From: Promethearchaeota archaeon
GTDB taxonomy: Archaea; Asgardarchaeota; Lokiarchaeia; Sigyniarchaeales; SOKP01
DNA: 64,000 bases
Direction: 5' to 3'
NCBI GenBank assembly: GCA_029838195.1
Contig: JALGVJ010000019.1
Span: forward strand, 1-64,000
The position numbers and the translations under genes are program-made. This document shows positions 1 to 64,000 of this stretch, piece by piece. Each line of letters begins with the position of its first letter. Within the stretch, counting starts at the first letter, position 1. The notes under the pieces were generated by a model. It saw nothing but the letters and a program-made list of their open reading frames with translations, searched no databases and had not been told where the DNA came from.

Positions 1-1
1 C

Positions 2-97
2 GGACTACAAGCGAGAGCCGACAAAACTGCGATTGCTATAATCTTGATTTTTGTCGCTCTTAAAGTTAAAAGATTTAAAAACCAAGCTAAATTATAA
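2..97 (+). CDS. 3' end of a CDS entering from the left edge (hydrophobic C-terminus)
   Basis: Open frame from base 2: ...GLQARADKTAIAIILIFVALKVKRFKNQAKL*, stop TAA 95-97; hydrophobic segment followed by basic tail. Confidence 0.4.
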   Translation, partial: GLQARADKTAIAIILIFVALKVKRFKNQAKL

Positions 98-188
98 ACT
101 TAAAAATACCCTCAAGAAGATTATTTGATATTTATATTGGAAAATTATCATGTAATATTAAAATAAAAAAATTTGTAAGTGAGATATT

Positions 189-914
189 TTGTTATTTCAA
201 ATGGATTTAGCACGATTTTTAACAGTATATATAGCCCAAGGAATTGGTTTCGCTGTATTTGTATATCTAGCCATTAAAATTCTCAAGCGCGATACGAAAC
301 GATTGAACATCATTTTTTCCCTCTTTTTCATTTCTGCCGCCGCTGGACTCTTCATTAATTTCATCTATGCACCTTTAACGAATCCAAACGTGGTGCTAAT
401 CATGAATTTCTTTACGAATTTCGGAATAGTCTTTAGCGTGATATTTCTCTTAGTATTTGACTTGATCATCTTAAAATCAGAGAAAATCATTACACCCAAG
501 AAACAACTCATGATCATCGGAGGATACGGAATTGCTGCGTTTTGCATGTTGTTCTTTTTATTCATTCCAGGATGGGGCGTGCAAATCGATGCTACCACGA
601 ATTGGAAACCCGTCTGGAGCCTCCCTTTTTATTTCTATGTCATATCGATCATGACAATCATGGCATTCCTTCCCACGGTTTATTATTCCTTTAAAATATA
701 TAATCAATTTGAAGATCCCTTGTTAAAAAAAAAGTGGAAATTTTTCATCATAGGGATGCTCGCTCTATACATGTTTTCCTATTGCATTTTTACTTCCAAT
801 TTCCTGAATATAGATGTTGTTAGAACCGTCATGGGCGGTATTGGGTTGATTTTGGGAATTGTCGGTACGAATTTAATGTATTACGGCGTGGGACGTCAAA
901 TTAGAAAAGATTAG
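189..914 (+). CDS. polytopic (about 7 TM) membrane protein, resembling histidine-kinase N-terminal 7TM sensor regions
   Basis: 241 aa ORF with several hydrophobic segments; no kinase domain. Confidence 0.75.
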   Translation: MLFQMDLARFLTVYIAQGIGFAVFVYLAIKILKRDTKRLNIIFSLFFISAAAGLFINFIYAPLTNPNVVLIMNFFTNFGIVFSVIFLLVFDLIILKSEKIITPKKQLMIIGGYGIAAFCMLFFLFIPGWGVQIDATTNWKPVWSLPFYFYVISIMTIMAFLPTVYYSFKIYNQFEDPLLKKKWKFFIIGMLALYMFSYCIFTSNFLNIDVVRTVMGGIGLILGIVGTNLMYYGVGRQIRKD

Positions 915-1055
915 ACTTGAAAATATAAAAAATTTTCCTTTTAATTTTCATATCAAAATTTTTTTCTTTTTTTTATTTATATTATGTATTACAAGTGGAA
1001 TGAAATGGAATCATTATCTTGACCATTAAAATCCGTCTTTTATGGAATAAAATCC

Positions 1056-1457
1056 ATGGTATCCTCTACGGTGATGCGAGAATTTGTCATTTTAGGAGGC
1101 AAACCATCCATGCAAAATGAGCTAGAAAGAATTCGAGGCATTGGAAAAACCGCTGCGGAAAGATTATATAAGGCGGGAATCCGTACTATCGAACAATTGG
1201 CCAGCTCTACACCAGAGGAATTAGCGTTTGTCAAGGGAATTGGACTCGTCTCTGCGAAAAAATTAATTAAGAATGCTAAGGAAATCTTAAATTTGGAAAT
1301 GGGTATTGAGAGGGTGCTGGAAAGCATAAAAGAAAATTTCATTAAGAATTGTCCGAAATGCGGGGGACGAATGGAATCAAAATACATCATACTCGGTCCG
1401 GATAAAAGAATTAACGTAAATCAATGTAATATTTGTAAATTTTACATGCCAAAATAA
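1056..1457 (+). CDS. helix-hairpin-helix protein with C-terminal CxxC..CxxC zinc ribbon
   Basis: RIRGIGKTAAERLYKAGI and FVKGIGLVSAKKLIKNA HhH motifs; CPKCGGR...CNICKFY. Start may be the internal ATG near 1110. Confidence 0.75.
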   Translation: MVSSTVMREFVILGGKPSMQNELERIRGIGKTAAERLYKAGIRTIEQLASSTPEELAFVKGIGLVSAKKLIKNAKEILNLEMGIERVLESIKENFIKNCPKCGGRMESKYIILGPDKRINVNQCNICKFYMPK

Positions 1458-1580
1458 CCTTTCTCCTTTTTTTACATGATGTTCTAAAGCGTGTCTTTCA
1501 TGGGCGAGTTTCTAAAAGTATCAAATTTATTCCAAAATTCCCGAAATAATCGTTAGAAAAAAAATCTTGTTAAAAAAGTA

Positions 1581-2339
1581 TCACGTGGCTTTTATCAAGG
1601 CCATTAATTTGGTAAATATCTCACCAGCTTTACCTCTTAACACCACGTCCGCTATATCATCCATGAATGTTTCCTCTTTATTAATGAATATGAGCTTAGC
1701 CCCTTGTTGCTTAGCAAGGGATGGCAGTAAATTTGCGGGACTCACCACTAAAGAACTACCCACCATTAAGAAACAATCTGCCTCGCAGCATGCTTTCATG
1801 GCTTCATCCATTACATGACTAGGTAAGGATTCTCCAAATAATACCACTTTCGGCTTGATAAATCCCGAACACTCGCAAATGGGATATTCAACATTTCTCG
1901 TATCAATTTCCTCTAATTTGTATTCCCTTCCGCATCGGATGCAATGTAATAGTCCATACGTGCCGTGTAATTCATAAATCGGAATCCCTTTATAAGACCC
2001 ACTGCCCGCTTTTTGATGCAACATGTCAATGTTTTGCGTGATAATAGCTTTAACCTTTCCCATTTTCTCTAATTCCGCAATCGCATGATGAACCGGATTA
2101 GGTTTGGCTTTTTCTAACACATCTTCCAATTCCCGATGCATTTTCCAAAAAGGAGCCGGGTCCTGAATAAAATAATAATAGTTCGCATACACAGAAGGGT
2201 CATATTTGCTCCATAATCCTCCCTCACTCCTAAAATCAGCAATCCCCGACTCGGTAGAAGCCCCTGCGCCCGTGAAAACCACGATATTTTGCGAATCTTT
2301 AATGACCCGTGCAGCCTTTTTGAGATCTTCTCCATTCAT
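1581..2339 (-). CDS. cobB: Sir2-family NAD-dependent protein deacylase
   Basis: VVFTGAGASTESGIADFRS, ITQNIDMLHQKAG, ELHGT, zinc Cys residues, VGSSLVVSPAN. Confidence 0.93.
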   Translation of the reverse strand: MNGEDLKKAARVIKDSQNIVVFTGAGASTESGIADFRSEGGLWSKYDPSVYANYYYFIQDPAPFWKMHRELEDVLEKAKPNPVHHAIAELEKMGKVKAIITQNIDMLHQKAGSGSYKGIPIYELHGTYGLLHCIRCGREYKLEEIDTRNVEYPICECSGFIKPKVVLFGESLPSHVMDEAMKACCEADCFLMVGSSLVVSPANLLPSLAKQQGAKLIFINKEETFMDDIADVVLRGKAGEIFTKLMALIKAT

Positions 2340-2618
2340 GATTAATTGAAATATTATTTTTCATGGGATCAAAACACGATATTATTTTTGTTTTTTCTCC
2401 TTTTAAGAATTAATCATCCATAACATAACAAGTTCGATCACATGGTTGAACTCGCTTTACACGAGTTCCTAACCAAAAACCAAGCAATTATTTCAAGTGA
2501 GAACTTCTCGAATTTTTACGATAAAAACATGAATGTCCTTGAATCAAGGTAAAACTAATATAAAAAAAATAAAAATAAAAAATGAATAAACTCTTGAATA
2601 GGAGTTAAACTAAATGCT

Positions 2619-4058
2619 TTATTGGTTCTCTAATTCCATCGCTTTCAATTTTTTTCTGTTTTCAGCCACTTTTTCCGGCGTCAAGTCAAAATATTTCCAA
2701 AAAATTAGACCGGTAATCAGCATTAAAATAGCAGGAACTATTGCCGTGTGGATTCGAATGCCAAAAACTGCTAATGGGGTTTGTGTGGGCGAGCCTTCCA
2801 CGAAGCCCGTAAATATATGAGAAAGAGCAATGGTTACCGCTATGAATGTTTGACCAAATTTGATGATAAACGATTGAAATCCATAGAAAATGCTATATTG
2901 CGTTTTTCCCGTGCGAACAGATATGTCATCAAGGACATCTCCCATTAATGGAGGGTCTATGTACCAATTGGCGCCAATGCCTATTCCAAAAAATATTAAA
3001 CTAATGATCCAGCCAATTAACGTGGAGACAAAAATCAAGGGCAAGAACGTGGCAAATAATAAAAAGCAAGAGATAATTCCTATTAGGCGATTATTTTTAA
3101 TGCGATTAGCCAATATTGTCCATAGAGGAACGGATATTAACGCCCCTAATAACATCGCTCCCAAGAGAAAGGTTATTGCTGATGCTTCTTCATGCAAGAT
3201 ATACGTTGTAACGTAAAAAGCAGAGGTCTGAATCATAACACCACCAACCTGGTACCCAAAAAAATGTATTATTTTTAAGATAAATCGTTTTTCTTTCAAT
3301 ACTTCTTTAGTAGATTTAATAAAAGGAGGCACTTCTAATTTTATTCCCGATTTGATTCTTTGTTCGTACATGTTGCGAACGCGCCTATCTTCATAAACGC
3401 CAGGGAGGATGAATAAGAAAATTATAAAGCCAAATCCAACGGTCACGAGTGCTGCATTCACGTAGGTGGCGGGGTCAAACGTTTTTATAAACATTGGCGG
3501 GATGATTGCAGCTAAGACTAATCCGATGATTCCTAGAATCGTACCAAAACCTTGCACGGTCCGTCTTTCATTTAAGCCTCTGAATTTATCCGGATAAAGG
3601 CTGACAACATTCACGTCATATACGGTAATGCACGTGTCATAGAGGCAGAGGGTTCCCACTTCCCATCCAAAAATAGCCCATTGATGTTCGGCTACGATTT
3701 CTGGGGAGCCGTACCAATTAGAAGGCACGAGATAAATTAATAAATAGGAGATGAGAAATGGAAATGCTCCGATTATTATCCAAGGAAACCGTTTAAATCC
3801 TTTTTTGTTCCATGGCATGCGAGGGTGAATTTTTTCTATCATCCAGCCCGTAATTGGATCATTTATGGCATTCCAGATGGAATAGAGCACGAAGGCGAGA
3901 GCTGCAATGGCGGAGGACAACCCGATAACATTTTCATAGAAAAAAAACACGGAAAATCCAAAGGCAGCGGCAACCCATTGGCCGAATAATTCGCGGGCGC
4001 CATAGCTTGCCATGATTCGCTTGGGATATTGAGGTATTTCTTTTTCTTGTTCCGTCAT
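2619..4058 (-). CDS. MFS transporter, GPH (glycoside-pentoside-hexuronide:cation symporter)-like
   Basis: 479 aa, about 12 TM; WNAINDPITGWMIEK motif typical of GPH family. Confidence 0.85.
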   Translation of the reverse strand: MTEQEKEIPQYPKRIMASYGARELFGQWVAAAFGFSVFFFYENVIGLSSAIAALAFVLYSIWNAINDPITGWMIEKIHPRMPWNKKGFKRFPWIIIGAFPFLISYLLIYLVPSNWYGSPEIVAEHQWAIFGWEVGTLCLYDTCITVYDVNVVSLYPDKFRGLNERRTVQGFGTILGIIGLVLAAIIPPMFIKTFDPATYVNAALVTVGFGFIIFLFILPGVYEDRRVRNMYEQRIKSGIKLEVPPFIKSTKEVLKEKRFILKIIHFFGYQVGGVMIQTSAFYVTTYILHEEASAITFLLGAMLLGALISVPLWTILANRIKNNRLIGIISCFLLFATFLPLIFVSTLIGWIISLIFFGIGIGANWYIDPPLMGDVLDDISVRTGKTQYSIFYGFQSFIIKFGQTFIAVTIALSHIFTGFVEGSPTQTPLAVFGIRIHTAIVPAILMLITGLIFWKYFDLTPEKVAENRKKLKAMELENQ

Positions 4059-4244
4059 TTTTCATTTTCAATTTTTTAATTTTTTTAACGGGGAAAAAAA
4101 CATTCTTTTTCAAATGAATAATTTTGTATTAAATAGGTTTTAAAAGTTACTAAAAAAATGGGGGAAGGGAAAGAATAGGGGATTTATATTAGATAATCCA
4201 TTAAACACCTTATTAAATTTTTAAGAAGGGGATATTTTTATGTC

Positions 4245-4970
4245 ATGAAAGACACATATAAACCAAGGAAAAATAAGGGATTAATGAATATGAAAATAAT
4301 GGTTTTTGAGCCACATCCGGACGATCTTCTTTTTGGTCCGGGACCAATCTTGCTGGAATGGATAGAAGAAAAAAGGAATGATATTCATGTGATCACGGTC
4401 ACGGATGGAAGGGCATGTTATCGAGGAGGAGATGTTTATGCGCCAGAGGTAAAGGATTATACTGAAGATGATGTAGCGCGCATGCGGATAGAGGAGGCAA
4501 GAAAAGCCATTTCTTTTTTGGGACTTCCTGAAGAGAATCATTATTTATTTTATTTTCACGATGCTGATGGTTCCAAGTACGTAGCGAAAGGGATAGAAAA
4601 AGCAAAACCCTTGCTTCGAGACGTGGACCGTTTAGTGTGTCCGAGTAAAAATAATAGACACATGGACCATCAAGCCACGCATGATATTGCGGTGGGAGCT
4701 GCAAGAGAGTTAGAATTAAAGGATATAGAGTATTTTATCTATTTCATACCTTCTTATGGGCAATTTCATGAAGATTCTAAAGAAAAACAGTTTGAATATA
4801 CCATTTCGGAAGAAAAAGCCAAGGTATTGATGAACTGGCTTCAGATATATCAATCTCAAGCAAAAATAAAATACACGTGGAAGATGTATACTCGTTTTTT
4901 AAAGAACATTCGAACGTGGAAATATGCGATTTTTAAATATAACGATATGGGTAAATATTATAATTTTTAA
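4245..4970 (+). CDS. PIG-L family deacetylase
   Basis: FEPHPDDLLFGPG (PHPDD), DGRACYRGG, NRHMDHQAT (HxDH). Confidence 0.88.
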   Translation: MKDTYKPRKNKGLMNMKIMVFEPHPDDLLFGPGPILLEWIEEKRNDIHVITVTDGRACYRGGDVYAPEVKDYTEDDVARMRIEEARKAISFLGLPEENHYLFYFHDADGSKYVAKGIEKAKPLLRDVDRLVCPSKNNRHMDHQATHDIAVGAARELELKDIEYFIYFIPSYGQFHEDSKEKQFEYTISEEKAKVLMNWLQIYQSQAKIKYTWKMYTRFLKNIRTWKYAIFKYNDMGKYYNF

Positions 4971-4998
4971 AGGTGGAAAAAACAATGGGAGATTTTAA

Positions 4999-5220
4999 AT
5001 GAGAGAACTTCACGAAAAAGCGATAAAAAAGTTTGTTGAGTAATTAAAAACTCAAGAGCAATATTTGGCTTTAATAATTGGAGGATCCGTTGCTAAAGGG
5101 CTTGAGAGAGATGATTCGGATATTGATGTCATTCTTGTTGTAAAAGATGATTATTATGAAAAGCAAAAGAAAAAGCGCAGGTTATTATATAGTTCTTCAG
5201 TTTCTCAAGGAAGTAGCTGA
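4999..5220 (+). pseudogene. decayed nucleotidyltransferase-domain gene
   Basis: MRELHEKAIKKFVE*LKTQEQYLALIIGGSVAKGLERDDSDIDVILVVKDD; GGS..KG..SDID signature with in-frame TAA at 5041-5043 and loss of the C-terminus near 5185. Confidence 0.75.
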
Positions 5221-5660
5221 AAGAGTGAGGGGTGTCTTCCACGACATAAGGATGAATTAATTCAAGAGATACGTTCCAACTATTCAAGAAGGTTTCAATG
5301 AGAAACAGCCCTTTCCGCTTGTCATTGAGCCCAGAGCCCACGTCTGAATACACCTTGTAGAGGCGATATCCTTTTCTCATGGCATGCCCCTTGAGAAGGG
5401 CAAGCTGTCGATTTAAATCTCCCGATGCCTTTTGTCGAGTGCCGGACACTCGTCCGTAGAGAGCCACCTTCTTTTTTTCATGGGACTTCGTTTTTTCCCG
5501 AATCAACGCAACGCCAAGATGCGTGCTCTCTTGTATCGTCGATGATTGCCAGGTGTCCAGAAATCTGCTTTAGATTTTCCCGAGCGATCCCACCTTCTTA
5601 AAGTTTTAGTACTGACGCCGAATGAGGAGGCAACATATCCGATGGAGCGAGAGAAAGAAA
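5180..5660 (-). mobile_element. decayed IS607-type transposase TnpA (MerR-like HTH plus serine resolvase)
   Basis: Minus strand reads SIGYVASSFGVSTKTLRRWDRSGKSKADFWTPGNHRRYKRARILALR* then, in another frame, KKVALYGRVSGTRQKASGDLNRQLALLKGHAMRKGYRLYKVYSDVGSGLNDKRKGL / FLIETFLNSWNVSLELIHPYVVEDTPHSF; frameshift, internal deletion, no TnpB next to it. Confidence 0.85.
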
Positions 5661-5699
5661 GAGCTCATGAAGAATGCTCAAGAAAGACAATAAAAAACC

Positions 5700-5762
5700 C
5701 CTTTATTTTTGTGTTCATGTCTAATTTTGCCCAAAATTGGTTTGACTAGTCGGCGACTGTTT
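5700..5762 (-). repeat. 63-bp dispersed repeat, copy A
   Basis: cctttatttttgtgttcatgtctaattttgcccaaaattggtttgactagtcggcgactgttt; reverse complement of 38531-38593 with 4 mismatches. Confidence 0.9.
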
Positions 5763-6059
5763 CCGTATCAAAAATTATTCATGAATGTGTTAGAAAAGGC
5801 TCCGGAGAAGCCGGAAAACTTTCTCGAATTGATGAAAAATGTATTAAAAGCGCCTAATCGGGAAAATGTTGAAGCCTTATATAATGCGGTCAAAAATTTC
5901 AAAAAATAGAAAGTGCGGGGATTTTGGTCAAATCATTTCCTTTTTGATTCCGAGCTGGCATGGTTAGAAGGAAAACCATGGGTTGGCGATCTCTAATATT
6001 TTTTTTAATTGTACGATTTTAAATTTATTTTAAAAGCATGTAGTCGGGTTATTGAAAAA

Positions 6060-7706
6060 CTATTTCCCATGTCTAAGAATTTTTCCCGGCAGGTGCTCTG
6101 AGCGCTCTCCCTCTCGTAGAACTATAGTACCATTTACAAGAACATGTTTTATTCCAATGGGATATTGATGTGGGTTAGTATATGTAGCCGTATCGATAAT
6201 TGAGGCCGGGTCAAAAATCACGATATCAGCATGAAAATTAGGGCGAATTAATCCTCGATCAAGAATGCCCGCTAATTGGGCAGGCAACGATGTGCTTTTT
6301 CGAATCGCTTCTTCAAGAGAGAGGAGTTTGCGTTCTCGCACGAATTCTCCAAGAAATTTTGGATAGGTTCCATACGTTCGTGGATGAGTTAAGTTTTTAG
6401 AAGTAATGCCTTGGGAGGCCCGAGGCGCAGAATCTGTTTCGAAAGCAATGATCGGGCTTCTTAGAAAGTTAATTATGTCTTCCTCTCCCCGTAAATGGGT
6501 AATAATGACTTCGGGATCCAATTCCTCTTCGATGAGCAAATCAATGAGCGTTTCAAAAGGATCTGCTTCTTGCAGCTTGGCTATTTCTGAGAGATTCTTC
6601 CCCTCGAATGGACCATATTTTTCTGATTTTAAACCCAATGGCAAGATATTTTCCACTCCTAAAAGATCAAATGGGACCCATTCAGGCCAATCTTCTTTTT
6701 TTTCCGGCCCGTTTTTTATTTGATGGATGATCAAATCCCGTGTTTCAGAATGTTTCAGGCATTCCAAGGTTTTCTTTTTTCCACCCTCATAGGACCAAGG
6801 AGGAAGGAGCATTAAAATATCCGTATTTACAGAATCATAAGCATGCATATCGCTTCCCACTTCAATTCCGTTATCCCGAGCTTTTTTTATTAACCTTAAA
6901 AACGTTTTACTGCGCCCCCAATATGGACTTCCAAAAACGGAGGCATGAGAAATTTGAACTTTTACTCCTGTTTTTTCACCGATTTCAATTGCCTCTTGAA
7001 CGGATTTTCTTAATTCACCCGCGTATGATCTCAAATGAGAGTAATAATATCCATTATATCTCGCAACAATCTTGGCTAATTCAATAATTTCCTCAGTTTT
7101 AGCAAACCATCCTGGTGGATAAAACAATCCCGTGGAGATTCCCATAGCGCCCGAGTTCATTGCTTCTATCACGTACTCTTTCATGAGATCCAGTTCTTTT
7201 TCCGTAGGAGCACGATCATCGAACCCCATGACAGCAATTCGAATGGTGCCGTGCCCTACTAATAATTTCATGTTACTCGCTATTCCAATTTCCTCAATCT
7301 TACTCAAATATTCCCCGAAAGTTGTCCAGTCAAATTTATGAGAGTCATGCGAAGGTATAATAGCCCCTAAATATTTTTTTAAAAGATCTAATTTTTCCGG
7401 ATTGATTGGTGCCAAGCTATACCCGCAATTTCCGGCAACATGGGTGGTAATACCTTGCCGTATGGAACTCTCTTGCTTTGGTTCTAAAAAATTAGTAGCA
7501 TCCGCATGACTATGAATATCAATGAAGCCGGGAGATACTATTAATCTCTTCGCATCAATTACTTGGTCGGCATTCTCGCGTTCTAAATAACCAATTTTGG
7601 TTATTTTCTCTCCCTCAATTAGAAGATCCGCTTGAAACCATGGATTACCCGTTCCATCAAGGATCTTTCCATTTTTAATGATAATACTCAAAATGAATGA
7701 CCTCAT
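6060..7706 (-). CDS. N-acyl-D-amino-acid deacylase / D-aminoacylase-like amidohydrolase
   Basis: SPGFIDIHSHADATNFLEP, GNCGYSLAP, SHLRSYAGE, SDMHAYD, FETDSAPRAS. Confidence 0.88.
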   Translation of the reverse strand: MRSFILSIIIKNGKILDGTGNPWFQADLLIEGEKITKIGYLERENADQVIDAKRLIVSPGFIDIHSHADATNFLEPKQESSIRQGITTHVAGNCGYSLAPINPEKLDLLKKYLGAIIPSHDSHKFDWTTFGEYLSKIEEIGIASNMKLLVGHGTIRIAVMGFDDRAPTEKELDLMKEYVIEAMNSGAMGISTGLFYPPGWFAKTEEIIELAKIVARYNGYYYSHLRSYAGELRKSVQEAIEIGEKTGVKVQISHASVFGSPYWGRSKTFLRLIKKARDNGIEVGSDMHAYDSVNTDILMLLPPWSYEGGKKKTLECLKHSETRDLIIHQIKNGPEKKEDWPEWVPFDLLGVENILPLGLKSEKYGPFEGKNLSEIAKLQEADPFETLIDLLIEEELDPEVIITHLRGEEDIINFLRSPIIAFETDSAPRASQGITSKNLTHPRTYGTYPKFLGEFVRERKLLSLEEAIRKSTSLPAQLAGILDRGLIRPNFHADIVIFDPASIIDTATYTNPHQYPIGIKHVLVNGTIVLREGERSEHLPGKILRHGK

Positions 7707-7938
7707 TCATGATGTCTTGTTTTAAATTTTCGAGTTATCTCTTAATAAATTTTATTTTTTTTTCCACCCTATTCTTTTAGAATCGAATAACTAATTTACA
7801 TTTTTATTTTCATGAGATAGTTCATATCAAGTATTAAATAACTTTAACTTCAGGAAGCTTCAATTTCCAAAAAAAACCATTAATTCTAAAAGCTACTTTC
7901 TCAAATAAAAAGAGGAGTTAAAATAAAAAAGAGGGGAG

Positions 7939-9351
7939 TTATTCAACCTTTTGACAAATATTGTCTATTTTTTTAATGGTTTCATCAATGATTTCATCCG
8001 TATGTTTAATACACGTGTAAAAACGGCTGCCTGCCACGCTAATGATTTCTTGATCCACTAAAGCTGCGCCCATGTGCTCCATGAATTCTTTCCGTTCTTT
8101 AATTTGAGGCGCTTGAGAGGGATTCGTTATATCTAAGCCAAACACGCAGCTCGTTTGAAAATGAACAGTAGCATTATAGTTATATGAAAACCATGGTAAA
8201 TCATATTGAGCGAAAACTTCATTCAATCCATTTGACAAGCGAGTTGCGGCTCTGCCCGCTATTTCCGTAGCATTTGTTTTTTCCACGAATTTAATTGCCC
8301 AATAAGCTGCAGCACAGGTCAAGGGATTTGCTGCCAGAGTACCCCCGCAATAAGCCCGTTTGGTACCTCCTCCGACACCTGCCGCTACCGTGGACATTAC
8401 ATCTTCCCTTCCTCCAATAGCTGCCGCTGAAGGATATCCATGACCCACGATTTTACCAAATACAGAAATATCGGGAGTATAATCAAAATATGCCTGACCG
8501 CCGCCCATGTGGAGTCTAAACGCTGCCACCACTTCATCTGAAATTAATAACGCATCATTCTCTCGACATAATTCTTCGACTTCCTTATTGAATCCAGGTT
8601 TTACAGGAATGGCCCCTGATTCACCTCCCATGGGTTCAATGATGACGGCAGCTACCCTTCTTTTCTCTTTAAACATTTTCCTTAAGGCCTCAATATCATT
8701 TGGGGGCGCAGAATCTATATATTGAAAGATTGGTTTTGGAATACCATGGGATTCCATCCGTTTCGTTCCTGGGATGTGCATGTCATAAACTAATTGATCG
8801 GACCATCCATGATAACTCCCTCCAATTTTTATGACATGATTTCGACCAGTAAACACTCGAGCCACGCGAATAGCAAGCATGTCGGCTTCGGTTCCACTCT
8901 GCAACCAGCGAATTTTCTCACATGATGGAAAATGTTTTTGTAAAAGTTCTGCGGCTTTATATTCATATTCATGGGTTATTCCATGACATGAGCCAATTTC
9001 TTGTATTAGTTCCGTGATTTTTTCCGTAAGTGGTTTATAATTATGGCCTAAAATAATCGGGCCTCCACACATTAAATAATCCGTGAGGACTACATCATCA
9101 ACAGTTTGCATGTAGCAATCCCATACCTTCTTGCTTTCCAATGGAAAGGGATAATTGAAGGCAAGATTATGCTCTACACCTCCCGGAATGATCTTTTTTG
9201 CTCGCTCAAAAGCTTGTTTAGATTTAGCGTGATTTTTTTCATATCGCTCTACTATTCCTCGCAATTCTTCCGGTTTGAATCGTTTCATGGGGGACGTTAC
9301 GATTGCATTTATACGCCTAATTTGTTCCTCATATTCCATGTTCGTACTCAT
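7939..9351 (-). CDS. class III aminotransferase, glutamate-1-semialdehyde-aminomutase-like
   Basis: AKKIIPGGVEHN, LQSGTEADMLAIRVARV, GSYHGWSD, LISDEVVAAFRL, SVFGKIVGHGYPSAAAIGG (PLP lysine). Confidence 0.88.
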   Translation of the reverse strand: MSTNMEYEEQIRRINAIVTSPMKRFKPEELRGIVERYEKNHAKSKQAFERAKKIIPGGVEHNLAFNYPFPLESKKVWDCYMQTVDDVVLTDYLMCGGPIILGHNYKPLTEKITELIQEIGSCHGITHEYEYKAAELLQKHFPSCEKIRWLQSGTEADMLAIRVARVFTGRNHVIKIGGSYHGWSDQLVYDMHIPGTKRMESHGIPKPIFQYIDSAPPNDIEALRKMFKEKRRVAAVIIEPMGGESGAIPVKPGFNKEVEELCRENDALLISDEVVAAFRLHMGGGQAYFDYTPDISVFGKIVGHGYPSAAAIGGREDVMSTVAAGVGGGTKRAYCGGTLAANPLTCAAAYWAIKFVEKTNATEIAGRAATRLSNGLNEVFAQYDLPWFSYNYNATVHFQTSCVFGLDITNPSQAPQIKERKEFMEHMGAALVDQEIISVAGSRFYTCIKHTDEIIDETIKKIDNICQKVE

Positions 9352-9740
9352 ATCTTTCTTTCAACCTATTTTTAATGTTTTTGAATGTTTTAATTTTAAA
9401 ACTATTTAAAAAATATTGTTCAATTATTTTGATGAAATTTTGGTAACATAATGGTTCAATCAATAAAAAATTCTCATTTTGAATAAAAGGAAATTTCAAT
9501 GAACATGAAACCATTTTTATTCACGAAAAATGTTCTCCTTGAGTATAATTTGGTTAAAATTAATAGTTCTTGACGTAAAATCTTAAGTTAAACTAATCCA
9601 TTCAGTTAAATATATTAATGAATTAAGAGTAAAGCATGCGTGAATTTTTCATTAAAAAAGAAGAATATTCTTTTATTAGATTAAGTCAATTTTTAATATA
9701 AGATTCACTTTTTAACTTGTTAATTTAAATGGTGTAAAAA

Positions 9741-11363
9741 ATGGTAGGAGAAAAAAAATATATTCTGGCAATAGATCATGGGACCCAAGGACCCAAAAGC
9801 GCGATAGTTTCCACATATGGGGAAGTTATTGATTGGGCTTATGAGGAGACGCCCATTCATGCAACGAAGGGTGGAGGAGTAGAGCAAGATCCAGAAGATT
9901 GGTGGAAAGCCATCTTAAAAACGGCAAAACAAGTGATTGATAGTGGAAACGTAAAGATTGACGATATAATTGGCGTGTGTAATTCTTCGCAATGGAGTGG
10001 CACGGTTCCTATTGATAAAAATGGCAATACTTTATACAATGCAATAATTTGGATGGATACTCGGGGAGCCACGTATATTAATAAGGCATTTCATGGATTA
10101 ATTAATGTTTCCGGCTATTCTCTTACAAAAATCTTAAAATGGTTAAAACTCACGGGAGGAGCCCCTTCGCATAGCGGAAAAGACCCTATCGCCCATATTC
10201 TGTGGTTAAAATACGAAGAACCAGAAATCTATGAAAAAACCTATAAATTTTTAGAGCCTCAGGATTATATAAATTTCAAGCTCACGGGAAAGATTGCCGC
10301 TTCTTATTCGTCGATCACAGTTCATTGGGTCACTGACGTGCGTGATATTTACAACATTCATTATGCTCCTAGTTTGATAAAAGCATTAAAAGTAGATGGA
10401 AGCAAATTACCGGAATTAAAAAGCTCCATCGACGTGTTAGGCCCTTTAAAAAAAGAGGTAGCGGAGGAGTTGGGATTAAACAAGGATGTTAAAGTGGTAA
10501 TGGGTGCCCCTGATGTGTTATCTGCCACGATTGGAGCCGGTGCTATAAGAAATTATGACACCTATTTTTATATTGGCACCAGTGATTGGGTTATATGCCA
10601 TGTTCCTTATAAGAAAACGGATATTGCTCATAACATGGCAAGCTTGCCTTCTGCCATTCCAGGACGCTATGTTATTTTGAATGAGCAAGAGATTGCGGGA
10701 GGGGCTTTACAATATCTAAGAAATAATATTTTATATCACAAGGATGAGTTATTAAAGGAAGAGCAAGTTCCAGACGTGTATAAGATATTTGATAAAATTG
10801 TAGAAAAAGTTCCTGCCGGCTCCAATAATTTGATCTTCACGCCATGGTTAATAGGAGAGCGTACACCCGTGGAAGATCACATCATTAGAGGAGGTCTTTA
10901 TAATTTATCTTTAGAAATGACCCGAGAGCATATTATTAGAGCTGTATTTGAAGGCGTTGCGTATAACGTGAGATGGCTTTTCATGTATGTGGAAAAATTT
11001 GTTGAGAAGTGGAAACGAAAAGAAAATCCGAATTTGGGCAAACATGACCCCATCATTCCTGAATTAAGTATCATCGGCGGTGGAGGAAATAGCGATATAT
11101 GGTGTCAGATTTTTGCTGATGTTCTAAATAGAAAAATTAAGCGAGTAAAGAATCCCATCCAAGCCAATGCGAGAGGAGCCGCATTCATAGCCGCCGTTGG
11201 TCTAGGCTATATTGATTGGGAGGATATTCCCAATTTGATGGAATATTCTAAAGAATTCACGCCAAATCCGGAGAATAGAGGAATCTATGATAAGTTATTT
11301 AGGGAATATTTAAACATTTATAAGACAACTCGAAAAATTTACAAGAGGCTCCTCAATCAGTAA
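9741..11363 (+). CDS. FGGY-family carbohydrate kinase (xylulokinase-like)
   Basis: ILAIDHGTQGPKSAIVS, NSSQWSGTVPIDKNG, WMDTRGA, GAPDVLSATIGAGA, IIGGGGNSDIWCQIFADVL. Confidence 0.9.
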   Translation: MVGEKKYILAIDHGTQGPKSAIVSTYGEVIDWAYEETPIHATKGGGVEQDPEDWWKAILKTAKQVIDSGNVKIDDIIGVCNSSQWSGTVPIDKNGNTLYNAIIWMDTRGATYINKAFHGLINVSGYSLTKILKWLKLTGGAPSHSGKDPIAHILWLKYEEPEIYEKTYKFLEPQDYINFKLTGKIAASYSSITVHWVTDVRDIYNIHYAPSLIKALKVDGSKLPELKSSIDVLGPLKKEVAEELGLNKDVKVVMGAPDVLSATIGAGAIRNYDTYFYIGTSDWVICHVPYKKTDIAHNMASLPSAIPGRYVILNEQEIAGGALQYLRNNILYHKDELLKEEQVPDVYKIFDKIVEKVPAGSNNLIFTPWLIGERTPVEDHIIRGGLYNLSLEMTREHIIRAVFEGVAYNVRWLFMYVEKFVEKWKRKENPNLGKHDPIIPELSIIGGGGNSDIWCQIFADVLNRKIKRVKNPIQANARGAAFIAAVGLGYIDWEDIPNLMEYSKEFTPNPENRGIYDKLFREYLNIYKTTRKIYKRLLNQ

Positions 11364-11791
11364 ATAAAATGACAAAAATTAAACATTTATAAATTTTTAA
11401 GATTTTTATTTTTTTTAATATGAAAATTCCATTTATATTTTTAGTCTACTATTATTGATTAACCCAAAAATTTTTTTATATTAAAAACGGTTATTAATTT
11501 TCATTGTTGGTTCATATTTTCACTTTCTCCACTTACTTTTGTCTCTCTTCTTTTTTTTTTCAAAAATTAAGATTTTTAAAATAACAAGTAAAGCCTTTTT
11601 GGGACAAAAAACCAATCAATTTCAAAAATTAAAATAAATTGATTAATTGTCATATTTCTTGTAATAGAAAATTTTTTTTTTCATTGTTCTCTAATCGAAG
11701 GAAATATAAGCCCTTATAATGAATGATAGCTTTGCCAAATCATATTAAAAAAAACTTAAAAATTAGTCAAAAAATTATGAAAAAAATAGAG

Positions 11792-13180
11792 TTATAAATT
11801 TAATTCTTTAATTTTACTTTTGAGTTCTCTTGTTTTTTCAGGGGTTAAATCGTATATGAAAATGAAAACGAGAAGTGCTAAAAGATTAAGGAACATGGGA
11901 AATAAAGCTGCTTGAACACGAATTCCAAAAAGGGCTAAAGGAGTTTGACTTTCTGCGTTAGGATCAAATCCCGTTAATTCATGGCTAATGGCAATAATTA
12001 ATGCAATAACTATTGAATTTAAGGATAAGAAAAAAGAACGGAGCCCCATGAATGTACCTTCCATTCGTTTACCTGATTTAACAATAGCTTCATCAATAGT
12101 ATCGGCGAAGACAGGATCTATTCCCACTCTTATAGCAGCGCCTCCTATCCCGTATGCAAGAGTTGCAAGGGTAAATCCTACTAAATTTTGTACGAACATG
12201 AACGGTAATAAAAGAATTGTGCTGATAAACGCGCCATAAATCAACATTTTTCGGTGGTTGTTTAATTTATGAGATAAACGGAGCCAAAAATACATCGAGC
12301 CTAAAGAACCGATAATAAATCCCGCCATGAGAAATATGGAACTACTTGCTTCCTCTTGTAATATATATTTTGTTACATATTGAAGGGATCCGAGAAGGCA
12401 CCCCGCTACTATACCATCCATAAAAAAGAGCACGATAACCACGACAAAATTCTTGGAAGACAATACGATTTTAAACGCTTGAAAGAATGAAACTTTTTCT
12501 TTATCAACATCCATTTCAAGATATCTTTCTTTCATCTCTTTTGATTCGATATGGCCAGGTATGATGGCAATAAATAAGATTAAACAAACTACGGCAAGAA
12601 TCCAAGCCATTCTCGTATATGATTGGCGATCTCCATAAGTGATGAAAAGCGGAGGCACAATTGAGCCTACTGCGGTCCCAACTAAAAGAAATGCCCTCCC
12701 CAATGTACCTACATTACGTCTATCCGAATCCATGCGAAATTTATCAGGAAATAATGCCCAATGATTTAAAGAAAAAGCGGTGAATGCTAATTCGTAGAGA
12801 CAGAGAAAAGTTACAACCCAAAAAAACAAAATCAATTGTCCACTAATAGGGTCAACATTTGGTGGCGAAAATATGGCGACTAGAAGAAATATAGCAGGAA
12901 TACCACTTCCCATTACCCAAGGAAATCTTTTTCCATACCGTTTCCAAAATTTCTTCGGACGATCGGCGATATAACCGATGATGGGATTATTTACTGCGTT
13001 CCATACTGAAAATATAGTATAAGCAATAGTAATGAGCCATACGTTCAATTTCACTTCTGTTTCCCAAAATATAAAGAAAAAGACACTGATAAAAATTGAA
13101 AGTGTATTCATTAAGAATTTTGTCAACGAATAGGAGACTATTGAAAGGTTTGTTTCTTTATGTTCTAATTCTCTTGACAT
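11792..13180 (-). CDS. MFS transporter, GPH-like
   Basis: 462 aa, about 12 TM; WNAVNNPIIGYIADRPK motif, similar to the 2619-4058 product. Confidence 0.85.
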   Translation of the reverse strand: MSRELEHKETNLSIVSYSLTKFLMNTLSIFISVFFFIFWETEVKLNVWLITIAYTIFSVWNAVNNPIIGYIADRPKKFWKRYGKRFPWVMGSGIPAIFLLVAIFSPPNVDPISGQLILFFWVVTFLCLYELAFTAFSLNHWALFPDKFRMDSDRRNVGTLGRAFLLVGTAVGSIVPPLFITYGDRQSYTRMAWILAVVCLILFIAIIPGHIESKEMKERYLEMDVDKEKVSFFQAFKIVLSSKNFVVVIVLFFMDGIVAGCLLGSLQYVTKYILQEEASSSIFLMAGFIIGSLGSMYFWLRLSHKLNNHRKMLIYGAFISTILLLPFMFVQNLVGFTLATLAYGIGGAAIRVGIDPVFADTIDEAIVKSGKRMEGTFMGLRSFFLSLNSIVIALIIAISHELTGFDPNAESQTPLALFGIRVQAALFPMFLNLLALLVFIFIYDLTPEKTRELKSKIKELNL

Positions 13181-13210
13181 GTTTAAATCTACCTTGTTAT
13201 ATTTTTTTTA

Positions 13211-13249
13211 TTTTCTTTATTTTATTTTTCTTTATTTTATTTTTCTTTA
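13211..13249. repeat. 15-bp tandem repeat, about 2.6 perfect copies
   Basis: ttttctttattttat x2 plus ttttcttta, read directly. Confidence 0.85.
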
Positions 13250-13516
13250 AATGTTAATATCTTTAAAACAGAGTATTCAATTGATAAACCCTAATATATA
13301 TTGAATATAGAAGTATGATATGTCTTATAAAAATTATCATAAAGATCTTATTTCCGAATCATTTCATGCGTGTTTATTAAATTTTTAATTAATTATGGCA
13401 CTCATGTTCGAGTTAAATTTTATTAGAAAAAAGCAATTTGAAATGTGAAATTATTAAAAAAGTGGTAAAAAATGATAAGAAATAAAAATTAAAAAAGGAA
13501 CTTTATTAAAAAATTA

Positions 13517-15442
13517 TTAATAAAAGAGGTTTTCTATTTCTTGTTTAAGTCGCGATGGGGAAATTTTCGGTTTTCTATCCATGGTTAATAATCCATTTAC
13601 CTCCTGAAATTGATCATATAATTCTGTATAGCAAAATCCATGAATCCATTCCTTTCTCGCATCAAACATTTTCAATAAATTTATGACTTTTTCAAGAAGT
13701 TCATCAGAAGATTTTCCAACACCCCCATATCCCCAGCTCTCTTCACTTTCTTCTGATTCAAGTCCAAATCCCCCAATCTCACTGTAGATTATCGGTTCAT
13801 CTTCATAGAAATAAGGTTCAAGATACGTGGGAAAGGCCGATCGCAAGTCGAATTTTTTTTCTTCCTCGAAAGAATTCGCTAATAACTCATAGCGACCGTA
13901 TAAATGAATGGTGCATAAATCTGTTTTGGTATGGAACCAGCCATCATTATCAACGACTAATCTTGTAGGATCAAGCGATTTCATTAAGTAATATAATGAT
14001 ACAGTGTAATTCCTTCTCTCCGGATTTCGATGAGCTCCTTGTATACCCCACCCTTCATTTAGAATCGTCCATACAATGATGGAGGGGTGATTATAATCTC
14101 GTTCGATTTCAGCTGCAAATTGATTAATAATGCGTAATTGTGCTTTTGGTGTAAATTGGAATGCATTTCCGATTTCTCCCCATACTAAAACACCCATTTT
14201 GTCGCACCAATATAAAAAACGAGGATCAAATACTTTCTGATGAGTTCTTAAGCCATTAAATCCAAATTCTTTAATATATTGAATATCACGCTTGATTGCT
14301 TCATCTGAAGGGGCAGTATAAAGCCCATCCGGCCAGTAGCCTTGTACAAGAAACAATTTTTGATAAATTGGTTTATTATTCAACAACACTCGTTTATTTG
14401 TTCCAATAGGACGGTCAGAAAGAGAAATCTTTCTCATTCCAAAATAGCATTGTACTTCATCATAGATTTCATTTAAACGAGAATCATATATAGTTAAAAT
14501 GAGGTCATATAAATTAGGCGTGACTGTATCCCATAGATGTAATTTATCTTTCGGTATTTTCATTTTAAATTTGAAAGGGCTGGGATTTTGTATGCGTATC
14601 TGTGTTCCTTTAGGCCTTAATATTTTTCTATCCCTTTTTGCCTTGAGGTCTCCCAAAAAACTAAGATTAATATTTTCTTGAGCAATATCTTCATCATTAA
14701 AAAATACTTTAGCAGAAAGTCTCAAATTAGGATTACCTTTACCTGCTACATCACATTCCAAGATTATATGAGAATCATCTATATTGGGGGTAATTTTAAC
14801 CCATTTTAGATAATTTTTCAAGGAAACACATTCAAGCCATACAGTTTGCCAAATACCAGACACGCGCGGATAAAAAATACTTGTTGGTTTTTCGAACCAA
14901 AATTGCTTACCTCGTGGGATTTCTATGTCTGAACTAGGATCTTCCACCCGAACGACTAAAATATTATTTTTTTCAATAATATCGGTAATATCTAAAGTAA
15001 ACCCTATGTACCCACCTTCATGTTCTCCTACCCGCTCTCCATTTAAAAATACCATGCAATAGTAATCAACCGCTCCAAAATGTAATAAAATACGGTTATC
15101 ATCGAATTGAGAAGGAAGTTCAAATTCTTTTCGGTACCAAATAATGTCATGGAAAGATAGATCTCCAATTCCACTTAACTTGCTCTGAAAACAGAACGGT
15201 ACAATAATTTTCCTATTGAATTTCTCTTTTTGTTCCTTTTTATACCATTTTTGTTTTAAACCTACATTCTCATCATCGAAAGAAAATTCCCATTCGCCAT
15301 TAAGATTCAGCCAATTATCCTTTCTTTTAAAATGAGGCCTTGGATATTCTGGCCTAGGTATATTATCATTATTTTTTAAGGTCATATAATCTAAAATAAA
15401 ATATTGCTTATTTTTTTTAAGATTGTTAACATCCAAAATCAA
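13517..15442 (-). CDS. glycoside hydrolase family 2 (beta-galactosidase / beta-glucuronidase-like)
   Basis: RPHFKRKDNWLNLNGEWEFSFDD, LLHFGAVDYYCMVFLNGERVGEHEGGY, IVWTILNEGWG (acid/base region), YSEIGGFG (nucleophile). Confidence 0.9.
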   Translation of the reverse strand: MILDVNNLKKNKQYFILDYMTLKNNDNIPRPEYPRPHFKRKDNWLNLNGEWEFSFDDENVGLKQKWYKKEQKEKFNRKIIVPFCFQSKLSGIGDLSFHDIIWYRKEFELPSQFDDNRILLHFGAVDYYCMVFLNGERVGEHEGGYIGFTLDITDIIEKNNILVVRVEDPSSDIEIPRGKQFWFEKPTSIFYPRVSGIWQTVWLECVSLKNYLKWVKITPNIDDSHIILECDVAGKGNPNLRLSAKVFFNDEDIAQENINLSFLGDLKAKRDRKILRPKGTQIRIQNPSPFKFKMKIPKDKLHLWDTVTPNLYDLILTIYDSRLNEIYDEVQCYFGMRKISLSDRPIGTNKRVLLNNKPIYQKLFLVQGYWPDGLYTAPSDEAIKRDIQYIKEFGFNGLRTHQKVFDPRFLYWCDKMGVLVWGEIGNAFQFTPKAQLRIINQFAAEIERDYNHPSIIVWTILNEGWGIQGAHRNPERRNYTVSLYYLMKSLDPTRLVVDNDGWFHTKTDLCTIHLYGRYELLANSFEEEKKFDLRSAFPTYLEPYFYEDEPIIYSEIGGFGLESEESEESWGYGGVGKSSDELLEKVINLLKMFDARKEWIHGFCYTELYDQFQEVNGLLTMDRKPKISPSRLKQEIENLFY

Positions 15443-15796
15443 AAAATCCTAAATTCCATTCATTTTTCAAAGGAAAACTTTTAAATAAGAATGTTATTAT
15501 CATGTTATCTTTTAAATTTAATGCTTGTTGAGCTTTTCCTTGAATTCGTTGAAATGGTTTATTTATTCAAAAATTATACAAATTGGAATTAGAATAGGTG
15601 AAATAAAATGCGTATTAATCTTTATCCTTCACGATATATCCATAAGAAAAAAATACAGACCTAAAGACTTCACATTAGATACCATGAAAGAATCTAATCA
15701 CGTAATTTTTTAACATTATTGAGAATAATTAATCATATTCTTGAGAATTTAATGAACCAATAAAAAATAAAGAAAAAAAAATTTTATTATTATATT

Positions 15797-17287
15797 TTAG
15801 AGAATTTCACCTTCCGATTTCTTAATAAAGAATAGGGGAATTAATGCTAATAGAGTTAAGAGAGCAGAGAAAATAATTACCGGAGGGGTAGGAATAAAAC
15901 CAGATTCTCCTTCAACTATTATTGGGATTCCATATAATTGTATGACAAAAGAGCCTATGAAAGGGCCGATAACCATCGGAATACCCACCATGAAAATTAA
16001 TCGAACTCCTTGAAATTTACCTATGTCTCCTTGCGGGTATTTGTCTTGCATCCAGGAATTCCGAACAACTCCAGACAATTGAGAAAAAGTGAGAGATAAC
16101 ATGTAAATAATCGTAACCAACCATATATTTTTCACGAAAGCAAAAATTAACAATGTTAATGTTCCAATAATGATATACAACATTAATAGTAGCTTGCGAT
16201 TTGTCTTTTTTATGAGAAATCCCAATATTAAAACTAAAATGGTAGAACAACCGATTAAGAATAAAGCTATGAGACTGATTATAGTTTTAGAAAATCCTAA
16301 ATAATGCTCCAAGTAAATGAAAAGATAAGGGAAATAAACATTCGATGCAATTCCGCCTATTGCCATGTTCAAGAAGAGAAGATAGAGAATTTTATTCTCT
16401 TTAAGATCCTGAATGGACACCAGTTCTTTTAATTCGGTCAACAATGATTTCGAAGATGCTTGCGTGGACTCAAGAATTTGGGGCTCTTTAATCATCACCC
16501 CGGCGATTAATCCGCTAACTGAAACAATCCCACCTAAGATATAGAAGAAAATGAAATAACCATAAGTATCAATAATGACGCCCGCAACGCCTAAAGCAAT
16601 AAGATTAGCAAGCAACGCCGCCGCAGTATTAATACTATTAATCTTATTGCGATTGGTGGGATGTCCTATATCAGTAATCCAGGCATTATAAGCAGCATCA
16701 TTTGCCGTAGAACCAAAAAAAGTCATGATGGCATCCATGATGACCACCATTACTACTGCAATTCCTATTACTTGAATTAAAGCTACTAACGGAAAAATAG
16801 CTGTAATAATACCCCATAAAATGTAGCCAAATAATATATATGGTTTCCTTCTTCCCATTTTAGTATGGGTTCGGTCACTTAATGACCCAATGATTAGCGT
16901 AGTAATCGTAGCCACTACAGCAGAGACGGCAACCATCCATGCGATTGGCCTAGGATCTGGAGTTAACATATCGAAAACAAAAGTATTAAACCAGGTATTT
17001 TCAACCGCCCATGCTATTTGTCCTGTTAATCCAAGAATTATCATAATGCCTAAATTCCTACGCCCAATTTTTACAATTTCAGACTTGCTATTTTTAATTT
17101 CTGTGTTTGATGTATCTTGATTATTTGTAATTTTATCATCACGAAATATTTTTAATTTAAAAGGCTGTTGATAAATGTATAACCATTGATTCTTTTTAAA
17201 ATCTTCTCTCACATTTATGACATGCTCATGAACATCATGTATCGTTCCCTCTCCTTGCGCTTGCTCTATGAATTCTACTCTCATCAA
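15797..17287 (-). CDS. MFS transporter
   Basis: about 12 TM; GSLSDRTHTKMGRRKPYI motif; N-terminus before residue ~75 may be over-extended. Confidence 0.85.
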   Translation of the reverse strand: MMRVEFIEQAQGEGTIHDVHEHVINVREDFKKNQWLYIYQQPFKLKIFRDDKITNNQDTSNTEIKNSKSEIVKIGRRNLGIMIILGLTGQIAWAVENTWFNTFVFDMLTPDPRPIAWMVAVSAVVATITTLIIGSLSDRTHTKMGRRKPYILFGYILWGIITAIFPLVALIQVIGIAVVMVVIMDAIMTFFGSTANDAAYNAWITDIGHPTNRNKINSINTAAALLANLIALGVAGVIIDTYGYFIFFYILGGIVSVSGLIAGVMIKEPQILESTQASSKSLLTELKELVSIQDLKENKILYLLFLNMAIGGIASNVYFPYLFIYLEHYLGFSKTIISLIALFLIGCSTILVLILGFLIKKTNRKLLLMLYIIIGTLTLLIFAFVKNIWLVTIIYMLSLTFSQLSGVVRNSWMQDKYPQGDIGKFQGVRLIFMVGIPMVIGPFIGSFVIQLYGIPIIVEGESGFIPTPPVIIFSALLTLLALIPLFFIKKSEGEIL

Positions 17288-17419
17288 GCGGCTCTTCGCA
17301 AGGTATTTTTAGTAAGGAGCAACTTGAGATAGGACTTTAAATATAATGAGATTGGTTTTTAATAAGATTAAAATATCTCCTTGATCTAACCTTTAAAAAC
17401 AAGGAAAAAAAGAATATTG

Positions 17420-17683
17420 ATGGAAGATTTCATCCATGTTTTAGGAATTCTTTTTGCCATTTTAGCTGATTTTATCTCTAATTTGAGATTCGTATGGCAA
17501 AAAATGGTTGTAAATGAGATTCCGAAGAATTCCGAAGAATGAGCTTCGTTTTTTAGAAATACGGTAAAAAAGCCTCCATGGTTAATGGAATTAGTATCCG
17601 AAATTGTCTTTGGAATTATTTTCGTGTTAGCCACTAAATCGTTAATAGGCAGTCTATTTATGAATATCTCATGGAAAACATAA
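17420..17683 (+). pseudogene. remnant of a DMT/NIPA-like membrane protein gene, copy 1
   Basis: MEDFIHVLGILFAILADFISNLRFVWQKMVVNEIPKNSEE*ASFFRNTVKKPPWLMELVSEIVFGIIFVLATKSL...; in-frame TGA, truncated after about 87 codons. Confidence 0.65.
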
Positions 17684-18063
17684 ATCCTACTACTACTACT
17701 ACTATCATGGACAGATTAAATAAGTTAACTTACGTTTTGATGCAGCTTGTTAACGCAGAGGATACTGGCGACATAATGGAAATTTATATGCTTTCCAAGG
17801 TTCACGAGTTTTACAATATTTGAGAATTGATATTTTTATGACCAATCATGTTTAAAATAATTTTGTTTAATAATTTGGTTAATCAAATAATAAAATGGTT
17901 AATGTAATATTTAAATGGGCACAAGATTTAAATACAAGTTTTTATATCTGTTATTAGGTATAAGAAATGAACGCTTCCAATATCGGAATTCGAAAACATC
18001 AAAAAGCTAATTATCCAAATTTAGGATTACAATTTGTGTCATTTCAACAAATTGAGTCCATGA

Positions 18064-19851
18064 ATGAAAAAATTTAGAATCAACTATCTTAATTTTCCTT
18101 ACATAAGGGTGATAAATATTACAAGGAGTAATTCAAAAAGGAATACGGAACCAAAAATAGTAGCTGCCTGTATCGGGCAATGTGTCCATGTGGCTGGCGC
18201 TCATAATTTCATGAGTATTGCAACCCAGTTAGGTTATAATTGCATTTTTATAGGACCCGCCACGCCTATTCCTTCAATTATAAAAGTAATCGAAAGGGTA
18301 AGGCCCGAAATTGTTGGATTAAGCTATCGTTTAACTCCCCATACGGTAAAACCCTTATTAGTAGAATTTGAGAGGGAATACATGAAACTTAAAGTTAAGC
18401 CAAAAAAATTATTTTTTGCCGGAACACCAAAAGTAGTGGAAGAGGCTAAAGCTCACGAAATTTTTGATCATTATTTCATTGGAGGAGAGTCAAAATATCA
18501 AATACTTGCGGCGTTAAAAGGCGAATTTGCAGATCAACAAGTCCAACAAGAAATCCCAATGGAGTTAATTTCGCGAATAGAGTGGAAAAAGCCTTATCCC
18601 GTGATACGAGCCCATTTTGGTTTGCCCAGTCTGGAAAATACAATTAAAGGGATTGAAGAAATAGCTGAAGCCAGTGCATTAGACATAATTTCGATAGCTC
18701 CTGATCAAAATACCCAACAAAATTATTTTCATCCAGAAGAGTGCATTCAATCGCTATCTGGGGCGGGAGGGGTTCCCTTAAAAAGTGAGGCAGATTTTTT
18801 CAAATTACATGAAGCCCGATTAAGAGGAAATTTTCCTTTATTAAGGATATATGCAGGAACAAGAGATTTCATTAAATTAGCAGAATTATATCAGCGGACG
18901 ATAAAAAATGCCTGGGCTGCAATTCCCATTTTTTGGTTTAATCAAATGGATGGCAGAGGTCCCTTGAGTTTGAAGGATTCCATTAAAGAACATTTAAAAG
19001 CGATTGAATGGCATGCTAAAAATAATATTCCCGTAGAAATAAATGATCCTCATCATTGGGGTCTTCGAGATGCACCTGATGCGATTGAAGTTGCTGATAT
19101 GTTTTTGTGTGGTATAATAGCAAAAACTTTAGGAGTCCGGTATTTTATTGCGCAATACATGTTTAATACACCCCCTTCAAATTCTTTAGAAATGGATTTA
19201 GCTAAAAATCTTGCGAAAGATGAACTCCTACACGAATTAGTTGATGCGAATTTCAAAATCATTCGTCAGACGCGGACGGGTTTAGCAAGTTTTCCTTTAA
19301 ATTTAGAGAAAGCAAAAGGGCAATTAGCAGCGGCAACATTAATCCAATTAACAATGAGACCAGATATTTTACATGTAGTGAGTTATTCTGAAGCAAGTCA
19401 TGCTGCTCGGCCTGAGGAAATAATAGAGAGTTGTAATATTGTGGATCAAGTGATAGATCAAGTATATTCAAGTAAGTTAAATGTTATTGATGATCGCGTG
19501 ACTCAACGAAAAGAAGATTTAATTAAGCAAGCCAGATGGATCATTGATTTAATTCCGTCCTTAACAAAATCTACGGATGAGATACAAAATCCTTATATAA
19601 ATCTTGAAGCTCTCACGCGATTAGTAAAACACGGGATTTTTGATGCGCCTCACTTAAAAAACAATAAATATGCGCAAGGAAAAATAAAAACCAAAATTAT
19701 TGATGGGGCATGTATATCATGGGACGATCAGCTTCAGAAACCAATCGATGAGATAGAACGAATATTGCAAATCCTTTCGAAAATTTCTCATGAATTTCCT
19801 CAATTAAAACAGGTTCGAAAAAAAATTGCAAAGATGGAGTTGATGGAATAA
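18064..19851 (+). CDS. B12-binding-domain protein fused to a mutase-like region (function uncharacterised)
   Basis: N-terminal Rossmann-like CVHVAGAHNFMSIATQLGYNCIFIGPATPI...; C-terminal region with ISIAPDQNTQQNYFHPE, INDPHHWGLRDAPDAIEVAD. Confidence 0.7.
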   Translation: MKKFRINYLNFPYIRVINITRSNSKRNTEPKIVAACIGQCVHVAGAHNFMSIATQLGYNCIFIGPATPIPSIIKVIERVRPEIVGLSYRLTPHTVKPLLVEFEREYMKLKVKPKKLFFAGTPKVVEEAKAHEIFDHYFIGGESKYQILAALKGEFADQQVQQEIPMELISRIEWKKPYPVIRAHFGLPSLENTIKGIEEIAEASALDIISIAPDQNTQQNYFHPEECIQSLSGAGGVPLKSEADFFKLHEARLRGNFPLLRIYAGTRDFIKLAELYQRTIKNAWAAIPIFWFNQMDGRGPLSLKDSIKEHLKAIEWHAKNNIPVEINDPHHWGLRDAPDAIEVADMFLCGIIAKTLGVRYFIAQYMFNTPPSNSLEMDLAKNLAKDELLHELVDANFKIIRQTRTGLASFPLNLEKAKGQLAAATLIQLTMRPDILHVVSYSEASHAARPEEIIESCNIVDQVIDQVYSSKLNVIDDRVTQRKEDLIKQARWIIDLIPSLTKSTDEIQNPYINLEALTRLVKHGIFDAPHLKNNKYAQGKIKTKIIDGACISWDDQLQKPIDEIERILQILSKISHEFPQLKQVRKKIAKMELME

Positions 19852-21122
19852 TGAAATTTTGTGTAATTGGAGCAGGATCCGGGGGACGAGCATTTGCAGC
19901 TTATCTTTCTTCGAAAGGATTTCAAGTTTCACTTTATAATCGTTCTTATTCAAGAATTGCTGATATAAAAAAAGCGGGGGGAATTACTGCTTTTGGTTGC
20001 TTGAAAGGTTTTTATCCAATTAGATTGGTCACACAAAATCTACAATTAGCAGTAAGCGATGCTAATATTATTTTAATAGTAGTCCCTGCTTCTGCTCATG
20101 AAAGTATTGCTAAAAAACTCGCACCATTTCTTAAAAACGGTCAAATCATATTGTTAAATCCTGGCAGAACATTTGGAGCTATAGAAGTTAAGAAAATAAT
20201 AGGTGAGAGAAGAAAGGATCTCTCTATTTTTGTAGGAGAAACTCAAACGCTACTCTTTACATGTAGAGCTTTAAAGAATAATGGAGTAAATATTTTAAAA
20301 ATAAAAAATACCGTGAATTTCTCAACATTTCCCGAGAATCATGTTCATGTCGTCCATAATATATTAGCTTATATTTTTCCTCAATTGATTCCCGTGGATA
20401 ATTATCTTGAAGTTACTTTTAATAATATTGGCATGCTACTTCATCCTGCTATCACATTGTTTAATGCTGGAATGATGGATATAGGCAAACCTTTTAAATT
20501 CTATAATGAAGGGGCAAGCATTAAAATTTGTCAAGTTCTTGAAACAGTAGAAGCTGAAATTAATAAAATTTTAAGTGAATTAGGTTTAAAACAATTTCGA
20601 TTTACCAAATGGGCAGAATCTTCTTATGGAATAAAGAGCGAATCGATATACGATGCCATCCAAAAAATTGAAGCATACAAGCCAGTAAATGCCCCTAATC
20701 AATTAATTACACGATACCTCACGGAAGATGTGCCGACTGGGCTTGTTCCCATTTCTTCTCTAGCAGAATTTCTCGATATCGAAATTCCCACTATTGAATC
20801 AATTATTTTATTAACAAGTTTGTTATGTGGTATTGCTTTTAAAAAAACGGGGAGGACACTCCAAAAATTGGGACTTCACGATTATTTAATTAATCACATA
20901 AATGTCATGCGAATAAGGGGACTTGAAAAAGAAGGATTATTTACGGTTGAAAAGATTTTATCTAATCCTAATGAGTTCAAAATTTGTATTAATTGCGAAC
21001 AACTTAATTATCACGAAAATAATGCTTGTTGGTTATGCCATGAAAAAAATTTTAGACAACCAAGGGAAAATGATTTTGTTAAAATATATAATAATGACGA
21101 AAAATCATTAATTCGAGCGTAA
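19851..21122 (+). CDS. NAD/octopine-nopaline dehydrogenase-family protein with C-terminal CxxC/CxxC zinc-ribbon-like tail
   Basis: MKFCVIGAGSGGRAFAAYLSSKGFQVSLYNR, LNPGRTFGAIEV, NNIGMLLHPAITLFNAG (opine DH signature); tail CINCEQLNYHENNACWLCHEKNF; overlaps the upstream stop (TAATG). Confidence 0.85.
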   Translation: MKFCVIGAGSGGRAFAAYLSSKGFQVSLYNRSYSRIADIKKAGGITAFGCLKGFYPIRLVTQNLQLAVSDANIILIVVPASAHESIAKKLAPFLKNGQIILLNPGRTFGAIEVKKIIGERRKDLSIFVGETQTLLFTCRALKNNGVNILKIKNTVNFSTFPENHVHVVHNILAYIFPQLIPVDNYLEVTFNNIGMLLHPAITLFNAGMMDIGKPFKFYNEGASIKICQVLETVEAEINKILSELGLKQFRFTKWAESSYGIKSESIYDAIQKIEAYKPVNAPNQLITRYLTEDVPTGLVPISSLAEFLDIEIPTIESIILLTSLLCGIAFKKTGRTLQKLGLHDYLINHINVMRIRGLEKEGLFTVEKILSNPNEFKICINCEQLNYHENNACWLCHEKNFRQPRENDFVKIYNNDEKSLIRA

Positions 21123-21276
21123 TTTTTTTTTCTCTTTCTAGCTTTTCATTTTGATTGAAAAATCTATATTGAATAGTTTTTAAATCCTATTTGGATTATT
21201 TATCAAATTAAATTTATTAGTAAGAACCATTAAATAAAAATAATGAGAAAAATAAGATGTTTAAAAGCTTTTTTAT

Positions 21277-22464
21277 CTAATAACGTTTATTTAATTTTTC
21301 CACGTGTTTTTTTCTTCGATTAACATATTTTTGGATATAAGAAAGCGCATCATTTACCGCATAGTCATATGCAGAAATATTTTTCTCTAATGCACCTTGG
21401 ATGATCTCGTTTACTTTTTCGTCTATTTTTCCTCTAACGAAATCAAATATTTCTTCAGGAGATTTTGCTATTTTATTTACGCCTATAGCCAAGATTTCTC
21501 CCGCATTAGCCACGAAATCGGGAAAGGCTATGATTTCTTTCTCATGAAGGATTTTCGTGATACCATTTTCATACGGAATATTCGCTGCTGGAATTATTGC
21601 TTTCACATGAATGTTATCCACATTGTTTCTATTAATGACATCAGGGCGAGCTCCTGGAATGATGAAATCAATGGGATGGTCTTTTGAAAGTTCGAATAAT
21701 TTTTCTTTTTCTACCTTGATTAGATTTTTACTTTCATAATGATTAATGAGATCATCCCCGTATTGTTGTTTCAATTTCATCAACTTGTCTAAATCCAGCC
21801 CCTTTTCGTTAAAAATGGCTCCTTTAATGGTTGAAACGCCATTTAACTGATATCCCAATTCTTTCAAACTCATAGCTATTCCAATGCCTACTTTCCCAAA
21901 TCCTTCTAATAGAATTTTTGGTTTAGAATTCTCTTCAAATTTACCCTTTGATTTTAAATACTTAAAAATCGCTTCAATGCAGTATGAAACGCCATATCCC
22001 GTGAATAATTCTTCTACGGGAAAACCGTTTTTTTTCATGCCAAGAGGTTTCGGTGCCAATCCAGGTTTACCAATGATATTAAAAATTCGCTCAATATCTC
22101 GGTCATAGGTTCCCATATCAGGGCCGCATACGTATTTATCTTCTAAAATGTTTGTTTTTATTGCTTCTGCAAAACCGGTAATTAATAAATCTTTTTTTTC
22201 CGAAAAAGGATCTCCTTTAATTCCTGCTTTAGCCCCTCCTACTTTAAGTCGATAGCTGGCAAATTTATAAGACATTGCTCGTGCCAATCGTACGATTTCT
22301 TCAAGAGAAACGTCTGGTTCCATCCGAATACCGCCTGCGGGCCATCCAATTGATGTATTATCGAACACTAAGTATCCTTCTAATCCAATACTAGAGTTTC
22401 TTACAATCACTATCTTCTCAGGTCCTAATTCATCAAAAAAATCAGTGGGTAAAGCATTACTCAT
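21277..22464 (-). CDS. Glu/Leu/Phe/Val dehydrogenase
   Basis: GWPAGGIRMEPDVSLEEIVRLARAMSYKFASYRLKVGGAKAGI (K-x-x-x-GGxKxG), LLEGFGKVGIGIA, IIPAANIPYENG, ANAGE. Confidence 0.9.
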   Translation of the reverse strand: MSNALPTDFFDELGPEKIVIVRNSSIGLEGYLVFDNTSIGWPAGGIRMEPDVSLEEIVRLARAMSYKFASYRLKVGGAKAGIKGDPFSEKKDLLITGFAEAIKTNILEDKYVCGPDMGTYDRDIERIFNIIGKPGLAPKPLGMKKNGFPVEELFTGYGVSYCIEAIFKYLKSKGKFEENSKPKILLEGFGKVGIGIAMSLKELGYQLNGVSTIKGAIFNEKGLDLDKLMKLKQQYGDDLINHYESKNLIKVEKEKLFELSKDHPIDFIIPGARPDVINRNNVDNIHVKAIIPAANIPYENGITKILHEKEIIAFPDFVANAGEILAIGVNKIAKSPEEIFDFVRGKIDEKVNEIIQGALEKNISAYDYAVNDALSYIQKYVNRRKKHVEKLNKRY

Positions 22465-22856
22465 TTAATCTAACCCCCCTCGTTAAGAATTTTAATAGTA
22501 TTTTTTTATTAAGTTATTAATTGATTTAAATGAATCCCATTTTAAAATACTAATGAAAAAGAAAAGAGAGAATTTAATATTCAGTTCTTATTCAAGAGGG
22601 ACCTCCCCTTAAAAAGTAAATTTGTCTCAAAAAATAGAAATTGGAGAAAAATAAACTTAATATATATCCAAATAGATTTAAAAAAGGAAAAGAATTATTA
22701 AAAATAGAAATTTTTTCCATTATTAATAGAAATTTGAACCCTGTTTTACGTGTTTAGTATTATTATTCTTAAAAAAATGGAATTGAGGCAAAAATAGCGG
22801 GATTATTATTAATAATTAAAATTACAATAAACAAGTTGGGTGAATCGATATAAGAA

Positions 22857-23108
22857 TTGAATAGTTTAAAAGAAGTTGATGAGTTAGATAAGAAAGTAAG
22901 AAATATAGCATTAATTATCATGATGATAGGAATCGGATTAATGGTATTGTGGTTAATCTATTGGATAATTTTTTCTTCGATTAAGTTTCAAATTGTATTG
23001 TACCTTGGAATAGGGTTATTTTTAGGAGGTTTATTATTTTTATCACGAATCCAATTTGTCATGTGGGCTAAAAAGAAAGAGAAAAGAGCATTTTTTAAAA
23101 TAGTTTAA
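22857..23108 (+). CDS. small protein with two TM segments
   Basis: 83 aa ORF (non-ATG start) with two hydrophobic helices. Confidence 0.45.
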   Translation: MNSLKEVDELDKKVRNIALIIMMIGIGLMVLWLIYWIIFSSIKFQIVLYLGIGLFLGGLLFLSRIQFVMWAKKKEKRAFFKIV

Positions 23109-23154
23109 ATGATACTCGGGTAAGCCTCTCGTATCAAGAAAGTAGGGTAAAATT

Positions 23155-23335
23155 TGAAGAATGTTAAAATGAGTTTTTTTTGCTAATCTTGGATCAATTT
23201 TGCAGAAAAAGGTCGTAAATGAGCTTCCAATAGATTAGCCTCGTTTTTTTAGAAATGTGGTAAAAAAGACTCTTTGGTTAATGGAATTTGTCTAATCATC
23301 ATTAGTTCCTTTTTACTCGCTAAAAGACAAGTTCC
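23155..23335 (+). pseudogene. remnant of the same DMT/NIPA-like gene, copy 2
   Basis: FFANLGSILQKKVVNELPID*PRFFRNVVKKTLWLMEFV*SSLVPFYSLK, collinear with 17420-17683. Confidence 0.65.
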
Positions 23336-23466
23336 AGTAGATAGGATCCAATGAAGCATGAAATAAAAATAGATTTTTATAAGAGGACTTTTTCTTTAAA
23401 CTATTATCTTTCCATTCATGCTATATAATAATCCTTATCATGCTAAAATAAGAGAATAAGTTACAC

Positions 23467-24111
23467 ATGAAGTTAAAGAAAAAAGAAAAAAGTTCGCTTA
23501 TTGAATTGGGTTCTAAATATTTAACTGAATTCATTAAAGGCATGAAATTCTTACACGAGCAAATAAATGAATTAATAGAAGATGGTAAAAACAAGGAAAA
23601 GACCATTAAAGTAATTCAAAGTGAACACGCCTTGGATAAAATTAAAGATGAGTATATAAAGGTTTTATATGAAGAAAAACGAGCATTACCGTTTCTTGTG
23701 GAGGATAGATATCGAATCATTAAATATTTGGATCGAATTTCAGATGAATCAGAAGATTTGGCTCATTTATTAAGGATATACCCTTTTGTTTTCTATGAGG
23801 ATATAAAAGAGCCCTTAAAAAACATTAATGACCTATGTTTGGATGTCATGAAGGAATTAGCCGAATTAGTATCCTTAATGGAACGAGATTTTAAAACGGC
23901 TTATCAAAAAACTTTTTACATTGAAAATCTGAAAAGAAAAGCAAGGAATTTTAAATATCATGTCTTAGAAGATATTTATAAAAAAACTGATAAAACCTTA
24001 ATGATTTACTTGACCGCAAAAATAATTATAAAATTATACGATATGATTGTGCACGCTGAGGAAATTAGCGATTATCTTAGAAGTTTAATCATAAAATATC
24101 CGAATAAATGA
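23467..24111 (+). CDS. DUF47 / PhoU-like putative phosphate transport regulator
   Basis: Helical protein located 26 bp upstream of a Pit transporter; DKIKDEYIKVLYEEKRALPFLVEDRYRIIKYLDRISDESEDLA. Confidence 0.85.
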   Translation: MKLKKKEKSSLIELGSKYLTEFIKGMKFLHEQINELIEDGKNKEKTIKVIQSEHALDKIKDEYIKVLYEEKRALPFLVEDRYRIIKYLDRISDESEDLAHLLRIYPFVFYEDIKEPLKNINDLCLDVMKELAELVSLMERDFKTAYQKTFYIENLKRKARNFKYHVLEDIYKKTDKTLMIYLTAKIIIKLYDMIVHAEEISDYLRSLIIKYPNK

Positions 24112-24137
24112 GAAACATGAAAGGTGGGCGATTGTAA

Positions 24138-25109
24138 TTGGAATTCATGACTCTTTCATTAATTTTTTTAATAATATCTATATTTATAGCCATTGGTATT
24201 GGGGCGAATGATGAAACATTTTCTACGCTCTATGGTTCCAAAATTTTATCCATGAGGCAAATTCTCTTATTAGCAACGATATTTGCCATAACTGGCGCAA
24301 TCTTCTTAGGTGAGGGTGTGAGTAAAACCGTGGGAAAAAATATTCTTGAAATTGAAATTACTCACGCCGTGGTTATTACGATATTGATTTCTACTACCAT
24401 TTGGTTAATTATTTCTTCTTCCTTAGGATTGCCTATATCGACAACTCACGCTACAATAGGAGCGATTTTGGGGATTGGGATATTTTTAGGGGGGATAAAT
24501 GGGGTGAATTGGCAAACTATTTTAACAATGAGTTCATGGTGGATTTTTTCACCGATTATCGGGTATATTTCTACTTATTTTTCGTATAAACTACTTCAGA
24601 GATATAAAATTAAGCGTTTAAATGGGTTCATTGATTATCAAAAGACAGAGAAGCGTTTTTCGGTGATGCTTTTAGTTATAATATGCATGACTGCGTTTTC
24701 TCGAGCGGGAAATGATTGTTCAAACGCTATTGGTATAGTTGTCGGCATGGAAATTATTGATGTGGATGTATTACTAATCATTTCAGGAATAAGTTTTGCA
24801 TTGGGAATAATTCTGATTGGGAGAAGTGTGATAAAAAGTGTTGGAACCATCACGGAGTTGCGACCTAGCACGGCATTTGCATCCGAGGCACCTACCGCAT
24901 TAATTTTATTCATTGGAACATTACTGGGGATTCCTCTTTCTGGATCGCACATGTTGATTGCATCCCTTATTGGACTTTCAAAAGCAAGCCGTAATCCTGT
25001 GAGAGAAAAAAAAGTATTGAAAATTTTTATCATTTGGCTTTTAACTTTTCCTATTGCAGCCATTTTGTCGTATTTACTCTATTTTCCGGTTGTATATTTT
25101 TTACCTTAA
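24138..25109 (+). CDS. pit: PiT-family inorganic phosphate transporter
   Basis: GIGANDETFSTLYGSK, LGLPISTTHATIGAILG, SRAGNDCSNAIG, PLSGSHMLIASLIG. Confidence 0.9.
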   Translation: MEFMTLSLIFLIISIFIAIGIGANDETFSTLYGSKILSMRQILLLATIFAITGAIFLGEGVSKTVGKNILEIEITHAVVITILISTTIWLIISSSLGLPISTTHATIGAILGIGIFLGGINGVNWQTILTMSSWWIFSPIIGYISTYFSYKLLQRYKIKRLNGFIDYQKTEKRFSVMLLVIICMTAFSRAGNDCSNAIGIVVGMEIIDVDVLLIISGISFALGIILIGRSVIKSVGTITELRPSTAFASEAPTALILFIGTLLGIPLSGSHMLIASLIGLSKASRNPVREKKVLKIFIIWLLTFPIAAILSYLLYFPVVYFLP

Positions 25110-25371
25110 ATACATTTTTAAAATTGGGTAAAATTATTCTTTTTTTATTGCTTTCAATATCATGAATTTTAATTGGAGAAAAATTTTTCCACCTTGGTTT
25201 TGTATTGATTAAAATTACTTTATAATTTTAAAGAATCTCATGGTAAATTCTATAATAACGGCTTAATTTTTTAGAATCAGTATGTAACTCATCAATTAAG
25301 AGAAGAGAACTTTTTACTTCCACCATCATTTTAAAAAGAAAGGATTCAATGAGAAAGGAAATGGGATCTTC

Positions 25372-26232
25372 ATGGGAATAAAAGAGAAACTTAAAAAACA
25401 ATTAGAAAATGAATTATTGGAAGAGGAGCTTAATTTACTTCCTAGCGGATTTCAATCCGTAGGGAAAACAATTATCATAAAACTCAATCCTCGCTTAATG
25501 AAACAGAGATTTAAAATAGGCCAAGCCTACTTAAAAATATTTCCTAATATGAGAAATGTCTACTTGAATCAAGGGGCAATCGTAGGTAAATTTAGAGTGC
25601 CAGAAAACATGGAATATCTAGCAGGTGAAGAAAATCCTATCGTGGTTCACAAGGAAAACGGCGTTCTTTATAGATTTGATATTACTAAAATCATGTTTTC
25701 AAAAGGAAACGTGCGGGAGAGAAAATATTTATCTACTTTGGTCTATCCTAATGAAATCATTGTAGACATGTTTGCGGGCATAGGATATTTTAGTTTGCCC
25801 ATTGCAGTTCATTCTCCGGTTAAAAAAATATATAGTATTGAATTAAATCCCGTTGCCTTCCAATATTTAAAAGAGAACATTAAGCTAAACCACGTGGAGG
25901 ATAAAATCATTCCTATTTTAGGAGATTGTCGAGAAGAAGTGGTTAAACTTAGCAATTCCGGTGTTCGAGCAGATCGTGTGATCATGGGCGTGTTTCCAGC
26001 ACCTCGAGATTACATTGAACAAGCTCTTACCCTAACAAAAGAACCGGGAACCGTTTTTCATTATGAAGGAGTGGTAAAAAAAGATGAACAGGATTATCTA
26101 ACCTTATATGAGGATTTCAAGAAAAAAGCATCAGAATCTCAATTAAAATGTGAATTAAAAGAAAAACGATATGTAAAAAGTTATGGACCAAGGCTTTATC
26201 ATGTAGTTCTGGACATTTTCATCCAAAAATGA
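25372..26232 (+). CDS. Trm5/Taw2 (TYW2)-like tRNA wyosine-pathway methyl-/aminocarboxypropyl-transferase
   Basis: IVDMFAGIGYFSLPIAVHSPVKKIYSIELNPVAFQYLKENI, VIMGVFPAPRDYIEQAL. Confidence 0.85.
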   Translation: MGIKEKLKKQLENELLEEELNLLPSGFQSVGKTIIIKLNPRLMKQRFKIGQAYLKIFPNMRNVYLNQGAIVGKFRVPENMEYLAGEENPIVVHKENGVLYRFDITKIMFSKGNVRERKYLSTLVYPNEIIVDMFAGIGYFSLPIAVHSPVKKIYSIELNPVAFQYLKENIKLNHVEDKIIPILGDCREEVVKLSNSGVRADRVIMGVFPAPRDYIEQALTLTKEPGTVFHYEGVVKKDEQDYLTLYEDFKKKASESQLKCELKEKRYVKSYGPRLYHVVLDIFIQK

Positions 26233-26327
26233 AACAACTACCAAATTTTTAAATAAATAAATGATTTTCATCATTTTATAAAAAGCATGTCGCATGATAT
26301 TGTTTATAAAATTTATTTTGATATCTA

Positions 26328-27614
26328 ATGTCCAAACGAATAACGATTGGGTTGGATTATTCACATAATAATCCATTGATTTTAGAAACCTCGAGTTATA
26401 ATGAGTTCATTGATTTTCTCTTCGCATCTAATTATCAATTAAGTAAAATAGAAACCGGATTATATTCCATTGATATTTTAGAGCAATATGATGTAATTAT
26501 TTTATCAACGCCTATTAATGCGAAGTTAGATCCAGCAGAAATAAATGCCTTAGAAGAATTCGTGAAATTGGGAGGCGGCCTCCTCATAGCTAGCTCCAGT
26601 GGAGCCGACCATTCTAATAATACGAATTTAAATGAGTTAACAAGTCGTTTTGGATTTAAATTCGTTTCCGATGAAATTTTTGACTCCATGAATTATGTCG
26701 TTCTTCAGAAGAGGATAATTTTAGATGATATTACACCTCATGCGATTACTGAATTAGTAAATAAAGCGGTATTTTCTAATGCGTGCTCATTAGAAATTTT
26801 AGAGGAGGTAGCCGAACACGACGAGGTAGAAATAGATGCATTAATCCATGGAGGGCTTAATTGTTGGAGGAGAGTATTAAGGGGAAAAGAGTGGGTGGAG
26901 GAAGACAGCCCCAAAATACCCCTTTTAGTTGCTTGCAAGTATCATGAAGGAAGGGTCGTAGGATTTGGGACGATTTCCATTTTTTCATCCCTCGGCAGGG
27001 AGTATGGTTTTAAAGCATTTGATAACAACAATTTAATCGCCAATATTTTAAGATGGCTAACGATTAAAGCGGTTTCGGAAGAAAAAGTAATAAATTTAAC
27101 TTTAAACAATGAAATTTATCAATGGTTAACCGATTTAAAAAATTCAGAGAATTGGGAAACCATTTCTGATATCATTACCGTGGCATTAAAATATTTTAAA
27201 GATCATTACAAAAAGATCATGGAAAAATTACGCAGAGTAGAATTAGAAAAATATAAGACCAAACAGATTTTAGAAACAGAAGGTGTAAGTGATCACGAGA
27301 TTAAAGTGGATGAGAAAATATTAAAAAGGATACCGAATAGAGATAAAAAAGATCTTGAGGAAATCCTCAAATCTCTCAGTGAGATTACGGGAGAAAAATA
27401 TGACTTTTCAAAAGAATTCTTAGAATTGGAAGAAAAATTTAAAAAGAAAAATATTGTTGAATATTCCCTCGAAAAAGAAAAGGTAGAACTTATTGATAAA
27501 TATTATGAGGAAGATCTTAAAAGATTTAAAAAAGAAACTGGGAAAAACGCCATTTGGCGAGGTAAAATCACGCAAGCTTTTAAAGATTGGCTAAGAGAGC
27601 AATATAAGGAATGA
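26328..27614 (+). CDS. GIFT-domain (GldG/IFT52-like, class-I-amidotransferase-like fold) protein with helical C-terminus
   Basis: DVIILSTPINAKLDPAEINALEEFVKLGGGLLIASSSGADHSNNTNLNELTSRFGFKF...GRVVGFGTISIFSS. Confidence 0.6.
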   Translation: MSKRITIGLDYSHNNPLILETSSYNEFIDFLFASNYQLSKIETGLYSIDILEQYDVIILSTPINAKLDPAEINALEEFVKLGGGLLIASSSGADHSNNTNLNELTSRFGFKFVSDEIFDSMNYVVLQKRIILDDITPHAITELVNKAVFSNACSLEILEEVAEHDEVEIDALIHGGLNCWRRVLRGKEWVEEDSPKIPLLVACKYHEGRVVGFGTISIFSSLGREYGFKAFDNNNLIANILRWLTIKAVSEEKVINLTLNNEIYQWLTDLKNSENWETISDIITVALKYFKDHYKKIMEKLRRVELEKYKTKQILETEGVSDHEIKVDEKILKRIPNRDKKDLEEILKSLSEITGEKYDFSKEFLELEEKFKKKNIVEYSLEKEKVELIDKYYEEDLKRFKKETGKNAIWRGKITQAFKDWLREQYKE

Positions 27615-27704
27615 ATAGAAGAAATTATTTTAGGCACCCTTGCCCCATGAAATTTAAGGAAAAAATTCAAATTCCTTCTGATTTTCTCTTTCTAGACATA
27701 CTTC

Positions 27705-29105
27705 ATGAATTATTTCATTTTTATTTTAGGCTCGAACTGGAAGTTATCACTTGCAGAGTTGGATTATTGCTTAAAAAATTCAAGATTTAAGGGTAGAATC
27801 ATAGATTATTCTGCTACAGCAGCTATAGTAGAATTTGAATCCCTCCTCGAGCAAAAATATTTTATTAATGAACTCATGGAATTTCAATACTTATTAGGAG
27901 GAGTTCAAAAAATTGGAAAAGCCGCGGGTTTCATTGATTATCAGTCTTTAAGGAATGCTTTTCCTGAAAAGATAGGCAATTTTAAACGGGTAAAGAACGA
28001 AAGGGAAAAAATCAGAAACATTTTAAATTCTGTGGTGGATGATGTTTTCCTTAATATTAAAAATAAGGAATATTTTTTTGCCGTATCTCTTTATCCGATT
28101 TTTTTTGATGATAAATATTATACCGATGTTTTAATAAAACATTTCTTACCCTTCCTTAATAAAGAGATCATGTCCTTATTATTTGAAAAAGGTGCGAAAA
28201 AGGCTTTATATTACAAATATCCGGAAAAATACATTGCTGAGGGGACGTTAAATCCAATTTTTCCTCACCACGTAATTACTTATAACTTGTTAACTGAAAC
28301 CAGGGCTGAAATCATTTTTAGCATGACAGAGGAAGGCATTTATATAGGGAGAACATTTACAACGGATGATCCGAATTTTAAGCGAAAAATTGATGCTGAA
28401 AGACCCCATAAAGATTTTAAAAGTTCCATTCCTCCTAAATTGGCATTAATACTATTGAATTTCTTGAACTTATTTGAAAATAGACATGAAAAAAAAATCT
28501 TGGATCCTTTTGTAGGCAATGGAATGATCTTTTTAATGGCGTTTTTACAAGATTTTGATGTTTATGGCGCAGATCTTGATAAACAAAGGGTTATTAATAC
28601 ACAAAAAAACATCGAATGGTTATCTAAAGAATTAAATCAGGCACCTCCAAAAAATTTACAGGAAAAACTCATCGTTTCTGACGTGAAAGATTTACCAAAC
28701 CGTTTTCCACCCAATTATTTCGATGGCATCGTATCTGAACCGTTCATGGGGCCTTTTTACGTGGAAAAGCCTTATTATACGGAAATAAAAGGATTAATCC
28801 ACTCTCAATTAAATCCATTATTCCATCAAATTTTTGAATCTTCACGATATCTTTTAAAAAAGGGGGGAAGAATTAGCATTACGTCCCCCCTCATTCACGC
28901 TTTAGATGGAGGAGCATTACAACCTGACCTCCAAAGGATTGCTCAAGAAACAGGATTTATAACTCTGCCATTAATGGACACTGAAAGGATTATTAATAAA
29001 TCCGATAAACGCCTTAGATTTTCTGATAAAAATATCTTTTCTTTAATTGATGCAAAGAAAGACCAAATAATTATGAGAAAATTTCACGTATTTGAAAAAC
29101 AATAA
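27705..29105 (+). CDS. TRM11/Trm-G10-like RNA methyltransferase
   Basis: KILDPFVGNGMIFLMAFLQDFDVYGADLDKQRVINTQKNIEWL; SEPFMGPF at motif IV. Confidence 0.82.
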   Translation: MNYFIFILGSNWKLSLAELDYCLKNSRFKGRIIDYSATAAIVEFESLLEQKYFINELMEFQYLLGGVQKIGKAAGFIDYQSLRNAFPEKIGNFKRVKNEREKIRNILNSVVDDVFLNIKNKEYFFAVSLYPIFFDDKYYTDVLIKHFLPFLNKEIMSLLFEKGAKKALYYKYPEKYIAEGTLNPIFPHHVITYNLLTETRAEIIFSMTEEGIYIGRTFTTDDPNFKRKIDAERPHKDFKSSIPPKLALILLNFLNLFENRHEKKILDPFVGNGMIFLMAFLQDFDVYGADLDKQRVINTQKNIEWLSKELNQAPPKNLQEKLIVSDVKDLPNRFPPNYFDGIVSEPFMGPFYVEKPYYTEIKGLIHSQLNPLFHQIFESSRYLLKKGGRISITSPLIHALDGGALQPDLQRIAQETGFITLPLMDTERIINKSDKRLRFSDKNIFSLIDAKKDQIIMRKFHVFEKQ

Positions 29106-29120
29106 TATTCCTAACACGTC

Positions 29121-29804
29121 ATGAATTACGAAGAATTGCTTGATAAAATTGAAAATGCATTAGAAGGAGAGGTCCACCTTGATCAATTAGCCCAAAAAAG
29201 CGAGGATCCCTTTAAAATATTAATTTCGACCATCCTTTCAGCAAGAACGAAGGATGCAAATACAAGGGAAGCTACACGAGCGTTATTTTCTAAATACAAA
29301 ACTCCAAAAGAAATTGCTAATGCCGGTTTAGAGGATTTAGAAAAATTAATTTATCCCGCTGGCTTCTATAAGGTAAAAGCAGCACGCATTAAAGAAGTTT
29401 CAAGAATTTTAATGGAAAAATTCAATGGAAAGATTCCAAATACTTTTGAGGATTTGATAAATCTCCCCGGTGTAGGAGCAAAAACTGCTAATTGCGTGCT
29501 CGTGTATGCCTTTAAAATTCCGGCCATCCCAGTAGATACTCACGTCCATAGAATAGCCAATCGAATTTTTTCCGATATCAAGACAAAAAATCCGAAAGAA
29601 ACAGAAGCACGATTAAAAAGAAAAATACCCAAACAATATTGGATAAGAATTAATAGACTGTTTGTTAAATTTGGACAGCAAATTTGCTTGCCCATTAATC
29701 CTAAACATGATATATGTCCCATCGAAGATATCTGTGCTAAAGATTTTTCCATGGAAGAAGAGCGAAAAAAAATCAAGAAAAATAAGAAAAAAAAGAATAA
29801 ATAG
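29121..29804 (+). CDS. nth: endonuclease III
   Basis: LISTILSARTKDANTREAT, LPGVGAKTANCVLVYAF, VDTHVHRIANR, C-x6-C-x2-C-x5-C-like FeS cluster. Confidence 0.93.
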   Translation: MNYEELLDKIENALEGEVHLDQLAQKSEDPFKILISTILSARTKDANTREATRALFSKYKTPKEIANAGLEDLEKLIYPAGFYKVKAARIKEVSRILMEKFNGKIPNTFEDLINLPGVGAKTANCVLVYAFKIPAIPVDTHVHRIANRIFSDIKTKNPKETEARLKRKIPKQYWIRINRLFVKFGQQICLPINPKHDICPIEDICAKDFSMEEERKKIKKNKKKKNK

Positions 29805-29806
29805 TA

Positions 29807-30379
29807 TTAATACTCTATAAATTTCTTTCTTTTATAAAAAACATGGCCCAAGCTGACACCTCCTAACAATCCGAATAAATGGGCCCATAAATTAATACCC
29901 GGCGCAAGAGACATTATTAAAAAATAAATTATGTAGAGAAATGCTAAGAAAATAAGAGAACGATCGTGGTATATCGTTAAAATAAAAGAAGCACCAATGA
30001 GACCAAAAATCGCCCCTGAAGCACCAAGACTTATCGTGAGGGGAGGAAGGAGGATGAGCGAGAAAAGATTACCAATCACTCCAGAAATTAAATATATTGA
30101 GAGATATTCTAACTTGGAAAAATTATTTTCAATAACGATTCCAAAGAAAAATAAGGCTAGCATGTTGGAAAATAAATGAAAAATATCAGCATGTAAAAAC
30201 ATCGCAGTAAAAAGGCGCCATATTTGACCTTCTTGAATGATTTTATTGTTAATTTGAGCAAAAAAAAGCAAGTATTGGACATCTACGGCTGAAAAATAGA
30301 TGAAACATGAAACGTTAAGAATTAATAAGAGGAGCGTGAGTCTTGAATTTTTTAAGGATTTTTCATCCACGACAAACAT
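29807..30379 (-). CDS. rhomboid-family intramembrane serine protease
   Basis: WRLFTAMFLHADIFHLFSNM, GASGAIFGLIGA (catalytic Ser), AHLFGLLGG (catalytic His). Confidence 0.93.
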   Translation of the reverse strand: MFVVDEKSLKNSRLTLLLLILNVSCFIYFSAVDVQYLLFFAQINNKIIQEGQIWRLFTAMFLHADIFHLFSNMLALFFFGIVIENNFSKLEYLSIYLISGVIGNLFSLILLPPLTISLGASGAIFGLIGASFILTIYHDRSLIFLAFLYIIYFLIMSLAPGINLWAHLFGLLGGVSLGHVFYKRKKFIEY

Positions 30380-30498
30380 GGTTCATTTAAAAATAGACCC
30401 GATTGTTAATCTATAATAGTAAAATATATTAGAACATGTTATTTATAGTTGTTTAAAAAAAGATCTATTTAAAAATATAGGAAGAAGATAAATTTTCC

Positions 30499-31719
30499 AT
30501 GAGCATGAAAGATTTTTACAAAAATAGGAAGAAAAAATTAATCGATGCATTGGTAAGAAACGAGATCTTGAAAGACAAGCGCTTGATAGATGCCTTCATG
30601 GAGGTTAACTTAGAAGATTTCATCGATAGACGATATGTCAATCCCATAAATTTATATGCGGACGTTCCTAATTTGTTCTATTTCAAAAACGAGCAAAATT
30701 ACCGGACTATCTCGGCTCCGCACATGATTTCTATCATGCTTCAAGGATTAGCATTGGAAGAAGATGATGATTTATTGATTTTAGGGGCAAAAAGCGGATA
30801 TATAGCAGCTTTAGCTCATAAATTGGCGCCCAAGGGAGAAATTTATATTCTTGAGGCAAATGCCGAAATTGCTAAAATTACTGAGAATAATTTAAAAAAA
30901 ACAAAAAATGATGAAAGGATAAACGTTATAGTAAAAAATCCCTTAGAAGGAATGCCAGAGTTGAGTCCATGGCAGAAAATTTTAGTCACGGGAGCTATAG
31001 AACAAGACCGAATTTATCCATTACTCTGGCAATTAGATAATGAAGGCGTGCTATATGCTCCAATTGGAAAAGAATACATTCAAATTTACACGCAAATCAT
31101 GCGGATTAGAGATGATTTTTACGGTAAAAAGCAACTCCAAGTAAGGTTCACGCCTTTAATGACACAATTAGAACTTGACGAGTTAGAATTAATAACAGAT
31201 TTCAATGAAGTTAAAATCATCGATGATCCTCAAAAAGTCGAAAACACTCTTGAAAAGAAACAGGAAAAATACATGAATAAAATTAACATTAAATACGCTC
31301 CGAATATTTTTGATGATATTAGTCTAGAGGAGGAAGAAGGGATAGAAACGCTTACTACAAACCAACTAGCGAATATTGTTTCAGATCTTGAGGAAATCAA
31401 ATCTCAATTAAATAATCTTAAAAAATCGAAGGAAATTCGATCGTGCTTTTTATGCATTGATGAGATTGAAAAGAGGATCGAACACTTAAAGTTATATAAA
31501 AAGATTTTTGATATAGGATTAAAAAAGCTTCAATATCATGTAAATCAAATTATAGGATATAATCTCAATCGAAAAGACCTTGAAAATCAAGATCTAACTG
31601 AAACTGAATTTCTTGAGAAGGAAAAGGAAATCTTCCAAAAACAATTAGAGTCAGTTTCAGTCCTTCAAGACCTTGTTAATAAGGAATTAAAGAGGTTAAA
31701 AAAGTTAAAAAATCTTTAA
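30499..31719 (+). CDS. protein-L-isoaspartate O-methyltransferase-like protein with coiled-coil C-terminal extension
   Basis: YRTISAPHMISIMLQGL, LLILGAKSGYIAALAHKLAPKGEIYILE; about 180 aa charged helical tail. Confidence 0.8.
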   Translation: MSMKDFYKNRKKKLIDALVRNEILKDKRLIDAFMEVNLEDFIDRRYVNPINLYADVPNLFYFKNEQNYRTISAPHMISIMLQGLALEEDDDLLILGAKSGYIAALAHKLAPKGEIYILEANAEIAKITENNLKKTKNDERINVIVKNPLEGMPELSPWQKILVTGAIEQDRIYPLLWQLDNEGVLYAPIGKEYIQIYTQIMRIRDDFYGKKQLQVRFTPLMTQLELDELELITDFNEVKIIDDPQKVENTLEKKQEKYMNKINIKYAPNIFDDISLEEEEGIETLTTNQLANIVSDLEEIKSQLNNLKKSKEIRSCFLCIDEIEKRIEHLKLYKKIFDIGLKKLQYHVNQIIGYNLNRKDLENQDLTETEFLEKEKEIFQKQLESVSVLQDLVNKELKRLKKLKNL

Positions 31720-31974
31720 GATTGGATTTAAGTATTTAATATTTTTAATTTTTTTTAGATTTGGATGAATTTTCGAGAATTTTTTTCCTCATCATATTGA
31801 ATTTGATTTATTAAACCTAAAGTGAATAAAATTTTAATTGGGAAAAAATAGCGCTAAATTCTTTTGAATGTTATTTTTACTTGGGGAAATTTTTTAATTA
31901 CAGCAAAATACAATTTAATAAAATGAACTTAATTATTTTGCTAAAAAATTTTCCTGAATGAGAGAGCTTTAATT

Positions 31975-33063
31975 ATGCCTATCATGATGAACGCCAAGGA
32001 ACGGTATCTTGCAGTTTTTGATGATGATAAAAGAAAAAAGTTGGAGAGGGTTCCCACTTTTGTTCAATATATCCGTGAAGAATTTATCGCACTTCATCAG
32101 AGAACATTATTAGAAAAGTATAAAGGAATTGTATTTAATAATGCTTATTTTGATGTCCCTATGATATTGGGTTTTGATTCTATTTTTTCTCCCTTTCCCT
32201 CAAGTGTCAAATTTAGAGCTCTAAAAATCATTCCACCGGGAAGCGAGGAGATAAAAATAGGTTTAGATGGGGAGCCCGTAAAGAAAAAAAATACGTATTA
32301 TCAAGGAGGATACGTGTGGAATCTTGATGTGTTGGATGAAATGGAGAGTAATTTAAAAATTATCGATAATAGCGAATCTATTAAAAAAGTCTTGCGCTAT
32401 CATGAGAAATTATCACCAAAAATATTTCCTATATTAAGCGTCGATGGAATTTTTGATAAAGCATGGAGATCCATGGGAATGGGTGTTTTTAGCAAGCATT
32501 TTAGAAAAAATTCCAAATTATATCAACGCGTTATAAAATTTTATGCTCAGATTCTTGAGATTAATGTAGAAGGCTTGTTAAACACTCGAAGTACAAAAAA
32601 TTTAGTTCTCACGATATTGGATGACATTGCCTATAAGGGAAATTTAATGATATCACCTGCAAGATGGAGGAAAGATTATTTAAAGTTATATAAGAACATT
32701 ACTTCTATGATACAAGATGCTGAGATGATCCCCCAGATTCATTCTGACGGGGATGTTACAGAGATCATACCCCATTTAATCGAGGCTGGCTTTCGTGGCT
32801 TGCAAGGTTGGGAAGGAGGCTGTAATCCTTATTACATTAACGAAAAATTTCCGGATTTTGTAGTGATTGGGTTTGGTGATGTGAGCTATATTCTTCCCCA
32901 TGGAACAAGAAAAGAAATTGAAAATCACGTGAAGATGTTAATGGACGCATTAAAAGAGAACAGACATTTTATTATAGGCCCGAGTACCGTTATTTTTAAA
33001 GAAATTCCCCTTGAAAACGTGAAATATTTTATTGCTGCTATTAAAAAATATGGAAGATATTAA
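31975..33063 (+). CDS. uroporphyrinogen-decarboxylase (URO-D/MtaA) family protein
   Basis: MMNAKERYLAVF start, IPQIHSDGDVTEIIPHLIEAGFRGLQ, IGFGDVSYILPHGTRKEIENHV. Confidence 0.8.
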   Translation: MPIMMNAKERYLAVFDDDKRKKLERVPTFVQYIREEFIALHQRTLLEKYKGIVFNNAYFDVPMILGFDSIFSPFPSSVKFRALKIIPPGSEEIKIGLDGEPVKKKNTYYQGGYVWNLDVLDEMESNLKIIDNSESIKKVLRYHEKLSPKIFPILSVDGIFDKAWRSMGMGVFSKHFRKNSKLYQRVIKFYAQILEINVEGLLNTRSTKNLVLTILDDIAYKGNLMISPARWRKDYLKLYKNITSMIQDAEMIPQIHSDGDVTEIIPHLIEAGFRGLQGWEGGCNPYYINEKFPDFVVIGFGDVSYILPHGTRKEIENHVKMLMDALKENRHFIIGPSTVIFKEIPLENVKYFIAAIKKYGRY

Positions 33064-33206
33064 AAAAAAGCTAATTTAATAATCGTTTCAAGAAGAAGTT
33101 ATATATTCAAAGATGAGTTAGAAGTTCGAGGTATCTGAGGGAACTAAAGATGATTTTTCATTTACACTAACGTGTACTTTTTGAGTTATTATCTAAGAGG
33201 AGTCTA

Positions 33207-34532
33207 TTATTTGGTGGGAAGCAGAATAATAACTTTACTCCCCTTGGAATAATCTTCTTTTATTCTATTTTCTACCCAGATTTCGCCTTTGTAACTTTCA
33301 ATAATTTTTTTTACGAGCGAAAGGCTTAATCCTGTCCCTGTAATTGATTTTTCTTTCAGCGTTGCTCGTTCAAAAATTTTTTTCTTAATCGCATCATGTA
33401 TTCCAATACCGTTATCACTAATTTCTATTTTTTGATATTTTGAATCATTAATAATTATTTCATGGCTTTTTGCTGTAATTTCTATGATTTCATTTTTATT
33501 GTGAATTATTGCATTATTGAGAATATTTTTAAAAACATCAAATAGGAGTTCATTTGCTTTTACAAGAGTTTTTTCCGCACCATGTTCAAGCGTGATTTTT
33601 AATTTCTTATGGGGATATTTCTTTTTTATCAAATCAATTGATTTTTTTAGGCATTTCCAAGCATCCATTTCTTTTAGAGGATATTCTTTTTCATCCATTT
33701 CCGATAATTTTTTTATGTTATAAACTAAATTTGCAGCTCGATTTATTTGTCCATGCACGAGAACAATTAAATCAAAAAAATCTTTTTTATCTTGTAGATC
33801 TTTCCCGTAGATAGCAAAAAGATCCAGCGCAGATTGAATGCTCTGGAGAATATTATTTATATCATGAGTAAATAAATCCTTATAAAATTCTGCTCGATTA
33901 TAGGATGTTCGAAATTTTTCTTCTGATTGGTGTAACTTGCTTTCGGTAGGCGCTGAAAGACCTGTGGCTAAAAGTGAACCACCTAACATCAATTTCATGA
34001 AATAAGCGATTTCCCACATTCCTTGGATGGAAAAATTATGCAACACGGAAAAAAATAAGGTTAAAAACGTAAAAATTTGAGCAAGCAAGAGAAAAAGATG
34101 AGTAATGGATTTTATTTTTAAATATATTTTTGTCATAAATGCCATCATTATTAAAATATAGAGGAGAAACGGAATTTGAATAAAATTTATTAAAGCGACG
34201 GAAAAAATTATAAATATCACGGGAAATACTCTTTCATTACCATTATAATGAGTCTCCGGAGATCCTCTATTATTAAAGAAAATTTGATAATATTCTTGAA
34301 AAATAGACGAGGAAAGAAAAAGTGCTGAGATGAAATAAAAAATATTACTAATTAAGCGATAAATGCTATTATAATACCGAAAGATGAAGATTATATTACC
34401 GATCGTGAAAAAAATAGATGTAAAGAGCCATAATAAAAGAAAATTGCCTTTTTTATATAAAACGATAAAAAGACCAGAAATTATTGCGGTGTAAACCGCA
34501 AAAATAATGTCAATAATATTCTCATCAAGCAT
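33207..34532 (-). CDS. membrane sensor histidine kinase
   Basis: several N-terminal TM helices, FTHDINNILQSIQSALDLF H-box, NAIIHNKNE N-box, DNGIGI, GTGLSLSLVKKIIESYKGEIWVE. Confidence 0.9.
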   Translation of the reverse strand: MLDENIIDIIFAVYTAIISGLFIVLYKKGNFLLLWLFTSIFFTIGNIIFIFRYYNSIYRLISNIFYFISALFLSSSIFQEYYQIFFNNRGSPETHYNGNERVFPVIFIIFSVALINFIQIPFLLYILIMMAFMTKIYLKIKSITHLFLLLAQIFTFLTLFFSVLHNFSIQGMWEIAYFMKLMLGGSLLATGLSAPTESKLHQSEEKFRTSYNRAEFYKDLFTHDINNILQSIQSALDLFAIYGKDLQDKKDFFDLIVLVHGQINRAANLVYNIKKLSEMDEKEYPLKEMDAWKCLKKSIDLIKKKYPHKKLKITLEHGAEKTLVKANELLFDVFKNILNNAIIHNKNEIIEITAKSHEIIINDSKYQKIEISDNGIGIHDAIKKKIFERATLKEKSITGTGLSLSLVKKIIESYKGEIWVENRIKEDYSKGSKVIILLPTK

Positions 34533-34869
34533 TTATTTCACGTGTAATGATTGAGATTAGAATTAAGCCAAAATGATTTTAACGATTTGATTTTTCAAAC
34601 ACACCATCTATTTATTAATGTTATTTTTTCCTTATATATTCATTTTTTAGGACTTAAAAAAAATTACCGGAACTCTTTAAATGAAAGGAATTTAAACACT
34701 TACCTTAAAAATTTTCGTGAAAGTAATTCTAAATTTGAATAATACAGATTTAAGAAAAAATCTATAAAGAATGGCTAAAATTGTTATTTTCACATTAAAA
34801 AAAGAGATTAAAAAAATTATTTGCTTTATTTTTTGAAGAAAATATAAAAAAAGAGAAAAAGAGAAAAAT

Positions 34870-36978
34870 TTAATCATATTTACTTTGAAAATCTTTTATT
34901 TTTGCTAAAACTTCATCTTTAAAATTCCCGACGATAAATTTAGCATGTTCTTTAAGTTCTTTAGCATATTGCATTAGTTGGTGTAAAATGGGACCTGGTG
35001 GGAACTTATCGCGTTTTTCCTCAATTAATTCCGCTAATTTATGCCCTTCAATGCCTTCTTCAACTTTTTTTATGAGTTCATTGAAGATATCATTTAAAAT
35101 TCCTTTCTTGAATTCTGGAACAGAGGGTTTTGGAATTTCCTCTTGGGGAGCCGCTTTTGTTGCCGTTGGTTCTTCTGCCATTGTGACGCTTTCTCGTCCT
35201 TTAACAACCACGTTAGGTTCTGATCGAGGATATTCACCTTGACCTGCGCACGTATAATGAAGATTTATGGTTTCATTTCCTTGTAATTCTTTTATTTTTA
35301 TTTCTAGTTCTTTCACGCCTTCCGTTTCTGTCATTTCATATGGAAATTCGAATTTTGTTTCTGTCAAAGTAAATCCGGCAGGGATGACATCTCGAACCAC
35401 GATATTTTCTAATTCTATTTCTCCTTTATTTTGAAGTCTTATCGAGATATCAAATTCTCCTTCATTTATACCCGGTTTAATGCTTTTTAGAGTTTTCAAT
35501 CTTCTTTTAACGTATTTTATTCCAATAACAGGTTCTTCTGGGGGAGAGATCACGAATTCTTTTCCTTTTACAGGGGAGTTTGCCTTAATTACTACCGGTG
35601 TATTATATCTGGATTCGGGCTTAGGATTTTTAGCTTTTAAAGGATAAGTCATTAATAATTGAGAGTTGGAAGGTAGTTCTTTTTCCATGTTTCGTAATTT
35701 TATAGTGATAACATGTTTTGTGTCTGGACTGACATCATCAGGATCTATAGAGATTTTTTCTAAATATTCAGATCGTTCTTGGCATTCTTTGACTTCCATG
35801 GGGTTTTTTACAACTAGTTTTATGTCTGGAATGGAAGGTGGAATGAAATCGGCGGGAATTTCATCCTCAATTTCAAGCGAATCAATGGGAGCCGTTCCCT
35901 TGTTAAAGATCGTATTGGTTATTTTCATATCAGTATTAGCATAAGCGGCTACTTCTGGTGGTTCAATCGTTTTCGTAATTTCGGCGCTGAGCACTGGATA
36001 ATAGGTTGGCTCTTTTTTTATTACTCCAATTACTCGGGTAATGACTTTAAATAAAGGAGTAAAGCTGACTTCGGATTCCAATTCAGGAACGTTGGGACTA
36101 TCAATGTTAAAATCGTGAGACCACGATTGATCGGGGTTTAATTCGAGATTTGGAGATTCTGACACGATTAATTCTGCGCCCGTCGGAATTTTATGTGAAA
36201 CTTGAACTTTTTCCAATCTGACCTTGAATTCAGAATCATTAATGAATTCAACTGTACAATCCCACGTGCCCGGGCGCGCTCCTTCATCTCTCTCAACCCC
36301 ACTAATGGAATCCGTTAATCCGCGAATCAATGGATTGAACATGGTGAGAATCTTGTCATTAATAAGATATTCTACGGTTAATGCGCCAAGAGATATATCT
36401 TCTCGTTCTGTTGGATTGACATTTAAGTGGATTTCGAGGTTTGCTTTTTCTCCGGATCCTAAATTATTAAATTCCCAAAGAGCTACTCGCTTTCCTTCTT
36501 GTTCTTTGATTTCTGCGGCTCCATAATTCGGGGTTTTTAATTCTATTTCTTGAAAAATCTTGGGAAGTTCTCTCGTTACTTTTACATCTTCGATGGATTT
36601 ATCAAGAGGATTGCTAATGGTTATTTTTAAACTACACTTATTCACGTTTTCATAAAGAAATGTATCATTAACCACATTCATGATTTCCCTTTCTACATCA
36701 AAAACTTCTTCTACTTTTATCGAAGGCTCTTTTATTTTTTGAATTTGATATTCCTGTTTAAACTCTTGACCGGGATTAATTGTTCCTATGTTCAATACCT
36801 TTGAAATATTGGTATTTACGGTTTCTTTTAAATCGCATGTGAGGTTCCATAATCTACTTTTATTCGTGGCGTTTTTCACTTGAAGGGTTCCATTGCATTT
36901 GATCGATTTAATCTGCTGCTTAGCATCGAGTATTACGTTTTCATTATCCGTTATGTCTATAATAATAAATTCGGACAT
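34870..36978 (-). CDS. 702-aa multi-repeat Ig/DUF11-like protein without obvious signal peptide or TM segment
   Basis: Repeated beta-rich modules: VTRELPKIFQEIE, VSHKIPTGAELI, EIEDEIPADFIPP, VVRDVIPAGFTLTE; helical C-terminal domain. Confidence 0.75.
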   Translation of the reverse strand: MSEFIIIDITDNENVILDAKQQIKSIKCNGTLQVKNATNKSRLWNLTCDLKETVNTNISKVLNIGTINPGQEFKQEYQIQKIKEPSIKVEEVFDVEREIMNVVNDTFLYENVNKCSLKITISNPLDKSIEDVKVTRELPKIFQEIELKTPNYGAAEIKEQEGKRVALWEFNNLGSGEKANLEIHLNVNPTEREDISLGALTVEYLINDKILTMFNPLIRGLTDSISGVERDEGARPGTWDCTVEFINDSEFKVRLEKVQVSHKIPTGAELIVSESPNLELNPDQSWSHDFNIDSPNVPELESEVSFTPLFKVITRVIGVIKKEPTYYPVLSAEITKTIEPPEVAAYANTDMKITNTIFNKGTAPIDSLEIEDEIPADFIPPSIPDIKLVVKNPMEVKECQERSEYLEKISIDPDDVSPDTKHVITIKLRNMEKELPSNSQLLMTYPLKAKNPKPESRYNTPVVIKANSPVKGKEFVISPPEEPVIGIKYVKRRLKTLKSIKPGINEGEFDISIRLQNKGEIELENIVVRDVIPAGFTLTETKFEFPYEMTETEGVKELEIKIKELQGNETINLHYTCAGQGEYPRSEPNVVVKGRESVTMAEEPTATKAAPQEEIPKPSVPEFKKGILNDIFNELIKKVEEGIEGHKLAELIEEKRDKFPPGPILHQLMQYAKELKEHAKFIVGNFKDEVLAKIKDFQSKYD

Positions 36979-37155
36979 GCTTCTCTTACCCTAATCTATT
37001 TTTATTAAAAATAAGGTTAATTTTTCTTTAAATACTTAATTTATTTTAAACATGTAATATTAATTCATTAATTTAAATCTAATGATATAGATAATCCTTT
37101 CATTTTATTATTATTGAAGCATGAATGTGATTTGAGAGAAAAATCTTGAATAAAC

Positions 37156-38001
37156 GTGAAAAGAATTATAAAGCTCATAAAGAAGTTTAATATTTTGATG
37201 CAAAAGGCCGTAGAGGGGCCTAATTGCACAGATCCTGCAATTTGTAAAGGAGATTGCTGCTCTATTGAAATTGGAGTGCCTAAAGCATTTGCGAAGATTT
37301 TAATTAAAAAAAACCTTGCGAAACCGAGTGATTTCATCCGAGACAATGTTTTTAGTTTTAAATTGCGCTTTGAACCCAATACTGGTAAATGTTTCTTATT
37401 CAATGAACAGTTAAATGGATGTTCTATTCATTATTCGGGTTTAAAACCTCCACAGTGTTGGATTTATCCTACGGGGTTTTCTCAAGATACTAAAAAGGAA
37501 ATATCTTGTAAAAAAATTAAAGGATGGAGAATTGTATCTCCTAGAAAAGCAAAAAAAGCTGAAAAATTATTTTCAAAATATTTAAAATATTGTAAAAAAG
37601 AAGCACGAAAGGAACTGGAAAATATTGAACATAGGATTGGTAAACTTGAAAATAGCGAATCTAAAAGGATTTATAAGAGCCTTCAGCAAGAATTAATGAG
37701 ATTTCCCCCTAGCCAGATTGCGGGTTTTCGGGATGGGTGGTCTTCATTCAACCTTCTCCTTGCAGAAGGATACTCTTTACAATTAAAAAAAATTTGTGAA
37801 AGCTATCATTCTTCTTGTCCTATTTTACATGATAACTTCTTAAAATGTGCTCATGTTTGTCTAAAGGTTTCAACTGTGATTCTAAACATTTTATTTCAGA
37901 ATTTGCGGGATTTTATTTCCAAAGAGGGAATACCACCTTCGGGTGAATATCCTTTTTATTTATTATTTAAATATGTGAATATGAAAAACAAAAAAGAGTG
38001 A
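37156..38001 (+). CDS. YkgJ-like Zn/Fe-chelating cysteine-cluster protein
   Basis: CTDPAICKGDCCSIEIG ... GKCFLFNEQLNGCSIHYSGLKPPQCWIYP. Confidence 0.75.
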   Translation: MKRIIKLIKKFNILMQKAVEGPNCTDPAICKGDCCSIEIGVPKAFAKILIKKNLAKPSDFIRDNVFSFKLRFEPNTGKCFLFNEQLNGCSIHYSGLKPPQCWIYPTGFSQDTKKEISCKKIKGWRIVSPRKAKKAEKLFSKYLKYCKKEARKELENIEHRIGKLENSESKRIYKSLQQELMRFPPSQIAGFRDGWSSFNLLLAEGYSLQLKKICESYHSSCPILHDNFLKCAHVCLKVSTVILNILFQNLRDFISKEGIPPSGEYPFYLLFKYVNMKNKKE

Positions 38002-38159
38002 GATAAATAGTACTGGTTTTTTATCGGGACTTTTTTTTACAACATGCTCAATCACGATAAGATAGAATATCTTCTGGATAATACATGTTCTTAAAATATA
38101 TAATAGTATTAGTATAAATTGTATTTGAAAATATAATGAACTAACATAATTTAAGAATC

Positions 38160-38528
38160 ATGACATTAACAATAGATAGAACCTTGAAAGAATTGACCAG
38201 ACTCACGTTTTCACGAGAATATAATTATTTAGAGGGGCCTCATAAAATTAGGGGAAAATCAGGAAAAAAGTGGATTTTTGATGCCCTCATAAAAAATACT
38301 AATTCTGATAAATATGGGGTGTTTGTAAGAGATTGGAAAAGAGAAATTTCAATTACTCAGTTACGTCAATTACATAAAGCGTGTTTAGATACGAACATGA
38401 GTGGAGGCATTTTAGTGTGTAATTATATTTCCGAGTTTTCAAGGGACTATAGTAAACAATTTGGAATCCAGTTATTATCGAGGGGAGAAATGATTTCGAT
38501 TTTAAGGAATCGGCAAATTGAAATTTAA
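38160..38528 (+). CDS. small restriction-endonuclease-like (PD-(D/E)xK, Mrr-like) protein
   Basis: KKWIFDALIKNTNSDKYGVFVRDWKREISITQLRQLHKACLDTNMSGGILVCN. Confidence 0.55.
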   Translation: MTLTIDRTLKELTRLTFSREYNYLEGPHKIRGKSGKKWIFDALIKNTNSDKYGVFVRDWKREISITQLRQLHKACLDTNMSGGILVCNYISEFSRDYSKQFGIQLLSRGEMISILRNRQIEI

Positions 38529-38530
38529 AT

Positions 38531-38593
38531 AAACAGTCGCCGACTATTCAAAACAATTTTGGATAAAATTAGACATGAACACAAAAATAAAGG
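38531..38593 (+). repeat. 63-bp dispersed repeat, copy B
   Basis: aaacagtcgccgactattcaaaacaattttggataaaattagacatgaacacaaaaataaagg; inverted relative to 5700-5762, 59/63 identical; begins 3 nt after the stop of 38160-38528. Confidence 0.9.
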
Positions 38594-38599
38594 TCTTAT

Positions 38600-39628
38600 T
38601 TAATAAATAGAGATATTTAAAAATGATAAAAATAAGAGCAGTGCAATACCGACTCCAAATGGATTGAGTATATTATCTTGTAATTTTATTATACTCGTGA
38701 GCATGTCAATAAAAAAAAATGTAAAAGAAGCGATAAGGGAAACCATGATACTTAAAGAGAGAGACCACTGCGAATAGCCCATCACATTGGAAAATAATAT
38801 GGCTATAAATGCAGAGAAGAAACTAAAAAAAAATCCGGAGAGATAGCCTTCTATCGTTTTATGTCCATTTTTAGGAAAATAATGATTTTTATGTGAATAT
38901 TGTATTCCAATAATAGAAGACATGGCATCCGCAATTGAGCTTATCAATAGAATGATAAAAAAAATGGGAAAACTAAAAAAAATAAAAGGTCCAAAACTAA
39001 ATACCATTACAAACGTGCTTGAAAACGTGTCTAATTCGTCCGAATATAATCCTGCTTTACACAATTTAACAGCAAAATTTGGCATGTAATTAAATGCTAA
39101 TAATCTTATAAGATCTTCCAACAAGAACGCTAATGCAAAATCTATTCCAATAATGATAATTATAAAATAGGCATAATCCCGCCAAGCTCCTTTTAGAATG
39201 GGTTGTAAAAAATAGCAAATAAGAATAATAACTATTACAACTGCTCCAGGAATGAGATGGGAATATTTACGCCTTATTGTATTTTTTCGATCATAATTTT
39301 CCAAAAATTTCTTGCAAAATTGCTCATAACTTTGAAAATCTTGAAATTGAGGGGGATCTTTTCTAGTTTTAAATTTATTCAGAAACCCAAGTAAAATTAT
39401 AAAGATAAATAACCCGAATATACAAGTATTGCCGATTATTATAAATTCTTCAAGAGCAGAACCTAAAAATACTCCCTGATGCTGATCGGCAAATTTTAAG
39501 AGCATGAAAGGATATAGCATGCCAAATCCAAGTGTTAAAAGAACGTATAAAATTTCATTAAATTTCTTGACTCGTGATTTTCCAAGCAGACTCCATGTCT
39601 TTATCACGTGATAACTCATGAATAGCAC
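38600..39628 (-). CDS. polyprenol/dolichol-kinase-like (CTP-transferase superfamily) integral membrane protein
   Basis: SSIADAMSSIIGIQYSHKNHYFPKNGHKTIEGYLSGFFFSFFSAF. Confidence 0.75.
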   Translation of the reverse strand: MLFMSYHVIKTWSLLGKSRVKKFNEILYVLLTLGFGMLYPFMLLKFADQHQGVFLGSALEEFIIIGNTCIFGLFIFIILLGFLNKFKTRKDPPQFQDFQSYEQFCKKFLENYDRKNTIRRKYSHLIPGAVVIVIILICYFLQPILKGAWRDYAYFIIIIIGIDFALAFLLEDLIRLLAFNYMPNFAVKLCKAGLYSDELDTFSSTFVMVFSFGPFIFFSFPIFFIILLISSIADAMSSIIGIQYSHKNHYFPKNGHKTIEGYLSGFFFSFFSAFIAILFSNVMGYSQWSLSLSIMVSLIASFTFFFIDMLTSIIKLQDNILNPFGVGIALLLFLSFLNISIY

Positions 39629-39674
39629 GAATATGCCAAAAGTGATAGGTACTATAAATAGTGAAAAATTAATT

Positions 39675-40766
39675 TCAAATCCCCTCCGTATGGGTCATGA
39701 GTAGCTTTATTTCTTCATTGGTAAATCGAGAATGCTTGAAAAGGTCGTGAAATTTAAAAGTCGCTTTATTTCTAATTTTATTAAATAATTTTATATCATT
39801 TACTTGAATGTCCTCTAAATTTGTGGTGCCTAATTTAAGCCGTCCAAGGTTTTGTATATAGGGACAAGCATCAAGTTTTAAATTAATGAGTGCGCAACTT
39901 AAAGCATCTAGAGCAACAGAATCAATAGAACATAATACGAGCTTTAAATTATTAATAGAACCTCGTAATGGACCATTTCCTTCCATTGCAGGAGCTGCAT
40001 CAATGACAGAAAAAATGGGAAAAATGGTCTTAGCCATTCTATTAATGTTGATAGCGAGAGCCGTTTTTGATGTTGTTAGATTGTCCTTTCTGGAAAGCAT
40101 GCTAGGATTTTTAGGGCCAAATCCATGCATGTAGGCCTTAACAACAGCACCTTCATCAATTATCTCCCCTGTTGACTTTCTACGTGCCTTTGAAAGACAT
40201 CCCATTAAATTCTTGACTGATAACGTCAACCCTAAGACATCATGAGATTTAAATTTAGCTACAGAAATAATGGGATACATGGTAGCAGTTTTTGAAATTC
40301 CTAATTCAATATCAAATGGATTTTCCGACCCCAAGGGATCTCCTGGCGAATAAATCTCAAACCAGCTTCCAACTTCATCTTTATTAAAATCAAGAGGCGT
40401 CCAAAGTTCCTCATCTAACATGAAACCGTTATTTTTCATTGCCTTAATGGAATCAGGCTCTCCTTTCGAATTATTAGTCGACCCTTCAGCTAATATAATA
40501 TTTTGAAATCCTAATTCTTTTAAATATTTTGCTAAAATCTCACATAATAGGGGGCTAGAAACAGGTAATCCATTATTGATCCGTTCGGTTGGTAAGATAT
40601 TGGGTTTAATGATGATTGTAGAAAACTGATTTAATATATTTTTAAAAAAATTTTCAAAATGGCTGAAGATCTTTCTTATATTCTTACTATTTTTATCAAT
40701 AGATTTTTTTATTTCTATTAAGTATATTTTAGAAGGCCGATATTGAGCAGCATTTTTCTCCATCAC
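39675..40766 (-). CDS. DUF362-domain protein
   Basis: IIKPNILPTERINNGLPVSSPLLCEILAKYLKELGFQNIILAEGS, VAKFKSHDVLGLTLSVKNLMGCLSKARR, DAAPAMEGNGPLRG. Confidence 0.85.
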   Translation of the reverse strand: MMEKNAAQYRPSKIYLIEIKKSIDKNSKNIRKIFSHFENFFKNILNQFSTIIIKPNILPTERINNGLPVSSPLLCEILAKYLKELGFQNIILAEGSTNNSKGEPDSIKAMKNNGFMLDEELWTPLDFNKDEVGSWFEIYSPGDPLGSENPFDIELGISKTATMYPIISVAKFKSHDVLGLTLSVKNLMGCLSKARRKSTGEIIDEGAVVKAYMHGFGPKNPSMLSRKDNLTTSKTALAININRMAKTIFPIFSVIDAAPAMEGNGPLRGSINNLKLVLCSIDSVALDALSCALINLKLDACPYIQNLGRLKLGTTNLEDIQVNDIKLFNKIRNKATFKFHDLFKHSRFTNEEIKLLMTHTEGI

Positions 40767-40999
40767 GTTGGATCATAAATTAATTGATATTTTATATCTT
40801 TTATCCCCTTAAAGATATTTGTTAGAATATTTTAAACCATGAAAAGAAGTATTTTGATAGCTCTACTTTTATTAGTAGATCGGACCTCTTGCCATTGCCC
40901 AGTTCCCAAATATAGATCTAGTTAAATAGATGAAAATGTGCGTTCATCTATAAAATATCAGTTAAAAGTTTAAAAGGCATAATTTCTCTTTTTTTTATC

Positions 41000-42523
41000 A
41001 TGGAAATATATGACTTAGTTGTAATAGGGTCTGGTGTAGGGTTAACCGTTCTTAATTATGGGATACGATTTGGATGGAAGTGTTGTTTAGTAGAAAATAG
41101 CAAGGTTGGAGGGACGTGTCTCACGCGAGGATGCATTCCTTCAAAAATTTTAGTATATCCTGCAGATATCATAAGAGAAGCACAACACGCAAGAAAAGTG
41201 GGCGTTTCTTTTAAAATTGAAAACATAGATTGGAACTTAATTGCGAAAAGAATGTGGTCTCAAATTGATGAGAGTAAATCCATGGAAGAAGGATTGAAAA
41301 GCGTGCCAAATTTAGATTTTTTTAAAGGAAATGGGGAATTCGTGGGAGAATATGAAATGGTGGTAAGATCTGTGAAAGATCAATCCATAATTGCATCATT
41401 TATAGGAAAAAAATTCGTAATTGCATCAGGAGCTCGTTCTTTCATTCCGCTTATTAAAAATATTGAAGAAGTTGGATATGTCACGAATGAGAGTTTTTTT
41501 GGAGAGAAATTTCCAAAAAAGCCATGGAATAGTTTAATAATTATTGGAGGGGGGGTTATTGCTGCGGAATTTGCTCATGTATTTTCAGCAATGAATACAA
41601 AAGTATCAATAATTGAAATGCTACCTCGCCTGGTAGCAACGGAAGAGCCGGAAATAAGTGAAATTTTAGAAAATTATTTCAGAAAACACATGAACGTGTT
41701 GGTAAATCATAAAGCAATAGAAGTGGGAAAAAAAGGGAATAAAAAAATTGTCATCGTGGAAGATGTAAATACGGGAGAGAGGAAAGAAATCGAAGGAGAA
41801 GAAATCTTGGTCGCAACTGGCCGTAAATCCAATACCGATATTTTAAAAGTTGAAAAAACGGGGGTTGAAACTGATAAAAGAGGGTGGATTAAGACTGATG
41901 AATATCTTCAAACGACCAAGGAAAATATTTGGTGTATTGGAGATGCTAATGGTTTATATCAATTTCGGCATAAAGCAAATTATGAAGCGGAAATATGCAT
42001 TCGAAATATTTTTGGGAGTGAAGAAGATAAATCTACCGTAGATTATTCCTCTGTTCCTTGGGCAATTTTCAGTTATCCGCAAATTGGCCACGTGGGGATG
42101 ACAGAACAAGAAGCTTTGGAGAAAGGGCATGAAATTTATGTTGCTAAAAATAGATATTCTTCGGTGGCAAAAGGGTTTGCGATGGGATTTGAAGAGGGGA
42201 GTGAAGACGATGGATTAGTGAAATTAATTATTGATAAATCGTATAAAATTTTAGGGACTCACGTGGTTGGACCTCACGCAGCTATTCTTGTTCAGCCTTT
42301 TGCTTATTTAATGAATGCCGGATATACATGTAACATTCCGGAGAGAGAAGGTGAAGGAGAAGTTCCTAATATTAAAAGAGCATGTCCCGAAAGTGGTTCT
42401 TTCATGCCAATTTATCATTCTATGGTGATTCATCCTTCATTAAACGAGCTGACCGCTTGGGCAATTGGAAGCCTTCAACCCGTAAATATTAACCACGACC
42501 ATGCCCATGAACATCATCATTGA
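41000..42523 (+). CDS. dihydrolipoamide-dehydrogenase-like pyridine nucleotide-disulfide oxidoreductase with His-rich C-terminus
   Basis: YDLVVIGSGVGLTVLNYG, GGTCLTRGCIPSK redox disulfide, IIIGGGVIAAEFAHVF, IHPSLNELTAWA; tail HDHAHEHHH. Confidence 0.9.
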   Translation: MEIYDLVVIGSGVGLTVLNYGIRFGWKCCLVENSKVGGTCLTRGCIPSKILVYPADIIREAQHARKVGVSFKIENIDWNLIAKRMWSQIDESKSMEEGLKSVPNLDFFKGNGEFVGEYEMVVRSVKDQSIIASFIGKKFVIASGARSFIPLIKNIEEVGYVTNESFFGEKFPKKPWNSLIIIGGGVIAAEFAHVFSAMNTKVSIIEMLPRLVATEEPEISEILENYFRKHMNVLVNHKAIEVGKKGNKKIVIVEDVNTGERKEIEGEEILVATGRKSNTDILKVEKTGVETDKRGWIKTDEYLQTTKENIWCIGDANGLYQFRHKANYEAEICIRNIFGSEEDKSTVDYSSVPWAIFSYPQIGHVGMTEQEALEKGHEIYVAKNRYSSVAKGFAMGFEEGSEDDGLVKLIIDKSYKILGTHVVGPHAAILVQPFAYLMNAGYTCNIPEREGEGEVPNIKRACPESGSFMPIYHSMVIHPSLNELTAWAIGSLQPVNINHDHAHEHHH

Positions 42524-42896
42524 GTTGCGCATCGAATTTCTTGTATATTTTTTTATGCTTAATCCCTTTTTAAAATATGATTTTAGTTTTTTTATCTTAT
42601 TGAAATACTAAAGGAGGCTTTTAGGATTTTTTTATTTATCCGTGAACCCATTGACCAAAGTAGCGAGGGTTTAAGATTTAATAACAAATTTTTTAATTTG
42701 CACCAATTAGCGAAGATGTCTTATAAAGATTTAAAAATCTATCAATCTCTCATGTTTTAAATAAAATTGAACCTATTTTTAATCCTAAATTTTATTAATG
42801 GAAAGATATGATTTTTCTTCAATTTTTTTTTAAAATACTTCTTCATACTTAATATGGAATAAAAAAGATTAGCACTCATTATAAATTAAAAACCTC

Positions 42897-45800
42897 ATGA
42901 CCCTTACCAAAATGAAAAAAAATTTACGAAAATTTGATAAACAAGTATTAGCTCGTTACATGGAATCGGAATGTACGAGACAATTGTTTTTAGATCTCGG
43001 GCAAACCAATCCTCAAGCATGGTTTAAACCCGTAAGACCCCTAAAAAAGCCGAAAAGATTTTATAAGATGACAAATAATCTTGAAGAATTAGGCCATAGA
43101 TATGAACAAAAAGTTTATTTTTTAATAAAACATCTCTTCAAGAACGTGCGGTGTTCGATAAGTAAAGGAGGAAAAGTGTCTAATATTATTTTAGATTCTA
43201 ACTATTTAACAAATCTACACGATCAGCTCTTAAGGAATAAACGCGATATTTGGCTTTTAGAACACGAATATGAAAATCCTCCCGAATTTTTCCGTGAACT
43301 TTTTTCAATTACTAATCCTCATGATCCGATTCCGCTTGATTTTTCTGATCAACGGCCTGATATCATGATTATCGGTAATGGGATAAATGTTTTTTTGAAC
43401 GAAATTAGAGAACTTCTACCGGATGGGACAATACGCACCCTTCCGCAAGGGCAAATAGGAGAGCGCCAAGGAATTTCGGTTTTTGATATTAAAAATATAA
43501 GAGAAATAAAAATAGGAAAGAAACAATTTATTGAAGTCTTGTATTACATGCGAACCTTGGCGTATTTTATTTATAAATATAAATTAGAAGATAAATTTTA
43601 TGTTAGAGTAGATGGCAATGGGATCTTTCCTCACTTAAAAGATAAAGATTTATTTAGCATTAAAACTACAGCAGATTTTCTTGATCAAATAATCAAAATT
43701 CCTTGGGAGGAGTCAAATCGAATTTTTCATGATATCATGGAAGAAATCAGGGAATTATGGAATGATTGCCCCCAAGCCATTGAAGATGTACCGGTGAACG
43801 TCCAACTTAGTTGTGGATATTGTTATTTTTTAGAAGATTGTAAGGCAACTTTAGGAATGGATGGAGATACACCTCCTGAAAAATGGTCTTTAAAATTACT
43901 TCCCTATAATTCCATTTCCATCTCCGAACAACTCATGGAACGGGGTTTTAAAACAATCGGAGATATCGCAAAAAAAATATCGACTATTAGGATTGGAGAT
44001 ACTCCCGAGCCCATATATTCTGAATTGCCCCTTTTAGAACTTAAAGCAAATGCCCTTATTGAAAACACCTCAATTAAACCTAAATTGGGACAAATTCATT
44101 CTTATTCCATTCCAAAATATACGGATATCGCTTTAACCTTTGCTGTAGAAACAGATCCGGCAAACCAGCGCGTGTATGGTGCCTCTCTTTATTTATACAT
44201 GTCTGTTCCCCCTAATGCGCCATATAGTGCAATCTTTGACAATTGGTGGAGAATTTGGAAAGAGGGTTTAGAAAACTCAAAAAATGCATCGCAGATTCAT
44301 GCAGAACTTCAACCATATCTTTTTAATAAAATTTCCCTTAGATACGTGGAACTTTTCTATGATCATTTATTGAATTTGAAAAATATTTTGATATTTCCAA
44401 AAGGAATGTTGAAAAAGAATGGAACTCCACGCAAGCAAACGATAATTATTTATCAATATGCTATCGTTAATAAAAAAGAATCAGATAAAGAAGAGGTTGA
44501 ATTAGCAAGAAATCTCATCTATAAGATCAATACTATTTTGAGTTTTTGCAATATTATTGAAAATCATATTGTTGTGGAGGGCCAAAATCAAGGGGAATAT
44601 TTTGGACCAAGAACGAGTATTTTCTATTGGTCTGCCCGTCAACTCAATAATTTCCAAGACATGCTAGAAAGATCCTTAGAAAATCTCGTCAATCATCCTC
44701 GAGATGCAGCGATGTTCGAATCTATTTTATCCTTATTTACTCCTTCTGATTCGGAGGTAAAGCATCCCTACCAACACAAGAAGTTATTCAATGTACGTAC
44801 TTTTGCTGAAACGATATTTGGTTTTCCCTCTATTATTTCTTATACGTGGCACGAGATTGCAAAAAAAGAATTGAATCGACCATCTCATCCAAAATTTTGG
44901 ATTCCACATTTTAATTACATGGACTTCAATTCATGGCATGAATACCTTTTAGAGAACAGAAGGAAAGTCAAGAGAGAATTAGAACGAGAAATCAAGCTGC
45001 AATTAATCCATAAAGTTCGAACGATAAATGATTTACGAATATATCTCCAGAGAAGAGGAGGAGAGATGATTTCAAAACATTCTCGAACAATTAGCGATTC
45101 AAAAATTCAAGAAGTATTATTGCCGAATAGCTTCCATCCCATCGCTTTTGTTTGGTATTTATTTTCTAAATATACTGGAACCATGGATGAGTTAGAAGCA
45201 GACATTTATCGAACTATTTATCCGGAGTATAGCATAGGAAAATTAGTTGCCGCAAGGGTTAAACACCTAAAATTTAATTGGGATCTTGAAGGCAAACTTT
45301 TTTGTACATTTGCAATAATAGGCTTGTCCAGTAATATGAAAATTAACGAAGGGGATCGCGTGTATCTTCTTCCAGGTGAAGAACGCGGGAGAAAATCCGG
45401 ACTCTCCATGAGAAACTGCGAGATCACAATTGAAAAAATGGAGTGGACACCTAAATTAAATGGATATCAAATTTATTCAAAAAACCTAAACACCAAGTTT
45501 TATGAAAGATACATTGGTAATGAAACTAATCATGAATGGTTTTTATATCCAAGATCAATGGATAGCTGGTCTAAAAAATTATATGGCACCAATGGATTGT
45601 TATTAAGAGACAACATGGGACGATCTTGGTTGGGTGCCCGCTTATCTTACCTGTGGAACATTAGATCAAAACCCGTACTCTATTGGCCAAAAAAATGGAC
45701 TTTTACTGCTCCTTCAGTATATCTATTTGCCCCTGAACTATTGTTTCAATTAATTAGCAAGAAACATTTGAATATTAACCAAAATTTAATAACCAAAATA

Positions 45801-47393
45801 TCACCAACCCCAGATATTTCACAAAAAAAAGCAATTAATCACTCTTTGTTTTACCATATCTCGGGAATTCAAGGTCCTCCCGGAACGGGTAAATCGCAGA
45901 CAATCGCAGCATTGATTGATGAATATTACATGCGATGTAAGCAAAAAGGTCAAAAGTCAGTGAAAATATTAGTGACCGCCTTTTCTTATTCAGCATTGCG
46001 AGTAGTGATTGATAAAATTAGGACGAGTAAGAATCAAGATGAGATTCCAACTCCTTCCTCAAAAATGCAAATGATTTTTTTAAGGTCTAATTATCAAAAG
46101 CCGGTAGAGCCTATAAGTGGAACTCGTCATGTTGATGATTTACAACGTAAATATAAGACTTGGAAATGGAATGGAAAATCAAACACCGTTACTCCAAATA
46201 AACCTTTAGAAAATTTATTAGAGGACGATTTTATTTTATTCGCTAATGCCCATCAATTACACTATTTACGTGAACGTGTTTCAGATACTTTTGCTTTCGA
46301 TTTAATTATTGTAGATGAAGCAAGTCAAGTTCCGGTAGATCATTTCATGGCTAGTTTACATTACATTCACAAGCATGCTTTCCACGTGATTAAACCCCTA
46401 ACAGCTCGGAATCCCAATCAGCGGGTTAAATCACCAGAAAACGTGGAGAAGCTTGAATTAGATCCAACTAAATCATATTATCCTTTAACTAAAATAGTAA
46501 TTGTGGGAGATTATAATCAATTACCTCCCGTACAACCCGTACAACCTCCAAAAAATCTAAAGAAAGTATTAGATAGCTTATTTGGATATTATGTCAAATC
46601 TCACGGAATACCTAATCGACAGCTCAAGGTAAATTATCGTTCAAACAAGGATATTGTAAATTACACGAGAATGTTGGGGATATATAGGAATTTAAAACCT
46701 CATCCGAAGAATGCATTAAGAACATTAGATGGAACCGTTTCTAATTTAAAGAAACCATGGTTAAGACAAGTACTAGATCCTAAAAAATCCATAGTTTCAC
46801 TAATTCATGATAAAAAATATGAGATTGGAGTGAGCGCTTTAGAGGCAAAATTAGTTGCTCAAATCACTATTGGATATTTTGATATGATTTCTCTGAAAAA
46901 CGAGGAAGAGGAGCAAATTTTTTGGAGTGAAAAGTTAGGTGTAGTGGCTCCGCATAACGCTCAAGGACGATTAATCATTCGAAATATTTATGAATGCATG
47001 ACAAATACAACTAATCCAAAAACGCATTTAGATCATTCAGAATTAATGCGTTATTTAAAAAACTCCATCTACTCCGTTGAAAAATTTCAAGGTTCTGATA
47101 GGGAACTAATCATCTCTTCTATTGGCATTTCAGACAGGGATCAACTAAACGCAGAAAGTGAATTCATCTATAATTTAAATAGATTTAACGTCCTCACATC
47201 CAGGGCAAAAGCTAAAATTATATTAATTTGCAGTAAGAAATTCTTAGATTTTATTCCTAATGAAAGGGAAGTTATGATTGAATCTGCAAAAATTAGAAAT
47301 TTTGCGTGCAATTTTTGTAATGTTAAGGATGTATTACATGTATTAGATGAAAAGAATCAGCCAATTGAAATTGAATTTAGATATAAAAAATAA
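42897..47393 (+). CDS. 1498-aa Cas4-like nuclease plus SF1 (Dna2/UPF1-like) helicase fusion
   Basis: N-terminal FDIKNIREIKIGKKQFIEVLYYMRTLAYF with CGYCYFLEDC; HISGIQGPPGTGKSQTIAALID (Walker A), FDLIIVDEASQVPV (motif II), IVGDYNQLPPVQPV, NYRSNKDIVNY, VEKFQGSDRELIISS, NRFNVLTSRAKAKIILI. Confidence 0.85.
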   Translation: MTLTKMKKNLRKFDKQVLARYMESECTRQLFLDLGQTNPQAWFKPVRPLKKPKRFYKMTNNLEELGHRYEQKVYFLIKHLFKNVRCSISKGGKVSNIILDSNYLTNLHDQLLRNKRDIWLLEHEYENPPEFFRELFSITNPHDPIPLDFSDQRPDIMIIGNGINVFLNEIRELLPDGTIRTLPQGQIGERQGISVFDIKNIREIKIGKKQFIEVLYYMRTLAYFIYKYKLEDKFYVRVDGNGIFPHLKDKDLFSIKTTADFLDQIIKIPWEESNRIFHDIMEEIRELWNDCPQAIEDVPVNVQLSCGYCYFLEDCKATLGMDGDTPPEKWSLKLLPYNSISISEQLMERGFKTIGDIAKKISTIRIGDTPEPIYSELPLLELKANALIENTSIKPKLGQIHSYSIPKYTDIALTFAVETDPANQRVYGASLYLYMSVPPNAPYSAIFDNWWRIWKEGLENSKNASQIHAELQPYLFNKISLRYVELFYDHLLNLKNILIFPKGMLKKNGTPRKQTIIIYQYAIVNKKESDKEEVELARNLIYKINTILSFCNIIENHIVVEGQNQGEYFGPRTSIFYWSARQLNNFQDMLERSLENLVNHPRDAAMFESILSLFTPSDSEVKHPYQHKKLFNVRTFAETIFGFPSIISYTWHEIAKKELNRPSHPKFWIPHFNYMDFNSWHEYLLENRRKVKRELEREIKLQLIHKVRTINDLRIYLQRRGGEMISKHSRTISDSKIQEVLLPNSFHPIAFVWYLFSKYTGTMDELEADIYRTIYPEYSIGKLVAARVKHLKFNWDLEGKLFCTFAIIGLSSNMKINEGDRVYLLPGEERGRKSGLSMRNCEITIEKMEWTPKLNGYQIYSKNLNTKFYERYIGNETNHEWFLYPRSMDSWSKKLYGTNGLLLRDNMGRSWLGARLSYLWNIRSKPVLYWPKKWTFTAPSVYLFAPELLFQLISKKHLNINQNLITKISPTPDISQKKAINHSLFYHISGIQGPPGTGKSQTIAALIDEYYMRCKQKGQKSVKILVTAFSYSALRVVIDKIRTSKNQDEIPTPSSKMQMIFLRSNYQKPVEPISGTRHVDDLQRKYKTWKWNGKSNTVTPNKPLENLLEDDFILFANAHQLHYLRERVSDTFAFDLIIVDEASQVPVDHFMASLHYIHKHAFHVIKPLTARNPNQRVKSPENVEKLELDPTKSYYPLTKIVIVGDYNQLPPVQPVQPPKNLKKVLDSLFGYYVKSHGIPNRQLKVNYRSNKDIVNYTRMLGIYRNLKPHPKNALRTLDGTVSNLKKPWLRQVLDPKKSIVSLIHDKKYEIGVSALEAKLVAQITIGYFDMISLKNEEEEQIFWSEKLGVVAPHNAQGRLIIRNIYECMTNTTNPKTHLDHSELMRYLKNSIYSVEKFQGSDRELIISSIGISDRDQLNAESEFIYNLNRFNVLTSRAKAKIILICSKKFLDFIPNEREVMIESAKIRNFACNFCNVKDVLHVLDEKNQPIEIEFRYKK

Positions 47394-47399
47394 GAGGTA

Positions 47400-49048
47400 A
47401 TGGAAGGCGAAAAAACATAGAACCTTTTAGCTTTATTCATGTTGCAGATTTGCATTTAGGTAAAAAACAATATAACTTAGAGATAAGATATAAAGATTAT
47501 TTTAACACGTTTCAACGCATATTATCAATAGCAGTTAAAAAAAACGTGGATTTCCTGTTAATTGCTGGTGATATATTTGATAACAGGAAAATAGATCCTT
47601 CAGTTTTGAGTGAAGTTTTTAATATCATTCAAAATTTTAAAAAAGAATGTTTAAAAAAATTAGATAGGGAAATTCCATTAATTTGTATCGAAGGAAACCA
47701 TGATAATCCTTTATCTTCTTCAAAATCATGGATGAGCTTCTTGGCCGATTTGAATCTAATAATTTTACTAGAAGGATATTATGATATATCCTCTCAGTCC
47801 ATCATCTTTCCTCCCTATTCTGAAAAGACTCGCAAGGGAGGATTCATTAAAATAAAAGATTGTTGCATTTATGGATTACCATTTTATGGGAGTTTCACTT
47901 ATAAACTTTTTCCTTCTATTCGTGCTGCCATCAAAGACTCGAAAGAATGCTTTAATATATTAATGATGCATTTCGGCATTAAGGGATATGATGAAATGAA
48001 ACCCGGGATTCCTTATGAAAAAGAATTGGAACTGTTAAGGGAGAAAGTTGATTATTTAGCGTTAGGTCATTATCACCGACATTATTCTCATCCTCCAAAA
48101 GAGCCTTGGATTTACAATCCCGGCAGTATTGAAATCAATACCACACGAGAATTATACGCATTTAGAAATAACAAATATGATGATAAAGCATGGAGAAGTG
48201 AAAGAGGAATTATCTTAGGAAAAATAATGGGAAAAGAACCTTATCAACAAGACTTTGATCTTATTGAATTTGATAATGGAGCCTTGAATGTAGATATGAT
48301 ACCTAATAGAAAATTTTTAACATTAGAACCTATCGACATCAGTCAATCGAATTCTTTTAAAGATGCAATCATTCTCATTAAAGAAAAATTAAAAAAATTA
48401 GTTCCTTTGAAAGAAAAAGGGAAAGAATTGCCAGATGAGGATTTAAATAAAATGATCATAGTTTTTTCCCTAAAAGGAGAAATCCCTTATTCTAGGATAG
48501 AAATTAATATGGGTGAATTAAGAAGAGAACTCTTAGAAACTTTTGATATTTTAGATGTAAGAATTTCAACAAAACGTTTGATATCTACCTTAGATTCGAT
48601 TGAATTATTTGATGAAGGGAAAACCATCAATGAATTAGAAAAAGAAATATTTCTTTCCATCATCGAGCAAAACCCAGATCATGCTCCAAAAAAGGAACAA
48701 ATTATGAATTTAATTGAGGATTTGAAGACAGAATTACTCCTTAAAAAACCGAATATAAAATATTTAAAACAGAAAGTAGAAGAATGGTCCAAATTAACAT
48801 ATAAACAATTTCATGAAATTAAATCTCCAAGGGATAAGTTAGGAGCGGAAAAGAAAGAAATAGATAATTCAGATATCGATCTCGGAGAAATAGCCATGGA
48901 TTTTCCGGAAAGTGAAACAGAAATGAAAGAAGGGGAAGATTTAGAAAAAATTGAAGAGGAGGATTTCGAATTATATGAAGAGTTAGAAATTGATTTAGAT
49001 GATTTTATAGATGATGAGAGACGCAAAAATAAAGAAAAGGAGAAGTGA
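47400..49048 (+). CDS. mre11: Mre11-like DNA double-strand break repair nuclease (apparent 1-nt frameshift near start)
   Basis: IEPFSFIHVADLHLGKKQYN, LIAGDIFDNRKID, CIEGNHDNPLSS, LALGHYHRHY; ORF track begins only at 47450 (TTG) inside the DLHLG motif. Confidence 0.88.
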
Positions 49049-51762
49049 GATTCATGCTAATCAAGAGAATTGAATTAAAAAATATATCCACTCATGAGAA
49101 TACTGCTATCGACTTTGAAGAAGGTTTAAATATATTATTAGGACAAAATGGAACAGGAAAATCCACGATATTAAAAATGATAGGGTATGTTTTATTTGAT
49201 TACTTACCCGGTACTCAAATGTCATATGTACGAGCTGGTCGTGGTAAAAAGATTACCCATGGGGTAATAAAATTATGGATTGTTGGATTGAATGATGATC
49301 TCTATGTAATCGAAAGAACGATTGGGAAATCGAACAATACGGTAGAAGTTCGAGATGGACGTTTCGGATTACCCATTTCAAAAATAAATGATAAATTGAG
49401 TCTCCTAACGTGGTTAAGAACTCAATTCTCGCTAAAAGGAACAATTGATTTATCCACGCTTTTTGAAACTTCTATTGGGATTCCCCAAGGAACTTTTTGT
49501 GAGCCTTTTTTGCGCACGCCAGCTCAGAGGAGAAAATTTTTTAATCCCATTCTCCAAGTGGACGTTTATCGAAAAGTGTGGGAAAAACTACGTGAACTAT
49601 TGAAAGAATTCTCAGGAGAAATTGAAAAAACTGAGATATACATAGATACGCTAAGTGAAGTACTCATTAAAAGAGAGGATTTACTTAATGAAAACAAAAA
49701 AATTGAGCAAGAATTAAAAGAAAATAAAAAAGTATTGGAGGAATGTGAAAAAGAATTAGATAAAGTTAGCCAAGAAACGGATCAGCTAAAAAAAATCAAG
49801 GAAGAACGGGATAAATTAATTTCTGAGACCTCCCGATTGCATGTGAAAAAAGAAAGCCTCTTGAATTCCATCGATGAACTTAAAGGGCAAATAGAAGAGG
49901 CACGAAAAGCTCGTAAAATTTGTGAAGATACTAAAAAAGATCATTTAAAATATATGGCTTTAATAGAAAAACAAGAAAAGCTTGAAAAAAGATTTGAAGA
50001 ATTAGAAGTGAAGAAGAATAGGTATCAAGAATTAAGAGAGCAAGTAACAAGAATAAATGGTATTTTTACAGAAAAGGAAAAAGAAAAAAAAACTATTGAG
50101 AATTCGAAGGAGAAATTCATTAAATTAGAAAAAATCAAAGAAAAGGAAGAAAAAATAAACTCGGAAATTGAAAACATACGAAGTGAGCTTACACTAATTT
50201 CTACTTCAGAAAAACAATTATCAGAATTGCGGGAAAAATATAGTGAATTAAGTAAAGAAATATATAAACATGAAGAATTAATCCTTAAAGAAAAAGAATG
50301 GAAAGAAAATCTGGAAAAATTAAAACAATTTGAAAGAGAGCTCGAAAATTTAACAAGAGAAAAAATACTTCTTGAAGCTAATTTAAATCAGGTAAAAGAA
50401 TATGAAAATATTTCAAAAAATAACACATGTCCTTTTCTTAATGAACCTTGTAAAAACATACGAAAGACTCCCTTAGAGACAATTTTTCAAGAAAAAGTGG
50501 TGAAAATTAATGAGAGCATGCGTTTCGTGGACCAAAAAATTGATTCGATTAATGAAGATATCAAGAAACTAGAACCCATTCGAGAACAACTAGAGGAGCT
50601 GAAAAATATTAAAATTAGATATACCGAGATTAAAACACGAAGAGAAGAAATTATTGAAAGAATAAATGCTCAAAAAGAAATTGTGGACGAGAAAAAGTCC
50701 TTTCAAGAAAAATTAAATTCTCTTGAATCACAAAAAAAAGATCTTGAAGAACAGCTAAAAGAATATCATGTTTTAAAAAATTTAATAGAACATGAATTAC
50801 CTGCTATAATAAAAACATTAAAAGCTCTTGAAAAAGAAAGAGAGCCAATGACTAAAGAATTAGCTTCCTTAGAAAATCAATTAAAAGATTTTCAAACCCT
50901 TTCTTCTGAATTAATTAAAATCAAAAAAGTTTTACAAAAAACCAGAAGTAGGCATGAATTATACCAAAAAAATGAACAACTAGCAGCGAAATTAATCGAA
51001 TTTGAAGAAAGTTTAAAAAATAAAGAAAAGGAACACGAGAAATTGAAAACCTTACTCCACAATAAAATCGCTTTAAAAGAAGAATTCGATGTAAAATTTA
51101 ACGAAGTTAAATTTAAACAATTACAGGATAAAAAAGAAGAACTAATTGAAAGGAAAAGTATTTTAAAAACTACAATCGATAATCTCAAAAAAAACCAATC
51201 TAAAATCGAAGTAGAATTAAAAGAGTTGAACGAGAAAGAAGCGGAATTAAAAGAGTTTGAAAAAATTAGGGAATGGTATGGCTTTTTGGAAAAATTAATT
51301 GGAGACATGCGTACTTGGTTTAATGAAGCAGGTCCAAAGATAACAAAAGCTCTATTAAACCAAATTAATAACATGGCTTCCCAGATTTATCGAGAGCTCA
51401 TGAATGATGATTCTTTGAAACTGATTTGGGAAGAAGATTTTAATATCCTAATAATTTCTCCTGAAAATGAAAAATCCTACAATCAACTATCTGGAGGAGA
51501 GCAAATGGCAACGGCGTTAGCAGTGAGATTGGCAATACTAAAAACATTAACAAATATAGATTTTGCTTTTTTTGATGAACCTACGACAAATTTAGATTCA
51601 GAGAAAAGAATTAATTTAGCTCAATGCATTCAAAATTTAAAAGGGTTTAAACAACTTTTTGTAATTTCTCATGATGATACTTTTGAAGAAATTGCTGATA
51701 ACGTAATTAAATTCACAAAAGATCAGAATGAGATAACACGAGTTCAATTTTTTACAAAATAA
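49045..51762 (+). CDS. rad50: Rad50-like SMC-family ATPase
   Basis: ILLGQNGTGKSTILKMIGYVLF Walker A, long coiled coil, CPFLNEPC hook region, QLSGGEQMATALAVRLAIL signature, FAFFDEPTTNLD Walker B. Alternative ATG start at 49054. Confidence 0.93.
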   Translation: MRFMLIKRIELKNISTHENTAIDFEEGLNILLGQNGTGKSTILKMIGYVLFDYLPGTQMSYVRAGRGKKITHGVIKLWIVGLNDDLYVIERTIGKSNNTVEVRDGRFGLPISKINDKLSLLTWLRTQFSLKGTIDLSTLFETSIGIPQGTFCEPFLRTPAQRRKFFNPILQVDVYRKVWEKLRELLKEFSGEIEKTEIYIDTLSEVLIKREDLLNENKKIEQELKENKKVLEECEKELDKVSQETDQLKKIKEERDKLISETSRLHVKKESLLNSIDELKGQIEEARKARKICEDTKKDHLKYMALIEKQEKLEKRFEELEVKKNRYQELREQVTRINGIFTEKEKEKKTIENSKEKFIKLEKIKEKEEKINSEIENIRSELTLISTSEKQLSELREKYSELSKEIYKHEELILKEKEWKENLEKLKQFERELENLTREKILLEANLNQVKEYENISKNNTCPFLNEPCKNIRKTPLETIFQEKVVKINESMRFVDQKIDSINEDIKKLEPIREQLEELKNIKIRYTEIKTRREEIIERINAQKEIVDEKKSFQEKLNSLESQKKDLEEQLKEYHVLKNLIEHELPAIIKTLKALEKEREPMTKELASLENQLKDFQTLSSELIKIKKVLQKTRSRHELYQKNEQLAAKLIEFEESLKNKEKEHEKLKTLLHNKIALKEEFDVKFNEVKFKQLQDKKEELIERKSILKTTIDNLKKNQSKIEVELKELNEKEAELKEFEKIREWYGFLEKLIGDMRTWFNEAGPKITKALLNQINNMASQIYRELMNDDSLKLIWEEDFNILIISPENEKSYNQLSGGEQMATALAVRLAILKTLTNIDFAFFDEPTTNLDSEKRINLAQCIQNLKGFKQLFVISHDDTFEEIADNVIKFTKDQNEITRVQFFTK

Positions 51763-51946
51763 TGTATTTAGCTCTTAAGTGGAAACTAGCGAACAGACAC
51801 TTCGATTAAGGAAAATTTATCGAGTTATAAGGGAGAATGGAATAGCTATTTCAAAATCAGATTGTAAAGATATTAGAATAAAAAATGACGCAAATATAAG
51901 GTAATAGAACTAAAATAAAAAAAGATATAATTAGATGCTTAATGTC

Positions 51947-52150
51947 CTATAAATCTTTAGCTTTTACGGTTTTTCTATTATTTGCTTTCGCTCGCTCAAC
52001 CGCTTTATCTAATATTCCCATAATAATCTGGTTCAATTGCCCCCCATCAAGTAATGCGGAGCTGGTATTTAGCCCTTTAGATTTAATATAATCTCTAATT
52101 TTTGATTTTACATACAAGGGTTCTACACTTTGCTTTTTCTTTTTTGCCAT
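51947..52150 (-). CDS. archaeal histone-fold protein
   Basis: EPLYVKSKIRDYIKSKGLNTSSALLDGGQLNQIIMGILDKAVERAKANNRKTVKAKDL; 67 aa. Confidence 0.85.
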   Translation of the reverse strand: MAKKKKQSVEPLYVKSKIRDYIKSKGLNTSSALLDGGQLNQIIMGILDKAVERAKANNRKTVKAKDL

Positions 52151-52578
52151 GGTTTTTTCTCCTCTTTTAATTCTTCTTATGATTACTTTTTAAGAATTTA
52201 TTTTTTAGATTTTATTATTTTAATATTTGACGACTTTCTTATTTAAATGTTTACTATTTAACTATGATTAAACTGGAAAAATACCTTTTTGTTTAGTAAT
52301 ATTACAAATTTTTTTCAATGAAAAAGAAGCTTAACTATTAAAACTCTAAAGAACTCATTTGAAATGAATTTCCGAACCAAACATGTTTAAATTTTTCAAG
52401 TTTAGAACTTATATTTTGTTAAAACGAAAGCAAGAAGCTATAAATTAATTTATTCCTACCAATATAATTATAATTCAAGGTTAAGGGTAATAAATTTATA
52501 AAAAAAAAGGAGTTATTTGGTATTGCGCATGTAATTGAAGAGAACGATCAACATTCTCTATAATCGTTTCCCTCACGT

Positions 52579-52857
52579 TTATTTGGGTGGGGATAATACG
52601 ATTTCAATGCTGGAAACGTTGTTGTTTTGTCCATTCTCTCCTTCTAATTGTTCAGTAGAAAGCCTGATCTCCTTATATTCCGTTCCTTTTAGAAATCGGT
52701 TCCTTAATATTTCACACACATCAACAGCGTGTGAAATAGCACGTCCTCGAGCTTTTATCGTGCATTCTTCGCCCTTATTTAAAATCATCATTGTTGCCAT
52801 TACATAATTCATAGTAGGCCTTCTTCCAACAAAAACAGCGTTTTCATCTTTCGACAT
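52579..52857 (-). CDS. albA: Alba DNA/RNA-binding chromatin protein
   Basis: VFVGRRPTMNYVMATMMILNKGEECTIKARGRAISHAVDVCEILRNRFL. Confidence 0.93.
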   Translation of the reverse strand: MSKDENAVFVGRRPTMNYVMATMMILNKGEECTIKARGRAISHAVDVCEILRNRFLKGTEYKEIRLSTEQLEGENGQNNNVSSIEIVLSPPK

Positions 52858-53332
52858 AGTATATTACCTCTTTATGGTTGTTTTTTTGATATATTTCAGT
52901 ATATTTTAATTATTTGCTTTTAATTCCCTATTTCTTATAGTTTTGCGAATTATTGTAGGAATGTTTTTTCAGTTGTTTTACTGGTTGTTACATGTATAAT
53001 ATAGTGTCATTATCTAAAATAATCTTAGATAAGACATGAATAAAAAATTTTCTGAATTTATTAAATTTTATTGTAATCAGATACAAATAAATGCAATCTA
53101 TTTATTTTTTTTTTTTTCCTTGATATAATCCATCTTATAATTAAAGGAAAAAATTTTAGTGATTAGAAGCGAACTTTAGTTCGCAAGGATTTTTTTTTTT
53201 CAAAAATCAAATAATCGAAAAATTGCAAGAAATGAAAAACGAAGTAAATTCCAACCAATCCATCTAATTATCTTGTAAAAAGAGGTCCAAATTCCAAAGA
53301 ACATGATAGAGAAGCAATTGGATGAGAAGCTA

Positions 53333-54271
53333 TTAGAAATCAAAATCATCTGTTTCACTTTCGGGCTCTTCTTCTCCGTGCTCCTTCTTTTCTTTTTTAT
53401 GCACGACATTTTCCACCTCTTCGCTCGTGATCGCTTGCGTATGCTCGATTTCTAAATATTCATGTTTCTGTTTCTCTTTTAAAGCTACGCTCTCCCCTCT
53501 TTTTATTACTAATTCTTTTTCTACTTCCTCCCCCTCGTCTTCCTCTTTTTTAATGAAATCCCATACTATACTGATAACTAAGAGCAATGATAAAATGACT
53601 AAGAGAGGTATTAATAGTCCCGAATCAGTTAAAAATATTTTTACGTAGCCAATATAAGGAATTCTGCCAACCACGATACCAATAACATTTTCTTCAGGAA
53701 CCCACGCTGGATCTGGATAATTATTATTATCTCCTTTAGTTAAAAACCACCATCTCTGACCATCATGATATTTATCAATAACGCGATGGACAATGGGATC
53801 ATTAGGTGCTCCCGGCCACAACCCTCTTGGATCATAAACGATTACATCACCCGTCATGTCCTCTACCGTTCCCGCTTTAATCTGGGAGGGGTCGTCCACG
53901 CCTCGCAAAAATAAAAGATCTCCCACATGTATATTCGGCTCCATGGAGCGCGAAACCACTACAACCATTGGTGTAGGCGTATTTAGGGTAATTTGCAAGA
54001 TAAAATAGATTAAATACGAACCTGTAAATGCAAATATGAGGAGGAACGCCGAAACAATGATTTTTTTCTTATTCTCACCTTTAAGAAGTTGAGTTCTTTT
54101 CGAATGTTTTCGGAACATCGTGTTATTTTTTGAATTCTTTACGATAAAAGACGTCATTCGTAATTTATGGTCTTTATATCTTGATAAAGATATAAATTTT
54201 CCGATAAGGAAATTTTTAAAAGAGAAATATTGTAGAAATATAAAAAATTTTATCAGTAGCACGGGGTTCAA
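53333..54271 (-). CDS. signal peptidase I, archaeal/ER (Sec11) Ser-His type
   Basis: VVVVSRSMEPNIHVGDLLFLRG, GDVIVYDPRG, PIVHRVI, TKGDNNNYPDPAWV; acidic C-terminal tail. Start may be downstream (near 54157). Confidence 0.9.
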   Translation of the reverse strand: MNPVLLIKFFIFLQYFSFKNFLIGKFISLSRYKDHKLRMTSFIVKNSKNNTMFRKHSKRTQLLKGENKKKIIVSAFLLIFAFTGSYLIYFILQITLNTPTPMVVVVSRSMEPNIHVGDLLFLRGVDDPSQIKAGTVEDMTGDVIVYDPRGLWPGAPNDPIVHRVIDKYHDGQRWWFLTKGDNNNYPDPAWVPEENVIGIVVGRIPYIGYVKIFLTDSGLLIPLLVILSLLLVISIVWDFIKKEEDEGEEVEKELVIKRGESVALKEKQKHEYLEIEHTQAITSEEVENVVHKKEKKEHGEEEPESETDDFDF

Positions 54272-54349
54272 TTAGTATATTCAAATTAAAGTTTTTTTAC
54301 ATCCGCCATCTAATAGAAATGAGAGTAAATTAAATCTTTAAGGAGCCCT

Positions 54350-55150
54350 TTATTTAAACAACATTAAAATGGCCAGAAAAATTAAAAATATCATTACAAA
54401 AACTTGGAGTTTCTTTCCGGAAATCTTATTAGATACGTGAGCACCCATAATTGATCCAATGATGCCACCAATGCTTAAAATAATTCCAAGAATGAAATTA
54501 ATTTGCCCATACATCATCTTGATTATAGCGTTAAATAAAGCAGTAAAAAACACGATTGCAGTAGATGTAGCTGTAGAAAAATGGATGGGATATCCAACGA
54601 TGATGTTTAAAGCGGGGGTATTAATAACTCCCCCACCAATTCCTAAAAAATTTGCAACAAATCCCGAAAGAATAAAAAATGGAATTCCTCGTTTTAAATC
54701 TCTTTTAAGATCGTTATTATTTTCTTGTTGGTATGAGTTCTCATCTAGTTTATTTTCACGTGATTTTTGGAAATAATCTTTTAAAATTAAATTAATAGCA
54801 ATGACGATTAATAACGAAGAAAATATTATTTTTAATACAATACTCTCTAACGGATAAAATGAAAAAATAACGCTACTGATAAAACTGCCCAATATTGAAA
54901 AAATTGAGAAAATCATAGCAATTTTAAGATTACAGCGTTTTTGTTTTAAAAAAATGATTAAAGCAACGGAAGAAGTTATTAAAATAATTAATATCGAAGT
55001 GTCTATTGCTTCTTGGATCGCAATATTGAAAAAAACCGTTAATACAGGAACATTTATCGTACCTCCCGACGTTCCCGTGAGACTTGCTAAAAATCCTGAA
55101 ATGATACCGAATAAAAATAAAATAATAATGAGCTGCGTTGTAAACTCCAT
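54350..55150 (-). CDS. TauE/SafE-family membrane permease
   Basis: GFLASLTGTSGGTINVPVL and FVANFLGIGGGVINTPALNIIVGYPIHFSTATS duplicated motifs. Confidence 0.88.
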   Translation of the reverse strand: MEFTTQLIIILFLFGIISGFLASLTGTSGGTINVPVLTVFFNIAIQEAIDTSILIILITSSVALIIFLKQKRCNLKIAMIFSIFSILGSFISSVIFSFYPLESIVLKIIFSSLLIVIAINLILKDYFQKSRENKLDENSYQQENNNDLKRDLKRGIPFFILSGFVANFLGIGGGVINTPALNIIVGYPIHFSTATSTAIVFFTALFNAIIKMMYGQINFILGIILSIGGIIGSIMGAHVSNKISGKKLQVFVMIFLIFLAILMLFK

Positions 55151-55410
55151 TGTAATGAAAAACGAGTGAAAATCTTTAGATAATTTAGTAAAAACTTTCT
55201 AAGAAATAAAGTTAATGATTTAGAATGCTCACTTGCCCGATACGACTTCTTGGGATCTCATCCGTCGCTTTATTTTTTTATTCATTTTTGAAAGCTAAAA
55301 ATCCTTTATTAGAATTCAATCTTATAAAAAAATTGAATTGCCGTCATCCAATATTAAAACATTTCCCTCTAAATATTTTAATAATAATTTAGGTCACTAA
55401 ATTTGAAGAA

Positions 55411-56577
55411 CTAAATGAAACCTCTTTTTGTTAGCTTATTTTTCGAAATCTCATTATTACCTTTTTTTCTACTCTTTTTGAAATAATAGGAAATTACTAT
55501 TAATGAAAAAATTCCTGCTAAAAAGCACATTAGAAGGAGTAAAGTCCCATGATATGGGATATAATATGGAAATTTCCAAGGTTTATATCCTTGATAACTT
55601 TTATTCAAGGGATATAAATAATTATTATAAAGAAATTGCTCCACCGTTTTTCCCGTAATTTCAAGACTCTTCTTGGAGATCGAAGTCAAATCATCCCTAG
55701 TTGTATGATGATAAGGCCAATCCGGATTATTCCAGAAATTTATGATAAGATCCACGGAGGGAATGCCCAATTCCAGGAAAGAATCGTGATCATCTATAAC
55801 TGAAGCAGAATTGGGATTTTCAGGAAAAACATCCGTAAAATCTAAACCTCGACCAATTTCAAAAATCTCTTCTAATAATGAAGGAGTAGATTTTTGTTCT
55901 TTAATAAATTGAAGATTAATCCCCCCGACCATGTCTAACAAAATCAAGCAATCAAAATATTCATGCTCGGGATTATGATACGCGTCAATATGTTCCGCAA
56001 AAATTTTAGATCCTTCGCACCAATCCCAACCCTCTATTCCAGGACTAACATCATATCCTTGATCTTCCGCATCAAAAAAAAGAAACCAAACTTGACATTC
56101 TAAATTTTTCTCCTTAATTTGCAATACTCGGGCTAATTCGAGCAAAACAGCACATCCGCTAGCGCCATCATTAGCTCCAGGTACAGGGGTTTTCTTGGCA
56201 AAATCATCCTTGGTAGCTCTTGCCCGTGTATCAAAGTGAGTGGCTAAAATCACGATATTTGGCTTTTGGGGATTCAATTTAAAGAGTAAGTTTCTACACG
56301 AGACATTATTAATAATAAATTCTTGGAAAATCGGATAATAATCGTCATCAATCTTATCAAATTCCCTAATAAAATAATTTAAACAACTCTTGGATTCTTT
56401 AGAACCGGGAATTCTCGGCCCCAGTTCAACCTGCCTTCTAACATGAACAAGAGCCTTTTGTCCCTCAAAAAGTAACTCTGCATCCACGTTTTGAACCAAA
56501 TCATGAGAAAAATTTATTGAATTGATGAACATAAAAATGATTAATAAATACGTGGATTTCTTTCGAAACCGTAGCAT
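55411..56577 (-). CDS. M28-family aminopeptidase / glutaminyl-cyclase-like, membrane anchored
   Basis: VILATHFDTRARA, GANDGASGCAVLLELAR, FFDAEDQGYD, DDHDSFLELGIPSVDLI, YHHTTRDDLTSI. Confidence 0.9.
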   Translation of the reverse strand: MLRFRKKSTYLLIIFMFINSINFSHDLVQNVDAELLFEGQKALVHVRRQVELGPRIPGSKESKSCLNYFIREFDKIDDDYYPIFQEFIINNVSCRNLLFKLNPQKPNIVILATHFDTRARATKDDFAKKTPVPGANDGASGCAVLLELARVLQIKEKNLECQVWFLFFDAEDQGYDVSPGIEGWDWCEGSKIFAEHIDAYHNPEHEYFDCLILLDMVGGINLQFIKEQKSTPSLLEEIFEIGRGLDFTDVFPENPNSASVIDDHDSFLELGIPSVDLIINFWNNPDWPYHHTTRDDLTSISKKSLEITGKTVEQFLYNNYLYPLNKSYQGYKPWKFPYYIPYHGTLLLLMCFLAGIFSLIVISYYFKKSRKKGNNEISKNKLTKRGFI

Positions 56578-56807
56578 TCTACACTCTAAAATGAAATATT
56601 TTCGTATAAAATTTGGGATTTTTAAAAACGCCTGTCAAAATAATCGTTCAATGATTAAAAGAAGCGAATTTATAAAAAAAAGGTAGAAAAATGATTTTAA
56701 GAATCCATCTGGCTCAAGGGTAAAGATAGGATTTATTTTTTGAAAGTAAAAATTTTTTTTATGTTAAATTCTTAAAATAGGTATCAATTAGGAAAATTTA
56801 TGGCACT

Positions 56808-58046
56808 TTGACTAAAAAAATGAGAAAGAAATTTACTCTAAAATTCAAGGATGATTACGGTCTCAATTCTTTGTGGATTGGATTATTTGTAGATATTCTA
56901 GGTTTCTATATCGTAATTCCTTTCTTACCAACATTTATAGAAGTTTTTAATACAACTCCTTTTGTTATTGGACTTCTATTAGCAACCAATGCCGTTTTCA
57001 CGTTATTTTTTGCTCCTATTTGGGGACGACTCAGTGATAAAGTCGGAAGAAAACCTATATTAATCATTTCCCAGACGGGAACATTTACTGCATTCCTACT
57101 CTTAGCCTTTTCCAATTCTGTTTTCATGCTTTTCCTTGCCCGAATGGTGGATGGCATCTTTGGAGGCAATTTCCCAATGGTTAAAGCAATCATCTCAGAT
57201 AAAGTGCCTCCGAAAGAGAGAGGATTACAAATGACTAATATTGGTGTTTGTCACGTTCTTGCGGGATTGGTTGGACCTGGAGTAGGAGGTTTTTTATCTG
57301 TTTTACGATTATTGGGACCTGAATATCCCGTCTTTACCGTAGGGATGGGATCTGCGGGTCTTTCTTTAATTACTATTTTCATTACTATTTTCTTTGTTGA
57401 AGAATCATGGCCAAGAGAAAGAAGAATAAAATTCATGAAAAAAGAAAAAGTAAATTTAAAACTTCGAACAAACGAAGATGCCATGTACTTGTTAACACAA
57501 TACAGCTTTCACACTTTTTCATTTACAATTTATATATCCACATTAACCATTTATCTTGGTATCGTGTTAAATTTAGACGTCATAGGAATTAGCATCTTAT
57601 TGACAATTTCGGGAATTTCTCGTACCATTGTAAGATTCACGTTATTCAAACCCACGTTGCGAGTAATGGGTGAAAAAAATATGACAAGAATGGGCTTATT
57701 AGTAGTATTCATAACTTTTTTCCTAATAGGTTTTGTACATGATATACTTGGATTTACCATATTAATGCTACTCGTGAGCTATGGAATCTCGTGTTCTCGT
57801 GGATTATTAATAAGTAAAATCACCCAAACAGTTTCTCCCAAAGAAATGGGAAAAATTAATGGATATACAACCACCTTGGACAGTTTAGCTCAAATTTTTG
57901 GCCCTATTATTGGAAGTTTTATTTTAACAGTGTCCGAACCATATTGGTGGGGCGTTTTAATGGGCGTCTTGGCATTAATTGCTTTTCTAATGGTTTTCAA
58001 GAAAATCACGCCATATCATACTAAAGTTGAATTAAACGAGGAATAA
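56808..58046 (+). CDS. MFS transporter, drug/TetA-like
   Basis: 12 TM; PIWGRLSDKVGRKPILIISQ motif A; FLARMVDGIFGGNFPM. Confidence 0.88.
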   Translation: MTKKMRKKFTLKFKDDYGLNSLWIGLFVDILGFYIVIPFLPTFIEVFNTTPFVIGLLLATNAVFTLFFAPIWGRLSDKVGRKPILIISQTGTFTAFLLLAFSNSVFMLFLARMVDGIFGGNFPMVKAIISDKVPPKERGLQMTNIGVCHVLAGLVGPGVGGFLSVLRLLGPEYPVFTVGMGSAGLSLITIFITIFFVEESWPRERRIKFMKKEKVNLKLRTNEDAMYLLTQYSFHTFSFTIYISTLTIYLGIVLNLDVIGISILLTISGISRTIVRFTLFKPTLRVMGEKNMTRMGLLVVFITFFLIGFVHDILGFTILMLLVSYGISCSRGLLISKITQTVSPKEMGKINGYTTTLDSLAQIFGPIIGSFILTVSEPYWWGVLMGVLALIAFLMVFKKITPYHTKVELNEE

Positions 58047-58193
58047 CTAGCATTTCCTCCTTAAAGAAACGTGATTTAATTTTTAGTTAGAATGAGAAAA
58101 TTATAAATCCAAATTTATAGTTAGAGTTTTTTCAAAAATGTTTTCTTTTTATTTTATGCGATAATAAAATTAAGTACAAAAATAAAAAAAAGA

Positions 58194-58616
58194 TTATTTG
58201 GGCTCAAATCCAAGGTCTATTTTAGTCTCTCCTTTAATTGTACTTTCTAAAAATTTAACTTTTACGGGCATTCCAATTTCAATGGTGTCTGGTTTCGATT
58301 CATCGACTCCAACTAGTTGAGCAGAAACCATCGGTCCTTCCTTGAGCTTAATGACAGAGAAACAATAGGGATGATTCCTATCATATCCCTTCTCAATAAA
58401 ATAGGGTGTTCCCACAGTAATACTGGTAAAAGCCGCTAATTCTCCCTCTCCCGACATTTCTACCCATTCCATGTTAGCAGAATTGCATTTAATGCAGAGC
58501 TTTCGCACGGGGACATATAGCTCACCGCAAGTTTTACAGCGGGTGCCCATCAATTTTTTGTTCTGGAGAAATTCCAAATAGTTTTGGATGGTAAAATCTT
58601 TATCTGTTTCTGACAT
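58194..58616 (-). CDS. Zn-ribbon / OB-fold (DUF35) acyl-CoA-associated protein
   Basis: GTRCKTCGELYVPVRKLCIKCNSANMEWVEMSGEGELAAFT. Confidence 0.9.
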   Translation of the reverse strand: MSETDKDFTIQNYLEFLQNKKLMGTRCKTCGELYVPVRKLCIKCNSANMEWVEMSGEGELAAFTSITVGTPYFIEKGYDRNHPYCFSVIKLKEGPMVSAQLVGVDESKPDTIEIGMPVKVKFLESTIKGETKIDLGFEPK

Positions 58617-58631
58617 TATTAAAAATCACCT

Positions 58632-59897
58632 CTATTTTTTATAAATCGTGACGACACAAGTACCTCCACTGCCCCCAAGATTATGTGTTAATGCTCGTTC
58701 AACATCAAATTTTACTTGCCTATTACGTTCAGCAACGCCTCGCATTTGTTTAAAAATTTCTACGGCTTGCGCTACTCCAGTTGCTCCTACTGGATGACCT
58801 TTAGATTTCAATCCACCTGAAGTATTAATCGGCAAAGTGCCATCTCGTTTTGTTTCTCCGTTCCTAATTGCTTCTACAGCCTTACCTTTTTCGTAAAATC
58901 CGAGATCTTCCATGGCAAGAATTTCTGCGATGGTGAAGCAATCATGTACTTCAGCCATTTGGATATCCTTAGGTTCCATGCCTGCCATTTTATAGGCCTG
59001 TCGGGCGGCTTCTCTGGTAGCTATGAAACTTGTTAACTCATCTCTATCATGAAGGGAAAGAGCAGCACTTCCTTGACCCGTTCCGGCAATCCAGATGGGA
59101 GTATCCGTAAATTTTTTAGCCACGTCGGCTGAGGCTACAAATACACATGCGGCACCATCCGTGACTAAAGAACAATCAAATAATCTTAAAGGAAAGGCAA
59201 TCATCGGGTTTGATGAACTCTTTAGGAAATCAAACTCGTCCTTCCAATCAGGGGCAGGTTTACCTTCTTTAGTTAATCGGCTTATCTTTTTCTCCATTAT
59301 TTGCTTGATGGTTTGTTGCATTTGGGCATACGGATTTTCTGCGCCATTTTTATGATTTTTAATACCCACTCGCATTAAGTCTTCTGGAGTCGTTCCATAT
59401 TTTTTGAAATGAGCAGTAGCTATAGTGGCATATAATCCAGGGAAAGTCGCACCTGCCGTGTATTCAAAGAGAGAATCACTGGCAGTAGCGAGGGTATCGG
59501 TAACTAACGCGGTGGGCAATTCATTCATGCATTCCATTCCCGCTACGGCAATAACATCATGAATTCCTGAAGCAACCGCAATGATAGCTTGGCGCAAGGC
59601 GATTCCAGAACTCGCACATGCGCCTTCAAACCGAGGAGCTGGTTTTGGAGTTAGCCCCACGAGATTTGCCATTTGAGGCCCTAAATGTCCTTGGTGATTG
59701 AATAGATCTGATGAATAATTACCTACATAGCAAGCGTCTATATCTTTAGGCTCTATCCCATTATCGACAGATTTTACAGCTTCTAACCATGCGTCTATCC
59801 ACATATCGGGATTTCTTTTTTGTGGAAAATTCCTTCCAAATTTATTCATGCCCGCTCCTATTATGGCTACTTTTCTTGCTAGATTTCCCATTTTCAA
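58632..59897 (-). CDS. archaeal-type thiolase (acetyl-CoA acetyltransferase-like)
   Basis: ACASSGIALRQAIIAVASG (Cys), EVHDCFTIAEILAMEDLG, GGLKSKGHPVGATGVAQAVEI, NLGGSGGTCVVTI. Confidence 0.93.
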   Translation of the reverse strand: MKMGNLARKVAIIGAGMNKFGRNFPQKRNPDMWIDAWLEAVKSVDNGIEPKDIDACYVGNYSSDLFNHQGHLGPQMANLVGLTPKPAPRFEGACASSGIALRQAIIAVASGIHDVIAVAGMECMNELPTALVTDTLATASDSLFEYTAGATFPGLYATIATAHFKKYGTTPEDLMRVGIKNHKNGAENPYAQMQQTIKQIMEKKISRLTKEGKPAPDWKDEFDFLKSSSNPMIAFPLRLFDCSLVTDGAACVFVASADVAKKFTDTPIWIAGTGQGSAALSLHDRDELTSFIATREAARQAYKMAGMEPKDIQMAEVHDCFTIAEILAMEDLGFYEKGKAVEAIRNGETKRDGTLPINTSGGLKSKGHPVGATGVAQAVEIFKQMRGVAERNRQVKFDVERALTHNLGGSGGTCVVTIYKK

Positions 59898-60099
59898 CTC
59901 TCGTTTAGATTTTAATTTTATTGAATGAATGAATGAATTATTTAATTTGAATTTTGGCCAAATTATATTTTTTATCTCTATTTTGATAAACTATCCACAA
60001 CCACGCATTTTTGGTCTTTATATTACACGAGTTAAGGATGATAATCATGACGAAATGGTAACCTTAAATGAAATTGGATGAAAATAAATATTTTTATCC

Positions 60100-60558
60100 A
60101 TGCGTTCATTATTTTTATTCATGTCAAAATTAGAACCTGTAAAGTGGGACGATTATAAAGAAGGGGATTCTGCCTCTTTTTCTAAAACGGTTACAGAAGC
60201 AGACGTAATATTATTTGCTGGAATTTCTGGAGATTTTAATCCAATTCACATTAATGAGGAGTTCGCAAAAACTCAGATGTTTGGAACACGAGTTGTACAT
60301 GGAGCATTTAGTTCTGCTTTAATTTCAGCTGTCTTAGGTGTTAAATTATTTGGCCCAGGAGTATTATATGGCTCGCAATCGGTGACTTTTAAAAAACCAG
60401 TATATATTGGAGATACATTAACCGCTGTTGCCACAGTTAAGGAAAAATATACTAAGAAAGAAGGCAAGTTAAAATTCATTAAATGTGATACCAAAGTATA
60501 TAATCAGAAAAATGAGATTGTGACAGATGGAGAAGCTGTAATTTTATGTTTGCATTAA
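60100..60558 (+). CDS. MaoC-like (R)-specific enoyl-CoA hydratase
   Basis: ITEADVILFAGISGDFNPIHINEEFAKTQMFGTRVVHGAFSSALIS hot-dog hydratase motif; start may be ATG 60121. Confidence 0.9.
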   Translation: MRSLFLFMSKLEPVKWDDYKEGDSASFSKTVTEADVILFAGISGDFNPIHINEEFAKTQMFGTRVVHGAFSSALISAVLGVKLFGPGVLYGSQSVTFKKPVYIGDTLTAVATVKEKYTKKEGKLKFIKCDTKVYNQKNEIVTDGEAVILCLH

Positions 60559-60721
60559 TATTTTAAATTTTTTTTTAATTATCATAAGTTTTTTATCATC
60601 ATGATAAAAATATCTTGTAATATGATCATCTTAAGAGTTTCCTTTTCGAGAAAATATTGATTAGTTGATTAGTTGGAACAATTTTCATGCTAAATATTTT
60701 TTCCATTTTCTTTTAATGTTT

Positions 60722-61609
60722 TTATACTTGAAGAGTTTTTTTAATTCGATGGCGGATTATAATTGTAAGACCAATAGATATTATAAAAACGCTAAAAAGG
60801 GTTATAAATATTACTAATATAAATATTAGTAAAGTCGACTATGATTTGTTTACATGTATTGTTAAAAAATCCGTAAAGCTGTCAGCTTGAAATGTTAGAA
60901 AAATCGGCGTATCGCTAATTTCAATAGAATTATCATTAAGAATTTTACGAGCACCAGAATATATATCATGGATTATAACATTTCCGATGGTATCTGGAAT
61001 ATCTAAAGTTATTTTTAGAGTTTTGCTTTCATAAAGAGTTGGATCATACCATATAATTAACGCTGAAGATCCGTCTTTTTTTCGATATAAAGCACACATA
61101 ATATCATTTATATCAATTCCTCCTTCTTTTTTAAGGAGATCTTGACATATTTCACTATTAGAACAATATTTGCTGAATAGTCTATACGCATAAGCACCTT
61201 TCTTCCAATTATTATTAGAATCCAATAAACCGAAATAATTTTCCGAATTTCTGGGGTCAGAGTGTTCATCTTCGGAATCTTTCATGCAATACCAAAATAA
61301 CGTCTTTATTTGAAATGCTGTTGCAATAACAGATGATTTTATAACATTTTCAGCTAATTTTTCCATTGAAACCCTCCAAGGATAAAAACCTCCGGTTGGA
61401 TTACCTATTTCAGTAATTAAATAGTCTCCGGTAAATCCATAGTTTTTTCCAATAGTCATGAATTGCATTATTCCTTGATATAATGAACTCTGATCATAAT
61501 TATAAAAATAAAGAGAAATTGCATCGACATGAAAGATTTCGTATAAAAATTTTTGAGGAATATTAAAATCACCAATTTTATTTTGAAAATCTTGTAAAGT
61601 TTTAGTCAA
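60722..61609 (-). pseudogene. 5'-truncated glycoside hydrolase (GH5/GH39-like clan A) with in-frame TAG before a C-terminal TM anchor
   Basis: ISLYFYNYD...YLITEIGNPTGGFYPWR...LFWYCMKDSEDEHSDPRNSENYFGLLDSNNNWKKGAYAYRLF...FLTIHVNKS*STLLIFILVIFITLFSVFIISIGLTIIIRHRIKKTLQV*; N-terminal half of the barrel absent, TAA TGA just upstream. Confidence 0.65.
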
Positions 61610-61720
61610 TCATTAAAATTTTATTATTTTAAATCTTATTTATTTTCATGATTTTCCTCCCTTGTTATCTTTTCCTTATATTCACGTGAAATTTTATTAA
61701 AAAAAAGATTAGAGAACTCC

Positions 61721-62464
61721 ATGAAAATTATATTTTTGGGAACAAATGGATGGTATTCAACGAGGCATGCAAATACGAGTTGTATTTTAATTAAGACCGA
61801 TAATTTTAATCTCGTTCTGGATGCTGGCGATGGATTATATAAGTTAGACAAATATATTGATGATGACAAGCCCGTTTACATTTTCCTCAGTCATTTGCAC
61901 CTTGATCACGTAATTGGATTTCATATCTTGAATAAGTTCAGGTTTAAAAAACCTTTAGAAATTTTTGGGTATATAGGGACGAGACAAGGATTAAATACCT
62001 TGCTTCAACATCCCTTCACAGCTTCAATAGAAGAGCTCCCTTTTTCTTTGAAAATTCACGAGGTTAATGAAGGTTCTCATGATATTCCCCTTCCTTTTAT
62101 GAGCTTGCTTTTAAAACACGCGGATCCTTGTATTGGATATAGATTTTCCATCGATGATAAAATAATAACTTATTGTACGGATACAGGAGAATGTGAAAAC
62201 CTTTATTTACTTGCAAGTAATGCAGATCTTTTCATAAGCGAGTCTTCTTATAAGCCAGAACAAGTGGAATGGGAATGGCCTCATCTTAATCCTGAAACAG
62301 CAGCCATGATTGCGAAACGATCTAACGTGAAACAATTGATTTTAACTCATTTTGATGCCGAACTTTATAATACTCCTGAAAGCAAAGTAGAAGCTGAAAA
62401 TCGAGCAAGACGATTATTTCCAACAACCATAATAGCTCATGATGATTTAGAATTAAAAATTTAA
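61721..62464 (+). CDS. metallo-beta-lactamase-fold hydrolase (RNase Z-like)
   Basis: FLGTNGWYSTRHANTSCILI, FLSHLHLDHVIGFH, YCTDTGECENLYLLASNADLFISESSY, LILTHF. Confidence 0.88.
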   Translation: MKIIFLGTNGWYSTRHANTSCILIKTDNFNLVLDAGDGLYKLDKYIDDDKPVYIFLSHLHLDHVIGFHILNKFRFKKPLEIFGYIGTRQGLNTLLQHPFTASIEELPFSLKIHEVNEGSHDIPLPFMSLLLKHADPCIGYRFSIDDKIITYCTDTGECENLYLLASNADLFISESSYKPEQVEWEWPHLNPETAAMIAKRSNVKQLILTHFDAELYNTPESKVEAENRARRLFPTTIIAHDDLELKI

Positions 62465-62578
62465 CCCTATATATCATATATTTAATTCGAGAAAAATTTA
62501 AGCTCTATTCCGATATAAAAAATATTTTTTCCTCTGAAAATAATTATTTAATTAAGGACATGTGTTTATTTTAATTTT

Positions 62579-63559
62579 TCACGCTTTGGTACCCATTCCG
62601 ATTAATAAGCCTTGATGTTCAAAAATTTCGATATTTGAAAATCCTCCTTGTTCCATGTCCGATCTCAACTCTTCTACAGAAAAAATGCGGTTATTTAGAG
62701 CAATATTGTAAAGTTTTATTAAATCATTTAAAAATAGGTTTTCAGTAGGGAGAATTCTCATGATGGCCACTAATATCACTAATCCATCGGGCCTTATAAT
62801 GCGGCTAACTTCTTCTAAAATTTCCAAGCGTGTCATTCCATGAAATTTAGGATCTTTTTTATACACCGGTATCATTATAGCATCAAAAATTTGTTCAGGA
62901 GCAAATATTCTACCCGGGCTCATTTCTGGAAACTTGAGATTCTTAATATTAGCCCCATTTAATACCGTATTCGCATCGTTTTTGGACAAAATATACTGTT
63001 CTTTCGAATATTGGGAAAGGAGCTTTACAATTGGCAACATGACGTATTCCGAGAACCAAATAGATAAAATTTTGTTAAATCTCTTATTTTTTATTTTTTC
63101 TAAAAATTTTCTTGAAAATTCTTCACGAAATTCGTCTGAAACCATCACGTTATTATTGATGAGAAATTTTAATAATAACAAAGGAAGATAATTAGTATAA
63201 GGCGTGTGATGAATGCTAGAAATCTTGTTCTTCCCGTTATGAATGAATTTTACGAGCCCCTTTTTTTCCAAATTATTTAACATGTTATAAAAACTCGGCG
63301 GATGTAGGTTTTTCTTTTTCTCGTTCACACAAGCAAAAAACTTCTTACCGTGTTCCTGTAACTCGGATACTTCATACCCAGTTGTTTCTTCCTTAAATTC
63401 CAAAAATTGTTTTACCTCGGTATATAACGAATGCCTCACAATTGGTTCGCTATATCTTACTAAAAATTGAAGCGTTATGATATCTTTAATGGTAAAATTA
63501 GCAAATTCAGAAATATTATGATAATTCGCAAATTTTAAAAATTCCTCTTCATTTGTCAT
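62579..63559 (-). CDS. winged-helix domain fused to a methyltransferase-like domain lacking a clear SAM motif I
   Basis: SFYNMLNNLEKKGLVKFIHNG wHTH-like; EILEEVSRIIRPDGLVILVA, FSVEELRSDMEQGGFSNIEIFEHQGLLIGMGTK (C-terminal class I MTase elements). Confidence 0.65.
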   Translation of the reverse strand: MTNEEEFLKFANYHNISEFANFTIKDIITLQFLVRYSEPIVRHSLYTEVKQFLEFKEETTGYEVSELQEHGKKFFACVNEKKKNLHPPSFYNMLNNLEKKGLVKFIHNGKNKISSIHHTPYTNYLPLLLLKFLINNNVMVSDEFREEFSRKFLEKIKNKRFNKILSIWFSEYVMLPIVKLLSQYSKEQYILSKNDANTVLNGANIKNLKFPEMSPGRIFAPEQIFDAIMIPVYKKDPKFHGMTRLEILEEVSRIIRPDGLVILVAIMRILPTENLFLNDLIKLYNIALNNRIFSVEELRSDMEQGGFSNIEIFEHQGLLIGMGTKA

Positions 63560-63750
63560 GATTTTCTAATTCAATCCAGTATTTACCGTACTATAATTTA
63601 TCATCACGCATTTTAATTTAAATTTACTAAATTTGTAAAAATTTTTATACAAATCTAATAAATTTAAAAATTCATCTTCATTATTTTTCTTGATATCAAT
63701 TTTTTAAAAATGAACACGAATTAAAAATAAAAATTAAAAGTTTGAGGAAA

Positions 63751-64000
63751 ATGTTACCAGAACAATTTGATAAATTTGATATAGATAATTTAAGCAAACC
63801 TAATGCCTTACCTGAAGATATCGACTATGAAAATCACATAATCGCTACTTATATTGCACGACTCCACCGAAAAATGGATGCCTTTTACATGACACAAGCT
63901 CTTTGTATTGAGCAATCTACAGGTACTTTTATTCCGGTGCCAGAAGAGACCCCCGAGACGCGTAGGAAGCACGTAGCAAAAGTAATCGGATTATGGTCCA
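63751..64000 (+). CDS. RuBisCO large-chain family protein (N-terminal part, runs off right edge)
   Basis: MLPEQFDKFDIDNLSKPNALPEDIDYENHIIATYIARLHRKMDAFYMTQALCIEQSTGTFIPVPEETPETRRKHVAKVIGLWS; EQSTGTxxxVPxETPExRxxH is the RuBisCO N-domain signature. Confidence 0.82.
   Translation, partial: MLPEQFDKFDIDNLSKPNALPEDIDYENHIIATYIARLHRKMDAFYMTQALCIEQSTGTFIPVPEETPETRRKHVAKVIGLWS

Follow-up and report, generated by a model that had tools for sequence, protein, structure and literature searches.

A predicted B12-binding mutase of the glutamate mutase superfamily is paired with an opine dehydrogenase in Asgard archaea and Chloroflexota

Introduction

Few reactions of adenosylcobalamin (AdoCbl)-dependent mutases are known, and a new subfamily of these enzymes is uncommon. 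In clostridia, glutamate mutase (GlmES/MutES; structures 1cb7 and 6h9e from Clostridium cochlearium) feeds an amino acid into fermentation, and its partners are methylaspartate ammonia-lyase or GlmL. In the GlmE subunit, an arginine claw formed by R66, R100 and R149 grips glutamate (PMC9545868).

Opine dehydrogenases have recently gained a new branch. Telek et al. (2024) purified six metagenomic enzymes (mODHs) of hot-spring origin, which form a previously undescribed subclass and favour L-Asp and L-Glu with pyruvate (PMC10787698). In that work, the double substitution A111R/N198G shifted the specificity of ArODH to Asp, and Arg35 of the mODHs was tied to NADPH. L-Asp is nonetheless used poorly, with KM values above 20 mM and about 25 mM for mODH-582. 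The mODHs were treated as biocatalysts, and the main text mentions neither a mutase nor genomic context (PMC10787698).

Here we analyse a two-gene locus in a 64,000-nucleotide stretch of DNA (the window) from a Promethearchaeota archaeon, whose genome (4.5 Mb, 97% complete) has its nearest relatives among the Lokiarchaeia. Both products belong to known superfamilies. In the openly searchable papers that we covered, we found no description of the mutase subfamily, of its B12-fused CxHxxG architecture or of the pathway, nor of a pairing of the two genes. Features of the locus are listed in Table 1.

Table 1. Features of the mutase/opine dehydrogenase locus, in window coordinates
Feature	Position	Strand	Remarks
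Gene 1	18064..19851	+	595 aa, ATG start; fused B12-binding domain and MutE-like TIM-barrel mutase (predicted)
B12-binding Rossmann domain	18154..18513	+	Gene 1 residues 31-150
Glutamate-mutase-E-like TIM barrel and C-terminal segment	18556..19698	+	Gene 1 residues 165-545
TAATG stop/start overlap	19849..19853	+	gaa-TAA of gene 1 at 19849-19851; gene 2 ATG from 19851
Gene 2	19851..21122	+	423-aa opine dehydrogenase (PF02317), putative acidic-amino-acid (mODH-like) subclass
Gene 2 R106	20166..20168	+	ArODH position 111 (Ala in ArODH, Arg in mODHs)
Gene 2 G194 through catalytic H198	20430..20444	+	G194 = ArODH N198; H198 = ArODH H202
Gene 2 catalytic D293	20727..20729	+	ArODH D297
Gene 2 C-terminal CxxC...CxxC zinc-ribbon-like extension	20985..21038	+	Sequence motif
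ELFV (Glu/Leu/Phe/Val) dehydrogenase ORF	21277-22464	-	Neighbour of the pair

Results

An earlier reading of the window from its sequence (the original prediction) had described a B12-binding, mutase-like gene translationally coupled to an opine-dehydrogenase-like gene. The coupling is exact in the letters, the two reading frames sharing the last base of the gene 1 stop codon. Pfam, fold and profile matches agree on an N-terminal B12 domain followed by a mutase-like region in the first product. The Pfam B12-binding family matches residues 31-94 (E 1.3e-6, just under the domain's cut-off), and Met_asp_mut_E (PF06368) matches residues 338-544 with 27.1 bits, its cut-off being 26.6. Among 35 members of the mutase family, the B12-binding match was found in all 35 and the MutE match in 22. 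When solved structures were searched with the gene 1 sequence, the B12 domain alone was matched. An AlphaFold2 model (pLDDT 81, pTM 0.82) has a Rossmann domain followed by a TIM barrel, and its C-terminal part is helical; in a Foldseek search, its top matches were glutamate mutase E structures 6h9e and 1cb7 (E 2e-15), with moderate TM-scores (0.54/0.65), followed by lysine 5,6- and ornithine 4,5-aminomutase and methylmalonyl-CoA mutase.

Because a single GlmE sequence proved too weak for alignment, we built a MutE family alignment from MutE proteins of Chloroflexota genomes and GlmE of E. coli O157. With hhalign, the family profile aligned to it over 383 columns (E 1.1e-9, probability 96). The C-terminal region, which might have belonged to a family with no connection to B12, is thus MutE-like in both profile and fold. 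An HMM made from 78 gene 1 homologues misses all eight MutE proteins, and the canonical Chloroflexota MutE proteins form a group apart, below the detection limit of this HMM. These comparisons place the gene 1 product among MutE-type mutases, yet in a separate family within the glutamate mutase superfamily.

Conserved residues set the gene 1 product apart from glutamate mutase. Its B12 motif reads C40-x-H42-x-x-G45 and, after a further 41 residues, S87-x-x-L90. The CxHxxG form occurs in 76/76 homologues, Cys replacing the Asp of the usual DxHxxG while the cobalt-ligand His and the Gly are retained. By profile alignment rather than superposed coordinates, claw residues R66, R100 and R149 correspond to H184, Q218 and Y263, each invariant or nearly so across 78 sequences; GlmE E330 corresponds to E443, which is invariant. 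Four other barrel arginines, R182, R261, R335 and R404, are invariant and new to this family. What is common to the two systems is thus the TIM-barrel family, the type of B12 domain, the His of the B12 motif and the E330 equivalent; gene 1 differs in encoding a single chain with the B12 domain ahead of the barrel, in its motif, in all three claw positions and in its partner, an opine dehydrogenase. The motif and the replaced claw indicate that the gene 1 product is not a glutamate mutase, and the loss of the claw suggests a substrate unlike glutamate. No lysine column is strictly invariant (the best are K175, 75/78, and K381, 68/78), which argues against an aminomutase of the pyridoxal phosphate (PLP) type. 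The best reading of motif and fold is that gene 1 encodes an AdoCbl-dependent, PLP-independent carbon-skeleton mutase.

The second product had been assigned to the octopine/nopaline dehydrogenase family, and it is a full opine dehydrogenase by its matches to Pfam Octopine_DH (E 1.1e-36) and, over its full length, to the Arthrobacter enzyme 1bg6 (E 3.5e-112). Equivalents of Gly11/13/16 (GxGxxG), His202, Arg292 and Asp297 are kept in nearly all of 79 homologues. As in the hot-spring mODHs, which belong to the same family as ArODH, position 111 is Arg and position 198 Gly (79/79 homologues each), position 35 is Arg (78/78), position 34 is Asn and position 36 is Ser or Thr. From these marker residues, rather than from an alignment with mODH sequences, we infer that gene 2 belongs to the acidic-amino-acid mODH subclass; the substrates predicted from its sequence are thus an acidic amino acid and pyruvate. 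Given the weak use of Asp by the published enzymes, the native substrate is probably an acid other than Asp. Gene 2 departs from the mODHs as published in having a B12 mutase partner and, in some archaeal copies, a zinc-ribbon-like tail. This CxxC...CxxC tail is limited to the window and to homologues of 423/424 aa (L004/L031, L008/L051), being absent from shorter ones. The second Octopine_DH paralogue of this genome (L149:7041-8129; G000 contig 35) is unlinked, with no mutase beside it, and lacks Arg111, Gly198 and Arg35, carrying Asp, Asn and Gln at these positions.

The pairing is near universal. Lokiarchaeia, Heimdallarchaeia and Chloroflexota together yielded 87 loci, with some genomes counted twice via different collections, and in 78 of these loci both genes are adjacent on one strand, most often with a 4-base overlap. 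The mutase gene comes first in 65 and the opine dehydrogenase gene in 13, the latter order being that of the Heimdallarchaeia. Those inspected among the other nine loci are truncated by the end of their contig; the exception is L025, in which the pair is separated by two genes, one of them AsnB-like. Among 58 Asgard relatives, 28 have both genes, 28 have neither, and one each has the mutase or the opine dehydrogenase only (Fisher P = 6e-14, shared ancestry not corrected for); the mutase-only genome (G022) has its mutase cut at a contig end, and the opine-only genome (G027) a dehydrogenase fragment near a contig start. The two genes are also inherited together: their trees are congruent (mirror-tree r 0.94, with 0/2000 permutations as high). 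In Chloroflexota, the mutase was found in 13 of 201 genomes, and a search of viral contigs and plasmids turned up no homologue. Far from being adjacent in one genome only, the genes stand together on the same strand in three phyla, and the pairing is not due to chance. Given that either gene may come first and that the pair occurs in two domains of life, shared function is the most economical reading of these counts, which are uncorrected for phylogeny.

Other neighbours are less constant. The ELFV dehydrogenase gene that the original prediction noted on the opposite strand is real; among the loci examined it adjoins the pair in the window genome alone, so it is probably irrelevant, and we rejected it as a third enzyme. 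An AsnB-like gene occurs in 11 of the 58 Asgard relatives, and 11/11 of these are Lokiarchaeia that have the mutase (hypergeometric P = 1.5e-4, uncorrected for shared ancestry); it often lies beside the pair. Its placement in Lokiarchaeia takes several separate forms: it precedes the pair in L131, separates the two genes in L148 and follows the mutase in L022, whereas in L033, L039, L042 and L048 it is two genes away on the other strand. A second AsnB-like/opine couple is present in one genome (G038). Where the N-terminus of a Lokiarchaeial copy is intact, it begins MAGI, MTGI or LAGI and lacks the glutaminase Cys, whereas three Chloroflexota loci (L151-L153) have a canonical AsnB (MCGI) in an operon with the pair or near it. 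Within the Lokiarchaeial mutase/AsnB/opine operon L148, two related genes (10264-12501 and 14183-15283), one with a weak CofD match, are also found.

In one Lokiarchaeial clade, genes for a D-Ala-D-Ala-ligase-like ATP-grasp protein and an ornithine-racemase-like (Orr-like) protein lie upstream of the pair, and an ATP-grasp ligase gene lies downstream of it in a Chloroflexota locus (L067). Neither gene was found in the window genome or in most others, so we regard both as accessory rather than core. Neither these partners and the AsnB-like proteins nor the Asp/Glu subclass of gene 2 figured in the original prediction. The ligase and racemase genes also form a two-gene unit of their own (L116, L118, L119, L121, L123, L124), which is conserved across Lokiarchaeia, Heimdallarchaeia and Chloroflexota. 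AlkZ-like, Nudix, SAM synthetase, biotin carboxylase and HgdB-like neighbours are local to single lineages and were judged unrelated. A small PRK04164-type membrane protein recurs beside the pair in Chloroflexota (L151, L152, L154, L155) and could be a transporter for the pathway product.

Discussion

We propose, with a probability of roughly 0.6, that the two enzymes catalyse consecutive steps on an acidic amino-acid scaffold, followed in some lineages by amide formation. In the first step, homolysis of the Co-C bond of AdoCbl would generate an adenosyl radical, which would abstract hydrogen from an amino acid with several carboxylates, and a carbon fragment would then move onto the neighbouring carbon. 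In the second, gene 2 would couple pyruvate with an acidic L-amino acid, which is plausibly what the mutase makes, at the expense of NAD(P)H, giving an N-(1-carboxyethyl) amino acid. An ATP-using amide former might follow, either an AsnB-type enzyme (glutaminase-dead and AsnB-like, or canonical) or an ATP-grasp ligase acting with the racemase; as most genomes, that of the window included, lack these genes, such steps would not be obligatory. Since the purified mODHs use acidic amino acids poorly, the real substrate of this subclass may be the mutase product. The two-step amino-acid or opine pathway originally predicted thus survives in part: the assignments to the B12 mutase superfamily and to the opine dehydrogenases stand, as does the conserved functional pairing, and the aminomutase analogy and the ELFV dehydrogenase do not. 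The pair sets the orphan mODH subclass in a physiological context and opens the reaction of a new B12 mutase to direct testing; if the proposal is true, it would represent an undescribed metabolic capability common to Asgard archaea and Chloroflexota.

As to the order of the steps, we slightly favour mutase before dehydrogenase. The reverse order, in which N-(1-carboxyethyl)-Asp or -Glu is formed by the dehydrogenase and this tricarboxylate is then the substrate that the mutase rearranges, seems doubtful. The four invariant barrel arginines would fit three carboxylates, assuming that all four face the active site, every residue of the GlmE claw is replaced, and Heimdallarchaeia place the opine gene first. 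Most other lineages, however, place the mutase gene first, and the substrate would be a secondary amine, on which no B12 mutase is known to act.

The direction could also be the opposite of that proposed, with scavenged opines oxidised to an acidic amino acid and pyruvate and the mutase feeding fermentation. Lokiarchaeia and Anaerolineae are believed to be anaerobic users of peptides and amino acids, and opine dehydrogenase reactions run both ways. We nevertheless consider such a catabolic unit rather unlikely: we recognised no methylaspartate ammonia-lyase and no GlmL chaperone next to the pair, the glutamate claw is lost, and the recurrent third partners spend ATP making amides, which fits synthesis. 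Synthesis is therefore the direction we infer.

Consecutive synthetic steps on an acidic scaffold invite comparison with two other systems. The substrate of beta-lactam synthetase is an N-carboxyethyl amino acid, N-carboxyethyl-arginine. Like beta-lactam and carbapenam synthetases (1jgt, 1q15), the Lokiarchaeial AsnB-like proteins belong to the asparagine synthetase family and have lost the glutaminase Cys, but they are much nearer in sequence to AsnB (1ct9, E 2e-50) than to beta-lactam synthetase (3e-16). By analogy only, the set also recalls the logic of pyrrolysine synthesis, where PylB, PylC and PylD are a radical SAM mutase, an ATP-grasp ligase and a dehydrogenase; here the mutase is of the B12 type instead, the dehydrogenase differs and a ligase is present in some genomes only. 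It is conceivable, though we would think it improbable, that Asgard archaea make a lactam or amide natural product by B12-radical chemistry. An acidic amino acid would undergo opine formation and radical rearrangement, and a glutaminase-dead AsnB-type ligase would then close a ring or form an amide, much as beta-lactam synthetase acts on N-carboxyethyl-arginine.

Two further readings fare worse. One is an aminomutase that depends on both PLP and B12 (KamDE, OraSE), an analogy going back to the B12-dependent aminomutases named in the original prediction; the second-best fold group is indeed that of lysine 5,6- and ornithine 4,5-aminomutase, and an ornithine-racemase-like gene lies near the pair in one Lokiarchaeial clade. 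The analogy is very improbable, as the barrel groups with MutE in profile and fold, no candidate for the imine-forming lysine of PLP is strictly invariant, and the racemase is missing from the window genome. That gene 1 is an ordinary glutamate mutase of the methylaspartate pathway, linked to an oxidoreductase by coincidence, is scarcely tenable: the PF06368 score lies just over its cut-off and MutE is the best fold match, but three of three claw residues are replaced, the canonical MutE proteins of Chloroflexota are a separate group missed by the family HMM, and the dehydrogenase pairing is near universal.

Among Chloroflexota, we also came across divergent MutE proteins (L163, L164, L162) that adjoin enolase-superfamily-like genes. 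Two of them (L163 and L164) lack the usual claw context, with VPS where QPR stands at R66, and the B12 subunit motif of L163 is DAHVAG. These proteins are possibly one more mutase group, as yet unassigned.
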